DNA of 64,000 bases from Salinilacihabitans rarus (lineage in GTDB: Archaea; Halobacteriota; Halobacteria; Halobacteriales; Natrialbaceae). The notes below the pieces were generated by a model. That model did no database searches, was not told where the DNA came from, and was given only the letters and a program-made list of their open reading frames with translations. This document shows positions 1 through 64,000 of the stretch, one piece after another. Where the stretch lies: the NCBI RefSeq assembly GCF_024296665.1, contig NZ_CP100762.1:2294001-2358000 (forward strand), written 5' to 3'. Within the stretch, counting starts at the first letter, position 1. Every line of letters begins with the position of its first letter. The position numbers were made by a program, and so were the translations under genes.

Positions 1-355
1 CGAACGCGACGACCCGCCGGTCGGGCGCGCCGGCCGCCAGCGCGAGCGCGTAGACGCCGACGTTCGCGCCCACGTCGTAGACGACGTCGGCCGGCCCACA
101 GCGGTCACAGAGCGCGGCGAGCATCTCGCTCCCGCCGTGGCGCGTCCACGGCTCGTAGGTCCGGACGGGACCGGCTGGCGTGGCCGTCCGCCGGGCGAGC
201 AGTTCGCGCTCGTAGTTGGCGCGGGCGAGCCGGTGGTAGGCGTCGTACGCGAGGCCGCGGAGCCGGGCGACCGCTCGCCCGAGCGGTGGGCCGCTTGACA
301 CGGGCGGCCGGACGACGCCCCGACAGTTGTAGGTTAGGGCGGCGACCTTATCCAT
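1..355 (-). CDS. FkbM-family SAM-dependent methyltransferase (partial, N-terminal part)
   Basis: Reading from an ATG at 355, the frame is open to the left edge, giving 118 residues; the C-terminal part lies outside the window. Residues 94-100 read DVGANVG, the SAM-binding motif I, followed by a strand-like segment ending RRVVAF as in Rossmann methyltransferases. The motif and the amphipathic N-terminus resemble FkbM-family enzymes, which O-methylate sugars or surface polymers in many prokaryotes. A GTG at residue 19 is an alternative start. It is divergent from the SpoIIM-like gene, with only 21 nt between the two starts. The substrate cannot be inferred. Confidence 0.72.
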   Translation of the reverse strand, partial: MDKVAALTYNCRGVVRPPVSSGPPLGRAVARLRGLAYDAYHRLARANYERELLARRTATPAGPVRTYEPWTRHGGSEMLAALCDRCGPADVVYDVGANVGVYALALAAGAPDRRVVAF

Positions 356-376
356 CAGCGGTGAGAACGGTTCGGC

Positions 377-1183
377 ATGGACGCTTCGCAATCGAGAGTC
401 GGCCGCGGCTGGACCGCCGTCGCGGCCGTCGTCCTCCTCGCCGCGCTCGGGACGGCCGTCGCGGCCGTCGAGCGCGACGCCCCGCTGGCCGCGGCGGGCG
501 TCGTCGCCGTCGCGCTCGCGACCGCCGCGGCGCCGCCGGCCGTCCCGGGGGCGCTCGATACGCTCCGGGCGGCCTGGCGCGAGCACCGTCGGTACGTCGG
601 GGCCGCGGCCGGGCTGTTCGGCCTCGGGGCGGTCGCCGGCGCGCTCTTGCTCGTGGCCGGCGTCGACCTGCTCGAACTCGTCGTCGAACTGCTCGACGAC
701 GAACTGGTCCCCGCGGACGGGGGCGGTGGCGGGGTCGCCGACGACACGACGGACCTGGGGTTCACGGCGCGCTTTTTCGTCGTCCAGAACACGCCGCCGT
801 TCCTGTTTGCCATCGCCGGCGCGCCGCTGACCGTCGGGTTGCTGACGGCGTTCGTGATGGTCTTCAACGGCGTCGTCGTGGGGAACGTCGGCTACGCGGT
901 CGGCCGCGAGGTCGGCTTCGACGCGGTCGCCGTCCTGCTGGTTCCCCACGGCGTCTTCGAACTGACGGCGCTGTTTCTCGCCGCCGGCGTCGGCTTCCGG
1001 CTGCTGCACCGCCTCGTGGAACGCGTCCGGGGGAGCCGCGAGGCGTTCGTCACGCGGGCGTACCTCCGGCGGACCGCGTCCCTCGTCGGCGTCGGCTGGC
1101 TGTTGCTCGTCCTCGCGGCGTTCGTCGAGGCGTACGCGACGGTCGCCCTCGCGGAGTGGCTGCTGGCGGCGCCGGCGGTCTGA
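377..1183 (+). CDS. SpoIIM-like (stage II sporulation protein M family) integral membrane protein
   Basis: This 268-residue protein has about six hydrophobic segments (near residues 12-30, 36-55, 75-97, 140-170, 182-205 and 238-262). The segment P190-H-G-x-x-E-L is the hallmark of the SpoIIM/DUF95 family, together with the preceding Asn-Gly rich helix (residues 160-175). In bacilli SpoIIM helps engulfment; archaeal members have no established role, so only the membrane location and family are claimed. A Gly-rich acidic loop (residues 108-127) probably faces the outside. The 3' end converges on copA with 7 nt between them. Confidence 0.85.
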   Translation: MDASQSRVGRGWTAVAAVVLLAALGTAVAAVERDAPLAAAGVVAVALATAAAPPAVPGALDTLRAAWREHRRYVGAAAGLFGLGAVAGALLLVAGVDLLELVVELLDDELVPADGGGGGVADDTTDLGFTARFFVVQNTPPFLFAIAGAPLTVGLLTAFVMVFNGVVVGNVGYAVGREVGFDAVAVLLVPHGVFELTALFLAAGVGFRLLHRLVERVRGSREAFVTRAYLRRTASLVGVGWLLLVLAAFVEAYATVALAEWLLAAPAV

Positions 1184-1190
1184 ACCGCCC

Positions 1191-3803
1191 TCACCGGCGG
1201 AACCGGTCGAACGGCTTCAGGAGGACCGGCCGGTAGTCCTCGTGGGGGTCGTACTTCGCGAACGCCAGACTGTTCGACATCACGCTCACGCTCGAGGTGG
1301 CCATCGCCAGTCCGGCGAGCGCGGGGTTGAGCAGGCCGAGCGAGGCGATGGGGACCAGCGTCGTGTTGTAGACGAGCGCCCAGAAGAGGTTCTGGCGGAC
1401 CTTCGCGAGCGTCGCCTCGGAGATGCGGACGGCCTTGAGCACGTCCGCGGGGTCGTCGCGCATCAGCGTCACGTCGGCGCTCTCGATGGCGACGTCGGTG
1501 CCGGAGCCGATGGCGACGCCGATGGCCGCGGCGGTCAGCGCGGGCGCGTCGTTGACGCCGTCGCCGACCATCATGACGTGGGAGTCCTCCTGGAGCGTCT
1601 CGACGTGGTCGGCCTTGTCCTCGGGCAGCACCTCGGCGCGGACGTTCTCGACGTCGATGCCGACCTCGCGGGCGACCGCCTCGGCCGTGCGCTCGTTGTC
1701 GCCGGTGAGCATCACGACTTCGACGCCGCGCTCGCGCAGCGCCGCCACCGTCCGCTTCGCGCTCTCGCGGACCTCGTCGGCGACGGCGAGGGCGCCCACG
1801 AGGTCGCCGTCGACCGCGACGGGCATCGCCGTCTTCCCCTCGCGTTCGAGGCGTTCGAGCGTCTCCTCGGCGGGATCGGTGTCGATTCCCGCCTCGGAGA
1901 GCAGTTTCCGCCGGCCGATCAGCACGGTTCCGCGGTCGGTCTCGGCGCGGATGCCGTGGCCGGGGACGTTCTCGAACTCGCTGGGCTCGCCGACTTCGAC
2001 GCCCCGCTCCTCGGCGCCCTCGACGATAGCCCGCGCGATGGGGTGCTCGGAGCCCGACTCGGCGGTCGCGGCCGCGCCGAGGACGTACGATTCGAGGGGC
2101 TCCTCGCGGTCGACCAGCACGCCGCCGTCGGCGACGGTGCCGCCGTCGGCCGCCGCGCCCTCGCCGAGGACGACGACGTCGGTCAGCGTCATCTCGCCGT
2201 GGGTCAGCGTGCCGGTCTTGTCGAAGACGACGGTGTCGATGCCGCGGACCCGTTCGAGCACGTCGCCGCCCTTGAAGAGGACGCCGTTGGTGGCCGCGAG
2301 CGTCGAACCGACCATCGTCGCGGCGGGAGTCGCCAGACCGAGCGCGCAGGGACAGGCGATCAGCAGCGCGCTGGCGAGGACGACGATGGAGAACTCGACG
2401 AGTGGGACCCCCGCCCCGGAGCCGGCAGGCAGCGCCACCTCGGGGCCGCCGCCGACCATCCCCCACGTCGGGAGCGCGGAGACGAAGTTGGCCAGCGGTT
2501 CGGGGAACGCGAACCACAGCAGCGACCAGACGACGGCGTTGACGATCACCGCGGGGACGAAGTAGGCGCTCACCCGGTCGACGAGCCGCTGAATCTCGGG
2601 CTGGCGCGACTGGGCCTCCTTGACCCGTTCGACGATCTGCTGGATCGCCGTCTCGGAGCCGACCTTCGTCGCCTCCACGAGCAAAACGCCGTTCTCGTTG
2701 ATCGTCGAGCCGACGACTTCGTCGCCCGGTTCCTTCTCGACGGGGACGGACTCGCCGGTGAGCATCGACTCGTCGACCGCGCTCTGGCCGTCGACGACCA
2801 CGCCGTCGGTCGGAACCTTCTCGCCGGGGCGGACCTTCAGGAGGTCGCCGACCTCGACGTCAGCCAGCGGCACCTGCGTCTCCTCGCCGTCCTCGACGAC
2901 GGTCGCCTCCTCGGCCTCCATCCGGAGGAGTTCCCGCAGGGCGTTGCCGGCGCGGGCCTTCGAGCGGACCTCCAGCCAGTTGCCCAGCGTGATAAACCAG
3001 AGGATGAAGGCGACGGCCTCGAAGTAGAGCCCCTCGCTGGCGATCAGTTCGAGGAGGACGGCCGCGCTGTAGACGTAGCCCACGGAGGTCCCCATCGCGA
3101 CCAGCGTGTCCATGTTCGCCTGCCGGTTGTTCGCGAACGCCCGGTAGGCGCCGACGAGGAACTCCCGGCCGAGCGTCGCCATCAACACCGTCGCGAGGGC
3201 GAACTCGAACCAGCCGAGGTCGACGCCGAAGACGGCGTGGGGCAGTTCGACGACGTCGAACATCGCGAGCATGATCGGCACGAACGGCAGCGTCAGCAGG
3301 CCGCCGCCGATCACCAGCCGGCGCTGACGGCGGAGTTCGCGCTCGATTGCGCGCTCGCGCTCGGTGCCGTCGTCGCCCTCGTCGTCGCGAACCGGCTCGT
3401 AGCCGGCGCCCTCGATCGCCTCGTAGATGGCCGACAGCGAGGCGTCATCGGGGTTGTACTCGACGCGCGCCTCGTCGGAGGCGAAGTTCACGTCGGCGCG
3501 GACGACCCCCGGAAGCTCCGCGACGGCCTCGCCGACCGTCTCCGAACAGGTCGCACACGACATCCCCATCACGGTGATCGTCCGCGACTCGGAGACGGCC
3601 TCGTAGCCGGCGTCCTCGATCGCCTCGTAGATCGCCCCCAGCGAGGTCTCCTCGGGGTCGTACTCGACGGTGCCCTCGTCGGTGGCGAAGTTGATACTGG
3701 CCGAGGTGACCCCGTCGAGGGCCTCGACGGAACCGCTCACCGCCTGCGAGCAGTTCGCACAGCTCATGCCCTGGATCTCCAGGTGCGCGGTCCGGGTACT
3801 CAT
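1191..3803 (-). CDS. copA: Copper-translocating P-type ATPase (Cu+ exporter, P1B-1)
   Basis: This 870-residue membrane pump should use ATP to expel Cu(I). In order: two N-terminal heavy-metal-associated domains with CxxC at C15/C18 and C83/C86; membrane segments from about 162; the actuator TGES at 349-352; the transport site C484-P-C486; the phosphorylation motif DKTGTLT at 528-534; and a C-terminal pair of helices with YN and MxxSS motifs, as expected of the Cu+ class. A loop of about 30 residues (435-468, Gly/Pro-rich) precedes the CPC helix. The upstream neighbour on the same strand is an Lrp/AsnC-TRASH regulator, a known haloarchaeal copper-sensing arrangement, and the gap between them holds nested dyads. 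Confidence 0.95.
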
Positions 3804-3834
3804 CGGTTAGACCTAGGGAACCCGTCCTTACCCA

Positions 3835-3892
3835 CTTTACTGGTCGGATTCCAAAGTTCACGGAGGTTCCGACTTTGGTGACGAAAGTAAAG
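3835..3892. promoter_or_regulatory. Nested inverted repeats upstream of copA (possible copper operator)
   Basis: Two perfect dyads share almost the same centre: CCAAAGT at 3851-3857 pairs with ACTTTGG at 3872-3878, and CTTTACT at 3835-3841 pairs with AGTAAAG at 3886-3892. They fill most of the 97-nt gap between the regulator gene and the copA start at 3803, the inner edge lying about 32 nt upstream of copA. That position fits an operator near the copA promoter. A terminator for the regulator gene is the alternative, but the long spacer between arms argues against a simple hairpin. Confidence 0.5.
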
Positions 3893-3900
3893 CGGGCGCG

Positions 3901-4485
3901 TCAGGCGCCCTCCTCGATGCGCTCGTAGCGCTCCCGGAACCGGCCCGCACAGGACGGACAGCAGAAGTGGTACACCTCGTCGTCGATGCGCGCGGACTCC
4001 CCCTCGCTGTCGACGGTGTTGCCACACTCCGCGCAGGTGAGCGCGAACGCCGCGCCGTCGAGCGACGGCGTCCACTCGGTCTCGTCGATCAGCGTCACGT
4101 CGTACTCGGCGCCCGCCGGGAGGAGGCCGTCGAGCCACCGGCGGACGTTCCGGACCGCCGCGCGGGCGTGGAACCAGAGGTCGCCGTCGGCGGTGACGAA
4201 CACGTGTTCGACCGCGTCGGCGTCCGCGACGCGGTCCCGGCAGTCGTCGACCGCGCCCGGCGGGAGCGAGACCCGGACGAACACCGGAACCCCCGCCCGG
4301 AGTTGCGATCGGTCGACCTCGACGGTGAACCGCCGGATGATCCCCGCCTCTTCGAGGCGGCGGACGCGGTCGGAGACCGCCGGTCCCGAGAGGTCGACCG
4401 CGTCGGCGATGTCGCTGAACGGCCGCCGGGCGTCCTCGCCGAGGAGGGTCAGGATCTCCATGTCGGTCTCGTCTAGCTCGCGCAT
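3901..4485 (-). CDS. Lrp/AsnC-family regulator with C-terminal TRASH metal-sensing domain
   Basis: This 194-residue protein has an N-terminal AsnC-type helix-turn-helix (residues 3-52), a ligand-domain-like middle (about 60-135) and a C-terminal TRASH module with cysteines C151, C154, C175/C176 and C179. TRASH domains bind metals, and haloarchaeal AsnC-TRASH proteins control copper efflux ATPases. Its position directly upstream of copA, on the same strand and separated by a dyad-bearing gap, supports a copper-responsive role. Whether it activates or represses cannot be told from sequence. Confidence 0.88.
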   Translation of the reverse strand: MRELDETDMEILTLLGEDARRPFSDIADAVDLSGPAVSDRVRRLEEAGIIRRFTVEVDRSQLRAGVPVFVRVSLPPGAVDDCRDRVADADAVEHVFVTADGDLWFHARAAVRNVRRWLDGLLPAGAEYDVTLIDETEWTPSLDGAAFALTCAECGNTVDSEGESARIDDEVYHFCCPSCAGRFRERYERIEEGA

Positions 4486-4679
4486 ACGCCCCCTTCGGCG
4501 TCGAGACGGAAGACTGTCGCGCCCGTAGCTTTGGTCTCGAAGGTCGACGGCGGGGTTCGCCTGGCAACGGAAGGCGGCGGGCGGCGAGAGGGCACGAGCG
4601 CGGGCGCCGCGAGCGGGCGCCCGTCCGGTTTTCGCCCCGATGAAAAGACAGTTCCCGCGTGCCGCCCAACTGGCGGTGT

Positions 4680-5582
4680 ATGCGAATCGCCGTCCCCAAC
4701 AAGGGCCGCCTGCACGAGCCGACGATCGACCTCCTCGAGCGGGCGGGACTGCACCTCGAGAACGGAGCCGACCGCAAACTGTACGCGGAGACGGTCGACC
4801 CGGAGGTCACCGTCCTCTTCGTTCGCGCGGCGGACATCCCCGAGTACGTCGCCGACGGCGCCGCCGACCTCGGGATCACCGGGCTCGATCAGGTCCACGA
4901 GGCCGGCGTCGACGTCGCGGAACTGCTCGACCTCGAGTTCGGCCGGTGTCGGCTGGTGCTGGCGGCGCCCGAGGACGGCGACGTCGAGCGCGTCGCGGAC
5001 CTCGAAGGGAAGACGGTCGCCACGGAGTTCCCGAACGTCACCCGCGAGTTCGTCGCCGAGCGCGGCGTCGACGCCGACGTCGTCGAGGTGACCGGCGCGA
5101 CGGAACTGACCCCCCACGTCGAGATGGCCGACGCCATCGTCGACATCACCTCGACGGGGACGACGCTCGCGGTCAACCGGCTGGCGGTCGTCGAGGAGGT
5201 ACTCGAGAGTTCGGTGCGGCTGTTCGCCCGCGAGGACGTCGCCGACGAGCCGAAGGTACGCGAGGTGCAGACGGCGCTCTCGTCGGTTCTCGCGGCCGAG
5301 GGCAAGCGCTACCTGATGATGAACGTCCCCGTGGACCGCCTCGACGACGTCCGTGAGGTGATCCCCGGCCTCGGCGGGCCGACGATCATGGACATCGCCA
5401 GCGGCGGTGAGCGGGGCGACTCGCCGGGCAGTCAGAACGCGACGCGTTCCGACGACGGCGCGGAGAAGGTGGCCGTCCACGCCGTCGTCGACGAGCGGGA
5501 CGTCTTCGAGACGATCACCGAGGTGAAAAAGCTCGGGGCGAGTGGCATTCTGGTGACCGAAATCGAGCGGCTGGTCGACTGA
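4680..5582 (+). CDS. hisG: ATP phosphoribosyltransferase (long form), first step of histidine biosynthesis
   Basis: This 300-residue enzyme joins ATP and PRPP to give phosphoribosyl-ATP. The start [11 protein letters not shown] is the canonical HisG N-terminus; the codons upstream of it look noncoding. The Thr/Gly-rich stretch near residues 153-163 fits the PRPP-binding loop, and the C-terminal domain (about 226-300, ending in the GASGILVT block) marks the long, His-regulated form that needs no HisZ. Residues about 243-261 form an extra Gly/Ser/Asp-rich loop absent from the usual family pattern, encoded by a palindrome-bearing insertion (see findings). It stands alone, with no other his gene adjacent. 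Confidence 0.95.
5406..5462 (+). repeat. Palindrome-bearing in-frame insertion within hisG
   Basis: The insertion codes for the extra loop at about residues 243-261 of HisG. Inside it GAACGC (5435-5440) pairs with GCGTTC (5444-5449) across a GAC loop, and flanking GTC (5431-5433) and GAC (5451-5453) extend the stem with one mismatch. Its length is a multiple of three, so the frame is kept. Confidence 0.55.
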
Positions 5583-5586
5583 CGGC

Positions 5587-5988
5587 TCACTCCGGGCGGC
5601 CCAGTCCGGCGTCGTCGAAGAACGGTTCGAGCGCCAGCAGCCCCGCGGCCGGGAGGACGAACCCCCGACCGGGGTGGTACTCGACGATGCCGTACTCGTC
5701 GAGGACCGGGAGGTGGGTCCGGCGCAGCGACTCGTAGACGCGCTGGCACTGCTGGAGGAGGGTCGTCTCCAGCGTCGGATCGGTCTCGGACTCGGCGAGA
5801 CGCCGGACCAGCGTCTGGACGGCGACGGGGCCGTCGGCCGCGAGCACGCACCGGAGCACTTCCCGCCGGCGGCGCGGCCGGAGGACGGCGACGACGTCGC
5901 CCGGGGAATCGAGGGCCTCGCCGGCCGTCTCGCCGTCTGCCGTGGATCGGTCCGAACGGTCCGCCGGTCGGTCACCGATGAGCGTCAT
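5587..5988 (-). CDS. Haloarchaeal winged-helix protein (DUF7344-like)
   Basis: This 133-residue soluble protein has a disordered acidic N-terminus (1-30) and a winged-helix-like domain (about 31-115). The segment LRRTHLPVLDEYGIVEY near residues 88-104 is the recognition-helix/wing pattern of a large haloarchaeal family of predicted transcription regulators. No ligand domain follows. A TATA-like GTTTATCA (6024-6017, minus strand) lies about 28 nt upstream of the ATG, supporting this start and a leaderless transcript. It converges on hisG with a 4-nt gap. The target genes are unknown. Confidence 0.75.
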   Translation of the reverse strand: MTLIGDRPADRSDRSTADGETAGEALDSPGDVVAVLRPRRRREVLRCVLAADGPVAVQTLVRRLAESETDPTLETTLLQQCQRVYESLRRTHLPVLDEYGIVEYHPGRGFVLPAAGLLALEPFFDDAGLGRPE

Positions 5989-6090
5989 GAGAGACGAACG
6001 TTCCGGGAATGCTGATAAACGCCGCCGGTCGTTCGCGTCGGTCGACGCCGATTCAGACGTTCAAAAATCGTTCGTGAACGCTCGAACCGT

Positions 6091-6122
6091 CGAAATTCGG
6101 CGGAATACGGGCGAAATTCGCC
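6091..6122. promoter_or_regulatory. Paired CGAAATTCG dyads 21 bp apart
   Basis: CGAAATTCG occurs at 6091-6099 and again at 6112-6120, a spacing of about two helical turns. The second copy is part of the perfect palindrome GGCGAAATTCGCC (6110-6122). The pair lies about 100-135 nt upstream of the winged-helix gene that starts at 5988, on the far side of its TATA-like element. A regulatory role is only inferred. Confidence 0.35.
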
Positions 6123-6205
6123 GGGATATTCGCCGACGGCGGACGACCGGTTGCCCGCCGGGACAGGGAGTCGTCCGGCGGTTGAACCGTCCGATTAATA
6201 GATAA

Positions 6206-6628
6206 TTACCCGAGCAGTCCGAGGAGGCTGCGCACCGTCAGACCGACGATCACCGCGACGGCGTAGTAGCAGACGGCGACCACGAGCGCCGTCCGGTAGC
6301 GCAGGTCGTAGACGGCGACGATGGCGACGTAGGCGACGGCGAACGTCGCCGGAGCGACGACGGCCGGACCGAACCCCGCGAGCAGGATCGACGACAGCGC
6401 CGGCGCGGGCGCGACCGTCAGCGCCCGCCGGAACGGGACGGCACCGAGGACGTAGCGGGCGGCGACGTGCAACGTGACGGCGTAGAACAGCGTCGCGAGG
6501 ACGAACGTGCCGAGGTACGCGAGCGGGCCGCCGGGGCCCGGCGCGGCGACCGCCGGCGGCGCTCCGGTCGGGATCACGCGCGCTCCGGCGGCCGTCGCGG
6601 CCGCCGGACGGGTGGCGTCGACGCTCAC
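6206..6628 (-). CDS. Small haloarchaeal membrane protein, function unknown
   Basis: I read this as a 140-residue protein from a GTG at 6628; a longer reading would overlap the tbp gene. It has a short Ala/Pro-rich N-terminus and four likely membrane helices (about 33-55, 63-82, 85-108 and 113-135). I recognise no catalytic or binding motif. It follows tbp on the same strand with a 28-nt gap, so co-transcription is possible. Haloarchaea carry many such four-helix proteins of unknown role. Confidence 0.65.
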   Translation of the reverse strand: MSVDATRPAAATAAGARVIPTGAPPAVAAPGPGGPLAYLGTFVLATLFYAVTLHVAARYVLGAVPFRRALTVAPAPALSSILLAGFGPAVVAPATFAVAYVAIVAVYDLRYRTALVVAVCYYAVAVIVGLTVRSLLGLLG

Positions 6629-6656
6629 GGGTGGCGAAACCGGTCGCGGACGTCGC

Positions 6657-7217
6657 TTACTCGAGCAGGCCGAGGTCCTCGAGGCGCGAGACGATCTTGT
6701 CGACGGCGTGTTCGGCGTCCTCGGGCTTTTTCCCGCCGGTGATGACGAGTTTGCCGGAGCCAAACAGCAGCGCGACGACCTCGGGTTCGTCGAGGCGGTA
6801 GACGAGGCCGGGGAACTGCTCGGGTTCGTACTCGATGTTCTCCAGACCGAGGCCGATGGCGATGGCGTTCAGGTTGAGGTTGCGGCCGAGGTCGGCCGAG
6901 GTGACGATGTTCTGGACGACGATTTCGGGGTCCTCGTTGACCTGAATCTGGAGTTCGCGCAGTTTGTCGAAGACGATGCGCAGGCTCTCGTGGACGTCGT
7001 CGGTGCTCTTGGCGCCGGTGCAGACGATCTTGCCCGAGCGGAAGATGAGCGCGGCGGACTTGGGGTTCTGGGTGCGGTAGACGAGACCGGGGAACTGCTC
7101 GGGGTCGTAGTCGGCCCCCTCGAGGTCCATCGCGACGCTCTGGAGGTCGAGTTCCTGCCCGATGCCGGTCGACGCCACCACGTTTTCGATGTTGATGGTG
7201 TCCTTCGGATCCGTCAT
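6657..7217 (-). CDS. tbp: TATA-box-binding protein
   Basis: This 186-residue protein has the two direct repeats of a TBP saddle (about 6-90 and 97-181). Each repeat ends in the EQFPGLVYR core followed by a Gly-Lys-rich beta pair (SGKIVCTGAK in repeat 1, SGKLVITGGK in repeat 2). It binds promoter TATA boxes and recruits TFB and RNA polymerase. The acidic surface and full length match haloarchaeal TBPs, which often occur as several paralogues per genome. Strong AT-rich promoter elements sit just upstream. Confidence 0.97.
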   Translation of the reverse strand: MTDPKDTINIENVVASTGIGQELDLQSVAMDLEGADYDPEQFPGLVYRTQNPKSAALIFRSGKIVCTGAKSTDDVHESLRIVFDKLRELQIQVNEDPEIVVQNIVTSADLGRNLNLNAIAIGLGLENIEYEPEQFPGLVYRLDEPEVVALLFGSGKLVITGGKKPEDAEHAVDKIVSRLEDLGLLE

Positions 7218-7221
7218 AAGT

Positions 7222-7255
7222 CGCTTAAAAAGACGTATTTAAGGTTTATAAAAGT
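7222..7255 (-). promoter_or_regulatory. Promoter region of tbp
   Basis: On the minus strand a TATA-type CTTTTATAAACC runs from 7255 to 7244, 27-38 nt upstream of the tbp ATG, followed by further AT-rich blocks CTTAAATACG (7243-7234) and CTTTTTAAGCG (7232-7222). The spacing fits a haloarchaeal promoter with a very short leader. This is the most AT-rich stretch for several kilobases. Confidence 0.7.
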
Positions 7256-7337
7256 TGGTGCCACCACCTGATACGTCCGGTAGTTCGACCGGTTCGGCGT
7301 GCCGTCGGACCACCCGAGCGGCGAAAGCGGTAGGCTG

Positions 7338-8438
7338 ATGGCCGCCCCCCGGCGACGGTCGTGCGTGTACCTGGTCGAACTCGGCGGCGAGGACGACGCG
7401 TTCGCGGCCCGCGAGGCGGAAAGCGCCGCGACCGGCGTCCGCCGGATCGCGCCGGGGCTCGCCGTCGCCGACGCGGTCGTCCCCGAGCGGGTCCGGGGGC
7501 TGGCGTACGTCCACCGCGCGAGCGAACTGATCGGCCGGACCGACGCCGACGTCGAGAGCGCCCGCGCGCTGCTCGAGGCGGCGCCGATCGACCGCGAGGG
7601 GACCGTCGCGGTGCGGGCGACCGACGTCCACGGCTCGACCGGCGTCAGCACGGCCGCGGCCGAGCGCGCGCTCGGGAGCGTCCTCGTCGAGCGCGGCTTC
7701 GCGGTCGACCTCGACGACCCCGACCACGTCCTGCGCGCGGCGTTCTCGGAGGGGCGACTCGACGCGGGGGACGACCCCCTCGACTCCGCCGACGGGGAGG
7801 CCCGCGGCGAGGCCGTCTCGGTCTGCGCGCTCGGCTGGCTCGAAGCCGAGAGCGTCCGGGACTTCGGGACGCGGGCGCCGACGGACAAACCCTTCTTCCA
7901 GCCCGGCAGCATGGACCCGCTGCTGGCCCGCGCGGTCGCCAACGTCGCCGGCGCGCGCCCCGGCCGGACCCTTCTGGACCCGATGTGTGGCACCGGCGGC
8001 GTCCTCGTCGAGGCCGGCCTCGTCGGCGCGGACGTGCTCGGCACCGACGCCCAGCGGAAGATGACCCGCGGCGCGCGCGAGAACCTCGCACACTACCTCG
8101 ACTCCGCGGAATCCTCGCCCGCGGGCGTCGCCCGCGGCGACTGGCACGTCGGCCGCGGCGACGCCACCCGCCTCCCGCTGCGCGACGACGCCGTCGACGC
8201 CGTCGTCTTCGACGCGCCCTACGGCCGGCAGTCGAAGATCGAGACCCACCGCCTCGAAGACCTCGTCGCGGGCGCGCTCTCGGAGGCCCGCCGCGTGGCC
8301 CCGCGGGCGGTCGTGATCGCGGACCGCTCGTGGGCCGCGCAGGCGCGCGAGGCCGGCTGGGAGATCGAGTCGGCGTTCGAGCGGCGGGTCCACCGGTCGC
8401 TGACGCGGTACGTGCTGGTCCTCGAAGACGCGGCGTGA
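7338..8438 (+). CDS. trmG10: tRNA (guanine10-N2)-methyltransferase (Trm-G10 family)
   Basis: This 366-residue enzyme should mono- or dimethylate G10 of tRNA using SAM. The N-terminal half (about 1-160) is THUMP-like. The C-terminal half is a Rossmann methyltransferase with motif I DPMCGTGG (about 214-221) and motif IV DAPYG (about 292-296), a variant of the DPPYG motif typical of N2-guanine enzymes. I chose the ATG at 7338 because the 13 codons before it look like leader. It is divergent from tbp with about 120 nt between the starts. Confidence 0.88.
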   Translation: MAAPRRRSCVYLVELGGEDDAFAAREAESAATGVRRIAPGLAVADAVVPERVRGLAYVHRASELIGRTDADVESARALLEAAPIDREGTVAVRATDVHGSTGVSTAAAERALGSVLVERGFAVDLDDPDHVLRAAFSEGRLDAGDDPLDSADGEARGEAVSVCALGWLEAESVRDFGTRAPTDKPFFQPGSMDPLLARAVANVAGARPGRTLLDPMCGTGGVLVEAGLVGADVLGTDAQRKMTRGARENLAHYLDSAESSPAGVARGDWHVGRGDATRLPLRDDAVDAVVFDAPYGRQSKIETHRLEDLVAGALSEARRVAPRAVVIADRSWAAQAREAGWEIESAFERRVHRSLTRYVLVLEDAA

Positions 8439-8457
8439 GAGGCGGGCGTCGGAGTCG

Positions 8458-8895
8458 TCACTCCTCGGCCGCGAGCGCCCGCTCGCGAAGCCGTTCGCCC
8501 TCCCCCGTCCCGACGGTCAGGTCGGGGACCGGCGTCGGCCGCCCGTCCTCGTCGATCGCGACGAACGTGAACGTCGACTCGGTCGTCCCCTCGGTCCCGC
8601 CGGTCCGGGGCTCCTCGCGCCACGCGCGGATGGCGACGCGGACGCTCGTCCGGCCGGCGTCGTAGACGTACGCCTCGACGAGGGCGGTGTCGCCCAGTCC
8701 GATCGGCCGGACGAAGTCGAGTTCGTTCACCCGGGCGGTGACGCAGGTCTCGCCGGCAAAGCGCATCGCGGACATCGCGCCCACCTCGTCGAGCCACTTC
8801 ATCAGGGTGCCCCCGTGGAGCGTTTCGTTGTTGTTCGCGTGGTTCGGCTGGACGCGAAAGCGGTTTCGGATGCGAGTTTCGAGAACGGTCGGCAT
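8458..8895 (-). CDS. Acyl-CoA thioesterase (hotdog fold)
   Basis: This 145-residue protein carries the acyl-CoA hydrolase signature N22...T-L-H-G-G (25-29) and W34-x-D36 within LHGGTLMKWLDEVGA, where the Asp is the usual catalytic residue of YciA/ACOT-type hotdog enzymes. The second half gives the typical TFTFVAID strand. It should hydrolyse acyl-CoA to free acid and CoA in the cytoplasm; chain-length preference cannot be read from sequence. The ATG at 8895 gives the standard N-terminus. It converges on trmG10. Confidence 0.88.
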   Translation of the reverse strand: MPTVLETRIRNRFRVQPNHANNNETLHGGTLMKWLDEVGAMSAMRFAGETCVTARVNELDFVRPIGLGDTALVEAYVYDAGRTSVRVAIRAWREEPRTGGTEGTTESTFTFVAIDEDGRPTPVPDLTVGTGEGERLRERALAAEE

Positions 8896-8943
8896 GGGCG
8901 TACCTCGTTCCGGAGCATGATAATCGTGCGTTCGATTTCGACA

Positions 8944-8964
8944 GTCACCACGATTTATGGTGAC
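8944..8964. promoter_or_regulatory. Dyad overlapping the start of the AbrB-type antitoxin gene
   Basis: GTCACCA (8944-8950) pairs perfectly with TGGTGAC (8958-8964) over a 7-nt spacer, covering the ATG at 8957. A TATA-like GATAATC lies near 8919-8925. The arrangement is what an autoregulated toxin-antitoxin operon would show, with the antitoxin binding its own start region. Confidence 0.5.
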
Positions 8965-9244
8965 CGAAGTCGTCGGATCGACCGAGGGTGATTCCGTGAG
9001 CGAAACCGACGCCGACGAGGAGTACGGCACCGCGGAGCTCAACGACCGAGGGCGGTTGACGATCCCGAAAGCGCTGCGCGACGACCTCAGCCTCGAAGGC
9101 GGGACCGAGTTCCGGGTCGTCCGGGAGGGTGGCGACATCCGACTCGTCCGGGAACTTCCCGAACTCGAGACGCTCACGCGAGGGGACGAGTGGGGCAAGG
9201 AAACGTTCCGCGACGCGGGCGACGCCACGTTCGGAGGGCGGTGA
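8957..9244 (+). CDS. AbrB/MazE/SpoVT-type antitoxin
   Basis: This 95-residue protein has a swapped-hairpin AbrB DNA-binding domain (about 23-66) with the family core LNDRGRLTIPKALRDDL and a hydrophobic strand IRLVREL. It pairs with the PIN toxin that starts 2 nt downstream, so it is read as a VapB-like antitoxin that neutralises the toxin and represses the operon. A GTG at 8996 would give a shorter protein starting SETDADEE; the ATG at 8957 lies inside the dyad, so the true start is uncertain by 13 codons. Confidence 0.82.
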   Translation: MVTEVVGSTEGDSVSETDADEEYGTAELNDRGRLTIPKALRDDLSLEGGTEFRVVREGGDIRLVRELPELETLTRGDEWGKETFRDAGDATFGGR

Positions 9245-9245
9245 A

Positions 9246-9704
9246 ATGGCGTCGAGACGCGTTCTCCCGGACCTCAACGCGCTTTCGATCCAGCTCGTCG
9301 ACGACCACCCCGGCCACCCATACGTCGCCGACGAACTGGTCCCGGCACTCACGGGTACGGACACGCTGGTGGTGTTCGGCTACCTCCCGTTGCGAATCCA
9401 GTGGGTTCTCGAAGACCTCGGGTTCGAGATGCACGAGGCGCGAAACGCCGTTTCCTCGCTGTTGCGGTATCCGATCGAGTTCGTCGATATCGACGACGAG
9501 ACGGTGCTCGACGCCTACGAGTGCAGCGCCGAGAAGAACCACGACGTCTACGACTGCTTCTACGTCGCGCTCGCGCGGGCGGCCGACGTCGACACCCTGG
9601 TGACGACCGATCGCGACTTCGAACGGCTGTGCGCGGACGAACCCTTCGAGTACGTCAATCCCGTCCCCGACGACGTGCTCGAACGGTTTCACGACGTGAG
9701 CTGA
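9246..9704 (+). CDS. PIN-domain toxin (VapC-like)
   Basis: This 152-residue protein is a PIN-fold nuclease candidate: Asp at residue 9 (LPDLNAL), the central DxYDCFYVALA block near residues 99-109, and TTDRDF near 119-124 supply the acidic metal-binding cluster. Such toxins cleave RNA, commonly tRNA or rRNA. It starts 2 nt after the antitoxin stop, so the pair is translated together. The first acidic position sits in an unusual LPDLNALSIQL context, and the second acidic residue is not obvious by eye, so activity is not certain. Confidence 0.8.
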   Translation: MASRRVLPDLNALSIQLVDDHPGHPYVADELVPALTGTDTLVVFGYLPLRIQWVLEDLGFEMHEARNAVSSLLRYPIEFVDIDDETVLDAYECSAEKNHDVYDCFYVALARAADVDTLVTTDRDFERLCADEPFEYVNPVPDDVLERFHDVS

Positions 9705-9712
9705 AACGGAGC

Positions 9713-10714
9713 TCAGGCGTCCCGGCCGAGTTCCGCAAGCAGGTGCGAGACGTGGACCCGGTCGCTCGTCCCCTCGTGCATCTCGAACTCGACGTCGGCG
9801 GCCAGCCGGTGGATCCGCGCGAGGTCGTCGCCCTGGTAGCGCTTGCGCGCGGCCTGCAGGATCGCCCCGAGCACCTCCTCGCCGTCCAGTCCCTCGTCGA
9901 CGAGCAGGTCGTCGAGGGTCTTCCGGGCGTCCGTGAACTCGCCGGCCTCGGCGTCGTCGAGCATCGACTCGACCTCCTCGTCGAGACCGACCGAACCGAT
10001 CGTCTCGTAGGCCGCGCTCATCGTGATCTCGCCGGCGTCGAGCGCGGTCGTCTGCGCGGCGAGGATCGCCCGCCGGAGGTCGCCGTCGGCGTAGCCGGCG
10101 ACGAACTCGAGGCCGTCGGCGTCGTACTCGACGCCCTCGGCCTCGACGATGCGTTCGAGGACGGCGACGGTCTCCTCGCTCGTCGGCGCTCGCACCGAGA
10201 CCGGGAAACACCGCGAGCGGATCGGCGGAATGAGCTTCGAGGGCTGGCGCGTCGCGACGATAAACTGCGTCGTCCGGTGGTGTTGCTCCATGATCCGGCG
10301 CAGCGCCTGCTGGAAGTCCTCGCGGACGTCCTCGGCGTTGTCGAGCAGGATCGTCTTGTAGCTGCCCGAGACGGGCGCGTAGCTCGCCGACTCCTTGAGG
10401 ACGCGGTTTATCATGTCGCGTTTCGACAGCCGCGACCGGCCGACGAGGAAGTGCTCGAACCGGGGGTCGTTCTTGATCTCGGTCTTCGTCCGCCCGAAGA
10501 AGTCCGCGACGTTGATCTCGATCAGGTCGTTCTCGGAGTCGTGGGCCTCGCGGGCCAGCGCGCGCGCCGCCGCCGTCTTGCCGCTCCCGGGCGGTCCCTG
10601 CAACACGAGGTTGATGGGCTCCTCGACGGCCCGCTGGAGGTACGCGCGGGCGTCGTCCTGTGGCAACTCGTCGAGGTCGGGAGCGTACGTCTCGGTCCAC
10701 AGCGGCGCGTCCAT
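9713..10714 (-). CDS. rfcC: Replication factor C small-subunit paralogue (clamp-loader AAA+ ATPase)
   Basis: This 333-residue AAA+ protein resembles RFC small subunits, which load PCNA at primer ends. Walker A is GPPGSGKT at 40-47, and the SRC motif is present as RSRC in IRSRCFPV. Walker B reads LLDNAED, so the usual DEAD box is DNAE and the acidic residue that activates water is replaced by Asn. This marks it as the divergent second small subunit found in haloarchaea rather than the main one. The C-terminal helical collar (about 240-330) is complete. The ATG at 10714 gives the conserved start. Confidence 0.85.
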   Translation of the reverse strand: MDAPLWTETYAPDLDELPQDDARAYLQRAVEEPINLVLQGPPGSGKTAAARALAREAHDSENDLIEINVADFFGRTKTEIKNDPRFEHFLVGRSRLSKRDMINRVLKESASYAPVSGSYKTILLDNAEDVREDFQQALRRIMEQHHRTTQFIVATRQPSKLIPPIRSRCFPVSVRAPTSEETVAVLERIVEAEGVEYDADGLEFVAGYADGDLRRAILAAQTTALDAGEITMSAAYETIGSVGLDEEVESMLDDAEAGEFTDARKTLDDLLVDEGLDGEEVLGAILQAARKRYQGDDLARIHRLAADVEFEMHEGTSDRVHVSHLLAELGRDA

Positions 10715-10765
10715 CGGCCGCCGGTAGGGTCGGGGCGGGTAAGAATCGGTCGGTTGTCGCCGCCC

Positions 10766-11917
10766 CTACGCGCCGTCGGCGTCGGACTCGTTCGAGGCGC
10801 TCTCGTTGCCCGCGCCGTCCGCGTCGGCGTCCGTGCCCGCGTCCCCCACGGTGAACGTCGCCTCGACCGGGTCGCCGTCGACCGCGAACGGCGTCGCCGC
10901 CTCGGGGTCGGTCGGGTCGCCCGCGAGGAGGGTCGCGGTCAGGGTCTCGTTCTCCTCGACCGCCCGGTCGAAGCCGACGGTGACGTTGCCGTGTTCGCCC
11001 GGATCGAGTTCGCCGCCGGTCCCGATCGTCTCGCCGCTGTCGTTCTCGACGGCGACGAAGCCCGCCTCGGGCAGGGCCGCATCGACGGTGACGCTCGACG
11101 CGTTCGCCGCGACGACCGCGACGCGTGGTTCCCCCTCGTACGCGAGGTCGATCTCGGAGAGTTCGCCGTCGCCGGCCGTGTAGACGCCGATGGTGTGGGT
11201 GCCGGGTTCGGCGCCCGCGAGGTCGATCTCGAAGGTCACCTCGCGGGACTCGTCGGCCGACAGGTCGAGCACCCGCCGTTCGAGGACCGCCCCGTCGAGG
11301 CGGAACTCGACGCGCTGGCGGTTCTCGAAGTCGGTCGGGTTGCGGATCTCGGCGGCGACCTCGATCGTCTCGTTCGTCCCGGCCGTCGCGGGGGCGTCGA
11401 GCGACTCGACGACGAACGAGTCGTTGCCGGGCCCGCCCGACCGGTCGGCCCGCGTGATCGTCGCGGTGTCGCTGACGGGGTAGCCGTCCTCGAGGTACGG
11501 GACGTCCGCCTCGCCGTCGGTCTCGTCGTAGTCGTAGCTCTCGTTGCCGTCGGTGTCACGGTGGACGGTCGCCGTCAACTGGCCGAACAGCTCCGCCTCG
11601 CCTTCCTCGTCGGCCGCGCCGGCCGCGACGGTGACGTTCTCGTGGTCGCCGGCCTCGACGTACTCCGAGACGGCGACGGTCTCGCCGGCCCCGTCCGTGA
11701 TGACGACGAAGCCGCCGTCGGAGGTCTCTACCGCGTCGATCGTCACGTCGGTGCCGTTCCCTGTCTGGTCCTCGAACTCGATCGAGGCCTCCGGCTCCTC
11801 GGGTTCGGCCCCGAAGATCTCGGGCGCCTGGCCGACGATCGCCGCCGCCGCGAGGACGACCGCGACCGCGATCAGGACGGCGCCGAGTCGCTTCGCCGTG
11901 GCGAGTCTGGTGGTCAT
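10766..11917 (-). CDS. Membrane-anchored surface protein with DUF7282-like and CARDB-like domains
   Basis: I read 383 residues from the ATG at 11917. The N-terminus has one hydrophobic helix (about 13-33), serving as signal or anchor. A beta-rich domain with the pattern VVITDGAGETVAVSEY follows (about 45-160), then a CARDB/Ig-like domain (about 165-260), then a second copy of the first domain type (about 262-360, VAVENDSGETIGTGG). The tail is Asp/Asn-rich. The two outer domains resemble a haloarchaeal DUF7282 repeat. It is probably an extracellular protein of unknown role. The gene is monocistronic, and a hairpin-like dyad lies upstream at 11945-11972. Confidence 0.75.
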   Translation of the reverse strand: MTTRLATAKRLGAVLIAVAVVLAAAAIVGQAPEIFGAEPEEPEASIEFEDQTGNGTDVTIDAVETSDGGFVVITDGAGETVAVSEYVEAGDHENVTVAAGAADEEGEAELFGQLTATVHRDTDGNESYDYDETDGEADVPYLEDGYPVSDTATITRADRSGGPGNDSFVVESLDAPATAGTNETIEVAAEIRNPTDFENRQRVEFRLDGAVLERRVLDLSADESREVTFEIDLAGAEPGTHTIGVYTAGDGELSEIDLAYEGEPRVAVVAANASSVTVDAALPEAGFVAVENDSGETIGTGGELDPGEHGNVTVGFDRAVEENETLTATLLAGDPTDPEAATPFAVDGDPVEATFTVGDAGTDADADGAGNESASNESDADGA

Positions 11918-11944
11918 CGGTCGGGTCCGATCGTCGCGTAGTTC

Positions 11945-11972
11945 GACTCGCACCGACGTAAAACGTCGAGTC
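11945..11972. promoter_or_regulatory. Nested dyads upstream of the surface-protein gene
   Basis: CGACGT (11954-11959) pairs with ACGTCG (11963-11968) over AAA, and GACTCG (11945-11950) pairs with CGAGTC (11967-11972), partly overlapping. They lie 28-55 nt upstream of the ATG at 11917, over the expected promoter. A role in control is inferred only from position. Confidence 0.35.
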
Positions 11973-12040
11973 CGTTCCGGAATCGTGCGAACGGGTCGGA
12001 TTCGAAGCCGGTTTAATCGCCGCGAACCGAACGACTGTCG

Positions 12041-12973
12041 ATGCCACTGCGCGTGACGTTCCTGGGGACGAGCGGGGCGATCCCGACGGTCGAGCGCAAC
12101 CCGAGCGGGCTCTTCGTCGCCCGCGAGGGCGAGGAGCTGCTGTTCGACGCCGGCGAGGGAACCCAGCGCCAGATGATGCGCTTCGGGACCGGCTTCTCGA
12201 TCTCACAGCTGTTCGTCACGCACCTCCACGGCGACCACGTCCTCGGGATTCCCGGCCTCCTCCAGACGATGGACTTCAACGACCGCGAGGAGCCGCTGGC
12301 GATCCACGCGCCCCACGGCACGCGCCGACAGCTGAAGTCGTTCGTGAACGCCCTCGACAACCGACCCTCGTTTCCCGTGCGGATCTCCGAGGTCGGCGAC
12401 GGCGACGTCGCCTACCGCGCCGAGGAGTACGAGGTCCGCGCGTTCGCGACCGACCACGACACCCGCTCGGTCGGCTACGCCCTCGTCGAGGACGAGCGCA
12501 AGGGCCGGTTCGACCGCGAGCGCGCCGAGGAACTGGGGGTACCGGTGGGCCCCAAGTTCTCGAAACTCCACGAGGGCGACCCCGTCGAACTCGACGACGG
12601 CACCGTCGTCCGCCCCGAGCAGGTGGTAGGCGAGCCCCGCCCCGGCCGCACGGTCGTCTACACCGGCGACACCCGCCCCACCGCGGCGACGATCGAGGTC
12701 GCCGACGACCCCGACCTGCTGATCCACGACGCCACCTTCGCCGACGACCGCGCCGACCGCGCCGCCGACACCGCCCACTCGACCGCGCGACAGGCCGCCG
12801 AGATCGCGACCCGGGCGAACGCGGATCGGCTGGCGCTCGTCCACCTCTCCTCGCGGTACGCCGGGCACACCGAGGACCACGAGAAACAGGCCCGCGAGGT
12901 CTTCGACGGCGAGGTACTGTTGCCCGACGACGGGACCGAGGTCGAGGTTCCGTACCCGGACGCCGAGGAGTGA
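12041..12973 (+). CDS. rnz: Ribonuclease Z (tRNA 3'-processing endonuclease)
   Basis: This 310-residue metallo-beta-lactamase-fold enzyme cuts the 3' trailer from pre-tRNA. It has THLHGDH at 60-66 (the HxHxDH zinc site), the N-terminal FLGTSGAIPT motif (8-17), a flexible-arm region (about 150-185, Lys/Gly-containing) and the conserved YTGDTRP segment near 205. Length matches the short RNase Z form. A TATA-like GGTTTAATC lies about 25 nt upstream of the ATG. The C-terminal HLSSRY block is intact. Confidence 0.95.
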   Translation: MPLRVTFLGTSGAIPTVERNPSGLFVAREGEELLFDAGEGTQRQMMRFGTGFSISQLFVTHLHGDHVLGIPGLLQTMDFNDREEPLAIHAPHGTRRQLKSFVNALDNRPSFPVRISEVGDGDVAYRAEEYEVRAFATDHDTRSVGYALVEDERKGRFDRERAEELGVPVGPKFSKLHEGDPVELDDGTVVRPEQVVGEPRPGRTVVYTGDTRPTAATIEVADDPDLLIHDATFADDRADRAADTAHSTARQAAEIATRANADRLALVHLSSRYAGHTEDHEKQAREVFDGEVLLPDDGTEVEVPYPDAEE

Positions 12974-13047
12974 GATCGACAGATACGGTACTCGACGGAA
13001 TCACGTCGGTCCAAAGGCCGAAGTGGTGTCAACGCGAACGTCAACGT

Positions 13048-13296
13048 ATGGGTACGGCTAACGAACAGATCCGCGTGAGCGGCCGTGTGAAACGGGAACT
13101 CGAACGCCTGAAGCGAGAGGGGGAAAGTTACAACGACGTTCTCGAACGAGTGCTCGACGAACAGGAGACCGGCGATTTCCACGACGGCTTCGGACGGTGG
13201 TCCGATGAGAACTCCGAAAGCGTACGTGAAATGCGTGAACGGGCCAAAAAAGAGCGCAAGCGGCGGATGGCAGAGCGAAGCGAAAAGATCGTATGA
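13048..13296 (+). CDS. VapB-type antitoxin (ribbon-helix-helix-like)
   Basis: This 82-residue protein starts at an ATG at 13048. The N-terminal 35 residues (IRVSGRVKRELERLKREG, then SYNDVLERVLDE) give a beta strand and two helices, the DNA-binding pattern of COG1753-type antitoxins. The C-terminal half is charged and helical, suited to wrapping the toxin. Its last 4 nt overlap the toxin start (ATGA), so the two are translationally coupled. Base composition is visibly lower in G+C than the flanking rnz gene. Confidence 0.82.
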   Translation: MGTANEQIRVSGRVKRELERLKREGESYNDVLERVLDEQETGDFHDGFGRWSDENSESVREMRERAKKERKRRMAERSEKIV

Positions 13297-14060
13297 AGGT
13301 TCTGGACGCGTCGTTTCTTATCGACTATCTCGATGGCCGGGATGAGACGCGCGAGTTTTACGAGCGAAGCGGTGGTTCCGACACGCAGTGGATCATTCCC
13401 GTTCCAGCGCTCACGGAAGTTCTCGTCGGTGCGGGAAATCTTCCGGATGGAGACGTTGACGGAGTGCGGAGCGACCTAACGTGGGCGCAAATATACGATG
13501 TCGACGAGCAAACGGCGATCACCGCGGGGCGAATCGCCGACGAGATCGGTCCGGCAGGTCCGTTTCTCGATGGACCAGACGCGCTGATAGCGGCGGTCGG
13601 TCACGAACTCGACGCCCCAGTCGTCTCCGGTGATAGCGACCTCACACATCCTGAGACGAAGAAAGTCATCGATGTCGAGGAGTACCGGGGAGTGGATACC
13701 GATCGGGAAGCGGCGTTAGAGAAACACGTTGATCGGGTTTCCGAGATCGTTCGTATTTCTGTTGCCGATGGATCGATCGTTCTCCTGGACGAATACCACG
13801 ACCTTCCTCGGAAAGAGCGAATGCTCGCCTACCTCGTCGGACAATTGTATGCGACGGAATCGGGGCAAACGGAATCGTCACGGCTCTCGACCGAATTTTT
13901 TCAGGAGGAACTCGATGTCGACGATGGTACGATTCAGCGCTATGTATCGGACCTCGAAGCGGACGGACTCATCGAAGTTGAAGAAGAACAGAGTGAGGTG
14001 AAAATCCCCGTCACGAGTCTTCCGGAGAGTCTCGATCGGATAGAAGCGACGGCAGAGTGA
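13293..14060 (+). CDS. PIN-domain toxin with C-terminal winged-helix extension
   Basis: This 255-residue protein has a full PIN domain (1 to about 131) with acidic residues D5, E42, D96 and D114/D116, followed by an unusual second half. Residues about 175-232 look like a winged helix: a helix ending LVGQLYATES, a turn, LSTEFFQEELDVDDGTIQRYVSDLEADGLIEVEEE. Typical VapC toxins end near residue 130-140, so this is roughly twice the usual length. It overlaps its antitoxin by 4 nt. The extension could bind DNA and add operon control, or it could guide RNA binding; neither can be settled here. The pair is lower in G+C than its neighbours, suggesting transfer. Confidence 0.8.
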   Translation: MKVLDASFLIDYLDGRDETREFYERSGGSDTQWIIPVPALTEVLVGAGNLPDGDVDGVRSDLTWAQIYDVDEQTAITAGRIADEIGPAGPFLDGPDALIAAVGHELDAPVVSGDSDLTHPETKKVIDVEEYRGVDTDREAALEKHVDRVSEIVRISVADGSIVLLDEYHDLPRKERMLAYLVGQLYATESGQTESSRLSTEFFQEELDVDDGTIQRYVSDLEADGLIEVEEEQSEVKIPVTSLPESLDRIEATAE

Positions 14061-14099
14061 TCGGAACTAACAGCGCGTCCGCCGGGTTGGGCACAGAGC

Positions 14100-15074
14100 C
14101 TACTCGTGCCCGTACACCGGCACCGGTTCGTAGGGTTCCTCCAGATACTCCACGTCCGAACTCGACAGCGAGATGTCGAGGGCCGCGACGGCCTCCTCTA
14201 GGTGTTCGACGCTGGAGGTGCCGACGATCGGCGCGGTCACGTTGTCGTTCTGGAAGTGCCAGGCCAGCGCGATCTGGGCCATCGTCGCGTCGTACTCGTC
14301 GGCGAGTTCGGCGACGCGCTCGTTGATCGCCTCGCTGGCGGGGAACTCGTGGTAGGGGACGCCGGCGTTCTCGACCTCGTGGTCGGCCCGCGTCGTCGTC
14401 TGAAACGCCTCGTGGGGCCGCGCGAGGTAGCCCGCGCCCAGCGGACTCCACGGGATCGTCCCCACGTCGTACTGCTGGCAGACGGGGTACATCTCGCGTT
14501 CCTCCTCCCGGTAGGCGAGGTGATAGAGGTTCTGCATCGTCTCGAACGGGGCGAGTCCCTCGCGCTCGCTCACCCGGCGGGCTTCGAGGAACTGGTGGGC
14601 CCACATCGAGGAGGCGCCGAGGTGGCGGACCTTGCCGCGGCGGACGGCGTCGTCGAGCGCCGAGAGCGTCGTCTCGATCGGCGTCTCGTAGTCCCAGCGG
14701 TGGATCTGGTAGAGGTCGACCGTCTCCATCCCCAGTCGGTCGAGGCTGGCGTCGAGTTCCTGCTCGATCGTCTTCCGCGAGAGACCGCTTGCGTTACGGT
14801 GGTCGGTCGCGCCGGGGAAGCGGACCTTCGTGCCGACGACGAACTCGTCGCGGTCGTAGTCGGCGAGGACGTCGCCGAGGATTTCCTCCGACTCGCCCGC
14901 GGAGTAGACGTTCGCGGTATCGAAGAAGGTGATCCCGAGGTCGATCGCGCGCTCGATGAGTTCGCGGCTCGCCGCGTCGTCGAGCATCCACTCCCGACCG
15001 CTGCCGAAGCTCATACAGCCGAGACAGATGCGGCTGACGTCCATCCCGGTCGATCCGAGTGTCGTGTACTCCAT
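14100..15074 (-). CDS. Aldo/keto reductase
   Basis: This 324-residue TIM-barrel oxidoreductase has the complete catalytic tetrad D52, Y57, K83 and H125 in the contexts FFDTANVY, GTKVRF and QIHRWD. The C-terminal half contains the NADP(H)-binding PIVGTSSVEHLEE segment (about 283-295). Such enzymes reduce carbonyls with NADPH; the natural substrate is unknown. The TATA-like region upstream of the ATG lies inside the palindrome at 15097-15111. It converges with the PIN-toxin gene. Confidence 0.9.
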   Translation of the reverse strand: MEYTTLGSTGMDVSRICLGCMSFGSGREWMLDDAASRELIERAIDLGITFFDTANVYSAGESEEILGDVLADYDRDEFVVGTKVRFPGATDHRNASGLSRKTIEQELDASLDRLGMETVDLYQIHRWDYETPIETTLSALDDAVRRGKVRHLGASSMWAHQFLEARRVSEREGLAPFETMQNLYHLAYREEEREMYPVCQQYDVGTIPWSPLGAGYLARPHEAFQTTTRADHEVENAGVPYHEFPASEAINERVAELADEYDATMAQIALAWHFQNDNVTAPIVGTSSVEHLEEAVAALDISLSSSDVEYLEEPYEPVPVYGHE

Positions 15075-15096
15075 GCGTCCGTCCCGAGGGCGGCGG

Positions 15097-15111
15097 GGGC
15101 CTAATAGGCCC
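15097..15111. promoter_or_regulatory. Palindrome over the aldo/keto reductase promoter
   Basis: GGGCCT (15097-15102) pairs with AGGCCC (15106-15111) around AAT, 23-37 nt upstream of the ATG at 15074. On the minus strand it includes CTATTAGG, the only TATA-like sequence at the right distance, so a bound regulator would block TBP. Confidence 0.4.
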
Positions 15112-15237
15112 GGGCCGCGGCAGACCGGCGCGGTCGGCCCGCGCCGGCCCGGGGTCGCGGCTGCGGACGCTCACGACGGGACGACGTCCGTTCCCTCCCG
15201 CCGTGGCTTTATATTCGCCGGTTGCCTAACGCCCCCC

Positions 15238-17217
15238 GTGAGCACGCGAACGAGTGCGCTCGACGCGGTCGTCTTCGGTGTCGACGTCCAGAGCGGCGAC
15301 GTGCGCGGCGACTCGCCCTCCTACGCGCTGGTTGTCTACGACGGCGACGAACTCGAACGCGACGTCGTCTCCCGGCGGAAGCTCCGGCGACTGATCGGCG
15401 ACGTGGAGCCGGCCATCGTCGCGACGGACAACATGTACGAGTTGGCGCCCGACAAGGACGCGCTGATCCACTTTCTGGGCTCGCTGCCCGACGGGACGAA
15501 GCTCGTGCAGGTGACCGGCGCCGAGCGCCCGGAGTCGCTCTCGCGGGTCGCGAAGCGCCACGGCATCCCCTACGGCAAGGAGCCGATGCGCGAGGCCGAG
15601 GCGGCCGCGCGGCTGGCGGCGCATAACGTCGGCCACGAGGTGTCGGCGTTTACCGACACGACCGAGGTGAAGGTCTCGCGGGGCCGTTCGACCGGCAAGG
15701 GCGGCTGGAGCGAGGACCGCTACACCCGCCGGATCCACGGCGCGGTCAAGCGCCGCGCCCGCGAGGTGGAGTCCGACCTCGACGAGGCGAACCTCGACTA
15801 CGAGATGGAGATCCGCGAGGCCTACGGCGGCTACGCCAACGCCGTCTTCACGGTCGAGGCGCGGCCGTCCGATCTCCCCGTCTCGCGGTCGCGTTCGGGC
15901 GACGTCCGCGTCGAAATCGAGCGCGTCCGCCGCGACGGCATCGAGTTCCGGCCGCTGGCGAAACGGCGCGACCACGTCGTCGTCGGGATCGACCCCGGGA
16001 CGACGACGGCCGTCGCCATCGTCGGCCTCGAAGGCGAGGTACTCGACGTCTGGAGTTCGCGCACGAGCGACGCCGCGGACGTGATCGAGTGGATCGTCGA
16101 GCGCGGCCGGCCGGTGATCGTCGCCGCGGACGTGACGCCGATGCCCGAGACCGTCGAGAAGTTCCGCCGGAGCTTCGACGCCGCCGGCTGGACGCCGTCG
16201 CGGGACCTGCCGATCGACGAGAAGCAACACCGCACCCGCGAGTACCCCTACGACGACGACCACCAGCGCGACGCCCTGGCCGCGGCGCTGTACGCCATCG
16301 ACGCCCACGAGGACCAGTTCGAGCGCATCGCGCGCAAGCTCCCCCCGGGGATCGACCGCGGCGAGGTCACCGCGCGGGTCGTCGCCGGCGAGGAGAGCGT
16401 CGAGGCCGTCCTCGCGGACCTGACCGACGACGGCGAACCCGACGAGGAGGAAGACGACCACGAACCCCGCGAACTCACCGAGGAGGAGCGGCGCATCAAG
16501 GACCTCGAACGGCAGGTCGAGCGCCTCCAGTCGCACGTCTCGACGCTCGAAGACCGCCTCGAAGAGCGCGACGAGACGATCGAGGACCTCGAAGCGGAGC
16601 TCGCGGTCACCAGACGCGAGGAGCGCCGGAAGGTGCGCAAGGAGCGGGAGGTCACCCGCCTCGAACGCAAGGCCGACCGACTCGAACGCGAGCGCGACGC
16701 CGCCCGCGAGGAGGTCGAGGCCCTCGAAAAGAAAGTCGAGCGCATGAAGACGCTCTGGAAGCTCGACCACTCGAACTTCGCGGACGTCTCGGAGAAGAAA
16801 GCGGGGCTGGTGCCGGTGAAGGTGATCGAGAAGTTCACCCGGAAGGCGATCCGCGAGGCCGACGAGGCCTACGGGATCGCCGCGGACGACGTCGTCTACC
16901 TGCGCGACGCCAGCGGCGCCGGGCGCTCGACCGCGGAGTTGCTCGCCGACTTCGAGCCGCGAGTCGTCCTCAAGGAGGGCGGCCTCTCGGAGGTCGCAGA
17001 CCGAATCCTCTTCGACGCCGACGTCCCGGTGGGGCCCGCCGGCGACGTCGCCATGCAGGAGGTCGACGAACTGGCCGTCGCCCGCGAGACGGACGTCGAG
17101 GCCGTCGTCGAGGACTGGCGCGAGCGCGCGAGGGAACGCGAGCGCGACCGGAAGGCGGCGATGGTCGACCGACTCATCAGCGAACACCGGGCGGGCGACT
17201 ACGACTCCGAGGCCTGA
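15238..17217 (+). CDS. DUF460 protein: RNase H-fold, predicted nuclease with coiled coil
   Basis: This 659-residue protein starts at a GTG at 15238, 21-30 nt after a TATATT element. An N-terminal RNase H-like part (about 8-230, beginning VVFGVDVQSGD) is followed by a YqgF-like segment near 246 (VVVGIDPGTTTAVAI), whose Asp and GTTTA pattern match the RuvC/YqgF active-site strand. A long charged coiled coil spans about 414-514, and a basic C-terminal domain follows. DUF460 proteins are archaeal and poorly characterised; nuclease action on structured nucleic acid is the usual prediction. It stands upstream of a hydrolase gene on the same strand. Confidence 0.85.
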   Translation: MSTRTSALDAVVFGVDVQSGDVRGDSPSYALVVYDGDELERDVVSRRKLRRLIGDVEPAIVATDNMYELAPDKDALIHFLGSLPDGTKLVQVTGAERPESLSRVAKRHGIPYGKEPMREAEAAARLAAHNVGHEVSAFTDTTEVKVSRGRSTGKGGWSEDRYTRRIHGAVKRRAREVESDLDEANLDYEMEIREAYGGYANAVFTVEARPSDLPVSRSRSGDVRVEIERVRRDGIEFRPLAKRRDHVVVGIDPGTTTAVAIVGLEGEVLDVWSSRTSDAADVIEWIVERGRPVIVAADVTPMPETVEKFRRSFDAAGWTPSRDLPIDEKQHRTREYPYDDDHQRDALAAALYAIDAHEDQFERIARKLPPGIDRGEVTARVVAGEESVEAVLADLTDDGEPDEEEDDHEPRELTEEERRIKDLERQVERLQSHVSTLEDRLEERDETIEDLEAELAVTRREERRKVRKEREVTRLERKADRLERERDAAREEVEALEKKVERMKTLWKLDHSNFADVSEKKAGLVPVKVIEKFTRKAIREADEAYGIAADDVVYLRDASGAGRSTAELLADFEPRVVLKEGGLSEVADRILFDADVPVGPAGDVAMQEVDELAVARETDVEAVVEDWRERARERERDRKAAMVDRLISEHRAGDYDSEA

Positions 17218-17263
17218 CGCGACGAAGGTAGGCATATGGCCCTTCAGTTCCACTGGCGAACCG

Positions 17264-18046
17264 ATGGGATCGAAATCGACCTCGCGATCCGCGGCGGTCG
17301 ACGTGTGGGGGCCGGGCGGCGGAACGACGGTGTTGCTGTGTCACGGCGCCGGCCTGAGCCGAACGATGTGGACGCCGCTCCGGGAGTACCTGCCGGCACC
17401 GGTCAGAACGATCGCGCCGGACCTGCCCGGACACGGCGCGCGGGCCGACCGGACGTTCGAACTGGCGGAGGCGGCCGACGTCGTCCTCGAGGACCTGACG
17501 AGTCGCGCCGACGGGGACGCGGTCGTCGTCGGCCACTCGCTCGGCGGGTACGTCGCACTCGAACTCGCGCGGCGCGCCCCCGAGCGGGTGTCGTCGCTGG
17601 TGCTCTCGGGCGCGAGCGCCGAGTACCGCGGCGCGCTGGCGATCAAGACCCGGCTCGCGAGCCCGCTGCTCCGGCTCGGCGGCTCGATCGAGCCGGTCGA
17701 CGGCTACTTTCGCCGCCGCACAGAGCGACGGCTACGGGCGCTCGACCTCTCCGACGAGACCGTCGACGAGATCCTCGCGGGCGGCGTCTCGCTGGGCGCC
17801 TGGGGGGCCGGGGGTCGCGCGCTGATCGGCTACCCGAGCCACGAGGCCGTCGCCGACCTCGAACGGCCGGTGGTGCTCGTCAACGGGAGCGAGGACGAAC
17901 TCAACGTCGAGCCGGCGGCGTGGCTGGCGAACGAACACGCACACGTCCGCGCCGAGACGATCGACGGCGCGGGCCACGCCGTCCCGCTCGAACGACCGCG
18001 GGCGTTCGCCGAGGCGGTCCGCTCGGCGATCGGGGAGCGGCCGTGA
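17264..18046 (+). CDS. Alpha/beta-fold hydrolase
   Basis: This 260-residue protein has the oxyanion HGAG segment (27-30), the nucleophile elbow GHSLGG with S92, a likely acid near 213 (SEDELN) and the catalytic His in GAGHAVP (about 235). This is a complete Ser-His-Asp triad, so an esterase, lipase or related hydrolase is expected; the substrate is unknown. No signal peptide is seen, so it is cytoplasmic. It follows the DUF460 gene by 46 nt on the same strand. Confidence 0.85.
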   Translation: MGSKSTSRSAAVDVWGPGGGTTVLLCHGAGLSRTMWTPLREYLPAPVRTIAPDLPGHGARADRTFELAEAADVVLEDLTSRADGDAVVVGHSLGGYVALELARRAPERVSSLVLSGASAEYRGALAIKTRLASPLLRLGGSIEPVDGYFRRRTERRLRALDLSDETVDEILAGGVSLGAWGAGGRALIGYPSHEAVADLERPVVLVNGSEDELNVEPAAWLANEHAHVRAETIDGAGHAVPLERPRAFAEAVRSAIGERP

Positions 18047-18071
18047 CGGGAGCGGGAGACGGCGACGGCGG

Positions 18072-18317
18072 TCACTCGACCGGCGAGAGCACCGTCGGAA
18101 CCTCCTCGAGTTCGACCTCCTCGGTCAGGTCCTCGGCCTGATCGACCGGCCCGTTGACGAACAGCGCGTGGCCGACGAAGCCGGTCGCGACCAGTCCGAA
18201 GAGGGGGACGGACACCTCGAACGCCACTGGGGTCGCGTAGCCGATCAGGACGCCGGCGGCGAGGCTGGCCCCGATACACGCCAGCACGAGGTCGTAGTAG
18301 TGAAGCGAATAGGCCAT
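18072..18317 (-). CDS. Small two-to-three-helix membrane protein, function unknown
   Basis: This 81-residue protein, read from the ATG at 18317, starts MAYSLHYYDLVLACIGASL, then has a hydrophobic pair of helices (about 8-28 and 35-54) and an acidic cytoplasmic tail. I recognise it as a type common in haloarchaea but no function is known. A GTG three codons earlier is the only alternative start. It converges on the hydrolase gene. Confidence 0.65.
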   Translation of the reverse strand: MAYSLHYYDLVLACIGASLAAGVLIGYATPVAFEVSVPLFGLVATGFVGHALFVNGPVDQAEDLTEEVELEEVPTVLSPVE

Positions 18318-18372
18318 ACTACTCACAGGGGTTCGAGGCGTAAAACCGTTCGCAGGCCGCTTCAGGGACCGA

Positions 18373-18552
18373 TCAGACCATGCCCCACGAGCGGAGCATC
18401 CCCGTGATCGCCGCCCTGACGACCAGTCCGAGGCCGGCGAGGATCAACGCGAGGCCGCCGGCGATCAGGAGGTTCTCGATTGCGACGAGGACGATGCCGA
18501 CGAGGACGGCCACGACGCCGACGAGGCCGAGCGGGCCGAGCGTTCGGTACAT
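18373..18552 (-). CDS. Tiny hydrophobic membrane protein (DUF7470-like)
   Basis: The frame from the ATG at 18552 gives 59 residues beginning MYRTLGPLGLVGVV and ending MLRSWGMV. Two hydrophobic helices (about 7-25 and 29-49) are separated by a short turn containing Glu. The pattern, including the Arg-Ala-Ala near the second helix end and the MLRS tail, matches a small haloarchaeal family. It lies between another small membrane protein and the divergent aIF-1A gene. Confidence 0.62.
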   Translation of the reverse strand: MYRTLGPLGLVGVVAVLVGIVLVAIENLLIAGGLALILAGLGLVVRAAITGMLRSWGMV

Positions 18553-18665
18553 GGAGGCGACTGGTCGGCGGGGGAGAATAAACGCCGTGGTTTCGTCGCC
18601 GGCGCCGCGTTCGCCGGCCGCGCGGACGATAAAGTGTTAAACGGATCGAAGCCGAACCGCGGCGC

Positions 18666-18953
18666 ATGAGCGACGACCAGGGTGGTCGGAAGGACCTTCG
18701 AATGCCCGAGGGCGACGAGGTCTTCGCGACCGTCACGGACATGCTCGGGGCGAACCGCGTCAAGGTACGGTGTGCCGACGGCGAGGAGCGGACGGCCCGG
18801 ATCCCCGGCAAGATGCAAAAGCGCATCTGGATCCGCGAGGACGACGTCGTCCTCGTCGAGCCGTGGGACTGGCAGGACGAGAAGGCCGACATCACGTGGC
18901 GCTACGAGAAGAGCGAGGCCGACCAGCTCCGCCGGGAAGGTCACATCCAGTGA
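18666..18953 (+). CDS. eif1A: Translation initiation factor aIF-1A
   Basis: This 95-residue S1/OB-fold protein is the archaeal IF1/eIF1A, which sits in the A site of the small ribosomal subunit during initiation. The family core is clear: [25 protein letters not shown] (given here in part), then [23 protein letters not shown]. Length is normal. An AT-rich ACGATAAAGTGTTAAACGG precedes the ATG by about 20-38 nt and probably holds the promoter. Confidence 0.96.
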
Positions 18954-19178
18954 GCGCCGTCGACCGCCCGTAAGCGAGGGTCCGGACGACCCCCGGAGCG
19001 GACCGCCCAGGAGCGGTCGAGCCGGGGAACCGCCGATCGCCGGTTCGCCGAACGCCGAGCGATTCGCCGACGACCGAGTTCTCCCGCTGTCGACCGATCC
19101 GGAAGCGACGGGACCGGGCGCCGACGGACCTCCGTGAACTATATTGCGGATAGGTAACGACGTACACGCGGTGATGGA

Positions 19179-20750
19179 ATGTCAGGCAGGGACGATCCGC
19201 CGAGCGAAGACGACCTAGCCGAGCAAGGACTGATCGAGGCGACCGACGGCGGCGCCGACATCACGTTCTACGGCGGCCGCGGGATGAGCGCACTCCCGAT
19301 CGCGTTCTTCGTCGTCTGGGCGATCGTGCAGACGGCGCTGTTGCGCATCTCCAGCGAAGAAGGGCTCGTCCTCGGGATCCTCCTCGGGCTCATCCTCGGG
19401 ATGTTCTTCGTCCGCGGCTCCTGGAAGGGGTACGCGAACACCATCTTCGAGGGGATGACCCAGCCCGTGGCCGTGACGGCGATCGTCGCGTGGGTCTGGG
19501 CAGGGATGTTCGCCGAGACGCTGCAGGCCGGCGGCTTCGTCGAGGGGCTCGTCTGGCTGGCCGACGTCACGGGCGTCGGCTCGGGGCTGTTCCCGGCGCT
19601 GACGTTCGTGCTGGCGGCGCTGCTCGCGACCGGCATCGGCACGGGCTACGGGACGACGATCGCGTTCGTCGCCCTGTTTTTCCCGGCGGGCGTGTTGCTG
19701 GGGGCGAACCCCGTGTTGCTGTTCGGCGCGATCCTCTCGGGCGCGATCTTCGGCGACAACCTCGCGCCCGTCAGCGACACGACGATCGTCAGCGCCGTCA
19801 CGCAGGACTCCGACATCGGCGGCGTCGTCGCCTCCCGGTTCAAGTACGCGATCGTCGCCGCGGCGATCGCGTTCGCCGGCTACGTCGTCGCCAGTTCCGT
19901 CCTGCCGGGCGCCGCGATCGCCAACGGCGGCGAGGCCCGACAGATCTTCGTCCAGGAGAGCCGGCCGGCCGGGCTGGTCCACCTGCTCTCGATGGGCGTC
20001 GTCATCGTGACGGCCGTCGCCGGCCGGCACATCGTCGAGGCGATCTCGTGGGGGATCGTCGTCGCCGTGGTGGCGAACCTCGTCCTCGGACTCGCGCCCG
20101 CGAGCGCCATGGTCCGCTTCGAGGCCCCCGCCGACGCCCCCGCGGCGGACCTGCTCGCGGGACTGCCGATCGTCGAGATCGTCCCCGAGGATCCGACCGT
20201 CGGCGGCAGCCTCGTCGAGGGCGCCGCCGGCTTCTTCACGCTGTCGATCCTCGTGCTGTTCATCATCGCGGCCGCACAGATCATGATCCGCGGCGGCGCG
20301 TTCCAGGCGATCCTCGACTGGTCGCTCGACAACCTCGCGACGAACGTCCGCAACGCCGAACTCACGATGGTCGGCTCGGCCGCGCTGATCAACGCGGCGA
20401 TCACGATCAACACCGCCGCCGAGGTAGCGATCGGCCCCTACATCTCGAAGGTCGGCGAGCGGTTCAACATCAACGGCTACCGGCGCGCGAACATCCTGGA
20501 CGCCCAGACGGCCGCGCTCGGCTACATCTTCCCGTGGTCGGGCGGCGTGCTGGTGGGCTACTCGGCGATGCAGGAACTGCCGGGGACGTACGAGTGGTTC
20601 GAAGCGTCGATGGTCGTCAACCCGATCGACGTCGTCCCGTACGTCTTCCACGGCTGGCTGCTGGTGGCGGTGTTCGTCCTCGCGGCGATCACCGGCTTCG
20701 GCCGCGAGTACGTCATCGACCGCGAGACCGAGGAGGTGGCCCGGGTATGA
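19179..20750 (+). CDS. Na+/H+ antiporter, NhaC family
   Basis: This 523-residue protein has about 11-12 membrane helices. The segment FGDNLAPVSDTT (about 188-199) is the NhaC signature around the ion-binding site, and the C-terminal NTAAEVAIGPYISK with the following aromatic helix also fits. It should extrude Na+ in exchange for H+ across the cell membrane, which suits a halophile. A TATA-like AACTATATTGC lies about 30-40 nt upstream of the ATG. Its stop overlaps the next start (ATGA), coupling it to a TRAM-like protein. Confidence 0.88.
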   Translation: MSGRDDPPSEDDLAEQGLIEATDGGADITFYGGRGMSALPIAFFVVWAIVQTALLRISSEEGLVLGILLGLILGMFFVRGSWKGYANTIFEGMTQPVAVTAIVAWVWAGMFAETLQAGGFVEGLVWLADVTGVGSGLFPALTFVLAALLATGIGTGYGTTIAFVALFFPAGVLLGANPVLLFGAILSGAIFGDNLAPVSDTTIVSAVTQDSDIGGVVASRFKYAIVAAAIAFAGYVVASSVLPGAAIANGGEARQIFVQESRPAGLVHLLSMGVVIVTAVAGRHIVEAISWGIVVAVVANLVLGLAPASAMVRFEAPADAPAADLLAGLPIVEIVPEDPTVGGSLVEGAAGFFTLSILVLFIIAAAQIMIRGGAFQAILDWSLDNLATNVRNAELTMVGSAALINAAITINTAAEVAIGPYISKVGERFNINGYRRANILDAQTAALGYIFPWSGGVLVGYSAMQELPGTYEWFEASMVVNPIDVVPYVFHGWLLVAVFVLAAITGFGREYVIDRETEEVARV

Positions 20751-21022
20751 GCGTCCTCGAGAAGTTCCTCAGCGGCTGGCACTTCCGGACGACGAAACCG
20801 TCGCTCACCCCCGGCTCCGACGTGAACGTCTTCGTCTCGGAGTTCAGCGCCGATGGCGTCGGCATCGCCCGCGTCGGCGACACCGTGCTGTACGTCGAGG
20901 GCGCAGAGCCCGAACACGCCGAAAAGCGCGTCAAAGTCCGCGTCACCGAGTTCGACGAGTCGGACGCCGTGGGCCGCGGCGAGTACGTCGAAATCGTCGG
21001 CGAGAGCTCCTACACCGGCTGA
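20747..21022 (+). CDS. Small TRAM-like (OB-fold) protein coupled to the antiporter gene
   Basis: This 91-residue protein starts at the ATG overlapping the antiporter stop by 4 nt. Residues about 25-88 form a five-strand TRAM/OB-like domain, with VFVSEFSADGVGIARVGDT and the closing GRGEYVEIVGESS, the pattern of short haloarchaeal TRAM proteins that bind RNA. The first 20 residues (LEKFLSGWHF) form an amphipathic helix. Its coupling to an ion antiporter is unexpected. Function is unknown. Confidence 0.72.
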   Translation: MSVLEKFLSGWHFRTTKPSLTPGSDVNVFVSEFSADGVGIARVGDTVLYVEGAEPEHAEKRVKVRVTEFDESDAVGRGEYVEIVGESSYTG

Positions 21023-21231
21023 TCGCCGCGGACGGGTATCGTACCGAATTCAGCGGTCGAGTCCGGCACGACGACGTCGTTGCACCCCGAAACCGGTGAG
21101 CCACCCCCGGTAAATCCGCGAACCGAACGTTGGCACTCTTATCGGCTCCCGACATCATCGGTCGCGTCGTGCTGAACGGCGGGCACGAGGGGAGCGTCAA
21201 CCGCTGTAGGGCGGCGTGGATTTCTACCCGG

Positions 21232-21513
21232 TCAGGCCACTGGTATATGATCGGCCCGGAGTCGTGCCTCTTCTTCTGCCTCTTCGGCCCGTAGCCGCGC
21301 CTCTTCCTCCGTCTCTTCGGCCCGTAGCCGCGCCTCTTCTTCTGCCTCTTCGGCCCGGAGTCGTGCCTCGTCCTCCGTTGTTCCTGCGCTGGCGCTGCTG
21401 ACGCCCAGCGTGAGTAACCCAGCGACACCCGTCCCGAAGAGCACGGTTCGGCGCGTTGCTCGCATCGATTCGGATTCCGAGTCCGCCGTTGTACGTTGTG
21501 ACTCCGTGGTCAT
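21232..21513 (-). CDS. Tat-exported protein with 11-residue charged repeats
   Basis: This 93-residue protein begins with a polar stretch, then a twin-arginine signal R21-R-T-V-L-F-G followed by a hydrophobic core and SASAG cleavage-like site (about 41-44). The mature part is almost entirely 3.6 copies of EARLRAEEAEE (49-59, 60-70, 71-81, 82-88), a charged helix likely to form a coiled coil, then a short tail ending IPVA. Nothing indicates catalysis. It is divergent from the GYD gene. Function is unknown. Confidence 0.6.
   Translation of the reverse strand: MTTESQRTTADSESESMRATRRTVLFGTGVAGLLTLGVSSASAGTTEDEARLRAEEAEEEARLRAEETEEEARLRAEEAEEEARLRADHIPVA
21250..21369 (-). repeat. 33-bp tandem repeat, 3.6 copies
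   Basis: The repeat codes for the EARLRAEEAEE units of the Tat-exported protein. Copies differ at a few synonymous sites and one Ala/Thr change. Units are in frame and contiguous without spacers, so this is not a CRISPR array. Confidence 0.85.
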
Positions 21514-21737
21514 GGCTACTACCTCCCTCGAGCGTTGCACGGCACTGCTGCAACGGCTCACGTTCTCGCACACCGGCACCCCACATAAAACGGGAATGAG
21601 ACTCGTCTCCACCCTCACGGCCGGACGACAGTGTGGACTGGTGACGGATGCTGTACGACCATCGCCACCCGGGGGAGACGACCGGCTACACACAGCAGAA
21701 GGGGTTTATGCCACCCGACGGTGGACGAGCCGACGCG

Positions 21738-22022
21738 ATGCCAACGTACATCACGCTGTTGAACTGGACGCAAAAGGGGATCGAGAACGTCGAAGACAGC
21801 CTCGATCGAGACGAAGCCGGGGCCGAAGTAGTCGAGTCACAGGGGGGAGAGATCAAAGACGTATACTACACGATGGGAGCGTACGACAACGTCGTGATCT
21901 CCGAATTTCCCGACGACGAAAGTTACGCGAAGGCCATACTGAAAGTCGAAAGCGACGGGTACGTCACTGGTCAAACGCTCAAAGCCCTCCCCGAAGGGAT
22001 CATCGGGGAGTTCCCCGAATAG
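21738..22022 (+). CDS. GYD-domain protein
   Basis: This 94-residue protein has the GYD-domain pattern: MPTYITLLNWTQKGIENVED, then the motif MGAYDNVVISEFPDDES where Gly-Ala-Tyr-Asp stands for the G-x-Y-D name motif, and a C-terminal TLKALP. GYD proteins are small ferredoxin-like folds of unknown function. I chose the ATG at 21738 over upstream codons; a TATA-like GGTTTATG lies about 25-30 nt before it. Base composition is lower in G+C than most of the window. Confidence 0.85.
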   Translation: MPTYITLLNWTQKGIENVEDSLDRDEAGAEVVESQGGEIKDVYYTMGAYDNVVISEFPDDESYAKAILKVESDGYVTGQTLKALPEGIIGEFPE

Positions 22023-22180
22023 CGTCGCCCTGCACTGTTCGAGGGTTGCTCGCCACCGACGGTTCACCCGACGAGCCGTCGTCGACTCCGTGATCCGGGC
22101 AACTCCGGGTACCACGACGCGATGCGACCGAGTCGGGCGGCCGGTTCACGACGGGTTTCGATCGGCACGCGACCGTCCGA

Positions 22181-23293
22181 TCACAACCCGGCGACGTCCT
22201 CGATGGCGTCGGTCAGCGCCTCGATCGACTCGACGTCGTGTTCGCCCATGTGGCCGATGCGGAACGTCTTCTCGCCGAGCGCGGAGCCGTAGCCGTTCGA
22301 GAAGACCATGTCGTACTCCTCGCTCACGGCGTCGATGGTCGCGGCGACGTCGATCCCCTGGGTGTTCTCGATGCAACTGACCGTCTGGGACTCGTAGCCC
22401 GCCTCCGGGAACGTGTCGAAGTGTTCGCGGGCCCACTCGCGGGTGTACTCGGCCATCTCCCGGTGGCGCGCGTCCCGGGCCTCGTGGCCCTCTTCGAGCA
22501 TGTACTTCATCTGCTTGCGGTAGGCGAGCATGATCGGGATCGCCGGCGTGGAGTGGGTCTGTCCCTTCCGCTCGTAGTAGTCGATCGTCCGCTGGAAGCC
22601 GCCGTACCACGACGCCGACTCTCTCTCGAGTTCGCGCTCGTAGGCGTCGTCGCTGACGACACACACCGCGAGCCCCGGCGGCATGGCGAAGGCCTTCTGC
22701 GTGGACGCGAAGATGACGTCGATGCCGTGTTCGTCGATGTCGACGTAGTCGCCGCCCAGCGCCGAGACGGCGTCGACGACGAAGTACGTGTCCGGGTACT
22801 CCGCGACGACGTCGCCGATCTCCTCGACGGGATTGCGGACGCCGGTCGAACTCTCGTTCATCACGGTCGCGACGACGTCGTAGTGTTTGTCGCTCGATTC
22901 GAGGGCCTCGCGGACGTCCTCGGGCTTGATCGCCTGCCCCCACTCGTACTCCAGCCGATCGACGTCCTTGCCCAGTCGCTCGGCCACGTTGGCGTGGCGC
23001 TCGCTGAAGCTCCCGCAGGTCGGGACGAGGATGTTCTCGTCGACGAGGTTGAGCGTCGAGGCCTCCCAGAACTCGGTGCCCGACGCCGTGAGGATGACGA
23101 CCTCGTTGTCGGTGCCGAGGAACTCCTTCGTGTCCTCGACGATCGTCGTGTAGAGGTCCGTCATCCGGTCCATCCGGTGGCCGAACATCGGTTGGCTCAT
23201 CTCCTCGATGACGTCCTCGCGCACTTCGGTCGGGCCCGGGATGTACAGCGTCTTGTCGGGGTAGTCGTCCCTGTATTCGCGTTTCTCGGTCAC
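22181..23293 (-). CDS. PLP-dependent aminotransferase, class V (alanine-glyoxylate / serine-pyruvate type)
   Basis: This 370-residue enzyme has the class V fold: IPGPTEV (18-24), the SGTE turn (71-74), D173 in VVDAVSALGG (PLP ring nitrogen) and K200 in STQKAFAMPPG as the Schiff-base lysine. Such enzymes move an amino group from serine or alanine to glyoxylate or pyruvate; related members act in phosphonate metabolism. The GTG at 23293 gives the usual short N-terminus. It lies 19 nt downstream of a frameshifted small membrane gene on the same strand. Confidence 0.88.
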   Translation of the reverse strand: MTEKREYRDDYPDKTLYIPGPTEVREDVIEEMSQPMFGHRMDRMTDLYTTIVEDTKEFLGTDNEVVILTASGTEFWEASTLNLVDENILVPTCGSFSERHANVAERLGKDVDRLEYEWGQAIKPEDVREALESSDKHYDVVATVMNESSTGVRNPVEEIGDVVAEYPDTYFVVDAVSALGGDYVDIDEHGIDVIFASTQKAFAMPPGLAVCVVSDDAYERELERESASWYGGFQRTIDYYERKGQTHSTPAIPIMLAYRKQMKYMLEEGHEARDARHREMAEYTREWAREHFDTFPEAGYESQTVSCIENTQGIDVAATIDAVSEEYDMVFSNGYGSALGEKTFRIGHMGEHDVESIEALTDAIEDVAGL

Positions 23294-23312
23294 GTAACCA
23301 CCTGAGTGGCGC

Positions 23313-23632
23313 CTACTGGGTGGCGAGACCGTATGGTACTTGTGATAGCGACACGTTCGGCGGCCGGCCCTGCGTCGGCGCCCGCCTGCCGGCCCAGTAG
23401 TCGAGGGCGGTCCGGCGACGGGCCACGAGCGCCGCGACCCCAGGAGGGCAAGCGACCCGACGAGCAGGCTCGCGGCGTGTTGCGAGAAGGCGCCGTACAC
23501 GAACAGCGTCCCGACGCCGACGACCGACCCGTCGACGGCGGCGAGCGCGAGGCGAACGCCGGCGTCGAGGGCGCCGACCGCGCCGTCGCACTCCGGACGC
23601 GGGGATCCACGTCTGCGTCCATCCGTCGACAC
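23313..23632 (-). pseudogene. Frameshifted small two-helix membrane protein gene
   Basis: From 23632 downward the frame reads a hydrophobic segment (LALAAVDGSVVGVGTLFVYG, then HAASLLVGSLALLG) and then turns into low-complexity Arg/Pro text. Adding one G to the run at 23438-23441 (minus strand GGGG) joins it to VAALVARRRTALDYWAGR and a stop at 23313, a sensible membrane-protein tail of about 105 residues in all. The start is uncertain: an ATG-led frame at 23622 (MDADVDP) would need one more base in a C4 run. It is either a broken gene or an assembly error. This accounts for most of the 390 bases between the aminotransferase and the DMT transporter; the remaining 50 bases hold nothing I recognise. 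Confidence 0.5.
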
Positions 23633-23683
23633 GTCAGCCGGCGAGAAGGTAGCTCCCGTGTCCGCGTCGCTCCGGGCGGCGAC

Positions 23684-24718
23684 TCAGTCGGCCGAACCCG
23701 GACTCGTCCCCGTGTTCGCGTTCGTCCCGCGGCGCTCGGCCGCCTCGTCCGGGACGTAGACGTTGCCGTCGACGGCGACCTCGTCGTTCGCGGCCGGCTG
23801 GCGGCTCGGACCGGCGTCCGTCACGGACGCGGCGAGGCGCCAGAGCGCCTCGATCTTGCACAGCGCGAAGCCCAGCAGGATCAGCGCGAAACCGGCGACC
23901 GTCGCGAGCGTGATCGACTCGCCGAGCGCCGCCCAGCCGACCAGCGTCGCGACGACGGGCACGGCGTAGTTGACGAGGCTGAGTTCGGTCGCGCCGATGT
24001 GCTCCAGCAACACGAAGTACGCGAAGAAGCCGCCGCCGGTGGCGACGACCGCGAGGTACGCGAGCGCGGCGAAGGCGGCCGGCGCGGGGTCGACCGCCGC
24101 GAGCGACTCGCCGGGGTGGGCGACGCTCAGGGCGTGCAGGACGGCCGCACCGCCGGCCATCGACCACGCCTGCAGCGAGACGATCGGGAGCGTCCCCCGG
24201 AACCGCTCGGTCAGGACCGTCCCGAGCGCGAACGAGGCCGCGGAGGCGAACAGCAGCGCGACGCCGATCGCCCGGCCGTCGAGCGAACCGCCCTGAACGG
24301 CGATGACGACGACGCCGAGCAGCCCCGCGAGGAGGCCGACGGCCGCCGGCGCGCGGATCCGCTGGCGGGGGAGCAACGCGAGCGCGAGCAGCGGCGTCAC
24401 GATCGGCGTCAGGCTGAGGACGATCGCGGAGACGCTGCTCGAAACGTACGACTGGCCGAGAAACAGCAGCGCGAAGTGTGCGCCGACGACGAGGACGGCC
24501 CCGACGGCGATCAGCGCCCAGTCCTCGCGCGTCCGCGGGCGCCACGGCGACCCGAGGGCGACGACCGCGCCCGCGAACAGCAGGGCCGCGACGTCGAACC
24601 GGAGAGCGGCGAAGAGGATCGGCGGCAGCGACGCCAGGCCGACCTCGATCGCCGCGAACGACGTCCCCCAGGCGAACGCGAGCGCGACGAAGAGCAGGAT
24701 ATCTCTGTTTACGTTCAT
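23684..24718 (-). CDS. DMT-superfamily transporter (EamA family)
   Basis: This 344-residue protein has ten predicted helices in two EamA repeats (about 8-135 and 150-285), with the repeat-start pattern LAFAWGTSFAAIEVGL and the second-half AVPVVATLVGWAALGESIT. Drug/metabolite exporters of this type extrude amino acids or other small molecules. The C-terminal tail (about 295-344) is polar and Asn-rich. The gene has an AT-rich promoter region about 85-130 nt upstream with a palindrome, which implies an unusually long leader. Confidence 0.88.
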   Translation of the reverse strand: MNVNRDILLFVALAFAWGTSFAAIEVGLASLPPILFAALRFDVAALLFAGAVVALGSPWRPRTREDWALIAVGAVLVVGAHFALLFLGQSYVSSSVSAIVLSLTPIVTPLLALALLPRQRIRAPAAVGLLAGLLGVVVIAVQGGSLDGRAIGVALLFASAASFALGTVLTERFRGTLPIVSLQAWSMAGGAAVLHALSVAHPGESLAAVDPAPAAFAALAYLAVVATGGGFFAYFVLLEHIGATELSLVNYAVPVVATLVGWAALGESITLATVAGFALILLGFALCKIEALWRLAASVTDAGPSRQPAANDEVAVDGNVYVPDEAAERRGTNANTGTSPGSAD

Positions 24719-24799
24719 ATCTATTCGGGAGGAGCTTGCGCCACTTCTATGTTGCTATTCGACACCTATAGGGGCCGAAACGCCGAAATCCCCGGAGGA

Positions 24800-24846
24800 G
24801 TGTTAACACACATCTATCACAAATTATCCTATGTTAATAAATATCA
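24800..24846 (-). promoter_or_regulatory. AT-rich promoter with GTGTTAACAC palindrome upstream of the DMT gene
   Basis: On the minus strand a TATA-like ATATTTATTAACATAGG runs from 24846 to 24830, and the perfect 10-bp palindrome GTGTTAACAC lies at 24800-24809, where transcription would begin. The transporter ATG is at 24718, leaving a leader of about 80-90 nt, long for a haloarchaeal gene. I recognise no riboswitch in the leader. Confidence 0.4.
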
Positions 24847-24933
24847 TGACACGTTCCAGCGGGTCGCGATCATCGGCGGCCGGACGGCTGGCGCGGCGGT
24901 TCGGACGCGGAAAAGACGCTCCGTCGCGACCGG

Positions 24934-25554
24934 TTACTGGACCTCGATGTCGCCCACCATCGTCGTCTGGTGGGGGATGCAGACGTACTGGGCCATCTCC
25001 GAGGTGACGTCGAACTCGAGGGTCTGGGTCTCGCCCTCCTGGTCTACGATCTCGGTCTCGTAGTCCTCGACGACCTCGCCGTTGTCGTCCCAGATGGCGA
25101 TGTTGTGGCCGGCGCCGTCGCCGTTCTCCCAGGTTATCTCGTACGTCTCGCCCTCGGTGAGCGTCAGCGTCGGGTTCTCCTCGTCGGCGATCTGTTCGGG
25201 TTCCATCCCGACCCAGTTCTCGGTGAGCGCTTCGAGCATGATCTCGCCGGGTTCGATGACGTCGCCGGCGGCGCCGTCACCCTCCTCGGTTTCGTTACCG
25301 TCGGTCTCGTTGTCTTCCGTCTCGTTGTCCTCGGTCTCGTTATCTCCCGTCTCGTTGTCTTCCGTCTCGTTGTCCTCGGTCTCGTTATCTCCCGTCTCGT
25401 TCTCGTCGGTCTCGTTGTCCTCGCCGTCACCGGGGCCGCCCCCGTCTCCGTCGCCGTCGCCGCCGTCCGTACAGCCGGCGAGAGCGGCGGTTACCGTTGC
25501 GATACCTGTGTACCTGAGTACTCTCCGTCGAGAAAACGTGTCGTCTCGTGGCAT
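24934..25554 (-). CDS. Halocyanin-type cupredoxin lipoprotein (Tat, lipobox, sequon-rich linker)
   Basis: This 206-residue protein has a twin-arginine signal (RRRVLRY, 9-15), a lipobox ending at C28 (LAGC) and then a linker of nine NET sequons at residues 47, 52, 57, 62, 67, 72, 77, 82 and 87. The cupredoxin domain is at about 98-206, with copper ligands H150 (GAGHNIAIW), C192 and H195 (YVCIPHQ) and probably M199. Halocyanins are blue-copper electron carriers on the outer face of the membrane. The His-Met spacing is one residue shorter than in plastocyanin. It stands alone; an electron-transfer partner is not evident nearby. Confidence 0.85.
   Translation of the reverse strand: MPRDDTFSRRRVLRYTGIATVTAALAGCTDGGDGDGDGGGPGDGEDNETDENETGDNETEDNETEDNETGDNETEDNETEDNETDGNETEEGDGAAGDVIEPGEIMLEALTENWVGMEPEQIADEENPTLTLTEGETYEITWENGDGAGHNIAIWDDNGEVVEDYETEIVDQEGETQTLEFDVTSEMAQYVCIPHQTTMVGDIEVQ
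25288..25416 (-). repeat. 15-bp tandem repeat coding for nine N-glycosylation sequons
   Basis: The repeat encodes nine copies of Asn-Glu-Thr at a strict five-residue spacing in the halocyanin linker. Copies differ mainly at third positions and in the spacer residue (Glu or Gly). It is coding and in frame. Confidence 0.8.
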
Positions 25555-25705
25555 AACCGTCGGTGGAAGCCTTGGCTAGACGGGAGCATAAGCCACTGGC
25601 CGTCATTTGCGCGGATATAAGTCCCGAGACCCGCGAATTCGCGTGAATAGCTGACAGTCAGTCGTCCGGGAACGTCGTCGTTTCCGGACCGTCGTGGACC
25701 CGACG

Positions 25706-25930
25706 TCACCCCCCGGACGCGTCGTCGCCCGTCCCGTTCCCCTCGTCCACGGCGGATTCGTTTCCCTCGGCGAACTCCTCGCCCTCCTCGCGGTCCTGGC
25801 CGTCGCCGGTGCCCTCCTCTGACTCCGTCTCGTCGTCCCCGCCGGGGCCGCCACAGCCGGCCACCAGCGCGAGCGCCGCCGCGGGGGCCGTCCGCCGGAG
25901 CAGCCGTCGTCGGGTGTGCGGGTCGGTCAT
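25706..25930 (-). CDS. Small Tat lipoprotein with acidic tail
   Basis: This 74-residue protein has a twin-arginine signal (TRRRLLRRT), a hydrophobic core and a lipobox ending at C26 (LVAGC). The rest is a disordered Asp/Glu/Gly tail and no fold is visible. It resembles the front end of the neighbouring halocyanin-type lipoprotein but lacks the cupredoxin domain. It may be a remnant or a genuine small surface lipoprotein. I tried frame changes at the G6 run near its stop and found no copper domain beyond. Confidence 0.5.
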   Translation of the reverse strand: MTDPHTRRRLLRRTAPAAALALVAGCGGPGGDDETESEEGTGDGQDREEGEEFAEGNESAVDEGNGTGDDASGG

Positions 25931-25987
25931 CGGCCGTGGTTGGCCGCGGGCGCGGAAAAGCCGACGGGCGACGCTCGCGTGCACGCG

Positions 25988-27217
25988 TCAGGCGTCGCCC
26001 TCGTCGAGCGAGAAGCGGCTCCGGCGGTCGATCGACAGCCGCAGGAACGCGGGGACGGCCACCACCGCGACGGCGACTTCGAGGCCGCCGACGACGAGGA
26101 ACGCGAGGTCGTACCCCCGGGCGCCGGCGACGACCCCGCCGACGAGGAAGCCACCGAGGAAGCCGAGGCTCCCGGCGAGGTTGAAGCCGGCCATGGCGAC
26201 GCCGCGCTCGCTTTCGGCGGCGAGGTCGGTGACAAGCGCCATCGTCGCGGGGGCGACAAGCGCCCCGAGGACGCCGACGGCGGCCATCGCGAGCGCCGCG
26301 AGCGCGACCGTCGGCGCCGCGCCGACGGCGAGGATGCCGGCGCCGTAGCAGACCGAACCGGCGACGATCGGCACCGTCCGGCCGATCCGGTCCGAGAGGA
26401 CGCCCATCGGGAACTGCAACAGCGCGAACGGGGCGAAAAAACACGCCAGCAGCAACCCCGTCGTCGCCGCGTCGACGTCGAACGTCGCCTGAAAGTACAG
26501 CGTCCCGACGAGGGCGAAGAAGCCGGCGGTCATCCGGTCGACGAAGCCGAACGCGAAGGGGATCGACAGCGCCGGCCGCCGCCGGACACTCGCGAGGACC
26601 TCCCGCGCGCGCCGCCGGCCCTCGGGGGCACGGTCGGGGACCCGCGAGACGAGCGCGCCGACGAGCGCCAGCAGACAGGCGGCGGCGACCAGCGGCGCGA
26701 GCGGGTCGAACGTCGTCAACCGCCCGCCGACGGGTGCGCCGAGGGCGGCACCCAGCCCGATGGCGATGCCGGCCGCGCCCATGTTCCGGCCGTGGCCGCC
26801 CTCTAAGTCCATCAGCATCGTGATCGTCAGCGAGAACGCGCCGACGGTCATCGCCCCCTGGAGGAACCGCAGCGCGAGGACGCCCTCGAACGGGATCGAC
26901 GGGACCGACGGCGCGAGCGCGAGCGCGAGGTAGCCCGCCGCCCCCGCGAGCGCGCCGGCGACGACGAACGGCGTCCGCCGACCGGCCGCGTCGCTGGCGA
27001 TCCCCCAGACGCCGACGAAGGCGACGTAGCCGGCGAACTCGGCGACGAGAAACCACATGCTCGCCGACAGCGGGGTCGCCGCGAACGCCGAGGTCGCGGC
27101 GTCGGCGCCGAGGGCGGCGACGAGGTCGGCCACGCCGGGGTAGAGCAGCAGTTGCGAGAACAGCGCCGCGAAGACGAGCGCGGCGAGGACGAGCCGATCC
27201 CGGTCCGTCGAGTGCAC
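25988..27217 (-). CDS. Major facilitator superfamily transporter
   Basis: This 409-residue protein has 12 predicted helices in two halves (about 10-185 and 210-395). It has the MFS loop 2-3 pattern GIASDAAGRRTPFV (about 72-85) and its mirror GVLSDRIGRTVPIV (about 266-279), the conserved Asp-Arg motifs of the family. A uniporter, symporter or drug exporter is possible; the substrate is unknown. The gene lies 23 nt downstream of the GT87-type gene on the same strand and could be co-transcribed. Confidence 0.9.
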   Translation of the reverse strand: MHSTDRDRLVLAALVFAALFSQLLLYPGVADLVAALGADAATSAFAATPLSASMWFLVAEFAGYVAFVGVWGIASDAAGRRTPFVVAGALAGAAGYLALALAPSVPSIPFEGVLALRFLQGAMTVGAFSLTITMLMDLEGGHGRNMGAAGIAIGLGAALGAPVGGRLTTFDPLAPLVAAACLLALVGALVSRVPDRAPEGRRRAREVLASVRRRPALSIPFAFGFVDRMTAGFFALVGTLYFQATFDVDAATTGLLLACFFAPFALLQFPMGVLSDRIGRTVPIVAGSVCYGAGILAVGAAPTVALAALAMAAVGVLGALVAPATMALVTDLAAESERGVAMAGFNLAGSLGFLGGFLVGGVVAGARGYDLAFLVVGGLEVAVAVVAVPAFLRLSIDRRSRFSLDEGDA

Positions 27218-27240
27218 GCCGGGAGGTTCGTTCTACGGGC

Positions 27241-28554
27241 CTATGAAGCCGACCGTTCCGGCCCGCGGTCCTCCCGCGTGGCCGGTTCGCGGTCGGGGCG
27301 GCGGACCCGCCGGTAGCGGTGGACGACGCAACCGGTGAGCATGCACAGACAGCCCGCGAGCACCGGCGTCGAGAGCGCGAGCGCCGGCATCGCGACCGCG
27401 ACCAGCGGCTCGCCGACGTCGGGCAGCGCCGCGGCGAGCGACTCCAGCGATCCGCCGTTGACGACGACGTTCGCCAGCAGCGCGCCGGCGACGAGCAGCC
27501 GCCGGGCGGACCGGTCCGAGACGAGGTACAGCGTCGGCACCAGAGTGCCAAAGAGGAACACGTAGTACAGCGGGTAGGAGGGGAAGTAGACGAAGATCGC
27601 CAGCAGCGTCGCGTGGGCGCCGACGAGCCGGTCGACGGGGGTCTCGACGTCGGTGTAGACGTACGCGAGCGCGGGGAGGAGGACGACGGCGGCGAGGACG
27701 GAGAGCGGTCCCGGATCGATCGATGGGAGGAGCACCGAGAGCGGCCGGCGGACCGTGACGTACGTGGCCCCGGGGTCGAGGCCGCCGACGAACGCCTCGG
27801 AGTCGGTACGGGGCAACAGCGCGTCGAAGACGTACGTCCGGGTCGCCTCGCGGCCGAAGACGAGCGCGCCGAGGCCGAGTCCCCCGAGGCCAGTCGCGAG
27901 CGCGCCCGCGACGGCCCGGCCCGCACGCAGGCGGAGCAGCCAGACGCCGATCGCCGCCGGGAAGACCTTCAACAGCGCGGCGCCCGCGAGCGCGACGCCG
28001 GCGAGGGTCTCGCGGTCGAGTCGCCCCTCGCGGCGGGCGTCGACGGGGGCGAGCAGCGCCAGCCCGAGCGCGACCAGCAGCGCCATCCGGAGGTTGACCT
28101 GACCGTAGAACAGCGAGGGGACGGTGTGGATCGAACCGACGACGAAGCCCGCGATCAGGGCGCGGTCGACCGTCGCGAGCGGCCGGCGGCGCTCGATCCG
28201 GCGGACGATCACCGCGGCGAGCGCGAGGCCGGCGCCGACTTCGAGGGCGAGGTGGACCGCGAACCCGGTCCAGAGGCCGACGAACGCGAAAGGGAGAAAC
28301 TGGACGACCGTGATCGGCGGGTAGAGATAGAAGAAGTGCGGGAACTCCGCGGGCGCGACGGCGTAGAAGTCCGCCCCCGCGAGGGCGGCCTCGGCCGCGA
28401 CGCGGTACACCGCGAAGTTCGCGGCGAGCATGTGCGGGCGTTCGACCGAGCGGTACGCGAACATGAGGACGCCGAGGAAGACGCCGCTCGCGAGGACCGC
28501 GCGCGCTCCCGTCACCGACGGGAGGCCGTCCGGGTCGTCGTCGCGCCGGGTCAC
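27241..28554 (-). CDS. GT87-type membrane glycosyltransferase (DUF2029 family)
   Basis: This 437-residue protein, from a GTG at 28554, has about 11 helices. The segment YLYPPITVVQFLPF and the loop with H-T-V-P-S-LFYGQVNLRM match the GT87/DUF2029 family, which uses polyprenol-phosphate sugars to extend glycolipids. An Asp/Glu-lined extracellular loop near residues 45-75 would hold the catalytic site. The acceptor is unknown. A longer reading to 28653 adds a basic, unlikely N-terminus. The neighbouring MFS gene is on the same strand. Confidence 0.8.
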   Translation of the reverse strand: MTRRDDDPDGLPSVTGARAVLASGVFLGVLMFAYRSVERPHMLAANFAVYRVAAEAALAGADFYAVAPAEFPHFFYLYPPITVVQFLPFAFVGLWTGFAVHLALEVGAGLALAAVIVRRIERRRPLATVDRALIAGFVVGSIHTVPSLFYGQVNLRMALLVALGLALLAPVDARREGRLDRETLAGVALAGAALLKVFPAAIGVWLLRLRAGRAVAGALATGLGGLGLGALVFGREATRTYVFDALLPRTDSEAFVGGLDPGATYVTVRRPLSVLLPSIDPGPLSVLAAVVLLPALAYVYTDVETPVDRLVGAHATLLAIFVYFPSYPLYYVFLFGTLVPTLYLVSDRSARRLLVAGALLANVVVNGGSLESLAAALPDVGEPLVAVAMPALALSTPVLAGCLCMLTGCVVHRYRRVRRPDREPATREDRGPERSAS

Positions 28555-28682
28555 GGCCGAGGCTCGTCGTCGGATCCTATCAGCGTACCGATTTTTCCTT
28601 CGCCGGCGCCCGAACGAGGGGCAACGACGGTATTTGCCGTTACTGACGCGCATAAGTCCGTGGCGAAGTATGCGTACAGAAC

Positions 28683-30023
28683 ATGAGCGACGACCCGACC
28701 CCGCCGCCCGGCTTCGCCACCCGGAGCGTCCACGCGGGCGCCGACCCGGACCCGGCGACGGGCGCGGCCGCGCCGCCGATCCACCAGACCACCTCCTACG
28801 TCTTCGAGAGCGCCGACGTCGCGGCCGAGCGCTACGCGCTGGAGCGGGACGGCCACATCTACTCGCGGATCAGCAACCCGACGGTCGAGGCCCTAGAGGA
28901 GCGACTGGCGGCACTCGAAGGCGGGACCGGCGCGGTCGCGACCGCCAGCGGGATGGCCGCGCTCGACTCGCTGACGCTCGTGCTCGCGAAGGCGGGCGAG
29001 AACGTCGTCTGTTCGACGGACACCTACGGCGGGACGACGGCCTACTTCGCGAAGACGGCCTCGCGGCGGGAGATCGAGACGCGGTTCGTCCCGACGCTGG
29101 AGTACGACGCCTACGCGGCGGCCATCGACGAGGACACCGCGTTCGTCCACGTCGAGACGATCGGCAACCCGTCGCTCGTCACCCCGGACTTCGAGCGACT
29201 GGCCGGGATCGCCCACGAGAACGACGTCCCGCTCGTGGTCGACAACACGTTCGCGACGCCGGCGCTCTGCCGGCCGCTGGAGCACGGCGCGGACGTCGTC
29301 TGGGAGTCGACGACGAAGTGGCTCCACGGCTCCGGGGCGACCGTCGGCGGCGTCCTCGTCGACGGCGGCGACTTCCCGTGGGACGAGGCGGGCTACGAGG
29401 AGATCGCCGGACAGAACGACGCCTACCACGACGTCGACTTCTCGCGGGACTTCCCCGAGGCGCCGCTGGCCGCCGCCGCCCGCTTCCGGTCGGTCCGCAG
29501 CCTCGGCAACCAGCAGTCGCCGTTCGACGCCTGGAACACCCTGCAGGGGCTCGAGTCGCTGCCGCTGCGGATGGCGAAACACTGCGAGAACGCCGCGATC
29601 GTCGCCGACTACCTCGACGACCACCCCAACGTGGCGTGGGTCTCGTACCCGGGTCTGGAGTCCCATCCGACCCACGAGGCGGCCTCGCGGTATCTCGCCG
29701 GTGAGCCGAGCGGAGCGAGGCGATCCTCGACGGACGTTCCGTCCGTCGTAGGGTACGGCGGGATGATCGCGTTCGGCCTCGAAGGCGGCTACGAGGCCGG
29801 GAAGACCTTCTGCGAGAGCGTCGACCTCGCGTCGTTCCTCGCGAACGTCGGCGACGCGAAGACGCTCGTCATCCACCCCGCGAGCACGACCCACGGCCAG
29901 CTAACGCCCGAGGAGCAAGCGGAGGCGGGCGTCACGCCGGATCTGGTCCGGCTCTCGGTCGGCATCGAGGACCCCGCGGACCTGCTCGCGGACCTCGAGC
30001 GGGCGATCGAACGGGCGACGTAG
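28683..30023 (+). CDS. metY: O-acetylhomoserine aminocarboxypropyltransferase (sulfhydrylase), PLP enzyme
   Basis: This 446-residue Cys/Met-metabolism PLP enzyme makes homocysteine from O-acetylhomoserine and sulfide. It has the YSRISNPT substrate segment (60-67), the ATASGMAA turn, VDNTFATP (186-193) and the Schiff-base lysine K212 in STTKWLHG. The C-terminal ASTTHGQLTPEEQ block is typical of the O-acetylhomoserine sulfhydrylase branch. Residues about 340-356 are an insertion rich in Ser/Arg/Val, coded by palindromes (see findings). metX, which supplies its substrate, lies downstream but is cut off by a minus-strand island. Confidence 0.92.
   Translation: MSDDPTPPPGFATRSVHAGADPDPATGAAAPPIHQTTSYVFESADVAAERYALERDGHIYSRISNPTVEALEERLAALEGGTGAVATASGMAALDSLTLVLAKAGENVVCSTDTYGGTTAYFAKTASRREIETRFVPTLEYDAYAAAIDEDTAFVHVETIGNPSLVTPDFERLAGIAHENDVPLVVDNTFATPALCRPLEHGADVVWESTTKWLHGSGATVGGVLVDGGDFPWDEAGYEEIAGQNDAYHDVDFSRDFPEAPLAAAARFRSVRSLGNQQSPFDAWNTLQGLESLPLRMAKHCENAAIVADYLDDHPNVAWVSYPGLESHPTHEAASRYLAGEPSGARRSSTDVPSVVGYGGMIAFGLEGGYEAGKTFCESVDLASFLANVGDAKTLVIHPASTTHGQLTPEEQAEAGVTPDLVRLSVGIEDPADLLADLERAIERAT
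29700..29750 (+). repeat. Palindrome-bearing in-frame insertion within metY
   Basis: This stretch adds about 17 residues between ASRYLAG and GYGGMIAF, which normally lie almost adjacent. It contains CGACGGACG (29728-29736) paired with CGTCCGTCG (29740-29748) around TTC, preceded by GAGCCGAGCGGAGCGAG (29703-29719). Its length keeps the reading frame. Confidence 0.6.
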
Positions 30024-30271
30024 CCGGAGTCCGGACCCCGCGTCGCTCGTCGACGGGGACTGCCGGTTCCCGCCGCCCGGTCGGGACGTCACGCGACGGA
30101 GGCGGCGTACGCCGTTCCCGGAACGACCGCGAAGACGACGAGCGAGAGCGCCGTCCCGCGCGACGGGACCCCGAATCCCGTCCCGGAGCCGTCGTACCGG
30201 CTCAGCCACGGCGAACGCGTCGTCGAGGACGACGCAGCCGTGAGGTCACGTTGCTCTTCGAGACCGTCTGC
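30024..30271. other. Intergenic stretch between metY and the lipoprotein gene
   Basis: No gene is certain here. On the minus strand a frame ending at 30089 reads a hydrophobic tail (ALSLVVFAVVPGTAYAASVA before the stop), which may be the C-terminal remnant of a membrane-anchored protein; no start or upstream domain is found. No tRNA, terminator or repeat was recognised. Confidence 0.3.
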
Positions 30272-30760
30272 TTACGGTTTCGGGGGAAGCCCCTCGTTAC
30301 ACTCGCGGTACGCTGTCACCAGCCAGCCGTCCTCGTCGTCGTACACCGCCACCGCGAGTTCGGTCTCGATCTCGTTGTCGCACGGCGATTCGGTCGCGCT
30401 GTACGTCAGCGTGGTCGGAAAGGCGGAACACTCCACCTCGACCGGAAGCCCGTTCCCGCCGGGGTACGTTTCGGAAATCGTTCCGATTTCCAGGTTGCAG
30501 ATCTCCGACCTGTTACGATCGTATCCGTGGACGCGGACGTCGTGGAACGTTGCCAAATCGTCGGGGCCCTGGTGTTGTTTTTGGAGTTCGAACGTGACCG
30601 TCCAGGCGTCCTCCGTTTCTTCGACTCGGATCTCTCCGAACGAGAGTTCTCTCCACGGGCCTCGATCGGGTTGGCCGCACCCGGCGAGCAGCGATGCTAC
30701 CGCACTCCCGAACGCGCCCATCAGTTCCCGCCGTCGCAGCGATCGGATCACGGTCGTCAC
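30272..30760 (-). CDS. Tat lipoprotein, function unknown
   Basis: This 162-residue protein begins with RRRELMGAFGSAVASLLAGC, a twin-arginine-like signal with a lipobox Cys at 28. The mature part (about 35-150) is beta-rich with four further cysteines that could form disulfides. No family is recognised. It overlaps by 4 nt the end of the broken metalloprotease gene upstream on the same strand, so the two were probably one operon. Base composition is lower in G+C than metY and metX on either side. Confidence 0.65.
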   Translation of the reverse strand: MTTVIRSLRRRELMGAFGSAVASLLAGCGQPDRGPWRELSFGEIRVEETEDAWTVTFELQKQHQGPDDLATFHDVRVHGYDRNRSEICNLEIGTISETYPGGNGLPVEVECSAFPTTLTYSATESPCDNEIETELAVAVYDDEDGWLVTAYRECNEGLPPKP

Positions 30761-31544
30761 CGGTCGCGTGATGGTACGTCTTCGAAATCGATCGTACTCA
30801 GCTCTTCGAGACTAAACGCTAACCTCGGCGTCGGGCCGGTACCGAGGTCGTTCGCCGTTCCGGCTCTCATGATGCTCCATCTCGGATTGGGGCCGTTCGC
30901 GTACTCGGGCGTCTCGTCCGGTTCGAAGTTATTGCCGTTGATGTCGCCGCTGTAGACCTCCATGCCCTTCGGGACCACGCCGATTCCCGCGACCTCGATC
31001 GCCGTGTCGTCGGCCCACCCGACGCCGAGGACGTGACCGGCCTCGTGCATCGTCACCGATTGTAATCCGTGAACGTCCGACGAACTGAACCTGTCGGCGG
31101 CGATCATCGCCCCCACTCATTTTCGATCCACGTCGCTCGTTCAGTCCCCGGTGCGCCGTTGTTGAACGCGATCCGAGCGCCCCGTCGATGTCACTGCCGA
31201 GCGCATCGTCGACCGGCGTTCCCGGAGACTGCGCTTTGAGGTTCGATCCCAGTAGAGGTGCAGTGCTTCGTCGTCATCGTGGTACTCGTCTTCGATGATG
31301 CCGAGTTCCCAGCGATTCGCGTCGTCGCTCGCAATCGTCTCCAAACAGCCCGTAGAGCCGGTGTGGAGGCCCGAATCGAGCATCGACGCCGGATCGTCCC
31401 CGCGAGGGCGTTGTACTTGCAAATCGCCTCGAGTTCGTCGACGTCGCTCTCGTCGTCGACGACGATTTCCACGTCGAGGTCGTACGGTCTGAAGTTTCGC
31501 TCGGCAACCGATCGCGATGGCCGCTGGTTTCGATCGCATTGGTG
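30757..31544 (-). pseudogene. Broken zinc metalloprotease gene (metzincin-like, four frameshifts)
   Basis: The intact 3' part (GTG at 31116 to 30757) carries HEAGHVLGVGW, the zinc-binding helix of a metzincin-like peptidase, and SIMRAG as a possible Met-turn. Upstream pieces in three frames join into one sensible acidic protein when a single base is added at each of four runs: G4 at 31398-31401, A3 at 31233-31235, G4 at 31180-31183 and G5 at 31110-31114 (minus strand bases). The joined text includes VDDESDVDELEAICKYNALAG, then GCLETIASDDANRWELG, IAFNNGAPGTERATWIENEW and the HEAGH helix. I could not locate a signal peptide or true start near 31544. It is either decayed or misassembled. Confidence 0.75.
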
Positions 31545-31573
31545 TCATCACAGGCTACATATTGAAAATTCTT

Positions 31574-31594
31574 ACTGTAGTGTGTGCATACAGT
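31574..31594. promoter_or_regulatory. Dyad in the metX/metalloprotease intergenic region
   Basis: ACTGTA (31574-31579) pairs with TACAGT (31589-31594) over 9 nt in an AT-rich stretch between the broken protease gene (minus) and metX (plus). The remaining 244-nt interval (31545-31788) also holds GTTATTAGACC at 31684-31694, the likely TATA element for metX, and nothing else I recognise. Confidence 0.35.
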
Positions 31595-31788
31595 TTCGGA
31601 ACGAAAGTTCGCCTCGGGACCGCGAACGGCGTCCGCGCCCCGCGCACCGACCGAGAAGCGAGCGAATCTTGCCGTAACTGAGAGTTATTAGACCATTCAA
31701 GAATATGCACGACATACATGACACGCGACGGAGCGGCGGCCGCGTCGGGGCGAGGGCCGTGCCGCGGGATGCCGGCGAGGTGGACACC

Positions 31789-33042
31789 GTGAGCACGACG
31801 CGCGACGTCGTCGACCTCGGGGAGTTTACGTTCGAGTGCGGGGAGTCGATCCCGCGACTCGAGGTCGCCTACGAGACCTACGGCGAGTTCGACGGGAGCA
31901 ACGCCGTCCTCGTCTGTCACGCCCTCACGGGCAGCGCCCACGTCGCGCGCCGGCCGGACGCGGGCGACGGGACGGCCGGCCAGGCCCGCGCGTGGTGGGG
32001 CGACGTCGTCGGCCCCGGGAAGGCCATCGACACGACCGAGTACTACGTGGTCTGTGCGAACGTCCCCGGTTCCTGCTACGGGACGACGGGGCCCGCAAGC
32101 GAGAACCCCGAGACGGGCGAACCCTACGGCACCGACTTCCCGCCCGTGACCGTCGGCGACTGGACCCGCGCCCAGCGGCGCCTGCTGGACGAACTCGGCG
32201 TCGGGCGCCTGCGCGCGGTCGTCGGCGGGAGCGTCGGCGGGATGAACGTCTTGGACTGGCTGCGCCGGTACCCCGACGACCTCGAACGTGCGGCCGCCAT
32301 CGCGGCCGCCCCACGGCTGGACGCCCAGTGTCTCGCGCTCGACGCCGTCGCCCGGCGGGCGATCACGAGCGACCCGAACTGGAACGGCGGCCACTACTAC
32401 GGCGTCTCCGAGAGCGAAGCGAGCGGTGGCTCGTCGGAGTCCGGCGGCGGCCCCGAACCCGACGAGGGACTGGCCCGCGCGCGCCAGATCGGTCACGTCA
32501 TGTACCTCTCGAAGGCGTCGATGGGCCGGAAGTTCGGCCGGCGGGCCGCCGGCCGCGAGGCCGTCCGGGACGAACCGCCGGACCCCGCCGCCGCATTCTT
32601 CCCCTACCGCGAGGTCGAGTCGTACCTCGACTATCAGGCCGAGCGCTTCGTCGACCGGTTCGACGCGAACAGCTACCTCTACCTGACGCGGGCGATGGAC
32701 GACTTCGACCTCTCGGCCGGCTACGAGTCCGACGCCGACGCGCTCGCGGCGTTCGAGGGCGAACTCCTCGCGCTCTCCTTTACCGGCGACTGGCACTTCA
32801 CCGTCGAGCAGTCGGAAGCGCTCGCGGAGGCGGGCCGCGAGGCGGGCGCCGATGTCGCCCACCACGTCGTCGACTCCGACCACGGCCACGACGCGTTCCT
32901 CGTCGAACCCGAGAAGGTCGGACCGCCGCTGTCGGCGCTGCTCGACGCCGGGTTGGCGGGCCGGGCGATCACCGATACGGGACCGGAGGAACCCGAACGG
33001 GAGACGTTCGCGCCGGTCCACACCAGCCTCTTTGGCAACTGA
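31789..33042 (+). CDS. metX: Homoserine O-acetyltransferase
   Basis: This 417-residue alpha/beta-hydrolase-fold enzyme acetylates homoserine with acetyl-CoA, the first committed step to methionine. The nucleophile elbow is GGSVGGMN, the oxyanion region HALTGSAH, and the catalytic Asp and His lie in GDWHF and DHGHDAF. I chose the GTG at 31789 ([14 protein letters not shown]) as it matches the family N-terminus; an ATG at 31705 would add 28 residues but lies before the expected transcription start. A Ser/Glu/Gly-rich loop, [17 protein letters not shown], is an insertion coded at about 32407-32457. Its product feeds MetY. Confidence 0.92.
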
Positions 33043-33134
33043 CGCGACCGCCGACGCGGGCCGGCCGAGGAGATCCTTACTATCCATCTAACAACTCCCG
33101 GAATTTATAATACATGAGTGTTTGATGTACGAGC

Positions 33135-34196
33135 ATGGAAAATGCAATTAGAGTCGACGACGACGAGCGGGTGACGGTCGACTCGAACGACGACGACGAG
33201 GAGGCCCCGGCCGAGGAGACGGATCGGTCGGTCGTCCTGCGGGTTCGCGAGTCCGCGTCGAGCACGCTGGACGACGTTTCGGAGCGAGTCCCGGATCGAA
33301 CGACCGCGACGCGGGTCCGGGAGTCCACGCGGCGCCGCCTCGACGGCGTCTCCGGGAAGGTACCGGGCCGGGCGACGGCTGCGCGGTTCCGGGAGGCGGC
33401 GTCGGGCGCGCTCGGTACCGTCTCCGGCGGGCTACCGGACCGAACGACGGCCGCGCGGGTCCGCGAATCCGCGCGGGCCCGCCTCGACGGCGTCGCCGCC
33501 GGCACGTCGGCCCGCGCGGAAGCGACGGGGGAGCGGGGCCGGGCGTCGGCGGCGCGATGGCGGGAGGCCGCGGCGCGGTATCGGACGGCCGCGGCGCGTC
33601 GCGTCGGCGCCCTGCCGCTCGCAGAGGGGTTCGTCTTCGGCGCCGGGGCGTTCCTGTTCGGCTACGTCCTGACGGTCGTGGCGACGGCGAGCGCCCGCGC
33701 GGGCGCCGCCGGGGCGAGCGAGGCGCCGGCCGTCCCGACGCACGCGGCGTGGTCGTACCTGGCCGCGCTCGGCGTCGGCCTCGAACGCGGGGGCGAGACG
33801 GTGTCCGTCGCCGAGGCGGCGGGCACGACGACGGGGGTCGTTCCGGCGATAGGCCTCGTGGCGGTCGGCGTCGCCGCCGCCGCGGGCTACCTGCTCGCCG
33901 AGTACGCCGGCGCCGACGACGCGGCGAGCGCGGTCGAGGCGTCCGCGCTGGTCGCCGCCGGCTACGTCGCGTTCGCGCCGGGTCTGGCGCTGCTCGCGAC
34001 GCGGATGCCCGGAGGCGCGACGGTCGTGCCCGCCGTCGTCGACGCGGTGGTCTACGCGGGCGTCCTCGTCCCGGCGGCGTTCGGCGTCGTCGGCGGCCTC
34101 GCCGCCGCGTGGCCCGACCCGGCCGACCGGGTCGTCGACCTGACCCACCGGATCGTCGGCCGGACCCGCCGAGCCGTCGCGCGGGTGACCGACTGA
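33135..34196 (+). CDS. Membrane protein with four 24-residue amphipathic repeats
   Basis: This 353-residue protein begins with an acidic N-terminus (1-35), then four tandem 24-residue repeats (36-59, 60-83, 84-107 and 108-131) of the form RVRES-x-x-x-LDGV-x-x-x-PDRTTA, giving a basic amphipathic helix. A further basic helix (about 138-160) leads to five or six membrane segments (about 163-350), whose start LAEGFVFGAGAFLFGYV resembles a haloarchaeal membrane-domain family. A TATA element AATTTATAATAC lies about 25-35 nt before the ATG. The repeats may associate with DNA, RNA or the membrane surface; function is unknown. Confidence 0.7.
   Translation: MENAIRVDDDERVTVDSNDDDEEAPAEETDRSVVLRVRESASSTLDDVSERVPDRTTATRVRESTRRRLDGVSGKVPGRATAARFREAASGALGTVSGGLPDRTTAARVRESARARLDGVAAGTSARAEATGERGRASAARWREAAARYRTAAARRVGALPLAEGFVFGAGAFLFGYVLTVVATASARAGAAGASEAPAVPTHAAWSYLAALGVGLERGGETVSVAEAAGTTTGVVPAIGLVAVGVAAAAGYLLAEYAGADDAASAVEASALVAAGYVAFAPGLALLATRMPGGATVVPAVVDAVVYAGVLVPAAFGVVGGLAAAWPDPADRVVDLTHRIVGRTRRAVARVTD
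33240..33527 (+). repeat. 72-bp in-frame tandem repeat, four copies
   Basis: The repeat codes for four 24-residue units in the membrane protein above. Copies are diverged at the DNA level but keep exact length, with no spacers. The pattern is a coding repeat, not CRISPR. Confidence 0.8.
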
Positions 34197-34227
34197 CGCT
34201 CGCGGCCGCCGCGGCCGGACTCCGGCG

Positions 34228-34647
34228 TCAGTCGCCGGCGACGCCGGGCGCGTCGACGGCCTCGCGGTCGCGGGGCGACGTCGGCGGGGCCGCCGCCTCG
34301 GCCGTCACGTACTGGTCGGCGACCGACGCGGGGTCGCGGCGTCGCTCGACCACGCGACGGACGTCCCGGGCGAGCAGTCGGAGGTCCTCGCGACGGGTGA
34401 GCGTCCCGGCGCCGGTGCCGGGAGAGCGGAAAAGCGCGATTAACGCCCACATGCTGCCGGCCGAGAGCGCCCCGGCCGCCGAGAACGTCATGTCGAGCGT
34501 GGTGAAGGTGACCGCGTAGGCGCCGCCGACGGTCATCGACGGCAGACTCGTGCCGAGCGGAACGCGCGCCGACGAGTCCCGCAGCGTGGGAGCGAGGAAG
34601 ACGATCGAGAGGCCGCTGCCGAGCATGAACACGAGGTCTTGCCACAT
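34228..34647 (-). CDS. Small membrane protein, function unknown
   Basis: I read 139 residues from an ATG at 34647 (MWQDLVFMLGSGLSIVFLA). Two or three hydrophobic segments (about 5-20, 34-48 and 52-72) include a TLDMTFSAAGALSAGSMWALIALF stretch, followed by a polar Arg-rich tail (about 75-139). The TATA-like TTTTTACTC about 25-35 nt upstream supports this start over an ATG 16 codons earlier. I recognise no family. It converges with the repeat-bearing membrane gene. Confidence 0.6.
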   Translation of the reverse strand: MWQDLVFMLGSGLSIVFLAPTLRDSSARVPLGTSLPSMTVGGAYAVTFTTLDMTFSAAGALSAGSMWALIALFRSPGTGAGTLTRREDLRLLARDVRRVVERRRDPASVADQYVTAEAAAPPTSPRDREAVDAPGVAGD

Positions 34648-34784
34648 CACGAACGATTGGAACTCGGTCGCGAGTAAAAACTCCGTTGGTTTCAAAAACC
34701 GAACGTTGTATTAAAATTCGTCGGGCGGCGAGAGTCGCCCGCGGGAGAGCGTCGCGCGTCGCGAGACGACGGGCGCGGGGCCGC

Positions 34785-35429
34785 TCAGGCCCGTTCGAGG
34801 ACGCCCTCGGCGAGTAACCGGTCGCGTACCCCGGCCATCGAGTCGACGACCACGTCACAGTGGGGGGAAACGGCCGGTTTCGGGTCGAAGCCGATCGCCA
34901 GCCCCGCGACCCGGAGCATCGGCAGGTCGTTCGCCCCGTCGCCGACGGCGACGGTCCCCTCGACCGGGACGCCCGTCTCGGCCGCGAGGTCTTCGAGCGC
35001 CGTATCCTTCGTCCCCTCGATCAGCGGCCCCTCGACCTCGCCGGTGAGTTCGCCGTCGACGACCGGCAGGCGGTTCGAGACGATCCGGTCGACGGCGACC
35101 CCCTCGCGGTCGAGGGCGGCCGCGACGCCGCGCTCGAAGCCGCCGGTCAGGATCGCCGTCGTGACCCCCGCCGCGTTCAGGTCCCGGAGCAGGTCGGCGG
35201 CGCCCTCGCGGAGTTCGACGTCCGCGTAGGCGTCCTCGGCGTCGGCCTCCGGGAGCCCTTCGAGCAGGGCCGCCCGCGAGCGCAGGCTCTCTGCGTACCC
35301 GATCTCGTCGTTCATCGCCCGCTCGGTGATCTCGGCCATGTCGGCGGCGACGCCACAGCGCTCGCCGAGCAGCACGGTCATCTCGGAGTCCGACAGCGTC
35401 CCGTCGAAGTCGAAGGCGACGAGTGTCAT
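34785..35429 (-). CDS. serB: Phosphoserine phosphatase (HAD family)
   Basis: This 214-residue HAD phosphatase removes phosphate from phosphoserine, the last step of serine synthesis. Motif I is D7-F-D9-G-T-L-S with the two aspartates, motif II is TILTGGF (about 95-101), and motif III/IV is GDGANDLPML (about 171-180). The helical cap between residues 16 and 75 fits SerB. It is divergent from a DMT transporter gene, and serA is the next gene beyond, so serine synthesis genes cluster here. Confidence 0.92.
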   Translation of the reverse strand: MTLVAFDFDGTLSDSEMTVLLGERCGVAADMAEITERAMNDEIGYAESLRSRAALLEGLPEADAEDAYADVELREGAADLLRDLNAAGVTTAILTGGFERGVAAALDREGVAVDRIVSNRLPVVDGELTGEVEGPLIEGTKDTALEDLAAETGVPVEGTVAVGDGANDLPMLRVAGLAIGFDPKPAVSPHCDVVVDSMAGVRDRLLAEGVLERA

Positions 35430-35563
35430 GGCTGGCCGTTGCGACCGGGCGGATAAACCAGTTCAGGTTCGCACAGTCGCCGCCGGCACAGACACCGCAA
35501 CCGTCTTCCCCGCCGAAACGAACTGTCGGAAGTGAGCGGAACGGACGCCGGGGTGACCGAGGG

Positions 35564-36460
35564 GTGACGAGCGCGCCGGTCGAGGTGATCGCGTTCGCGC
35601 TGGTGCCGGCGATCCTCTGGGGGTTCACGCCGATCCTCGACAAGCGCGGGATGGCCGCCGGCGGCACCTCGCTGCAGGCGTCGCTCGTGCTCGTCTGCGT
35701 CGACTCGACGCTGTACTGGATCCTCATCGCGACGCTCCGTGGCGGGTCGGCGTTCTCGGGGCTGACGACGGAGGCGCTCGCGGCGTTCGTCTTCGCGGGG
35801 GCCATCGGCTCCTCGATCGGCCGGATCGTCATCTTCGTCGGCGTCGACCGCGTCGGCGCGAGCCTCAACAGCGCGATCCTGAGTTCGCGGCCGCTGTTCG
35901 CGACGCTGATCGCGCTCGTCTGGCTGGGCGAACCGCTGGGGCCGGTGACGGCCGTCGGCGTGGTCGTCCTCGTCGCCGGCCTCGCGACGCTGGCGGTCTC
36001 GAAGGGCGGCGACCTCGGCGGCTGGGAGCCCCGCGACCTCGTCTGGCCGATCCTCGCGGCCGCCTTCTTCGCCCTCGCGAACGTCGCCCGGCGCTACGGG
36101 CTGACCGGCGCCTCCGTCTCGGCGCTCGAAGCGGTGGCGATCAACGAGACTACGGGGCTGGCCGTCCTCGTCGGCTACCTCGCGGTCACCCGCGGCCGGG
36201 ACGCCCTCCGGGTGCCACGGGAGAGTTACACCTACTTCGCCGGCAGCGGCCTGCTGACGACCGTCGCGATGGTCGCGCTGATGACCGCGCTGGGCCTCGA
36301 AGACGGCCGGATCGCCCTCGTCGACCCGCTCGTGGCGACCGCGCCGCTTTTCACCGTCGTCTTCGCGGCGGTCCTCCTGCGGGACGTCGAGCGGGTCACG
36401 CGGGGCGTCGTCGCCGGCGCGGCGCTGATCGTCGTCGGCGCCGCGCTGATCACGCTGTGA
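35564..36460 (+). CDS. DMT-superfamily transporter (EamA family) between serB and serA
   Basis: This 298-residue protein starts at a GTG at 35564 (TSAPVEVIAFALVPAILWG). It has ten helices with two EamA repeats; GASLNSAILSSRPLFATLIALVWLGEPL (in part) closes the first repeat. It is probably an exporter of small metabolites. Its position between serB and serA hints at serine or a related amino acid, but this is only context. Codons upstream of the GTG do not look coding. Confidence 0.85.
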   Translation: MTSAPVEVIAFALVPAILWGFTPILDKRGMAAGGTSLQASLVLVCVDSTLYWILIATLRGGSAFSGLTTEALAAFVFAGAIGSSIGRIVIFVGVDRVGASLNSAILSSRPLFATLIALVWLGEPLGPVTAVGVVVLVAGLATLAVSKGGDLGGWEPRDLVWPILAAAFFALANVARRYGLTGASVSALEAVAINETTGLAVLVGYLAVTRGRDALRVPRESYTYFAGSGLLTTVAMVALMTALGLEDGRIALVDPLVATAPLFTVVFAAVLLRDVERVTRGVVAGAALIVVGAALITL

Positions 36461-36518
36461 GTCGTCAGTACTGCTGGCAACGGAAGGTTTACCCGCCGCG
36501 GGCGCGGTTCACTCGTCC

Positions 36519-38102
36519 ATGAAGGTGCTGGTCACGGACCCCATCGCGGACGCGGGTCTGGACGCGCTCCGCGACGCCGGCCACGAGGTCGAGACGGGCT
36601 ACGAACTCGAGGGCGAGGACCTCCTCGACGCCGTTTCCGACGCCCACGGACTGATCGTACGCTCCGGGACGGAGGTCACCCGCGAGGTGTTCGCGGCGGC
36701 CGAGGAACTCGTGATCGTCGGGCGCGCGGGCATCGGCGTCGACAACATCGACATCGACGCCGCCACCGACGAGGGCGTCATCGTCGCCAACGCGCCGGAG
36801 GGCAACGTCCGCGCGGCGGCCGAACACACCGTCGCGATGACCTTCGCCGTCGCCCGCTCGGTTCCGCAGGCACACGTCCGGCTGAAAAACGGCGAGTGGG
36901 CGAAAGGCGACTACCTCGGCGCCGAACTCGACGGCAAGACCCTCGGCGTCGTCGGCCTCGGCCGCGTCGGCCAGGAGGTCGCGAAGAAACTCGACTCGCT
37001 CGGGATGGACGTCGTCGCCTTCGACCCCTACATCAGCGAGGACCGCGCCGAGCGCATCGGCGCCGAACTCGTCGAGTTCGAGGCCTGCCTCGACCGGGCC
37101 GACTTCCTCACGATCCACACGCCGCTGACCCCCGAGACCGAGGGGATGATCGGCGAGACCGAACTCGACCTGCTCGACGGGGGCTACCTCGTCAACGTCG
37201 GCCGCGGCGGCATCGTCGACGAGGACGCCCTCGCGGCGAAAGTCGAGGACGGCACGCTCGCCGGCGCGGCGCTGGACGTCTTCGCCGAGGAGCCCCTGCC
37301 CGCGGGGTCGCCGCTGCTCGAACACGACGAGATCGTCGTCACGCCCCACCTCGGGGCCTCGACCGAGGCCGCCCAGGAGAACGTCGCCACCTCCACCGCC
37401 GACCAGGTCGTCGCCGCCCTCGCCGGCGAACCCGTCGCCAACGCGCTCAACGCGCCCTCGATCGACGAGAGCGCGTTCCCCCGGCTCGAACCGTACGTCG
37501 AGATCGCCGAGACCGCCGGCAAGATCGCCGCCCAGTTGCTCGACGGCCGCATCGAGGAGATCGAGGTCACGTACGAGGGCGAGATCGCCGCGGAGGACGT
37601 CGAGTTCGTCACCGCGAGCGCCCTGAAGGGCGTCTTCGAGCCGCTGGAGTGGCAGGTCAACGCCGTCAACGCCCCGCAGATCGCCGACGACCGCGGCGTC
37701 GATGTCACCGAGTCGAAGACCCGACAGGCCGCCGACTTCCAGAGCCTCGTCTCGGTGACCGTCGGCGACGGCGAGGACGAGATCTCCGTCGACGGGACGC
37801 TGTTCGCCGGCGACGACCCCCGGATCGTCCGGATCGACGGCTACCGCGTCGACGCGATCCCCCACGGCCGGATGGTCGTCACGCGCAACGCCGACGAACC
37901 CGGCGTCATCGGCCTCATCGGCACGGTGATGGGCAGCCACGGCGTCAACATCGCCGGGATGTTCAACGCCCGCGAGGCCCACGGCGGCGAGGCGCTGACC
38001 GTCTACAACGTCGACGGCGAGGTCCCCGAGGCCGCCCGCGAGGAACTCGAAGGCGACGACCGGATCGTCGGCGTCCGGTACATCACGCTGAACGGACACT
38101 AG
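36519..38102 (+). CDS. serA: D-3-phosphoglycerate dehydrogenase (long form with ACT domain)
   Basis: This 527-residue enzyme oxidises 3-phosphoglycerate to 3-phosphohydroxypyruvate with NAD, the first step of serine synthesis. It has the Rossmann GLGRVGQEVAK (about 145-155), the catalytic Arg in NVGRGGIVDE, the Glu of the active-site triad, and His in VTPHLGAST (about 275-283). An intervening domain (about 320-450) and a C-terminal ACT domain (about 455-527, GVIGLIGTVMGSHGVNIAGM) mark the feedback-regulated long form. The start is clear. It follows the DMT transporter by 58 nt. Confidence 0.95.
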   Translation: MKVLVTDPIADAGLDALRDAGHEVETGYELEGEDLLDAVSDAHGLIVRSGTEVTREVFAAAEELVIVGRAGIGVDNIDIDAATDEGVIVANAPEGNVRAAAEHTVAMTFAVARSVPQAHVRLKNGEWAKGDYLGAELDGKTLGVVGLGRVGQEVAKKLDSLGMDVVAFDPYISEDRAERIGAELVEFEACLDRADFLTIHTPLTPETEGMIGETELDLLDGGYLVNVGRGGIVDEDALAAKVEDGTLAGAALDVFAEEPLPAGSPLLEHDEIVVTPHLGASTEAAQENVATSTADQVVAALAGEPVANALNAPSIDESAFPRLEPYVEIAETAGKIAAQLLDGRIEEIEVTYEGEIAAEDVEFVTASALKGVFEPLEWQVNAVNAPQIADDRGVDVTESKTRQAADFQSLVSVTVGDGEDEISVDGTLFAGDDPRIVRIDGYRVDAIPHGRMVVTRNADEPGVIGLIGTVMGSHGVNIAGMFNAREAHGGEALTVYNVDGEVPEAAREELEGDDRIVGVRYITLNGH

Positions 38103-38153
38103 GGATTTCCGCGAACGGTCGCCCTTTAGGCGTCCGCTGCCTACCCACCGAGG

Positions 38154-39233
38154 ATGAGCGACGCAGGCTTCGACTACGACGTGGCGGTCGTCGGCGGTGG
38201 CCCCGCAGGACTGACGGCCGCGCTCTACGCGACGCGACTCGGACTGGACACCCTCGTCGTCGACCGCGGCGGCGGCCGCGCGGCGATGATGCAAGACACC
38301 CACAACGTCATCGGCGTCACCGAGGACGTCTCCGGCGTCGAGTTCCTGGCGACCGCGCGCGAGCAGGTACAGGGGTACGGCGCCGACTTCCGCCGGAGCC
38401 ACGTCGAGGACGTCACGGCCCTCGGCGACGACGCGGACGACGGCTTCCGCGTCGGGACCGACGGCGACGAGACGTTCCGGGTGCGCCGGGTCGTCCTCGC
38501 GACGGGCTTTACCGACCGGCGCCCGGACCCCCCGCTGCCGCCGACCGGCCGGGGACTCCACTGGTGTCTGCACTGCGACGCGTTCATGTTCGTCGACGAA
38601 CCGGTGTTCGTGATGGGGACCGGCGACTCGGCCGCCTACGTCGCGATGATCCTGCTCAACTTCACCGACGAGGTGGACCTGCTGACCCGCGGCGACGAAC
38701 CGGCCTGGAGCGAGGAGACCGCCGAACTGCTCGCGAACCACCCCGTCGACGTGATCGAGCACGAGGTGACCGGCGTCGAGCGCGACGAAAGCGGCTGGCT
38801 CGCCGCCCTCGAATTCGAGGACGGCGAGGTCCGCCCGTACCGCGGCGGCTTCCCGATGTACGGCTCGAACTACCGCGCCGCGCTCGCCGAGGACCTCGGC
38901 GTCGAGCGCAACGACGACGGCACCGTCGCCGTCGACGACCACGGCCGCACCTCCGTCGAGGGGGTGTACGCCGTCGGCGACCTCACGCCCGGACACAACC
39001 AGATCCCGGTCGCGATGGGCGAGGGCGCGAACGCCGGCATCGCGATCCACAAGGACCTCCGGGCGTTCCCGCGCTCGCTCGACGAGATCGAGTCGGCGGG
39101 GCCGGTCGGCGACGACGAGGTCCCGGCCGTCTCGCGGGCCCTCCGCGAGACCGCCCTCGCCCACGAGGGCCACGCCGGCGGGCCGCGCGAGTCCGGAAGC
39201 GAGAGCGAAGCGGAGCGCACCGCCGACGACTGA
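38154..39233 (+). CDS. Thioredoxin-reductase-like FAD-dependent oxidoreductase
   Basis: This 359-residue flavoprotein has the FAD motif GGGPAG (14-19), a redox-active pair C138-L-H-C141, a second dinucleotide motif MGTGDSA (about 154-160) and the C-terminal GDLTPGHNQIPVAMGEG that closes the FAD site. The CxxC lies where thioredoxin reductases carry CATC, so transfer to a thioredoxin or similar protein is likely. The tail (about 340-359) is an added acidic stretch GSESEAERTADD. It follows serA by 51 nt and may be co-transcribed. Confidence 0.87.
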   Translation: MSDAGFDYDVAVVGGGPAGLTAALYATRLGLDTLVVDRGGGRAAMMQDTHNVIGVTEDVSGVEFLATAREQVQGYGADFRRSHVEDVTALGDDADDGFRVGTDGDETFRVRRVVLATGFTDRRPDPPLPPTGRGLHWCLHCDAFMFVDEPVFVMGTGDSAAYVAMILLNFTDEVDLLTRGDEPAWSEETAELLANHPVDVIEHEVTGVERDESGWLAALEFEDGEVRPYRGGFPMYGSNYRAALAEDLGVERNDDGTVAVDDHGRTSVEGVYAVGDLTPGHNQIPVAMGEGANAGIAIHKDLRAFPRSLDEIESAGPVGDDEVPAVSRALRETALAHEGHAGGPRESGSESEAERTADD

Positions 39234-39308
39234 TTCCCCGCCGCTGACCGACCGACTCGGGTCGCCGGCGGCAAAAGACCTATCGCCCCGACGGTCATCC
39301 CGTCGGAC

Positions 39309-39677
39309 ATGGACGACGGAGTCGAGGTCGACTTCGGCGAGGACGGACTGGTTCCCGCCGTCGCACAGGACCGGGAGAGCGGCGAGGTACTGATGCTGGC
39401 GTACGCCTCGCCGGAGGCGCTGGAACGGACCCGCGAGACCGGATACGCCCACTACTACTCGCGCAGCCGCGAGGACCTCTGGAAGAAAGGCGACACGAGC
39501 GGGCACGTCCAGCGCGTCGCGGAGGTGCGCGTCGACTGCGACGCCGACGCCCTCCTCTACCTCGTCGACCAGGAAGGTGGAGCCTGCCACACCGGCCACC
39601 GGTCGTGTTTCTACCGGACGGTCGACGGCGAGAACGTCGGCGAGACGGTCTTCGACCCCGACGACGTCTACGAGTGA
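39309..39677 (+). CDS. hisI: Phosphoribosyl-AMP cyclohydrolase
   Basis: This 122-residue enzyme opens the adenine ring of phosphoribosyl-AMP in histidine synthesis. It has the segment [11 protein letters not shown] (about 30-40), the [18 protein letters not shown] block, and the metal-binding cysteines in [10 protein letters not shown] and [12 protein letters not shown]. It is the separate form, without the HisE pyrophosphohydrolase domain. The ATG at 39309 gives the standard start. It is followed 5 nt later by a coiled-coil gene, but no other his gene is adjacent. Confidence 0.94.
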
Positions 39678-39682
39678 CCGGG

Positions 39683-40819
39683 ATGAGCGAGACGCGCCAG
39701 CGCGACGACCCCGCCGCTCGCCTCGAACGCGCCCGCCAGCGCCTCGCGGACGTCGAAGAACGGATCGACGACCGCGGCGCCGACACCGTCGAGCGGGTGG
39801 CCGACGCCTACCGGACCGCGTCGGACCTGCTCGACGAGTACGTCGACCGCGCGACTGGCACCGGCCGGGAGACGTTCAAGGCGTACGTCCAGCTCGAGGG
39901 ACAGTTCGAATCGCTGGTGGAGTCGCTCCCCGAGGACCTCCCCCGACGGGAGGCCTTCGGGTCGGCGCTGGAGGCGATCGACAAGCGACGGCTACACGAG
40001 TCCGACTTCGAGCGCGCCGAGGCCGCCCTCGAACCCGCCGCGACGTTCGCCGACCTCGTCGACGAGCGCGAGACCGCCCGCGAGGAACTGGCGGTCGCTC
40101 GGACGGAAGCGAGCAAGCGTCGCCGTGCGGTCGACGACGAGATCGCCGAGCGCGAGCGCCTGCTCGACCTCGCGACCGCGGACCTCGACGCGCCGGTCGA
40201 CCGCCTCCGCGAGCCGATCGAGGCCTACGACGCGGCGATCCGCGAGGCCTTCGAGCGCTACCGCGACGCGGCGTCCGCCCGCGAGGTGTTCGCCCTGCTC
40301 GACCGCAGCCGCTGGTACCCGTTCGTCCCGTTCGAACGGCCGCCGGCGGAACTGCGCGAGTACGTCGAGACGAACCCCGCCGGCGAGTACTCGATCCCCG
40401 ACCTGCTGGAGTACGCCGACTACTCGCGGTCGAAACTCGACCACTACGTCGACGACGCCGACGAACTCAAGCGGCGGGTGGCCACCCGGCGGACCTACCT
40501 GACCGGGATCGACGCCGGCCCGCTGACGGTCGGCTGGCCGCCCGGCCCCGCGACCGTCCTGCGCCACCGGGCCCGCGAACTCCGGCCGTTCGTCGACCGC
40601 GTCGCCGACGAGGAGGTCGTCGCGGCGCTGCGCGAGGTGCGCGCGCTGACCCGCGACGACGAGTACGAACGGCTGCGGACGGCCGCCGTCGCCCGCGACC
40701 GGCTCTCGCCCGAGGAGCGCGAGCGGCTGGCCGACGGCCGCGTCGCCGACGAACTCGAAGAACTGCGGACCGAGCGGGACCGGCTGGAGGAGTTACTCGC
40801 GGTCGAGGACCCGGTCTGA
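39683..40819 (+). CDS. Haloarchaeal coiled-coil protein (DUF7118-like), function unknown
   Basis: This 378-residue protein, from an ATG at 39683, is mostly long charged helices (about 5-50, 100-190 and 300-378) rich in Arg/Glu/Ala, forming coiled coils. A compact middle domain lies at about 200-280 (FERPPAELREYVETNPAGEYSIPDLLEY, in part). No membrane helix or signal is present. I know of similar proteins next to hisI in haloarchaea, but no function. The 5-nt gap to hisI suggests one transcript. Confidence 0.7.
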   Translation: MSETRQRDDPAARLERARQRLADVEERIDDRGADTVERVADAYRTASDLLDEYVDRATGTGRETFKAYVQLEGQFESLVESLPEDLPRREAFGSALEAIDKRRLHESDFERAEAALEPAATFADLVDERETAREELAVARTEASKRRRAVDDEIAERERLLDLATADLDAPVDRLREPIEAYDAAIREAFERYRDAASAREVFALLDRSRWYPFVPFERPPAELREYVETNPAGEYSIPDLLEYADYSRSKLDHYVDDADELKRRVATRRTYLTGIDAGPLTVGWPPGPATVLRHRARELRPFVDRVADEEVVAALREVRALTRDDEYERLRTAAVARDRLSPEERERLADGRVADELEELRTERDRLEELLAVEDPV

Positions 40820-40870
40820 GGGGGTTCACCCCGCGAAGTCGACCCGCGATCGCGGATCGACCGCGGCCGC

Positions 40871-42235
40871 TCAGGCGCCTTCCTTCGCGGCGACCAGCGC
40901 GTCGTACATGTCGCCGGCCAGTTCCTCGGCGCGGTCGCGGTCGCGGGCCTCGGCGTAGACGCGCACGAGCGGTTCGGTGCCGGAGGGGCGCGCGAGCACC
41001 CACGCGTCGCCGTGGTCGATGCGGTAGCCGTCGCGGGTGTTGAGTTCGGCGTCGGCCTTCTGGGCCTGATTGGCCGCGGCGTCGAGCATCGCGTCGCGCT
41101 CGGCGGTCGACTCGTAGCCGACGTTGCGCCGGACGTTGGCGTAGCCGCCGTAGGGGGCGACGATCTCGCTGGCGGGGCGCTCGGCGACGAGTTCGAGGAA
41201 GCGCGCGGCGGTGTAGGCGCCGTCGCGGGCGAGGCGGTAGTCGGGGAAGAAGATGCCGCCGTTGCCCTCGCCGGCGATGGGGACGTGCCGGCCGTTGGCC
41301 TCGAGTTCCTCGATCCGGGTGATGATGTTCGTCGACCCGATCGGCGTCAGTTCGAGGGCGGCGCCGACCTCGTTTGCGACGTCGACCAGCCGCTGGGAGA
41401 CGTTGACCGCGGAGACCGTCGTATCGTCGGAGTCGAGTTCGGCGGCCGCGAGCGCGGCGAGGGTCGCATCGCCCTCGACGTACTCGCCGGTCTCGTCGAA
41501 GAAGATGGCGCGGTCGGCGTCGCCGTCGTGGGCGATCCCGAGGTCGGCGTCGGTCGCGCGGACGAGTCGGCCGAGGTCGCGGAGGTTGTCCGGGACGGGT
41601 TCGGGGTCGCGCCCGGGGAAGTGGCCGTCGGCCTGCCCGTTGATCGTGACGACCCGACAGCCGAGCTTCCGGAAGAACTCGGGGCTGGTCAGCGAACCCG
41701 CGCCGTGGCCGGGGTCGAGCGCGACGGTCAACTCGGCGTCGGCGATCCGCTCGCGGTCGACGCTCGCGAGCAGTTCGTCGACGTACGCCCGGCGGACGCC
41801 CTCGACCTCGCGGACCCGGCCCGTCTCGTCCCACGGGGCGACCGCGAACGTCTCCGCCAGCAGCGTCTCCTCGACGGTTTCGAGGTCCGAGACGGCGAGT
41901 TCGACCCCGTCGCTCCCGACGAGCTTTACCCCATTATACTGCGGCGGGTTGTGCGAGGCCGTGATCACCATCGTCGGCACCCCCTCGCGCTCGGCGTAGG
42001 CCTGTGCGCCCGGCGTCGGGACGACGCCGAGACGGTCGACGTCGGTGCCCGTGCTCGCGAGCCCGCTGGCGGCCGCGTCGGCGAGCATCCGTCCCGTGTA
42101 CCGGGTGTCGCGGGCGACTGCGACGCGGTCGACCCCCCAGGCGGTCCCCGCCGCCTTCGCCACGCGCAGGACGAACTCCGGCGTCAGCTCCTCGTTGGCG
42201 ACGCCGCGCGTCCCGCTCGATCCGAACACCTTCAT
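40871..42235 (-). CDS. glmM: Phosphoglucosamine mutase / phosphohexomutase
   Basis: This 454-residue alpha-D-phosphohexomutase has the phosphoserine loop TASHNPPQYNG (92-102, S94), the metal loop DGDADR (about 236-241), the sugar-binding GEGNGG (about 316-321) and the phosphate-binding RPSGTEPLVRVY near 420. It should interconvert hexosamine or hexose 6- and 1-phosphates. The GlmM name is favoured by the loop sequence, but phosphomannomutase activity is possible. It converges on the coiled-coil gene, with the divergent beta-propeller gene about 110 nt upstream. Confidence 0.88.
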   Translation of the reverse strand: MKVFGSSGTRGVANEELTPEFVLRVAKAAGTAWGVDRVAVARDTRYTGRMLADAAASGLASTGTDVDRLGVVPTPGAQAYAEREGVPTMVITASHNPPQYNGVKLVGSDGVELAVSDLETVEETLLAETFAVAPWDETGRVREVEGVRRAYVDELLASVDRERIADAELTVALDPGHGAGSLTSPEFFRKLGCRVVTINGQADGHFPGRDPEPVPDNLRDLGRLVRATDADLGIAHDGDADRAIFFDETGEYVEGDATLAALAAAELDSDDTTVSAVNVSQRLVDVANEVGAALELTPIGSTNIITRIEELEANGRHVPIAGEGNGGIFFPDYRLARDGAYTAARFLELVAERPASEIVAPYGGYANVRRNVGYESTAERDAMLDAAANQAQKADAELNTRDGYRIDHGDAWVLARPSGTEPLVRVYAEARDRDRAEELAGDMYDALVAAKEGA

Positions 42236-42343
42236 CAGGAGGTATTCGGACAGGCTCCGTCAAAGGGGTTCCGACCTCCCACCGCCGTCGGATCGCCCGC
42301 GACGAACGGAACGCTTTCGGCCCGCGGCCCCGACGGTCGTGAC

Positions 42344-43198
42344 GTGATCTCGATCGACGAAAAGCGGGTCTACGGCGACCGGGAGGGGGCGCTCGCGGCC
42401 TACGTCGCGAGCGCCGTCGGCGTGGTCCGCGTCCGCGTCTCCGACGAGAACGTCGGCGAGTTCGGCCTCGTCGAGCGCTGCGAGGCGCGGGACGTCGCCG
42501 CGGGCGTCGACGCCGTCGCCGTCGCGACCGACGAGGACGTGCTCGCGGCCGACCGCGCGGGCGACGACGACCCGGCGTTCGAGCCGACGGGGTTCGGCCC
42601 GGCCACCGCCGTGGGGTTCCACGACGGCGCCGTGCTCGCGGCGAGCGCGGACGGCCGCGTCGCCCGGTTCGACGGCGACGGCTGGGACAACCTCGCGGCC
42701 GATCCCGACCTGACGGTTCGAGCGATCGACGGCGACCTCGTGGCGACCGCGGCGGGCGTCTACCGCGTCCGCGACGGCGGCCTCGACCACGCCGGCCTGT
42801 CCGACGCGACGGACGTCTCCGCCGCGGGCGTCCCCCTCGCGGCGACCGGCGACGGCCTCTACAGGCTGGGCAACGGCTGGATGGCGGTCCGCGAGGGCGC
42901 GTTCGACCTCGTCGCCGCGGAACCGCTCGCGGAGCCGGGACGGCTGGCCCGCGCCCACGCGGTCGCGGGCGGCGACTGGTACCGCCACGCCGACGGGGCG
43001 TGGCGCGAGACGAGCGCGCCGGCCGACGGCGTCGCCGGCGTTTCGTACGGCGAGTCGGCGACGTACGCCGTCGCCGAGGACGGGACGTTCGCCGCGAGGA
43101 GCGACGTCGACGCCGGCGAGCGCGAGTGGCGTTCGCACCCGCTCGGCGTCCGGAGCGTGACCGCCCTCGCCGTCCCGACCGCGCGCGTCGAGGCGTGA
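42344..43198 (+). CDS. Beta-propeller-like protein (HVO_0234 type), function unknown
   Basis: This 284-residue protein starts at a GTG at 42344 (ISIDEKRVYGDREGA). It shows repeated short beta blades with patterns such as AVGFHDGAVLAASADGRVARFDGDG and GVYRVRDGGLDHAGLSD (in part), five to six blades in all. The N-terminal SIDEKRVYGDR with VASAVGVVRVRVS matches a conserved haloarchaeal family I know only by its Haloferax locus label. No signal peptide is seen. It is divergent from glmM. Confidence 0.75.
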   Translation: MISIDEKRVYGDREGALAAYVASAVGVVRVRVSDENVGEFGLVERCEARDVAAGVDAVAVATDEDVLAADRAGDDDPAFEPTGFGPATAVGFHDGAVLAASADGRVARFDGDGWDNLAADPDLTVRAIDGDLVATAAGVYRVRDGGLDHAGLSDATDVSAAGVPLAATGDGLYRLGNGWMAVREGAFDLVAAEPLAEPGRLARAHAVAGGDWYRHADGAWRETSAPADGVAGVSYGESATYAVAEDGTFAARSDVDAGEREWRSHPLGVRSVTALAVPTARVEA

Positions 43199-43264
43199 GA
43201 CGGCGAGAGACGTCGGACGCGCGTCTGACGAGGAATTAACTCCTCCGAACTGGGCCACTGTCAC

Positions 43265-43765
43265 ATGGACCTGACGCGACGGCGACTGGTGGCGGCGGCC
43301 GGCGCCGCGGGGACGGCCGCACTCGCCGGCTGCTCGCGCGGAAGCGCGGACGGAGACGAAGACGAAGACGAAGACGAAGACGAAGACGAAGGGGACGAGG
43401 ACGGCGAGGCCCCGGACGGCGACGGAACCGTCCTCGGCGAGATCGGCGTCGAGAACCTCGACGACCAGTCCCGGACGGTCGACGTGATCGTGGAGTTCGA
43501 CAGGGAGATCCAGCACTGGTCGACCCACGACCTCGACGCCGACGAGGGCGTGACCGTAGAGCGCGGCTGGCGGACCGAACCCAGCGCGTTCCGCCTCGTG
43601 GTCCGCGTCGACGGCGAGGAGATCGGACAGGCGACGCCCGCAAGCTGGAACGACCCCCCGTGTCTCAACCTGCTCGTGCTGATCGACCGCGACGGCGACC
43701 TCTCGATCCTGAGCGACGCCGACGGCGGCCCCTGCGGGTCGGGCAGGACGGGGTTTGGCGGCTGA
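43265..43765 (+). CDS. Tat lipoprotein with acidic (Asp-Glu) linker
   Basis: This 166-residue protein has a Tat signal (TRRRLVAAAGAAG) and a lipobox ending at C23 (LAGC). A low-complexity Asp/Glu linker (about 31-50) leads to a beta-sandwich-like domain (about 55-155) with the motif VENLDDQSRTVDVIVEFD. Cysteines near residues 137 and 158 might pair. This looks like an extracytoplasmic lipoprotein of a common haloarchaeal type; function is unknown. It lies upstream of prs on the same strand. Confidence 0.7.
   Translation: MDLTRRRLVAAAGAAGTAALAGCSRGSADGDEDEDEDEDEDEGDEDGEAPDGDGTVLGEIGVENLDDQSRTVDVIVEFDREIQHWSTHDLDADEGVTVERGWRTEPSAFRLVVRVDGEEIGQATPASWNDPPCLNLLVLIDRDGDLSILSDADGGPCGSGRTGFGG
43355..43390 (+). 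repeat. Hexanucleotide repeat (GACGAA), six copies
   Basis: Six perfect GACGAA units in frame code for alternating Asp-Glu in the linker of the Tat lipoprotein. Such perfect short repeats are prone to length change by slippage, so linker length may vary between strains. Confidence 0.9.
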
Positions 43766-43813
43766 GGCGTCGAGAACGAAAGCGGGTTTAGCCCGCACGC
43801 TGTGGAGTCGACC

Positions 43814-44674
43814 ATGATCGTCAGCGGATCCGCGTCGCAGGCGCTCGCGGCGGCGCTCGCGCGCGAACTCGAGGAACCGCTCGCCGCCGTCGAGTACGAC
43901 CGCTTCCCCGACGGCGAACTGTTCGCGGCGGTGCCGGGGTTCGACGCCGACCGGGCGGTGATCGTCGCCTCGACGGTCTCCAGCGACGCCCACGTCGAAC
44001 TACTCCAGTTGCAGGACGCCGTCCGCGAGGCCGGCGCCGAGGAGATCGTCACCGTCGTCCCGTACATGGGCTACGCCCGGCAGGACGAGGCGTTCGAGCA
44101 CGGCCAGGCCGTCTCCGCGCGGGCGGTCGCGCGGGCCGTCTCGACCGGCGCCGACCGCGTCCTCACGGTGAACCCCCACGAGGAGGCCGTCTGCGAGTTC
44201 TTCGAGCCGACCGCGACGGCCGTCGACGCCGCGGGTCGGCTGGCCGACCCCCTCCCCGACGACCTCGCCGATCCAACCTTCATCGCGCCGGACGCGGGCG
44301 CGGAGGGGCTCGCGGGAACCGTCCGGGACGCCTACGGCCGCGGCGAGACCGACTACTTCGAGAAGACCCGCCACTCCGGCACCGAAGTCGAGGTCACCCC
44401 GAGCGACGTCGACGTCGCCGGCCGGGACGTCGTCGTCGTCGACGACATCGTCGCCACCGGCGGCACGATGAGCGAGGCCGTCGGGGTCCTCCGCGAGCGC
44501 GAGGCCGCCCGGATCTTCGTGACCTGCGTCCACCCGCTGCTGGTCCGGAGCGCACACACGCGGCTCTCGCGGGCGGGCGTCGAAGCGATCTACGGCACCG
44601 ACACGATCGAGGGACCGGCGAGCGCCGTCTCCGTCGCGCCGGCGCTCGCCGCGGCCCTCGAGACGAACGATTAA
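43814..44674 (+). CDS. prs: Ribose-phosphate pyrophosphokinase (PRPP synthetase)
   Basis: This 286-residue enzyme makes PRPP from ribose 5-phosphate and ATP, feeding histidine, purine and pyrimidine synthesis. It has FPDGELF (about 34-40), the ATP-binding PYMGYARQDEAFEHG loop (about 79-93) and the PRPP motif DVVVVDDIVATGGTMSEA (about 207-224). It is the short archaeal form. The ATG at 43814 gives the family start; an earlier GTG at 43802 is less likely. The neighbouring lipoprotein gene upstream is probably separate. Confidence 0.95.
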   Translation: MIVSGSASQALAAALARELEEPLAAVEYDRFPDGELFAAVPGFDADRAVIVASTVSSDAHVELLQLQDAVREAGAEEIVTVVPYMGYARQDEAFEHGQAVSARAVARAVSTGADRVLTVNPHEEAVCEFFEPTATAVDAAGRLADPLPDDLADPTFIAPDAGAEGLAGTVRDAYGRGETDYFEKTRHSGTEVEVTPSDVDVAGRDVVVVDDIVATGGTMSEAVGVLREREAARIFVTCVHPLLVRSAHTRLSRAGVEAIYGTDTIEGPASAVSVAPALAAALETND

Positions 44675-44748
44675 GTACCCACCTTCCGGATTTTCAAGCG
44701 ATCAGGGACCGGTGCGCTCGCTGCGGCGCGCGCCGCCAGGGAAACACG

Positions 44749-45279
44749 ATGCACGGGATCGTTCACCAGACGCTCAAGGACTACGTCGTCGACCGAACGG
44801 ACGAGGAGGCGTGGGAGGCGGTTCTCGACCGGGCGGGGATCGAACCGAAGCTGTACCTGCAGGTCTCGCGCTACCCCGACGAGGAGGTCGCGGCGATCCT
44901 CGAGGCGCTGGCGGCGATGTCGGGCCACGACCCGGCCGTGATCGAACGCGACTTCGGTCGCTCGCTCGCGCCGGTGCTCGTGCAGACGTTCAAGGCCCAC
45001 GTCCGCCCCGACCGCGACCCCTTCGAGGTGCTCGACTCGCTCGAAACGATCTACGCCGAACTCTCGACGAAAGACGGGACGGACCCGCCGACGATCACCT
45101 GCGAGCGCGACGGCGACGTCGCGGTCGTCACCTACCGCTCCGACAGGGACCACTGTGCGATGGCCCACGGCATCCTCGAAGGACTCGTCGACGACCTCGG
45201 CGCGGACGCGACGGTGACCGAGACGGGCTGCGTCCACGACGGCGACGAGCGCTGTCGGTTCCGGGTCGAGCGGCAGTAG
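44749..45279 (+). CDS. H-NOX / V4R-like sensor-domain protein
   Basis: This 176-residue soluble protein starts MHGIVHQTLKDYVVDRTDEEAW, the H-NOX N-terminus. It has a Y129-R-S-x-R133 motif like the heme-propionate YxSxR of H-NOX proteins, then LEGLVDDLGADATVTETGCVHDGDERCRF, where C161 and C169 with GD fit a V4R-type ending (segments quoted in part). By eye, E99 (LDSLE) stands where H-NOX proteins carry the proximal heme His, so heme binding is doubtful. A small-molecule sensor is plausible. It stands alone after prs. Confidence 0.75.
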   Translation: MHGIVHQTLKDYVVDRTDEEAWEAVLDRAGIEPKLYLQVSRYPDEEVAAILEALAAMSGHDPAVIERDFGRSLAPVLVQTFKAHVRPDRDPFEVLDSLETIYAELSTKDGTDPPTITCERDGDVAVVTYRSDRDHCAMAHGILEGLVDDLGADATVTETGCVHDGDERCRFRVERQ

Positions 45280-45310
45280 CGGGGACCGCCGAAACGGACC
45301 CGAAATCGCG

Positions 45311-48300
45311 TCAGTCCGACGCCTCGGCCGTCGCCAGCGGCTCGATCGCGATCTCCATCGTCACGCCCTCGACCTCCCACTCCTTGCGGTGGCCGTCCTC
45401 GACGGGCCGGCGTTCGTCGGCGCGGACCTCCTCGCGGATCAGGTCCTCGCGCTCGGCGACGAGGCCGGCGACGCGGTCGTCCTCGATCTCGAGTTCGAGC
45501 GCGATGCGCTCCTCGACGTCGAGGTCGAGTTCCTTGCGCATCTCCTGGACGCGACGGATGACCTCGCGGGCGTAACCCTCGCTCTCGATGTCGTCGGTGA
45601 GCGAGGCGTCGACGTAGGCGACGCCGCGGTCGTCGCCGTTCAGGCCGAACGCCGTGCCCGCGACGCCCTCGGGGGTCTCGGTGACGAACGAGACCATCTC
45701 CGCGTCGAGTTCGACGGACTCGTCGAGGGCGTCGTCGACGGCGTCTTCGAGCGCGTCGAGCGTCGGCTCCTCGATCCGGGCCTCGTTGAGCGCGGTCATC
45801 ACCTCGCCGGCGCGGCCGCCGAAGGCCGGCCCGAGGACGCTCATGTCGGCCTCGGCGCTGTAGGCGAGTTCGCCCCAGCGCTCGCCCGGTCCGACGAGTT
45901 CGACCTCGCGGGCGTTGAGCCGGTCGGCCAGCAGCGACTCGTGGCGCCGGACGGCCTCGACGACGCGCTCGTCGTCGGCCGCGACCACGACGCGCGTGAC
46001 CGGCCAGCGAAGCTTGCGGCCGGCCTGCTGGCGGGCGTTCGCGCCGGCCTCCTCGATGGCGCGCAGCAACTCGACGTCCGCCTCGAGTTCCTCGTCGACC
46101 CGGTCGTCGTCGACGGCGGGCCAGTCCTCCATGTGGACCGTCGGGTGGCCGTCCTCGCCGGTCAGGACGCCGTAGATCTCATCGGTGACGAACGGGGCGT
46201 AGGGGGCGAGCAGCGCGACGACCTCGCGGAGCACCCGGTAGATGGTGGCGTAGGCGGCCCGTTTGGAGGCGCTGTCCTCCGTCTCCCACATCCGCTCGCG
46301 GACGGCCTGAACGTAGAACCGGGAGACGTCCTCGACGACGAACTCGAGCAGCGCGTCGAGCGCGCGGTCCTGCCGGAACGCCTCGAACTCCGCGGTCATC
46401 TCGGCCTTGGTCGACTGCAGGCGGGCGAGTACCCACTCGTCGACGAGTTCGAGGTCTTCGTCGACGTCCGCCAGCCGCGTCTCGGTGGGGTCGAAGCCGT
46501 CCAGTCGCATGTACGGCAGCGGGAAGCGGAAGACGTTCCACAGCGTCCGGAGGTGGTTCTCCATCGTCCGCATCCCGTCCCACGAGAAGCGCATGTCGTC
46601 GCCCTGCGGGTTCGCCGACAGCAGGAACAGCCGCATTGCGTCCGCGCCGTGGCGGTCGATCGCCTCGTGGGGCTCGACGACGTTGCCGACGGACTTGGAC
46701 ATCTTGCGGCCGTCCTCGTCGAGGGCGTGGCCGTGCATCAGGACCGTCTCGTACGGGATCTCGCCCATGGCAGCCGTGCCCATCCCTAGCTGGGACCAGA
46801 ACCAGCCGCGGGTCTGGTCGTGGGCCTCGAGGATGAAGTCGGCGGGCCACAGTTCCGCGAAGGCGTCCTCGTCCTCGGGGTAGTCGAGGGTGCCCCACGA
46901 CGCCACCGAGGAGTCGAGCCAGACGTCGAAGACGTCCGGGACGCGGGTGTACGTCGTCCCGTCCTCGGTGATCGTGAGTTCGTCGACGGTGTCCTTGTGG
47001 AGGTCGACGGTCTCGGGGTCGACGTCCTGGTCGACGCGCTCGGCGAGTTCCTCGCGCGTGCCGACGACGATCGTGTCCTCGTCGTCGTCGCGGTCCTCGG
47101 GGGTCCAGACCGGAAGGGGAATGCCCCAGTAGCGCTGGCGGGAGACGTTCCAGTCGGGGGCCTCCTCGACGAAGTCGCGGAAACGGTTGTCGCGGGCCCA
47201 CTCGGGGTACCACTCGCTGTCCTCGATGTTCTCGAGGAGTTCGTCCTTGACGTCGGTGATCGTGATGAACCACTGGTCGGTGACGATCTGGATGATGCCC
47301 GTGTCACAGCGCCAGCAGTGGCCGTAGCTGTGGGTGACGGTCTCGGAGGCCAGCAAGGCGCCGTTGGCCTCGAGGTCGGCGGTGATCTCCTCGTCGGCCT
47401 CTTTGACGAACTGGCCCTCGTACTTGCCGCCCTCCTCGGTGTAGACGCCGTCGCCGCCGACGGGACAGAAGATGGGGAAGCCGAGTTCGCGCCCGCGGAG
47501 GAAGTCCTCCTCGCCGTGGCCCGGCGCGGAGTGGACGAGGCCGGTGCGGTCGGCCTCGACGTAGTCGGCCTCGTAGACCTGCAGCGCGCCCTCGTGGTCG
47601 GGGTGGTCCGGCACTTCGTCGGTCAGCGGGTGCTCGTAGGCCCAGCCGACCATCTCCTCGCCGGTCAGTTCCTCGACGACCTCGTAGTCCTCGTAGCGGC
47701 CCTTCTTCAGGACCTCCTCGACGCAGGCCGCGGCGACGTAGATGACCTCGCTCTCGCCGTCCTTCTCGGCGCGGACGCCGACGTACTCGAGGTCGGGGTC
47801 GACCGCGACGAACGTGTTCGCCGGGATGGTCCACGGGGTGGTCGTCCAGACGACGAGCGAGCCCTCGCGGTCCGCCAGATCGAACGTGACGTAGACCGAG
47901 GGGTCCTCGACGTCCTCGTACTCGACCTCGTTGTTGGCGATGGCGGTCTCACAGCGCGGACACTGGCTGATCGAGCGGTGGCCCTTCTCGACGAGGCCGC
48001 GCTCGGCGGCCTTCGCGAAGCCCCACCACGCGGCCTCCATGTACTCGGGGTCGACCGTCTTGTACGGGTCGTCCCAGTCCATCCAGACGCCGAAGGACTT
48101 GAAGTCCTCCTGGAGGCCCTCGAGTTGCTCCTCGGCGTACTCGAGGCAGGCCTCGATGAACTCGTCCTCGCCGAACTCCTCGATGTCCTTCTTGTTCTCG
48201 AAGCCGAGTCGCTCCTCGACTTTCGTCTCGATGGGCAGGCCGTGCATGTCGTAGCCCGGGCGGTCGGTGACGTCGTACCCCTGCATCCGCAGGAAGCGGA

Positions 48301-48511
48301 TGTAGACGTCCTTCAGGGACTTGTTCCAGGTGGTCCCCATGTGGGCCGCCCCGGAGGTGTACGGCGGGCCGTCGACGAAGAAGTACGACTCGCCGTCCGC
48401 GCGGTGCCGCTTTGTCTGCTCGTAGGCGTCGACCTCGTCCCAGTACTCGAAGACGCGCTCCTCGAGGGCGTGGGGGTCGTACTGGTCGTCCACCTCGCCG
48501 AACCGGCTCAT
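45311..48511 (-). CDS. ileS: Isoleucyl-tRNA synthetase
   Basis: This 1066-residue class I synthetase attaches isoleucine to tRNA-Ile. It has the HIGH-type H57-M-G-T60 in AAHMGTTWNK, a large editing domain (about 190-400), the KMSKS motif in GRKMSKSVGN (about 605), and an anticodon-binding domain plus C-terminal zinc-free extension (about 690-1066). Acidic residues throughout suit a halophile. The start, MSRFGEVDDQYDPH, is the archaeal form. It is monocistronic, with a small membrane gene upstream. Confidence 0.97.
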   Translation of the reverse strand: MSRFGEVDDQYDPHALEERVFEYWDEVDAYEQTKRHRADGESYFFVDGPPYTSGAAHMGTTWNKSLKDVYIRFLRMQGYDVTDRPGYDMHGLPIETKVEERLGFENKKDIEEFGEDEFIEACLEYAEEQLEGLQEDFKSFGVWMDWDDPYKTVDPEYMEAAWWGFAKAAERGLVEKGHRSISQCPRCETAIANNEVEYEDVEDPSVYVTFDLADREGSLVVWTTTPWTIPANTFVAVDPDLEYVGVRAEKDGESEVIYVAAACVEEVLKKGRYEDYEVVEELTGEEMVGWAYEHPLTDEVPDHPDHEGALQVYEADYVEADRTGLVHSAPGHGEEDFLRGRELGFPIFCPVGGDGVYTEEGGKYEGQFVKEADEEITADLEANGALLASETVTHSYGHCWRCDTGIIQIVTDQWFITITDVKDELLENIEDSEWYPEWARDNRFRDFVEEAPDWNVSRQRYWGIPLPVWTPEDRDDDEDTIVVGTREELAERVDQDVDPETVDLHKDTVDELTITEDGTTYTRVPDVFDVWLDSSVASWGTLDYPEDEDAFAELWPADFILEAHDQTRGWFWSQLGMGTAAMGEIPYETVLMHGHALDEDGRKMSKSVGNVVEPHEAIDRHGADAMRLFLLSANPQGDDMRFSWDGMRTMENHLRTLWNVFRFPLPYMRLDGFDPTETRLADVDEDLELVDEWVLARLQSTKAEMTAEFEAFRQDRALDALLEFVVEDVSRFYVQAVRERMWETEDSASKRAAYATIYRVLREVVALLAPYAPFVTDEIYGVLTGEDGHPTVHMEDWPAVDDDRVDEELEADVELLRAIEEAGANARQQAGRKLRWPVTRVVVAADDERVVEAVRRHESLLADRLNAREVELVGPGERWGELAYSAEADMSVLGPAFGGRAGEVMTALNEARIEEPTLDALEDAVDDALDESVELDAEMVSFVTETPEGVAGTAFGLNGDDRGVAYVDASLTDDIESEGYAREVIRRVQEMRKELDLDVEERIALELEIEDDRVAGLVAEREDLIREEVRADERRPVEDGHRKEWEVEGVTMEIAIEPLATAEASD

Positions 48512-48573
48512 ACCCGTGGTGAATCACTCCGGCAGTAAAGAGGAATCGGTCTCGCAGGTCCGGCTGCCGAACG

Positions 48574-48804
48574 TCAGACGAGGCGGCCGAGGACCTTCTG
48601 GTAGCCGAGACCGTACGCGCCCGCGTAGAGCATGACGCCGCCGATCGCGCCCATCCAGAGTGCGACCGTCAGCTCCCCGCCGCCGAAGTGCTGGAGGCTG
48701 GCGTACTCCGCGGCGACGCCGCCGACGGTGAGGACGCCGGCAAGCACCACGTAGACGACGGCTGAGAGCGATTCGACGAGCAGTTCGGGGTCGGGCAGTG
48801 GCAT
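48574..48804 (-). CDS. Small membrane protein, function unknown
   Basis: This 76-residue protein has two hydrophobic helices (about 11-31 and 44-63) around a polar loop (EYASLQHFGGGE) and a short basic end (YQKVLGRLV). A short-helix type common in haloarchaea. It lies upstream of ileS on the same strand, about 60 nt away, and is divergent from the uracil-DNA glycosylase gene. No function is suggested by the sequence. Confidence 0.65.
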   Translation of the reverse strand: MPLPDPELLVESLSAVVYVVLAGVLTVGGVAAEYASLQHFGGGELTVALWMGAIGGVMLYAGAYGLGYQKVLGRLV

Positions 48805-48906
48805 TACCAGCCATAGTTATCCCGAGCAATGTAAACATGTCCCTTCGGCGGCGACGGGAGTTCGGCGACCGACTCCCCTAAGCCCGGCCGGCCCCACGTC
48901 CCGACC

Positions 48907-49533
48907 GTGCCCGAGTTCCCGACGACCCGCCACGTCCTCGAACCGGACTGCGACCGCTGTCCCGCCCTCGCGGCGGCCCGCGAGCGCATCTCGTGGGGAA
49001 CCGGCGACCCCGACGCGGCGGTGTTCGTGATCGGCGAGGCGCCGGGGTACGGGAACCCCGAGGCCGACCGCTGGCGGGGCGGCAACTGGACCGGGAAGGC
49101 CTACACCTCCCGGCACTCCGGCCGGCGGATCCGCGACCTCGTCGAGGCGGTCGGCTACGGCGACGACGCCTACTACACGAACGCGGTGAAGTGCGTCCCG
49201 GCGAGCGACGATCCGACGACCAACCGCGAACCGGCGCCCGAGGAGCGGCGCAACTGCCGGGGCCACCTGCTGGCGGAACTCGACGCGGTGGCGCCCGACG
49301 TCGTCCTCGCGACCGGCAAGCACGCGACGGCGACGGTCCTCGAAGCGGAGGGCGAGACGCTCGACGGCTTCCTCGGGACGGTGCTCGAACCGCGCCGCTG
49401 TGACCGGTTCGGGGCGTGGCTGCTGCCGATCCTCCACCCCTCGTACCAGGACGTCTGGATCGGTCGGCTGGGCTACGAACCCGCGGAGTACCGCGAGGCG
49501 GTCGGGGAGCGCCTCGCGGAGTTGACCGGGTAA
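48907..49533 (+). CDS. udg: Uracil-DNA glycosylase, family 4 (Fe-S)
   Basis: This 208-residue enzyme removes uracil from DNA. Motif A is GEAPG (43-47), motif B is H177-P-S-Y-Q, and four cysteines C15, C18, C96 and C117 fit the family-4 [4Fe-4S] cluster. The GEAPG sequence and lack of a family-5 motif support family 4. The GTG at 48907 gives the standard start, with MPEFPTTRHV. It is followed 33 nt later by a HIT-family gene on the same strand. It would repair deaminated cytosine, relevant to a very G+C-rich genome. Confidence 0.9.
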   Translation: MPEFPTTRHVLEPDCDRCPALAAARERISWGTGDPDAAVFVIGEAPGYGNPEADRWRGGNWTGKAYTSRHSGRRIRDLVEAVGYGDDAYYTNAVKCVPASDDPTTNREPAPEERRNCRGHLLAELDAVAPDVVLATGKHATATVLEAEGETLDGFLGTVLEPRRCDRFGAWLLPILHPSYQDVWIGRLGYEPAEYREAVGERLAELTG

Positions 49534-49566
49534 ACCTTCTTACCGCGAGCCGACACACACTCGCGT

Positions 49567-49986
49567 ATGAGTTCGATCTTCACGAAGATCGTGGAGGGGG
49601 AGATTCCCGCCCGCGTCGTGTACGAAGACGAGACGACGATGGCCTTTCTCGACGCCAACCCGCTGGCGCCGGGACACACGCTCGTCGTCCCCAAAGCGGA
49701 GTACGAGCGGCTGAACGACGTCCCCCCGGACGTCGCCGCGGACCTCTACGCGACGCTGCACGAACTCGTCCCCGCCGTCGAGGAGGCCGTCGACGCCGAC
49801 GCGACGACGGTCGCGTTCAACAACGGCGAGGCCGCCGGCCAGGAGGTGCCCCACGTCCACGGGCACATCGTCCCCCGCTTCGAGGGCGACGGCGGCGGCC
49901 CGATCCACGCGATCGCTCCGGGGTCGCCGGACCTCTCCGACGACGAACTCGACGGGATCGCCGACGAGATCGAGTCCCGCGCCTGA
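49567..49986 (+). CDS. HIT-family nucleotide hydrolase
   Basis: This 139-residue protein has the HIT motif H96-V-H98-G-H100-I-V-P and the N-terminal IFTKIVEGEIPARVVYED pattern of HINT-type enzymes, with a C-terminal helix. Family members hydrolyse adenosine-nucleotide conjugates such as AMP-lysine or Ap4A; the substrate here is not known. It follows udg by 33 nt with a TATA-like AAACCTTCTTACC just upstream, so it may have its own promoter. Confidence 0.92.
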   Translation: MSSIFTKIVEGEIPARVVYEDETTMAFLDANPLAPGHTLVVPKAEYERLNDVPPDVAADLYATLHELVPAVEEAVDADATTVAFNNGEAAGQEVPHVHGHIVPRFEGDGGGPIHAIAPGSPDLSDDELDGIADEIESRA

Positions 49987-50068
49987 CCGTCCACGCCGCG
50001 GGCGCCTGCGGCCGTCCGCGACGCCTTCTCGCCAGCGCCACCACCGGCCGAAGGGGCGGGCGAGGTCG

Positions 50069-50110
50069 ATTCATAACTTCGTGATCGAAACGATTATGCG
50101 TTCACGAAGT
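50069..50110 (+). promoter_or_regulatory. Promoter and dyad operator of the ABC exporter operon
   Basis: A TATA-like GATTCATAAC (50069-50076 region) is overlapped by the perfect inverted repeat ACTTCGTGA (50076-50084) and TCACGAAGT (50102-50110), separated by 17 nt. The ATP-binding gene starts at 50123. A dimeric repressor binding here would block transcription. No regulator gene is adjacent. Confidence 0.55.
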
Positions 50111-50122
50111 CGAGTGTCGGGT

Positions 50123-51034
50123 ATGGCCGCGATCGACGTGACCGACCTGACGAAGACCTACGGCGACGTGGTAGGCGTCGACTCGCTCGACTTCGCCGTC
50201 GAGGAGGGCGAGATCTTCGGCTACCTCGGGCCCAACGGCGCGGGGAAGACGACGACGATCCGGACTCTGCTCGGGCTGCTCGCGCCCACCGCGGGGACCG
50301 CGACGGTGCTCGGCGCCGACGTCCGCGACGAGGCCGCCCTGATCGAGGCGAAACGGCGGGTCGGCTACCTGCCCGCCGAACTGGGGTTCGACGAGGACGC
50401 GACCGGCGAGCGCGTCCTCGACTACTTCGCGTCGGTCCGTGGCGACGAGCGCCGGGAGGAACTGCTGGAGCTTTTCACGCCGCCGCTCGACCGGAAGATC
50501 CGGGAGTACTCGTCGGGCAACCTGCGGATGCTCGGGCTGATACAGGCGTTCGCCCACGACCCGGACCTCGTCGTTCTGGACGAGCCGACCGCCGGGCTCG
50601 ACCCGCTGAAACAGGAGCGGTTCAACGAGTTCCTCGCCGCCGAGCGCGAGCGCGGGACGACGATCTTCTTCTCCTCGCACGTGTTGAGCGAGGTCCGGCG
50701 GGTCTGCGACCGCGTCGGCATCCTCCGGGACGGCCGCCTCGTCGCGCTCGAAGACGTCGAGGACCTCCTCGACCGCGGCGGCAAGCGCGTCCGCCTGCAC
50801 CTCGCCGACCCGGAGGCGTTCGAGCCGTGGGCCGACGTGGCCGACGTCGTCGAGCGCGGCGCGGAGATCCAGTTCACCTACACCGGCGAGTACAACGCGC
50901 TCGTCGAGCGGCTGGCGGGCTACGACATCGAGGACGTCGAGATCGCCGAGCCGCCACTCGAGGACGTGTTCATGCACTACTACGGCGAGGGCGAGGCCGA
51001 CGACGCGAGATCGGTCCCCGCGGAGGTGGCCTGA
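50123..51034 (+). CDS. ABC-2-type transporter ATP-binding protein
   Basis: This 303-residue ATPase has Walker A GPNGAGKT (36-43), the signature YSSGNLRM (about 130), Walker B VVLDEPTAGLD (about 149-159) and the switch His in FSSHVL (about 187). I chose the ATG at 50123: earlier ATG/GTG codons lie inside the operator dyad. The C-terminal ~80 residues form the extra domain of exporter-type (DRA/CcmA-like) ATPases. Its stop overlaps the permease start (TGATG), so the two form an export pump; the cargo is unknown. Confidence 0.92.
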   Translation: MAAIDVTDLTKTYGDVVGVDSLDFAVEEGEIFGYLGPNGAGKTTTIRTLLGLLAPTAGTATVLGADVRDEAALIEAKRRVGYLPAELGFDEDATGERVLDYFASVRGDERREELLELFTPPLDRKIREYSSGNLRMLGLIQAFAHDPDLVVLDEPTAGLDPLKQERFNEFLAAERERGTTIFFSSHVLSEVRRVCDRVGILRDGRLVALEDVEDLLDRGGKRVRLHLADPEAFEPWADVADVVERGAEIQFTYTGEYNALVERLAGYDIEDVEIAEPPLEDVFMHYYGEGEADDARSVPAEVA

Positions 51035-51825
51035 TGTTCGAGATCGTCCGCTACGAGGGCGAGCGTCGGCTGAAGGGGTCGGTCGCGCTCGCGGTCGGAC
51101 TCGGCGCGCTCGCGGCCTTCTTCGTCGGGTTCTTCCCCTCGTTCTCGGACGTCGACCTCGACAGCTACGTCGAGGGGTTCCCGCCGGCGTTCCGCGAGGC
51201 GTTCGGGATCGAGTCGATCGCGACCATCGAGGGCTTCCTCGCCGTCGAGGTCTACCAGTTCGTCTGGCTGCTCCTGCTGGGGCTGTACGTCGCCTACAGC
51301 GCGGCCCGCGTCGTCGCCGCGGACGTCGAGACCGACCGGATGGACCTGCTGCTCTCGCTGCCGGTCTCCCGGGCCCGGCTCGTCCGCGAGAAGTTCCTCG
51401 CGCTGTTCGTCCCGATCGTCGCGCTCAACGTCGTCGTCCCGGTCATCGTCTACGCGGCCGTGATCGCCATCGGCGAGCCGATCGACCCCGTCGACCTGCT
51501 GGCGGTTCACCTGCTGTCGGTCCCGTACCTGCTGGCCTGCGCCGCGATCGGCCTCGTGCTGTCGGTGCTCGTCGACCGCGCGGACGTCGCCAGTCGCCTC
51601 GCCATCGCCGGCGTCTTCGCGCTCTTTCTGATCGAGTCGATCACCGCGAACGCGGAGGGCTACGAGTGGGTCGGCGCCGTCAGCCCGACCCACTACTACG
51701 ACCCGACCGAGATCCTCGTCCAGGGGACCTACGACCTGACGGGCGCGGCGGTCCTGCTCGCCGCGACGGTCGTCCTCGTGGTCGTCGCGCGCGTCCTGTT
51801 CGCGCGGGCGGACGTCGGCGCCTGA
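51034..51825 (+). CDS. ABC-2-type transporter permease
   Basis: This 263-residue protein has six predicted helices (about 18-36, 70-92, 122-145, 151-175, 182-200 and 235-258). The cytoplasmic loop with TDRMDLLLSLPVSRARLVREKF is the ABC-2 permease pattern that contacts the ATPase. It overlaps the ATP-binding gene by one base. The pair would export one substrate, perhaps a drug, lipid or peptide. Substrate is unknown. Confidence 0.88.
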   Translation: MFEIVRYEGERRLKGSVALAVGLGALAAFFVGFFPSFSDVDLDSYVEGFPPAFREAFGIESIATIEGFLAVEVYQFVWLLLLGLYVAYSAARVVAADVETDRMDLLLSLPVSRARLVREKFLALFVPIVALNVVVPVIVYAAVIAIGEPIDPVDLLAVHLLSVPYLLACAAIGLVLSVLVDRADVASRLAIAGVFALFLIESITANAEGYEWVGAVSPTHYYDPTEILVQGTYDLTGAAVLLAATVVLVVVARVLFARADVGA

Positions 51826-51883
51826 CGCCGACCGGGACCCGCGCGACCGGTTTCGTTTTCACCCTCGCGTGCGAGCGTCGGGT

Positions 51884-52120
51884 ATGGCACTCGCCGCGCT
51901 CGTCGAGGAAGTCCGCGCCCACCCCGTCGCCGCGGCGCTCGAACTCGGGAGCCTCGCGCTGGCCGTCGTCCTGCCAGTCGCGACCGTCCTTGCGCTCGCC
52001 GGCGGCCCGCCGCCGGCGACGGGCGAGACCGGGCCGGCGTGGCTCCTCGTCCTCGGCGGCGGCGCGGCGCTCGCGCTGCTGTGGACGGTCGTCGTCCCGC
52101 TGTACGGACGGCTACGGTAG
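51884..52120 (+). CDS. Small two-helix membrane protein, function unknown
   Basis: This 78-residue protein starts at an ATG at 51884 (ALAALVEEVRAHP). Two hydrophobic helices (about 18-40 and 50-71) are joined by a Pro/Gly/Thr-rich loop. The last three codons overlap the end of the convergent prepilin-peptidase gene by 9 nt. It lies 58 nt downstream of the ABC permease, so it may be part of the exporter operon. No known family is recognised. Confidence 0.6.
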   Translation: MALAALVEEVRAHPVAAALELGSLALAVVLPVATVLALAGGPPPATGETGPAWLLVLGGGAALALLWTVVVPLYGRLR

Positions 52121-53098
52121 CGCGCCGACGAGGACGTCGCCGTAGACCAGCGCGACCAGCAGGCCGCCGAAGACGGGGACCAGAAACGGCGTCCCGGGCG
52201 AGATCCAGACGCGATCCTCCTCGCAGAGCACCTCGAGACCCGCGCGGAGTCGGTCGGCCGAGGTGCCGTAGGCGCTGCCGTCGACGTCGTCGAGGAAGGC
52301 CGCGGCGCCCCACGGGTCGTCGACCGCCCCGTCGTCGGTGCCCGCCGGCGCGCCCCCGTCGGGGAGGAGTCCGTCCGCCTCGACGGCGCCGTCGGTCGGC
52401 GGGTTCGGTTCCGCGGGCAGCGTCGCCGGGTCGCGGTACCGGTCGGGGTCGGCGCGGAGGTCGGCCAGCGAGAGCCCCCGCCAGCGCAGGTACATCCGCA
52501 GGGCGTCGAGGTCGAGGCCGCGGACCGTCCGCCCGTCGGGCGTCTCGAGCAGGCGCCCGTGGAGGTCCGGGACGCGCTCGACGGGGACGGGCCAGCCGAC
52601 GACCATCGCCGCCGAGAACCGGCCGGCGGCGGCGTTACGGGCCGCGAGGGCGACGGGGACCGCGGCGCCGACGAGGACCGCGTTCGTCAGGATCGTAAGC
52701 GAGAAGGCGCCGATCGGGGTCGTCGAGAGCGGCAGCGTCCACGGGCCGACGGCGTACGTCGGCGTCGTCGGGAACCAGAGCGCGAGCGCGAGCAGCGCCT
52801 TCGCGTCCGCGCCGCCGAAGCCGCCGACCCACCAGAACAGGTACGCGAGCGGGGCGACGACGCCCAGACTCACGGCCGCGGGGACGAGGAAGTCGTAGCC
52901 CCAGACGAAGCCGCCGGCCGCGTACGCCGCCCGGGCGTCCCAGACGAGCAGGGCGGCCCCGAGCGCGCCGAGGGGGATCCACGTCGAACTCGGGACCCGT
53001 CGCGTCGCTACGTCGCGGAGGGCCGCCCAGGCGAAGACGGGGACGACGAGCAGCCGCAGCAGGTCCGGCGTCGATGCCGGGGCGCTGGCGAGCGTCAC
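52112..53098 (-). CDS. pibD: Prepilin/preflagellin peptidase (A24 family)
   Basis: This 328-residue membrane aspartic protease should cleave archaellin and pilin signal peptides at the cell membrane. The catalytic aspartates are D29 (LRDVATRRVPSS) and D98 in GGFGGADAK, the GxGGxD motif. Six hydrophobic segments are present (five before residue 165 and one near 305-325), with a polar cytoplasmic-type insert of about 130 residues (about 172-300) between the last two. No pilin genes are adjacent. Confidence 0.85.
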   Translation of the reverse strand: MTLASAPASTPDLLRLLVVPVFAWAALRDVATRRVPSSTWIPLGALGAALLVWDARAAYAAGGFVWGYDFLVPAAVSLGVVAPLAYLFWWVGGFGGADAKALLALALWFPTTPTYAVGPWTLPLSTTPIGAFSLTILTNAVLVGAAVPVALAARNAAAGRFSAAMVVGWPVPVERVPDLHGRLLETPDGRTVRGLDLDALRMYLRWRGLSLADLRADPDRYRDPATLPAEPNPPTDGAVEADGLLPDGGAPAGTDDGAVDDPWGAAAFLDDVDGSAYGTSADRLRAGLEVLCEEDRVWISPGTPFLVPVFGGLLVALVYGDVLVGALP

Positions 53099-53243
53099 AC
53101 CCCCCTCTCGCGAGCGCGGGGGCGTTACGGTTTCGGTCGCCGGCGACCGAGAGGCCGGCGCGGCCAGCGGAGCCGGCGGGGGGACCGACGGCGTGAACTA
53201 CGCGTGCGTATCCGCGGATCGAAAAAGGTCGCGTCGAGGCCGT

Positions 53244-53633
53244 TCAGATGACGCGGTTCTGCAGGTAGTCGAGGTGCTTGGCGTTGTAGACGATCTTGAC
53301 CTCGTCGGCCGTCGGCGAGCCGATGCAGGTCAGGCGGACGTTCTTGTCCTCGACTTCCTCGTCGCTGAGGATCTGCTGCATGTCCATCTCGATGTCGCCT
53401 TCCCTGACGATGGCGGCACAGTTCGCGCAGGCGCCGGCGCGGCAGGAGAACGGCCAGTCGTAGCCCTGCGCCTCGGCCGCCTCGAGGATGTACTCGCCCT
53501 CGTTGACCTCGAGCGACCCGTAGTCCTCCGCGTCGAGCCCGGCGTCGGCGGCCTTCTCGAACAGGTCGTCGTCGTCCATGTCCCAGCCCTGGTCGTCCAG
53601 CACTTCGTAGTTGAGGTATTCTACCGTGGGCAT
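53244..53633 (-). CDS. 2Fe-2S ferredoxin (halophilic plant-type)
   Basis: This 129-residue electron carrier has four cluster cysteines C64, C69, C72 and C103 in [11 protein letters not shown] and LTCIGSP. The N-terminal acidic segment (about 10-40, with [14 protein letters not shown]) is the extra domain known from Halobacterium-type ferredoxins, which helps solubility in high salt. It serves as electron acceptor for 2-oxoacid oxidoreductases in such cells. The ATG at 53633 is preferred; a GTG one codon earlier precedes it. Confidence 0.96.
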
Positions 53634-53655
53634 CACGCGACGGTTCGTCCCCCGG

Positions 53656-53698
53656 ACTGGTATAGCTTGCTGTTCTGTCGTGGATCGTTTTTCACGAT
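53656..53698 (-). promoter_or_regulatory. Promoter region of the ferredoxin gene
   Basis: On the minus strand GCTATACC (53663-53656) lies about 23-30 nt upstream of the ATG and is the likely TATA element. Further upstream ATCGT (53684-53688) pairs with ACGAT (53694-53698) over 5 nt. The rest of the 204-nt gap to the PiT gene end holds nothing I recognise. Confidence 0.45.
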
Positions 53699-53837
53699 AG
53701 ATCGGGGGAATTGGTGCCGATTCGTCCGCAACTGCGACCGATCGCGTGACGAGTTCCGGGTTCGACCGGCCGGAAGTGGCCGCACGTCAGACGGGTTCGT
53801 CGGCGGCTGCGGCCCCCGGTGCCGGCCACGCCGGGCG

Positions 53838-55019
53838 TCAGACACCGAAGATCGGGAGAAAGCGGAACGTCAGGAAGGCGCCGACGGTCGAGATGACCGG
53901 CACGACGTTCTGCATGAGGATGACCCGGGCGGTCGTCGACGGGTCGAAGAGGTCCGACGCCCGCGGGATGTCCGCGGGCTCTTCCTCGCCGATCTGGGGG
54001 GAGGATTCGCCCTCGCTTTCGGCCGTGAGCGCGCCGACGGAGACGCGGGTCTCCTCGCCGCGGGCGACGTCCGAGAGCGTCGTCGTCCGGGTCGCCCGCC
54101 CCCAGCCGAGGCCGACGATGCTCATCGTCGCGATGACGACGAAACTCGCGGGGATGCCGATCCACGAGAGGCCGACGACGATGGTCGAACTGACGACCGC
54201 GACGACGATCGCCGCCGTCAGCGGCAGGTTCGTGATGTCGTTGCCGAGCGTCTCCATCGTCCGGCGTGCGATGGTGAACGCCCCGACGGCCACCGCCGCG
54301 GAGCCGATCAGGATCAGCGGCACCATCTCGACGTCGCCGGTGCCGTAGATCGGCGCGATGGCGTTGGCGATGTTGCTCGTCCCCGAGGAAAAGCCCATCA
54401 GACAGCCGATCGCGACGACGACGAACGCGCCGGTGATCTCCCGGCGGTCGGCGTTCGAGCCGAACCGGAGCCGCGGGACGATCCCGTCGCGTTCGATCCG
54501 GATCATCGTCTCGCCGTCGCGGCTCCCTTCGAGGGCGACCCAGGCGTTGATCCGCGGGTAGAAGTACCGGCCGATCACCCCCGACACCCAGAAGCCGACG
54601 ATCGGCGCGACGATCCACCAGACGACGATCCGTCCGAGCACCGCGAGGTTGAGTTCGCCCGTCGCCAGGCCGAGCGCCGCGATGGCGCCGACGGCGGTCA
54701 TCGACGTCGAGGCGGGGACGCCCGCGTAGTTGCCGACGAACAGCGCGCCGCCGATGAAAAAGAGGACGGCGACGTTCGCCCGCATGGTGAAGATGGCGGC
54801 GTCCTCGACGAGTTTGTTACCGAGGGTGTCGACGACCTGCGGGCCGATGGTGTAGGCGCCGACGAAGAAGAAAATCGACATCAGGCCGGCCGCCGCGAGC
54901 TTCGAGATCACGCTGGCGCCGACGGCGGGCCCGAACGCCGGCCCGGTCGTCGCGCCGCCGATGTTGTACCCGACGAAGATTGCGACCACGATTCCCACGA
55001 CGAGCAGTAGTTCCGTCAC
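53838..55019 (-). CDS. Inorganic phosphate transporter (PiT family)
   Basis: This 393-residue protein has about ten helices and the two PiT repeats. The first shows NIGGATTGPAFGPAVGASVIS (in part, about 19-40) and the second GTSNIANAIAPIYGTG (about 213-228), the conserved GxNDxxN-like signatures in halophile form. A cytoplasmic loop lies at about 315-365. It should take up phosphate with Na+ or H+. It lies 67 nt downstream of an SLC13-type gene on the same strand. Confidence 0.88.
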   Translation of the reverse strand: MTELLLVVGIVVAIFVGYNIGGATTGPAFGPAVGASVISKLAAAGLMSIFFFVGAYTIGPQVVDTLGNKLVEDAAIFTMRANVAVLFFIGGALFVGNYAGVPASTSMTAVGAIAALGLATGELNLAVLGRIVVWWIVAPIVGFWVSGVIGRYFYPRINAWVALEGSRDGETMIRIERDGIVPRLRFGSNADRREITGAFVVVAIGCLMGFSSGTSNIANAIAPIYGTGDVEMVPLILIGSAAVAVGAFTIARRTMETLGNDITNLPLTAAIVVAVVSSTIVVGLSWIGIPASFVVIATMSIVGLGWGRATRTTTLSDVARGEETRVSVGALTAESEGESSPQIGEEEPADIPRASDLFDPSTTARVILMQNVVPVISTVGAFLTFRFLPIFGV

Positions 55020-55086
55020 AGTTTCCGGTTACAACCACGCAACGGGACACTAAAAGCGCGCCTATTTCTGCCGGCCGCCGGGCGGG

Positions 55087-56946
55087 TCAGACGCCCCAGA
55101 AGAGCGCGATCCCGAGCACGGTGACGACCGACAGCAACACCTGCAGCGGCGCGCCGACCCGGAAGTAGTCGCCGAACCGGTAGCCGCCCGGACCGTAGAC
55201 GAAGAGGTTCGTCTGGTAGCCGATCGGACCCAGAAACGCGGTGCTGGCGGCGAAGGTCACCGCGAGGACGAACGCGAACGGGTTCGCGCCGATCCCCGCC
55301 GCCGCGGCCGCCGCGACCGGGAGCAACAGGACGACGCTCGCGTTGTTGCTGATGACCTCCGTGACGAGCCCCGTGAAGATGTAGAACAGCCACAGCACGA
55401 CCAGCGGCGGGAGCGACCCCGCGGTCGAGACGACCAGCCACGCGAGGTAGGCGGCCGCGCCGGTCCGTTCGAGGGCGATCCCCAGCGGGATAACCCCCGC
55501 CAGCAGGAAGATGATGTCCCACTCGACGGCGTCGTACAGTTCGTTGGGTTCGAGGACGCCCGCGACGACCATCGCGACCACGCCCGCGAGCGCGGCGATC
55601 AGGATCGGGTAGATCTCGAGGGCGGCGACCGCGACGACGCCGACCATGATGGCGACGGCGACCGGCGCCTTGTCGGCGCGGTACTCGGGTCGGGACGGTT
55701 CGCGCGCGACGATCACGTCGTCGCGCCGCGAGAGGCGATCGAGCGTCTCCGGCGGCGCCTGCACGAGGAGGGTGTCGCCGACGGCGAGGCGCTTGCCGAC
55801 GATCCGGTCGGCGACGAGCGTGCCGTGGCTGCGAAGTCCGAGGACGGCCGCGCCGAACTGCTCGCGGAACCGCTCCGGGTCGAGACGTTCGCCAACGAGC
55901 CGCGAGTCCAGCGAGACGACCAGTTCCGCGAGCGGGCCGCCCTCCTCGGTCCCCGCCGAGAGGTCGTCGACCGCCGCGGCGCGGCCGACCGGTTCGACGC
56001 CCACGGCGTCCTCCAGCGCCGTGAGCGCGTCGCGGTCCGTCCGGACGACGAGGACGTCGCCCTCGTCGAGGTGGGTCTCGCGGCGCGGCGCGACCGAGCG
56101 GTCCTCGTCACGGACGACCTGCACGACGTCGATCTCGGGGCCGAGCGCGTCGGTCGCGTCGCCGACCGTCGCGCCCACGAGCGGCGACCCGGGGACCACC
56201 GCCACGTCGGCGACGTAGTTCCCGACCTCGTACTCCTCGAGGTAGTCCGCCCGCGGCGGCACGCGCTCGGGGAGGAGGTAGTGGCCGACGAAGATCAGGT
56301 AGAGCCCGCCCGTGAGGACGACGAGGACGCCCAGTTGCGTGAACTCGAACATCGAGAACCGGTGGAGTTCCGGGTACTGCGAGCCGAGGCGGGCGCTGAC
56401 GTCGCTTGCGAGGATGTTCGTCGAGGTGCCGATCAGCGTGAGCATCCCGCCGACCTGCGAGGCGTACGACAGCGGGATGAGCAGTTTCGACGGCGAGGTG
56501 TTCCCCCGGTTGGCGACGTCGGTGACGACGGGGACCAGCAGCGCGACGACCGGCGTGTTGTTCAGAAAGCCCGAGACGGGGCTGGTCGCGACGACGGTGG
56601 CGAACAGCTGTTTCCGGACGCTCGTGCCCGCGAACGCGGCCATCCGCCGGCCCAGTTCCTGGACGAGCCCCGTCCGGCTGATCCCGCCGCTGAGGATCAG
56701 CATCGCCAGCACCGTGATCGTCGCCTCGTTGGCGAACCCGGAGATGCCGGTGGTCGGGTCGACGGTCGTCCACGGTTCGAGCACGACGAGGACGACGATC
56801 AACAGGATCGCCGTCACGTCGATCGGCAGTCGCTCGGTGACGAAGAGCACGAGCGCGAGGACGACCACGCCGAGTACGACGAGGATATCTGTCGTCAGTT
56901 CCGGCCGCGTCGTCGCTTCCCGGGTGAGAGCCAGGGAATGCCGCAT
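55087..56946 (-). CDS. SLC13-type anion transporter with TrkA-C domains
   Basis: This 619-residue protein, from an ATG at 56946, has 11-13 helices with SNNTPV-like loops (SGFLNNTPVVALLVP and EVISNNASVVLLLP), the anion-site motifs of the DASS/SLC13 family. Two TrkA-C (RCK-C) domains (about 220-290 and 300-385) lie in the middle. Members carry sulfate, dicarboxylates or other anions with Na+. The TrkA-C domains suggest ligand control. It precedes the phosphate transporter gene on the same strand. Confidence 0.85.
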   Translation of the reverse strand: MRHSLALTREATTRPELTTDILVVLGVVVLALVLFVTERLPIDVTAILLIVVLVVLEPWTTVDPTTGISGFANEATITVLAMLILSGGISRTGLVQELGRRMAAFAGTSVRKQLFATVVATSPVSGFLNNTPVVALLVPVVTDVANRGNTSPSKLLIPLSYASQVGGMLTLIGTSTNILASDVSARLGSQYPELHRFSMFEFTQLGVLVVLTGGLYLIFVGHYLLPERVPPRADYLEEYEVGNYVADVAVVPGSPLVGATVGDATDALGPEIDVVQVVRDEDRSVAPRRETHLDEGDVLVVRTDRDALTALEDAVGVEPVGRAAAVDDLSAGTEEGGPLAELVVSLDSRLVGERLDPERFREQFGAAVLGLRSHGTLVADRIVGKRLAVGDTLLVQAPPETLDRLSRRDDVIVAREPSRPEYRADKAPVAVAIMVGVVAVAALEIYPILIAALAGVVAMVVAGVLEPNELYDAVEWDIIFLLAGVIPLGIALERTGAAAYLAWLVVSTAGSLPPLVVLWLFYIFTGLVTEVISNNASVVLLLPVAAAAAAGIGANPFAFVLAVTFAASTAFLGPIGYQTNLFVYGPGGYRFGDYFRVGAPLQVLLSVVTVLGIALFWGV

Positions 56947-57064
56947 CGTCTCACTCAACGCCGACCGGACATGTAGTATTTCCGTACGGACCGCGGACAG
57001 TACGACGTCGATGGACGTTCGACGAACCGTCGCCTTTACTCGCGTCGGCCACACCCGATCGGGT

Positions 57065-57799
57065 ATGAGAGACGAAAACGGGGAGTTCGAGGTGATCCCG
57101 GCGGTCGACGTCGCCGACGGCGAGGTCGTCCAGCTCGTACGGGGCGAACGCGGCACCGAGAAGCGCTACGGCGACCCGGTCGAGGCCGCCCGGCGGTGGG
57201 TCGACGCCGGGGCGCGTTCGCTGCACCTCGTCGACCTCGACGGCGCGTTCGAGGGCGAGCGGGCGAACGCCGCGGCCATCGACGCCGTCGTCGACGCCGT
57301 CGACGTCCCGGTGCAGGTCGGCGGCGGCATCCGGACCGTCGCGGACGCCGTCGACCTGCTCGACCGCGGCGTCGACCGGGTCATCCTCGGCACCGCGGCC
57401 GTCGAGAACCCCGATATCGTCGGCGAAATCTCCGCGGAGCGACCCGACAGCGTCGTCGTCAGCCTCGACGCCAGAGGCGGCGAGGTCGTCGTCGAGGGCT
57501 GGACCGAAGGCGCGGACGTGACGCCCGTCGAGGCCGCCGAGCGCTACGCCGACCTCGGCGCGGCCGCGATCCTCTTCACGAACGTCGACGTCGAGGGGCA
57601 GCTAGCGGGCGTCCGGACGGACCCGGTCCGGGACCTCGTCGCGGCGACCGACGTCCCGGTCGTCGCCAGCGGCGGCGTGGCGAGCCTCGACGACGTCCGC
57701 GCGCTGAAGGCGGCCGGCGCCGCGGCGGTCGTCGTCGGCAGCGCGCTGTACGAGGGCGAGTTCACGCTCGCGGCGGCGCAGGCGGCGGCGGAGGAGTAG
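57065..57799 (+). CDS. hisA: Phosphoribosylformimino-5-aminoimidazole carboxamide ribotide isomerase
   Basis: This 244-residue TIM barrel isomerises ProFAR to PRFAR in histidine synthesis. It has the N-terminal VIPAVDVADGEVVQLVRGE (catalytic Asp near residue 15), QVGGGIRT (about 81-88), LGTAAVENP and the C-terminal VASGGVASLDDVRAL phosphate-binding half. The ATG at 57065 fits the family start. hisB lies 600 nt downstream with a minus-strand gene between, so they are not one operon. Confidence 0.94.
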   Translation: MRDENGEFEVIPAVDVADGEVVQLVRGERGTEKRYGDPVEAARRWVDAGARSLHLVDLDGAFEGERANAAAIDAVVDAVDVPVQVGGGIRTVADAVDLLDRGVDRVILGTAAVENPDIVGEISAERPDSVVVSLDARGGEVVVEGWTEGADVTPVEAAERYADLGAAAILFTNVDVEGQLAGVRTDPVRDLVAATDVPVVASGGVASLDDVRALKAAGAAAVVVGSALYEGEFTLAAAQAAAEE

Positions 57800-57870
57800 G
57801 CCGGGCGTCGCCGGCGAGGTGGAGGGCCGACCGCGGTGGAGGGCGCGGCGCTCGACGGCTTCGAGACGCC

Positions 57871-58140
57871 TCAGTGCTGGTTGTAGCCGTGACCGACGTA
57901 GAGGGCGACGACGTTGATCGCGAGCAGCGTGAGGAACGCGAACGTCACCGAGGGGTCGCCGAGTCCGTGGGCCAGCAACGCGACCTGGACGAACGGGAGG
58001 GCGATGGCGACCCAGAAACACAGAAACTGCGTCGGACCTTTCATCGAGCGGAGCAGCCGACGGCCGACGCCGCGGGGGTGCTCCGCCTCGGGGCCGGACG
58101 GAGCGATCGATTCGTTCTGGAGCGGGGAGGAACCGGACAT
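57871..58140 (-). CDS. Small membrane protein, function unknown
   Basis: This 89-residue protein starts at an ATG at 58140 (SGSSPLQNESIAPSG) with a polar N-terminus, then two hydrophobic helices (about 38-57 and 63-84) and a short end GHGYNQH. It lies between hisA and hisB on the opposite strand. A TATA-like CTTATATGATATACCC at about 58192-58177 is 37-52 nt upstream. No family is recognised. Confidence 0.6.
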   Translation of the reverse strand: MSGSSPLQNESIAPSGPEAEHPRGVGRRLLRSMKGPTQFLCFWVAIALPFVQVALLAHGLGDPSVTFAFLTLLAINVVALYVGHGYNQH

Positions 58141-58408
58141 AGGAGCGTTCACCTTCGTTCGGTCGGGACATTCACCGGGTATATCATATAAGGGAGCGAA
58201 CATTGGCGTCGTTTCGGTCCGTTTCACCCACGTATCGCGACGATGAACACGCTTCGAAACGGTCGCAGACCTTTCGAGACCTTTTAGAAGCGATTCTACG
58301 AGCGTTTCTCCGGTTTCGACCCGGCCGCGGCGGCCGGCCGGGCGCGCGCCGGCGGCGAGGGCCGATTCGAGCGGAATCGCCTTGTACCGCCGGCGACATC
58401 GTTCGGTC
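58141..58408. other. Intergenic region between the divergent small membrane gene and hisB
   Basis: This 268-nt gap holds the TATA-type element for the minus-strand gene (58177-58192) and, near 58385, a weak TTGTACC upstream of hisB. Direct TTCGAAACGG / TTTCGAGACC-like words occur near 58253-58282. No RNA gene or repeat array is recognised, and no convincing small protein frame is present. Confidence 0.4.
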
Positions 58409-58996
58409 ATGAGCGACCGAACGGCGCGGGTCACGCGCGAGACTGCCGAGACGTCGATCGACCTCGCACTCGCGGTCGACGGCGCGGGGACGGCCGACGT
58501 CGAGACGGGAATCGGCTTCTTCGATCACATGCTGACCTCGTTCGCGAAACACGGCCTGTTCGACCTCGAAGTCGACTGCGACGGCGACCTCGCGGTCGAC
58601 GACCACCACACCGTCGAGGACGTGGCCATCGTCCTCGGGACGGCCTTCGACGAGGCACTGGGCGACCGGTCGGGCATCGTCCGCTACGCCGACCGCCGGG
58701 TGCCGCTGGACGAGGCCGTCGCCGGCGCCGTCGTCGACGTCAGCGGCCGGCCGCGTTTCTACTTCGACGGGTCGTTCTCACAGGACCGCGTCGGCGAGTT
58801 CACGAGCGACATGGCCCGACACTTCGCCGAGTCGCTCGCGACCAACGCCGGCCTCACGCTGCACCTCGCGGTCGAGGGCGAGAACGCCCACCACGAGGTC
58901 GAGGCGCTGTTCAAGGCGCTCGCGCGGACGCTCGACGACGCGACGCGACTCGACGAGCGCCGCGAGGGGACGCCGAGTACGAAGGGGACGCTCTAG
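58409..58996 (+). CDS. hisB: Imidazoleglycerol-phosphate dehydratase
   Basis: This 195-residue Mn-dependent enzyme dehydrates imidazoleglycerol phosphate in histidine synthesis. It has [14 protein letters not shown] (about 37-50), the metal-binding [11 protein letters not shown] (about 70-80) and the C-terminal [15 protein letters not shown], giving the two HHxxE-type motifs. It lacks the phosphatase domain of bacterial bifunctional HisB. The ATG at 58409 gives the standard start. Its last 4 nt overlap the end of the convergent zinc-ribbon gene. Confidence 0.95.
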
Positions 58997-59721
58997 GGAC
59001 GGCGGAGGCGGTTGCCGTCCGCGACGAACTCGCCGCGCTCGACGGCGCGGTCGATGACCGCGTCGACCTCGTCCCGTTCGAGGTCGTAGGCGCTCGCGAC
59101 GAGGCCCGCGGCGTCCCCGCGGTGGATCGGGAACTCCCGGTTGCGAAGCAGGCGGACGACCTTCCCGTAGGTTTTCGACGTCGACGCCGGGGCGGCCGTC
59201 CCGTCGTCGGCGTCGGAGGCGTCGGAGGCGCCGGTCCGTCCGGCCGCCCCGTCGTCGGCCGACGATTCGGCCGCCGTCTCGCGGTCGCGTCCGGCCTCCT
59301 GCTCGTGGTCGAAGGAGATTCCCGTCCGGAACGACTCGTCCGTCCGGTTTTCGCTCGCGTCGGCGCCCGCGCCACCGTCGGCGCCCGCGCCACCGTCGGC
59401 GCCGTCGGCCGCGTCCGCGCGGGTCGCGTTCGGATCGCGGGCGCGTTCCCGCCGCGGCGTCTCGGCCTCGGTAACGTCGGCCCCGCTCTCGCCGTCGTCG
59501 CGCTCGCGCTCGCGTTCGCGCTCGCGTTCGCGCGTCGCCGCGTCGCCGTCGGCGACGCGAGCAAGCAGCGGTTCGACGAGGTCCGCGAGCAGCGTCTCGC
59601 AGTCGTCACAGAGGACGACCCGTCGCTGTTCGGCCTCGGTCGGGTCGAGTTCCGGCGGCACCATCTCGAAGGTGCCGACGGCCTCGGCGCCGCAGAAGTC
59701 GCAGTTCCGGAGTGCGTGCAT
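58993..59721 (-). CDS. Zinc-ribbon and winged-helix protein with low-complexity linker
   Basis: This 242-residue protein has an N-terminal zinc ribbon (C7, C10, C38, C41), a 120-residue linker rich in Arg-Glu, Asp-Gly and Ala repeats (about 62-180) and a C-terminal winged helix (about 183-242, with [25 protein letters not shown], in part). A DNA- or RNA-binding regulator is likely. The linker contains the hexamer repeats at 59500-59531. Function is unknown. It is divergent from the ACT-domain gene. Confidence 0.7.
59500..59531 (-). repeat. Hexanucleotide repeat coding for Arg-Glu
   Basis: Tandem CGCTCG/CGTTCG units (plus strand) code for an alternating Arg-Glu run in the zinc-ribbon protein. 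They are imperfect (C/T) and in frame. Confidence 0.75.
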
Positions 59722-59840
59722 AGTCGTAGGCTCTCGTGGGGGCGTAAAAAGCTACGTCAGACGAACCGGTCGCGGTCGGCCGTCCGGTCGCGCGGCGACC
59801 GCCGAACATTATACTCCCGCGAGCGTACGTCCGTCGACGA

Positions 59841-60344
59841 ATGTTCGACGAGATCATGGAGAAGTTCGAGGGGTCGCCGAGCCAGCAGGCGGTCATCCGA
59901 CTGCTGCTCGAACGGGGCTTCTCGGTCAACGACGACGGGCGCGTGGTGTCGGGCGGGATCGAGATCCCGAACACGGGGATCGCCCGCGAGATCGACGTCG
60001 ACCGGCGCGTCGTCGACTCGACGACCGACGTCATCCTCGACGACCCCGAACTCAGGCGCATCTTCCAGAACATCTCGCAGGTGCCGAGCCTGATGGACCT
60101 CGCGCCCGTACTCGACCTCACGGTGCTGGCGATCGAGGTCGACGACGCCGACCGCAAGGGGATCGTCGCCGCCGTGACGGGCCTGCTCGCCGACCACGAC
60201 GTCTCGATCCGCCAGACGATCAGCGAGGACCCCGAGTTCACCGACGAACCGCGTCTCTACCTCGTGACCGACCAGGACCTGCCGGGCGAACTCATCACCG
60301 AACTGCGCGACCTCGAGTTCGTCCGCAAGATCGAGTTACAGTGA
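59841..60344 (+). CDS. ACT-domain amino-acid-metabolism regulator (COG2150 type)
   Basis: This 167-residue protein has an N-terminal helix-turn-helix-like part (about 10-75, with QQAVIRLLLERGFSVNDDGRV) and a C-terminal ACT domain (about 90-165, LTVLAIEVDDADRKGIVAAVTGLLADHDVSI, in part). ACT domains bind amino acids, so it is probably a regulator that senses one. It overlaps the next gene by 4 nt (GTGA), so both are translated together. The start follows a TATA-like ATTATACTC about 25 nt upstream. Confidence 0.85.
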   Translation: MFDEIMEKFEGSPSQQAVIRLLLERGFSVNDDGRVVSGGIEIPNTGIAREIDVDRRVVDSTTDVILDDPELRRIFQNISQVPSLMDLAPVLDLTVLAIEVDDADRKGIVAAVTGLLADHDVSIRQTISEDPEFTDEPRLYLVTDQDLPGELITELRDLEFVRKIELQ

Positions 60345-60949
60345 CCGATCCCTACCGCACCGTCGCCGGGAACGCAACCGCGGGCTTTGTCGTCCGGGGC
60401 TCGGAGTTCGTCGGCCGCGTCCGCCCGGTCGACTCCGTCGAGGCCGCCGAGGCGTTCGTCGAGCGCGTCCGCGAGGAGTACGCCGACGCGACCCACAACG
60501 TCCCGGCCTACCGCGTCCGCGCCGGGACCGACGGCGAGTTGCTCCGCGAGTACGCGACCGACGACGGCGAACCCACCGGCTCGGCGGGAAAGCCCGCGCT
60601 GAACGTCCTCCAGGGCCGGGAACTGGAGAACGTTGCCGTCGTCGTCACGCGTTACTACGGCGGGACGAACCTCGGCGTCGGCGGCCTCGTCCGGGCCTAC
60701 TCCCGGGCGGTCAAGGAGGCCGTCAACGCGGCGGGCGTCGTCGAGGAACGCCCCCACGAACGGTTCGCGATCGACGTCGCGTACGACGACTCGGGGACCG
60801 TCCGCGGGATTCTGGAGAGCGAGGACCTCGAATTCGACGCCGAGTACGAGCAGCGGGTCTCCTTTTCGGTGCGCGTGCCGGTCGACGAGGCCGAGGCGCT
60901 GCGGGACCGGATCAAGAGCGCGACGAGCGGGCGGGCGGCCATCGAGTAG
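60341..60949 (+). CDS. YigZ/IMPACT-family protein
   Basis: This 202-residue protein starts at a GTG overlapping the ACT-domain stop by 4 nt. It has the YigZ core DGEPTGSAGKPALNVL (about 69-84) and VVVTRYYGGTNLGVGGLVRAY (in part, about 96-116), and a C-terminal ferredoxin-like domain (about 135-200). Human and yeast relatives (IMPACT, Yih1) modulate translation stress; archaeal function is unknown. Coupling to an ACT regulator suggests a link with amino-acid status. Confidence 0.88.
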   Translation: MTDPYRTVAGNATAGFVVRGSEFVGRVRPVDSVEAAEAFVERVREEYADATHNVPAYRVRAGTDGELLREYATDDGEPTGSAGKPALNVLQGRELENVAVVVTRYYGGTNLGVGGLVRAYSRAVKEAVNAAGVVEERPHERFAIDVAYDDSGTVRGILESEDLEFDAEYEQRVSFSVRVPVDEAEALRDRIKSATSGRAAIE

Positions 60950-60950
60950 C

Positions 60951-63659
60951 TCAGACGTCGCCGGAGGCGGCTGTCGCGTCCCGGGCCGCGAGGCCGGCCT
61001 CCCGGCGCCGGTTGGCCCCGGTGAGCGCGACCAGCATCGCGAGTCCGACGACGCGCAACGGGAAGGTGACGGTGAACGTGAGCGGCGCGCCGGGGCCGCC
61101 GACGAGCGCGAGGAGCGGGTCGGCGACGAGCACCGCCAGTTCCGGCACCATAAGCAGGATCGACGAGACGGAGAACAGCCCCCGGCCGACGCCGTCGACC
61201 TCGGCGTACTGGTAGCCGATGATCGTCACGCCGAGCGCGTAGACCCCGAGGAACATCCCGAACACCGGGACGACGACCCCGGGGAGGAAGAAGCCGGGGT
61301 CGAGGACGTCCGCGCGGGTGATCAGCCGGGGCCCCTCGTCGGTCACCCGGAACAGGAGGATCCCCGGCGAGAAGACGAACGCGAACGGGACGAGGATCTT
61401 GTTCAGCGAGAGCATGAACGCGATGATGGCGGTGGCGAACTCCTCGGCCTTGGCGACGCCGGCGGCGGCGAACGCCGCGACCGCCACCGGCGGCGTCACG
61501 TCCGCCATCAGCCCGAAGTAGAGGATAAAGAGGTGCGCCGCCAGGATCGCCACGCCGAACTCCTCCAGCGCGGGGCCGAGCATCGCGACGAGGATGATGT
61601 ACATCACCGTCGTCGGCATCCCGAGGCCGAAGATGATCGCCGCGACGCCGGTCAGCACCAGCAACAGGAGGAACGACCCGCCGCTGACCGCGAGAATCAG
61701 GGAGGTGAGGTTCGGCCCCAGACCCGTGACGCTGATGACGCCGGGGATGACCCCCGCCGCCGCGACGGCGATCACGACCGTCGTCGCCGTCCGCGCGCCC
61801 GACTCCATCGACTTGAACACGAACGTCCCGAACCGGTAGGCCGGGTTGGCCGCCAGTCCCGGGCTGTCGACCGCCTCGGCGCCCCGTTCGGCGGCGTCGT
61901 CGACCGACTCGTCGAGGTCGAGCAGCGGCGTCTCGCGGCGCGGTCGGAACACCAGAACCGCGATGCTCGCGGCGACGGTGAGGGCGGCGACGTCGGGGGC
62001 GGCGGCGTAGACGGCGGCTTCGAGAGAGCGCGGGGCCCCGGGGGCGGCGGTCCCGAGGACGACCCGGATCGCGTCCGCGAGTCCGACCCCGTAGGTCGCG
62101 TACGCGGCGACCTGTGCGAGGGACAGGCCGCCGATCGTTCCCACCAGCGGCCCGCGCGTGCGCCGGTCGTAGGCCGCGATCAGCGCGACGAGCGCGACCA
62201 CGGAGACGATGGTGTACCAGCCCGCGCGGTTGATCGACAGGCGCAGCCAGACGAGAAAGTACAGCAACAACGCGAGCGGGAGCAGGTAGAACCAGCCCTG
62301 ACGGAAGTGACTGCCCAGATCGGGCAACTCCGACCGCGGGAGGCCGCCGATGCCGCCGCGGACCGCCTCGAAGTGGACCATCACCCACATCCCGAAGAAG
62401 AACGCGATGGCCGGCAGCGTCGCCGCGATGATCACCTCCGCGTACGGCGTGCCCGTGAACTCGACGATGAGAAACGCCGCCGCGCCCATCACCGGCGGGA
62501 GGATCTGCCCGCCGGAGGAAGCCGAGGACTCGACGGCGCCGGCGAACTCGGGCGAGTAGCCCGACCGCTTCATCAGCGGGATGGTGAACGCGCCCGTCGT
62601 CACCGTGTTCGCGATCGACGACCCCGACAGCATCCCCATGAAGCCGCTCGAAACGGTACTCGCCTTCGCCGGACCGCCCTTGCGGGTACCCGTAAGCGAG
62701 TACGCGAGGTCGATGAACCACTTGCCGGCGCCGCTCATCTCGAGGAACGCCCCGAAGAGGATGAAGATGTAGATAAAGCGGACGCTAACGGTCACCGGCG
62801 TGCTGAACACCCCCGCCTCGACCGTGTACCAGAGGTTGTAGACGAGGTCCCGCCACGTCGTCGGCGTGATAGACAGCGCGCCGACGGCGGAGTCGCGCGG
62901 GATGGTGTGCCCCCAGCGCGCGTAGACGACGAACAGCGAGACCAGCGACGTCAACAGCAGACCGAGCGCGCGCCGGGTCGCCTCGAGCACGAGCAGGATG
63001 CCGACCACGCCGAGCAGGAAGGCGTAGGACACCTCGTCGACCGGGATTCCGACCGCGGCGACGGCCGTCACGAGCGGTTCGACCGTCGGGTGGACCTCCT
63101 GGACCGGCCGGCCGTCCTGAAGGCCGAAGACGGCGATGTTGCGGATCTCGTCGAACTCCGTGACGATGTACGAGACCGGCAGGAGCGCGACGAGAAACAG
63201 GAACGCGTCCAGCGGCGTGACACGCTCCATCCGCGAGTCGACGGCCAGCCAGCGGACGGCCGCCCGGAGGCGTGCCGCGACGGCCGCGAGCGGGTGGTCG
63301 TCGCCGAACCGACGACGAACGGCGGGTTCGACCCGGGCCAGCCGCCGGGAGAGGGGGCCGTCGCCGCGGGTCGGGGGGAAAAGCAGGAACGTGAGCAACA
63401 GCGCGAACGTCACGTGGATCGCGTTGATCTGTAACTGCTGGAGCGAGCCGAGTCGGACCTCGCCGACCAGCGGCAGGGTCGCGCCGAACGTGAAGCCGCG
63501 GGCGGCGATCCAGACCTGAAAGGCGGAGAACGTGACGCCGAGAAACGCCACGAGGACCGCCGCCGCGCCGCGAAGCGACCGACGGTGCTCGACCTCGCGG
63601 AGGATCTCCTCGGTTCCCTCCTCGCCGAGCGCGTCCGAACCGCCGGCGTCGACGCTCAC
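60951..63659 (-). CDS. TRAP transporter fused permease (TAXI-TRAP type, DctQM)
   Basis: This 902-residue protein has about 18-20 helices. The N-terminal part resembles the small DctQ-like subunit (about 25-330), fused to the large DctM-like subunit with SGFMGMLSGSSIANTVTTG (in part, about 345-365) and FGLGMPTTVMYIILVAML (about 690-708). Fused permeases of this kind work with an extracytoplasmic TAXI solute-binding protein to import organic acids or amino acids by Na+ gradient. The binding protein is not inside the window. The next gene upstream is a DUF1850 protein, a usual partner. Confidence 0.9.
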   Translation of the reverse strand: MSVDAGGSDALGEEGTEEILREVEHRRSLRGAAAVLVAFLGVTFSAFQVWIAARGFTFGATLPLVGEVRLGSLQQLQINAIHVTFALLLTFLLFPPTRGDGPLSRRLARVEPAVRRRFGDDHPLAAVAARLRAAVRWLAVDSRMERVTPLDAFLFLVALLPVSYIVTEFDEIRNIAVFGLQDGRPVQEVHPTVEPLVTAVAAVGIPVDEVSYAFLLGVVGILLVLEATRRALGLLLTSLVSLFVVYARWGHTIPRDSAVGALSITPTTWRDLVYNLWYTVEAGVFSTPVTVSVRFIYIFILFGAFLEMSGAGKWFIDLAYSLTGTRKGGPAKASTVSSGFMGMLSGSSIANTVTTGAFTIPLMKRSGYSPEFAGAVESSASSGGQILPPVMGAAAFLIVEFTGTPYAEVIIAATLPAIAFFFGMWVMVHFEAVRGGIGGLPRSELPDLGSHFRQGWFYLLPLALLLYFLVWLRLSINRAGWYTIVSVVALVALIAAYDRRTRGPLVGTIGGLSLAQVAAYATYGVGLADAIRVVLGTAAPGAPRSLEAAVYAAAPDVAALTVAASIAVLVFRPRRETPLLDLDESVDDAAERGAEAVDSPGLAANPAYRFGTFVFKSMESGARTATTVVIAVAAAGVIPGVISVTGLGPNLTSLILAVSGGSFLLLLVLTGVAAIIFGLGMPTTVMYIILVAMLGPALEEFGVAILAAHLFILYFGLMADVTPPVAVAAFAAAGVAKAEEFATAIIAFMLSLNKILVPFAFVFSPGILLFRVTDEGPRLITRADVLDPGFFLPGVVVPVFGMFLGVYALGVTIIGYQYAEVDGVGRGLFSVSSILLMVPELAVLVADPLLALVGGPGAPLTFTVTFPLRVVGLAMLVALTGANRRREAGLAARDATAASGDV

Positions 63660-63723
63660 GACGGCTCACCCCCGCGTGCGGTCGCCGCCAGCCGCCGACG
63701 CCCGCCGGCCGTCCCGGGGGCGC

Positions 63724-64000
63724 TCACGGACACGCACCGCCCGCCCGCGATCGGTCGTCGGGGTGGGTCACGTCCGCCCGCTCCTCGACGGAGAGGGTGA
63801 CGGTCGAGGCGTTCGAGCGCTCGACGAGGTCGTAGCGCCGGTCGCCGACGACCAGTTCGTGGCCCGCGATCCGCCCCGTCGAGACGTAGACGCGCTCGTA
63901 CGTGCGGTCGACGGAGACGACGAAGCCGTCCTCGGTCAGCGTCGCGTCGGCTTCCGACGGCAGGCCCGCGCCGAAGGACGCGAACACCGTGCGGTCCATG
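63724..64000 (-). CDS. DUF1850-like protein (partial, C-terminal part)
   Basis: The frame is open to the right edge and ends at a stop at 63724. The visible 92 codons include FASFGAGLPSEADATLTEDG, the pattern of DUF1850 proteins that accompany TAXI-TRAP permeases, then YERVYVSTGRIAGHELVVGD. The Met at 63999 is probably internal. It lies 64 nt upstream of the TRAP permease on the same strand, so one operon is likely. Function of DUF1850 is unknown; a membrane-anchored accessory role is assumed. Confidence 0.6.
   Translation of the reverse strand, partial: MDRTVFASFGAGLPSEADATLTEDGFVVSVDRTYERVYVSTGRIAGHELVVGDRRYDLVERSNASTVTLSVEERADVTHPDDRSRAGGACP

Follow-up and report, generated by a model that had tools for sequence, protein, structure and literature searches.

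A low-G+C island between metY and metX

Two genes on the minus strand separate metY from metX in the window, by which we mean the whole 64,000-nt stretch of Salinilacihabitans rarus DNA analysed here (Table 1). One is the broken remainder of a gene for the C-terminal end, or tip, of a large surface protein; the other is an intact lipoprotein gene, whose GTG start overlaps the TGA stop of the tip as GTGA (30757-30760). The earlier note on this DNA had placed the broken gene in an island of lower G+C, and we found the same: G+C is 58-63% in the island and ~72% in the surroundings, while GC3 is 0.77-0.79 for the tip and the lipoprotein as against 0.92-0.95 for metY and metX.

Table 1. Features of the metY–metX region (positions are those of the window)
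Feature	Position	Strand	Basis
metY, O-acetylhomoserine aminocarboxypropyltransferase-type, intact left neighbour	28683..30023	+	homologue in 125/125 same-family genomes
metY–metX island	30024..31704	.	same-family locus comparison and G+C shift
intact 162-aa Tat-type lipoprotein (RRR...LLAGC), putative partner/immunity protein	30272..30760	-	homology and N-terminal motifs
pseudogene: 5'-truncated C-terminal metzincin-like tip of large VWA/TSP3 surface protein, ~5 frame breaks	30757..31566	-	homology
WSIM, the tip family's W-S-x-M, candidate metzincin Met-turn	30868..30879	-	W and M invariant in alignment
HEAGH zinc-binding motif	31033..31047	-	sequence; HExGH conserved in tip family
frame break including G5 31110-31114, bounded by stop codons	31106..31119	-	frames and alignment
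frame break including G4 31180-31183	31174..31200	-	alignment
frame break, best at G3 31248-31250	31240..31252	-	homologues read W-G-T/S-x-L/Y
frame break, not placeable by homology	31354..31421	-	region unalignable; both frames open throughout
probable fifth break, net loss ~7 nt relative to the G408 homologue	31500..31525	-	upstream homology
metX, homoserine O-acetyltransferase-type, intact right neighbour	31705..33042	+	homologue alignments

The spacing between metY and metX is 1,681 nt in the window. In 28 of the 29 same-family metY loci compared, metX directly abuts metY, and the remaining locus, in genome G008, has a different insert of 819 nt, indicating that the metY–metX junction acquired DNA on at least two occasions. 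The tip/lipoprotein island itself occurred in none of the other same-family loci in the comparison. The G008 insert (L066) carries a cytidine-deaminase-like ORF on its minus strand (909-1343), named from its sequence alone. Direct and inverted repeats flanking the island were considered as mobile-element boundaries and rejected, as they resemble chance matches: the 12-nt CACGCGACGGAG occurs as a pair at 30090/31722, and roughly one such pair would be expected by our estimate. No tRNA was found at the island, and there were no Rfam matches. A scan for sigma-70 promoters is uninformative for archaea. The true start of metX may lie at about aa 28-31 of its ORF, since numerous alignments to homologues start only at aa 28-33. 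Elsewhere in the window's genome there is a second metY-like gene, with 70% identity (G000:C1:2969675-2970955), and the stretch beside metX at 33250-34500 reaches ~80% G+C, higher than its surroundings.

The broken frames join into the tip of a surface protein

On the minus strand from 31544 to 30757, three frames hold successive, adjoining pieces of one protein. We joined these pieces, with X placed at the joints, and used the result as a query, which identified unbroken homologues in 12 of the 391 haloarchaeal genomes searched. The best of these, in genome G408, covered residues 1-251 of 253 (E 2.9e-67, 58% identity), and the other 11 were weaker. The earlier note had proposed that the frames form a single protein with the zinc helix HEAGHVLGVGW (31047-31015) and had named alignment to orthologues as a check; the unbroken orthologues proved collinear with the joined protein, so that its reconstruction as one HExxH protein is correct in outline.

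We saw no in-frame start codon at the 5' end of the tip; the piece begins within a larger protein. The G408 homologue itself forms the C-terminal end of a 1,641-aa protein in which TSP3 repeats and a VWA domain also occur, and the other full-length parents measure 1,490-1,634 aa, with the tip forming their C-terminal ~245-260 residues. What lies in the window is therefore a surface-protein tip and not a stand-alone protease gene: the "metalloprotease gene" of the earlier note stands as an HExxH protein but falls as a free-standing gene, being an orphan C-terminal tip whose partner, a lipoprotein gene, is intact. The window's genome, a single contig that is 99% complete, contains this tip in a single copy, and beyond a VWA match no core protein was found in it. 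Apart from two marginal profile hits, the tip was absent from other same-family genomes; no tips were found on viral contigs, and a search of genome contigs for close relatives returned one locus only.

The tip family shares the motifs HExGH, G-x-x-D-D, E-x-Y-S-G, W-S-x-M and S-x-E-E. It has the HExxH helix in common with metzincins (snapalysin M7, pappalysin, reprolysin/matrixin), in the form HEAGH in the window, and its conserved downstream W-S-x-M is a candidate Met-turn. Metzincins usually have GxxH, in place of which the tip family has G-x-x-D-D; this exceeds the canonical HExxHxxGxx(H/D) spacing by two residues. The best Pfam profile match of the tip was to snapalysin, at a sub-threshold E of 0.04, and its best fold matches were likewise metzincins (PAPP-A/ADAM folds), with TM-scores of only 0.3-0.5. 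Profile and fold each point weakly to a metzincin-like tip, which would presumably be proteolytic. HExGH is present in most members of the family, yet some intact ones have EExGH, which calls catalysis into question. Three unbroken tips of this kind (L037, L040 and L041) lack the first zinc-binding His and conserve the other motifs.

The lipoprotein gene is intact and conserved

Among the 19 aligned partner sequences, the twin-arginine RR and the lipobox GC are invariant in all. The best relative of the window's lipoprotein is its G408 orthologue (64% identical), which is preceded by a tip remnant of ~41 residues (69% identical), and genome SW_10_66_29 has the same order, a ~41-aa tip remnant followed by the orthologous lipoprotein. 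These short tips indicate decay of the tip with the partner kept, in the same type of cassette. The partner is predicted to fold as a beta-sandwich, for which we found no informative PDB match. Divergence of the lipoprotein is dominated by third codon positions (0.30/0.19/0.57 at the three positions) and the corresponding values for the tip are 0.28/0.23/0.52.

Since the conserved residues of the tip are unchanged, and its codon-position divergence is near that of the intact lipoprotein, the breaks in the tip are, judged from sequence, young. In the same terms the tip is a pseudogene, having lost its open frame relative to intact orthologues.

The frame breaks are losses, several at G runs

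Exactly four single-base losses, all in homopolymer runs, had been proposed to break the gene. The breaks at G5 (31110-31114) and G4 (31180-31183) agree with the alignment, and stop codons confine the former to ~31106-31119. The break assigned to an A3 run at 31233-31235 was misplaced: that run is actually at 31235-31237, and the homologues (LFW-G-T/S-x-L/Y) put the break ~12 bases upstream, at G3 31248-31250. A break does lie in the region of the G4 run at 31398-31401, but not demonstrably at that site, as ~65 nt there align with no homologue. Upstream of the interval considered earlier, a further frame shows probable homology as far as ~31566 (YVACDDTNAIETS vs YVEGRDPEAITTS), suggesting a fifth break near 31500-31525, probably something other than the simple loss of a homopolymer base. 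Judged on its score only, this unanchored extension has a p of about 0.01-0.04, and its position is collinear to within 7 nt; a repeat alignment with a shorter reference did not reach ~31566. With one break misplaced, one unplaceable, a fifth probable and no start codon, the count of four and its confinement to runs could not be maintained.

All of the frame breaks are losses, and there are no stop codons in the tip outside the frame changes. Runs of at least 3 make up 11% of the bases of the tip piece and runs of at least 4 make up 3.4%, and a placement interval of 15-31 nt contains a run of at least 3 in 41-74% of cases. Given this uncertainty of placement, the link of the losses to runs is suggestive, not overwhelming. 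Replication slippage is a plausible source of the losses at G runs.

Genome-wide homopolymer undercalling is rejected

We surveyed reading frames with a coding model over 464 kb of the window's genome, sampled as 20 stretches. The survey returned ~70 same-strand frame changes, and, leaving aside the tip and a single weak case of 120 nt, each had the stop codon of the upstream gene within ~25 nt of the change, so that these look like ordinary gene ends. The sampled coding sequence contains ~3,620 G/C runs of at least 4; besides those in the tip, it shows one weak frame break at most. On simulated data the detector found 117 of 120 single deletions; of the 120 intact pieces, 17 were wrongly reported as broken. 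These results rule out homopolymer undercalling across the genome; of the two run-length causes offered in the earlier note, slippage is retained as plausible and undercalling throughout the assembly is not.

That the homopolymers were nevertheless undercalled, and that the tip is a single open frame in the living cell, would fit with placeable breaks that are all losses in or beside G runs, and with a tip whose conserved residues are intact and whose only stops fall at frame changes. The survey argues against this, as do the contiguity and completeness of the assembly, the lack of a visible start codon together with the probable fifth deletion outside a run, and the erosion of the tip of the orthologous cassette in two other genomes, and we consider it improbable. 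A purely local assembly fault over the tip breaks retains a small probability. Programmed frameshifting, by which the broken frames would still give a functional protein, accords with the preserved residues and with breaks at G runs, but four to five shifts would be needed within ~0.8 kb of a sequence with no start seen, whereas the intact homologues need none and conserved shift sites are absent in relatives; we rejected this explanation as extremely improbable.

Tips and partners alternate in other haloarchaea

In most tip–partner pairs the start of the partner gene lies between -7 and +4 nt from the stop of the tip, and in four genomes (G185, G193, G126 and G328) the genes of the two form alternating arrays. 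Orphan tips elsewhere keep the last 41-217 residues, cut at differing points; some are frameshifted and several retain open frames. Across 14 pairs, tip and partner co-diverged (Mantel r 0.71, 0/5000 permutations), a correlation that is uncorrected for shared genome ancestry, and nearest neighbours of tip and partner agree in only 7 of the 14. Where the C-terminal domain of a core-bearing protein could be read, it nearly always belonged to the same tip family, the exception being one weak core match (L137), and exchange of unrelated toxin domains on a shared core was not seen among them.

A probable decayed orphan cassette resembling a toxin/immunity module

In bacteria, immunity has been proposed as the reason for the retention of orphan modules of the CDI (cdiA-CT/cdiI) and Rhs systems (PMC4927057). 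Those orphans, too, derive from the 3' end of a large gene for a surface protein, are displaced and lack a start; behind each of them comes a small partner gene, and the full-length gene is followed by tandem arrays of them. The haloarchaeal system differs in being archaeal, in a core built of VWA and TSP3 elements where the bacterial proteins have filamentous haemagglutinin or Rhs repeats, in a partner that is an exported lipoprotein and in tips of one metzincin-like family; the window's cassette differs further in being solitary, with the core gene absent from the genome. Archaeal polymorphic toxin systems have also been predicted (Zhang et al. 2012, PMC3482391; Makarova et al. 2019, mBio e00715-19, as cited in PMC8416519). 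PMC8416519 describes them as having long first genes, arrays of genes homologous to their C-termini and adjacent partners, as at the tip loci. The commonest archaeal toxin moieties given for these systems are nucleases, in contrast to the metzincin-like tip.

Two properties of polymorphic toxin systems are found at the tip loci generally, a tip carried on a much larger surface protein and a small cognate gene directly downstream, and tandem 5'-truncated tips near a full-length gene are found in the four array-bearing genomes but not in the window's. As no swapping of unrelated toxin domains was seen, we describe the locus as working like a polymorphic toxin system and do not class it as a member. 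By analogy, we infer that the tip/lipoprotein locus works like an orphan toxin/immunity module, in which the tip would be the toxin and the lipoprotein the immunity protein.

The locus is probably a laterally acquired orphan cassette, whose tip has decayed into a real pseudogene and whose lipoprotein has been retained, putatively for immunity. Its acquisition from another haloarchaeal family would be the simplest account of the sequence comparisons. At donor-type loci, a full-length VWA/TSP3 protein displays the tip, the gene for an exported, membrane-anchored partner follows directly, and behind it come more tips, displaced and 5'-truncated, that are likewise paired with partners of their own. 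The 3' end of such a large haloarchaeal surface-protein gene, together with its coupled lipoprotein gene, would have been inserted between metY and metX. Start-less and core-less, the tip would have been free to decay while its partner protected, and would recently have lost its frame through ~5 deletions, several of them slippage-like losses in short G runs; the lipoprotein would most likely have been kept for protecting the cell surface from the matching tip of neighbours.

A different role for the pair, in which the tip is a surface protease and the lipoprotein its inhibitor, chaperone or receptor in remodelling or recognition, with the window's copy decayed, would suit the metzincin-like fold suggested by the comparisons, the VWA/TSP3 surface architecture and the presence of a single tip family only. 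Arrays in which every truncated tip has a fast-diverging cognate partner, and retention of the partner after loss of the tip are nonetheless more typical of effector/immunity pairs, and we think this role rather unlikely. Still less do we favor the orphan as a silent reservoir cassette kept for recombination onto a core gene, which is a known model for CDI/Rhs orphans (PMC4927057) and is in keeping with the open frames of several orphan tips elsewhere: the window's genome has no core gene for such recombination and the window's tip is frame-broken, making this very unlikely here.

The locus is ordinary in mechanism; what it exposes is the tip–lipoprotein arrays of haloarchaea. If the preferred reading of a decayed cassette with a retained partner holds, a suspected sequencing fault becomes a readable evolutionary event, in which an effector-like tip decays beside an intact partner, repeatedly and in different haloarchaea. 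Only tentatively, as a possibility that we would not call probable, do we suggest a wider and undescribed form of surface antagonism in haloarchaea, in which a VWA/TSP3 fibre would present a metzincin-like tip, kin immunity would come from the adjacent lipoprotein, tips would decay and immunity lipoproteins would spread alone across families; solitary lipoproteins such as the window's would then be "immunity-only" acquisitions. Should the partner be an immunity protein, the two would offer a testable protein pair for contact-dependent antagonism in archaea, which has so far been mostly predicted.

Among full-length relatives, a distant one forms the end of a 1,490-aa protein of Halomicrobium mukohataei, encoded on the plasmid pHmuk01 (L120, NC_013201.1, 3170-8112), annotated as hypothetical and situated near an IS1595 transposase; its partner apparently has a single membrane span in place of the lipobox. 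Several other core or tip copies, L133 and L145 (G233), L144 (G230) and L150 (G328), are truncated or contain stop codons, suggesting that the large surface genes decay too.
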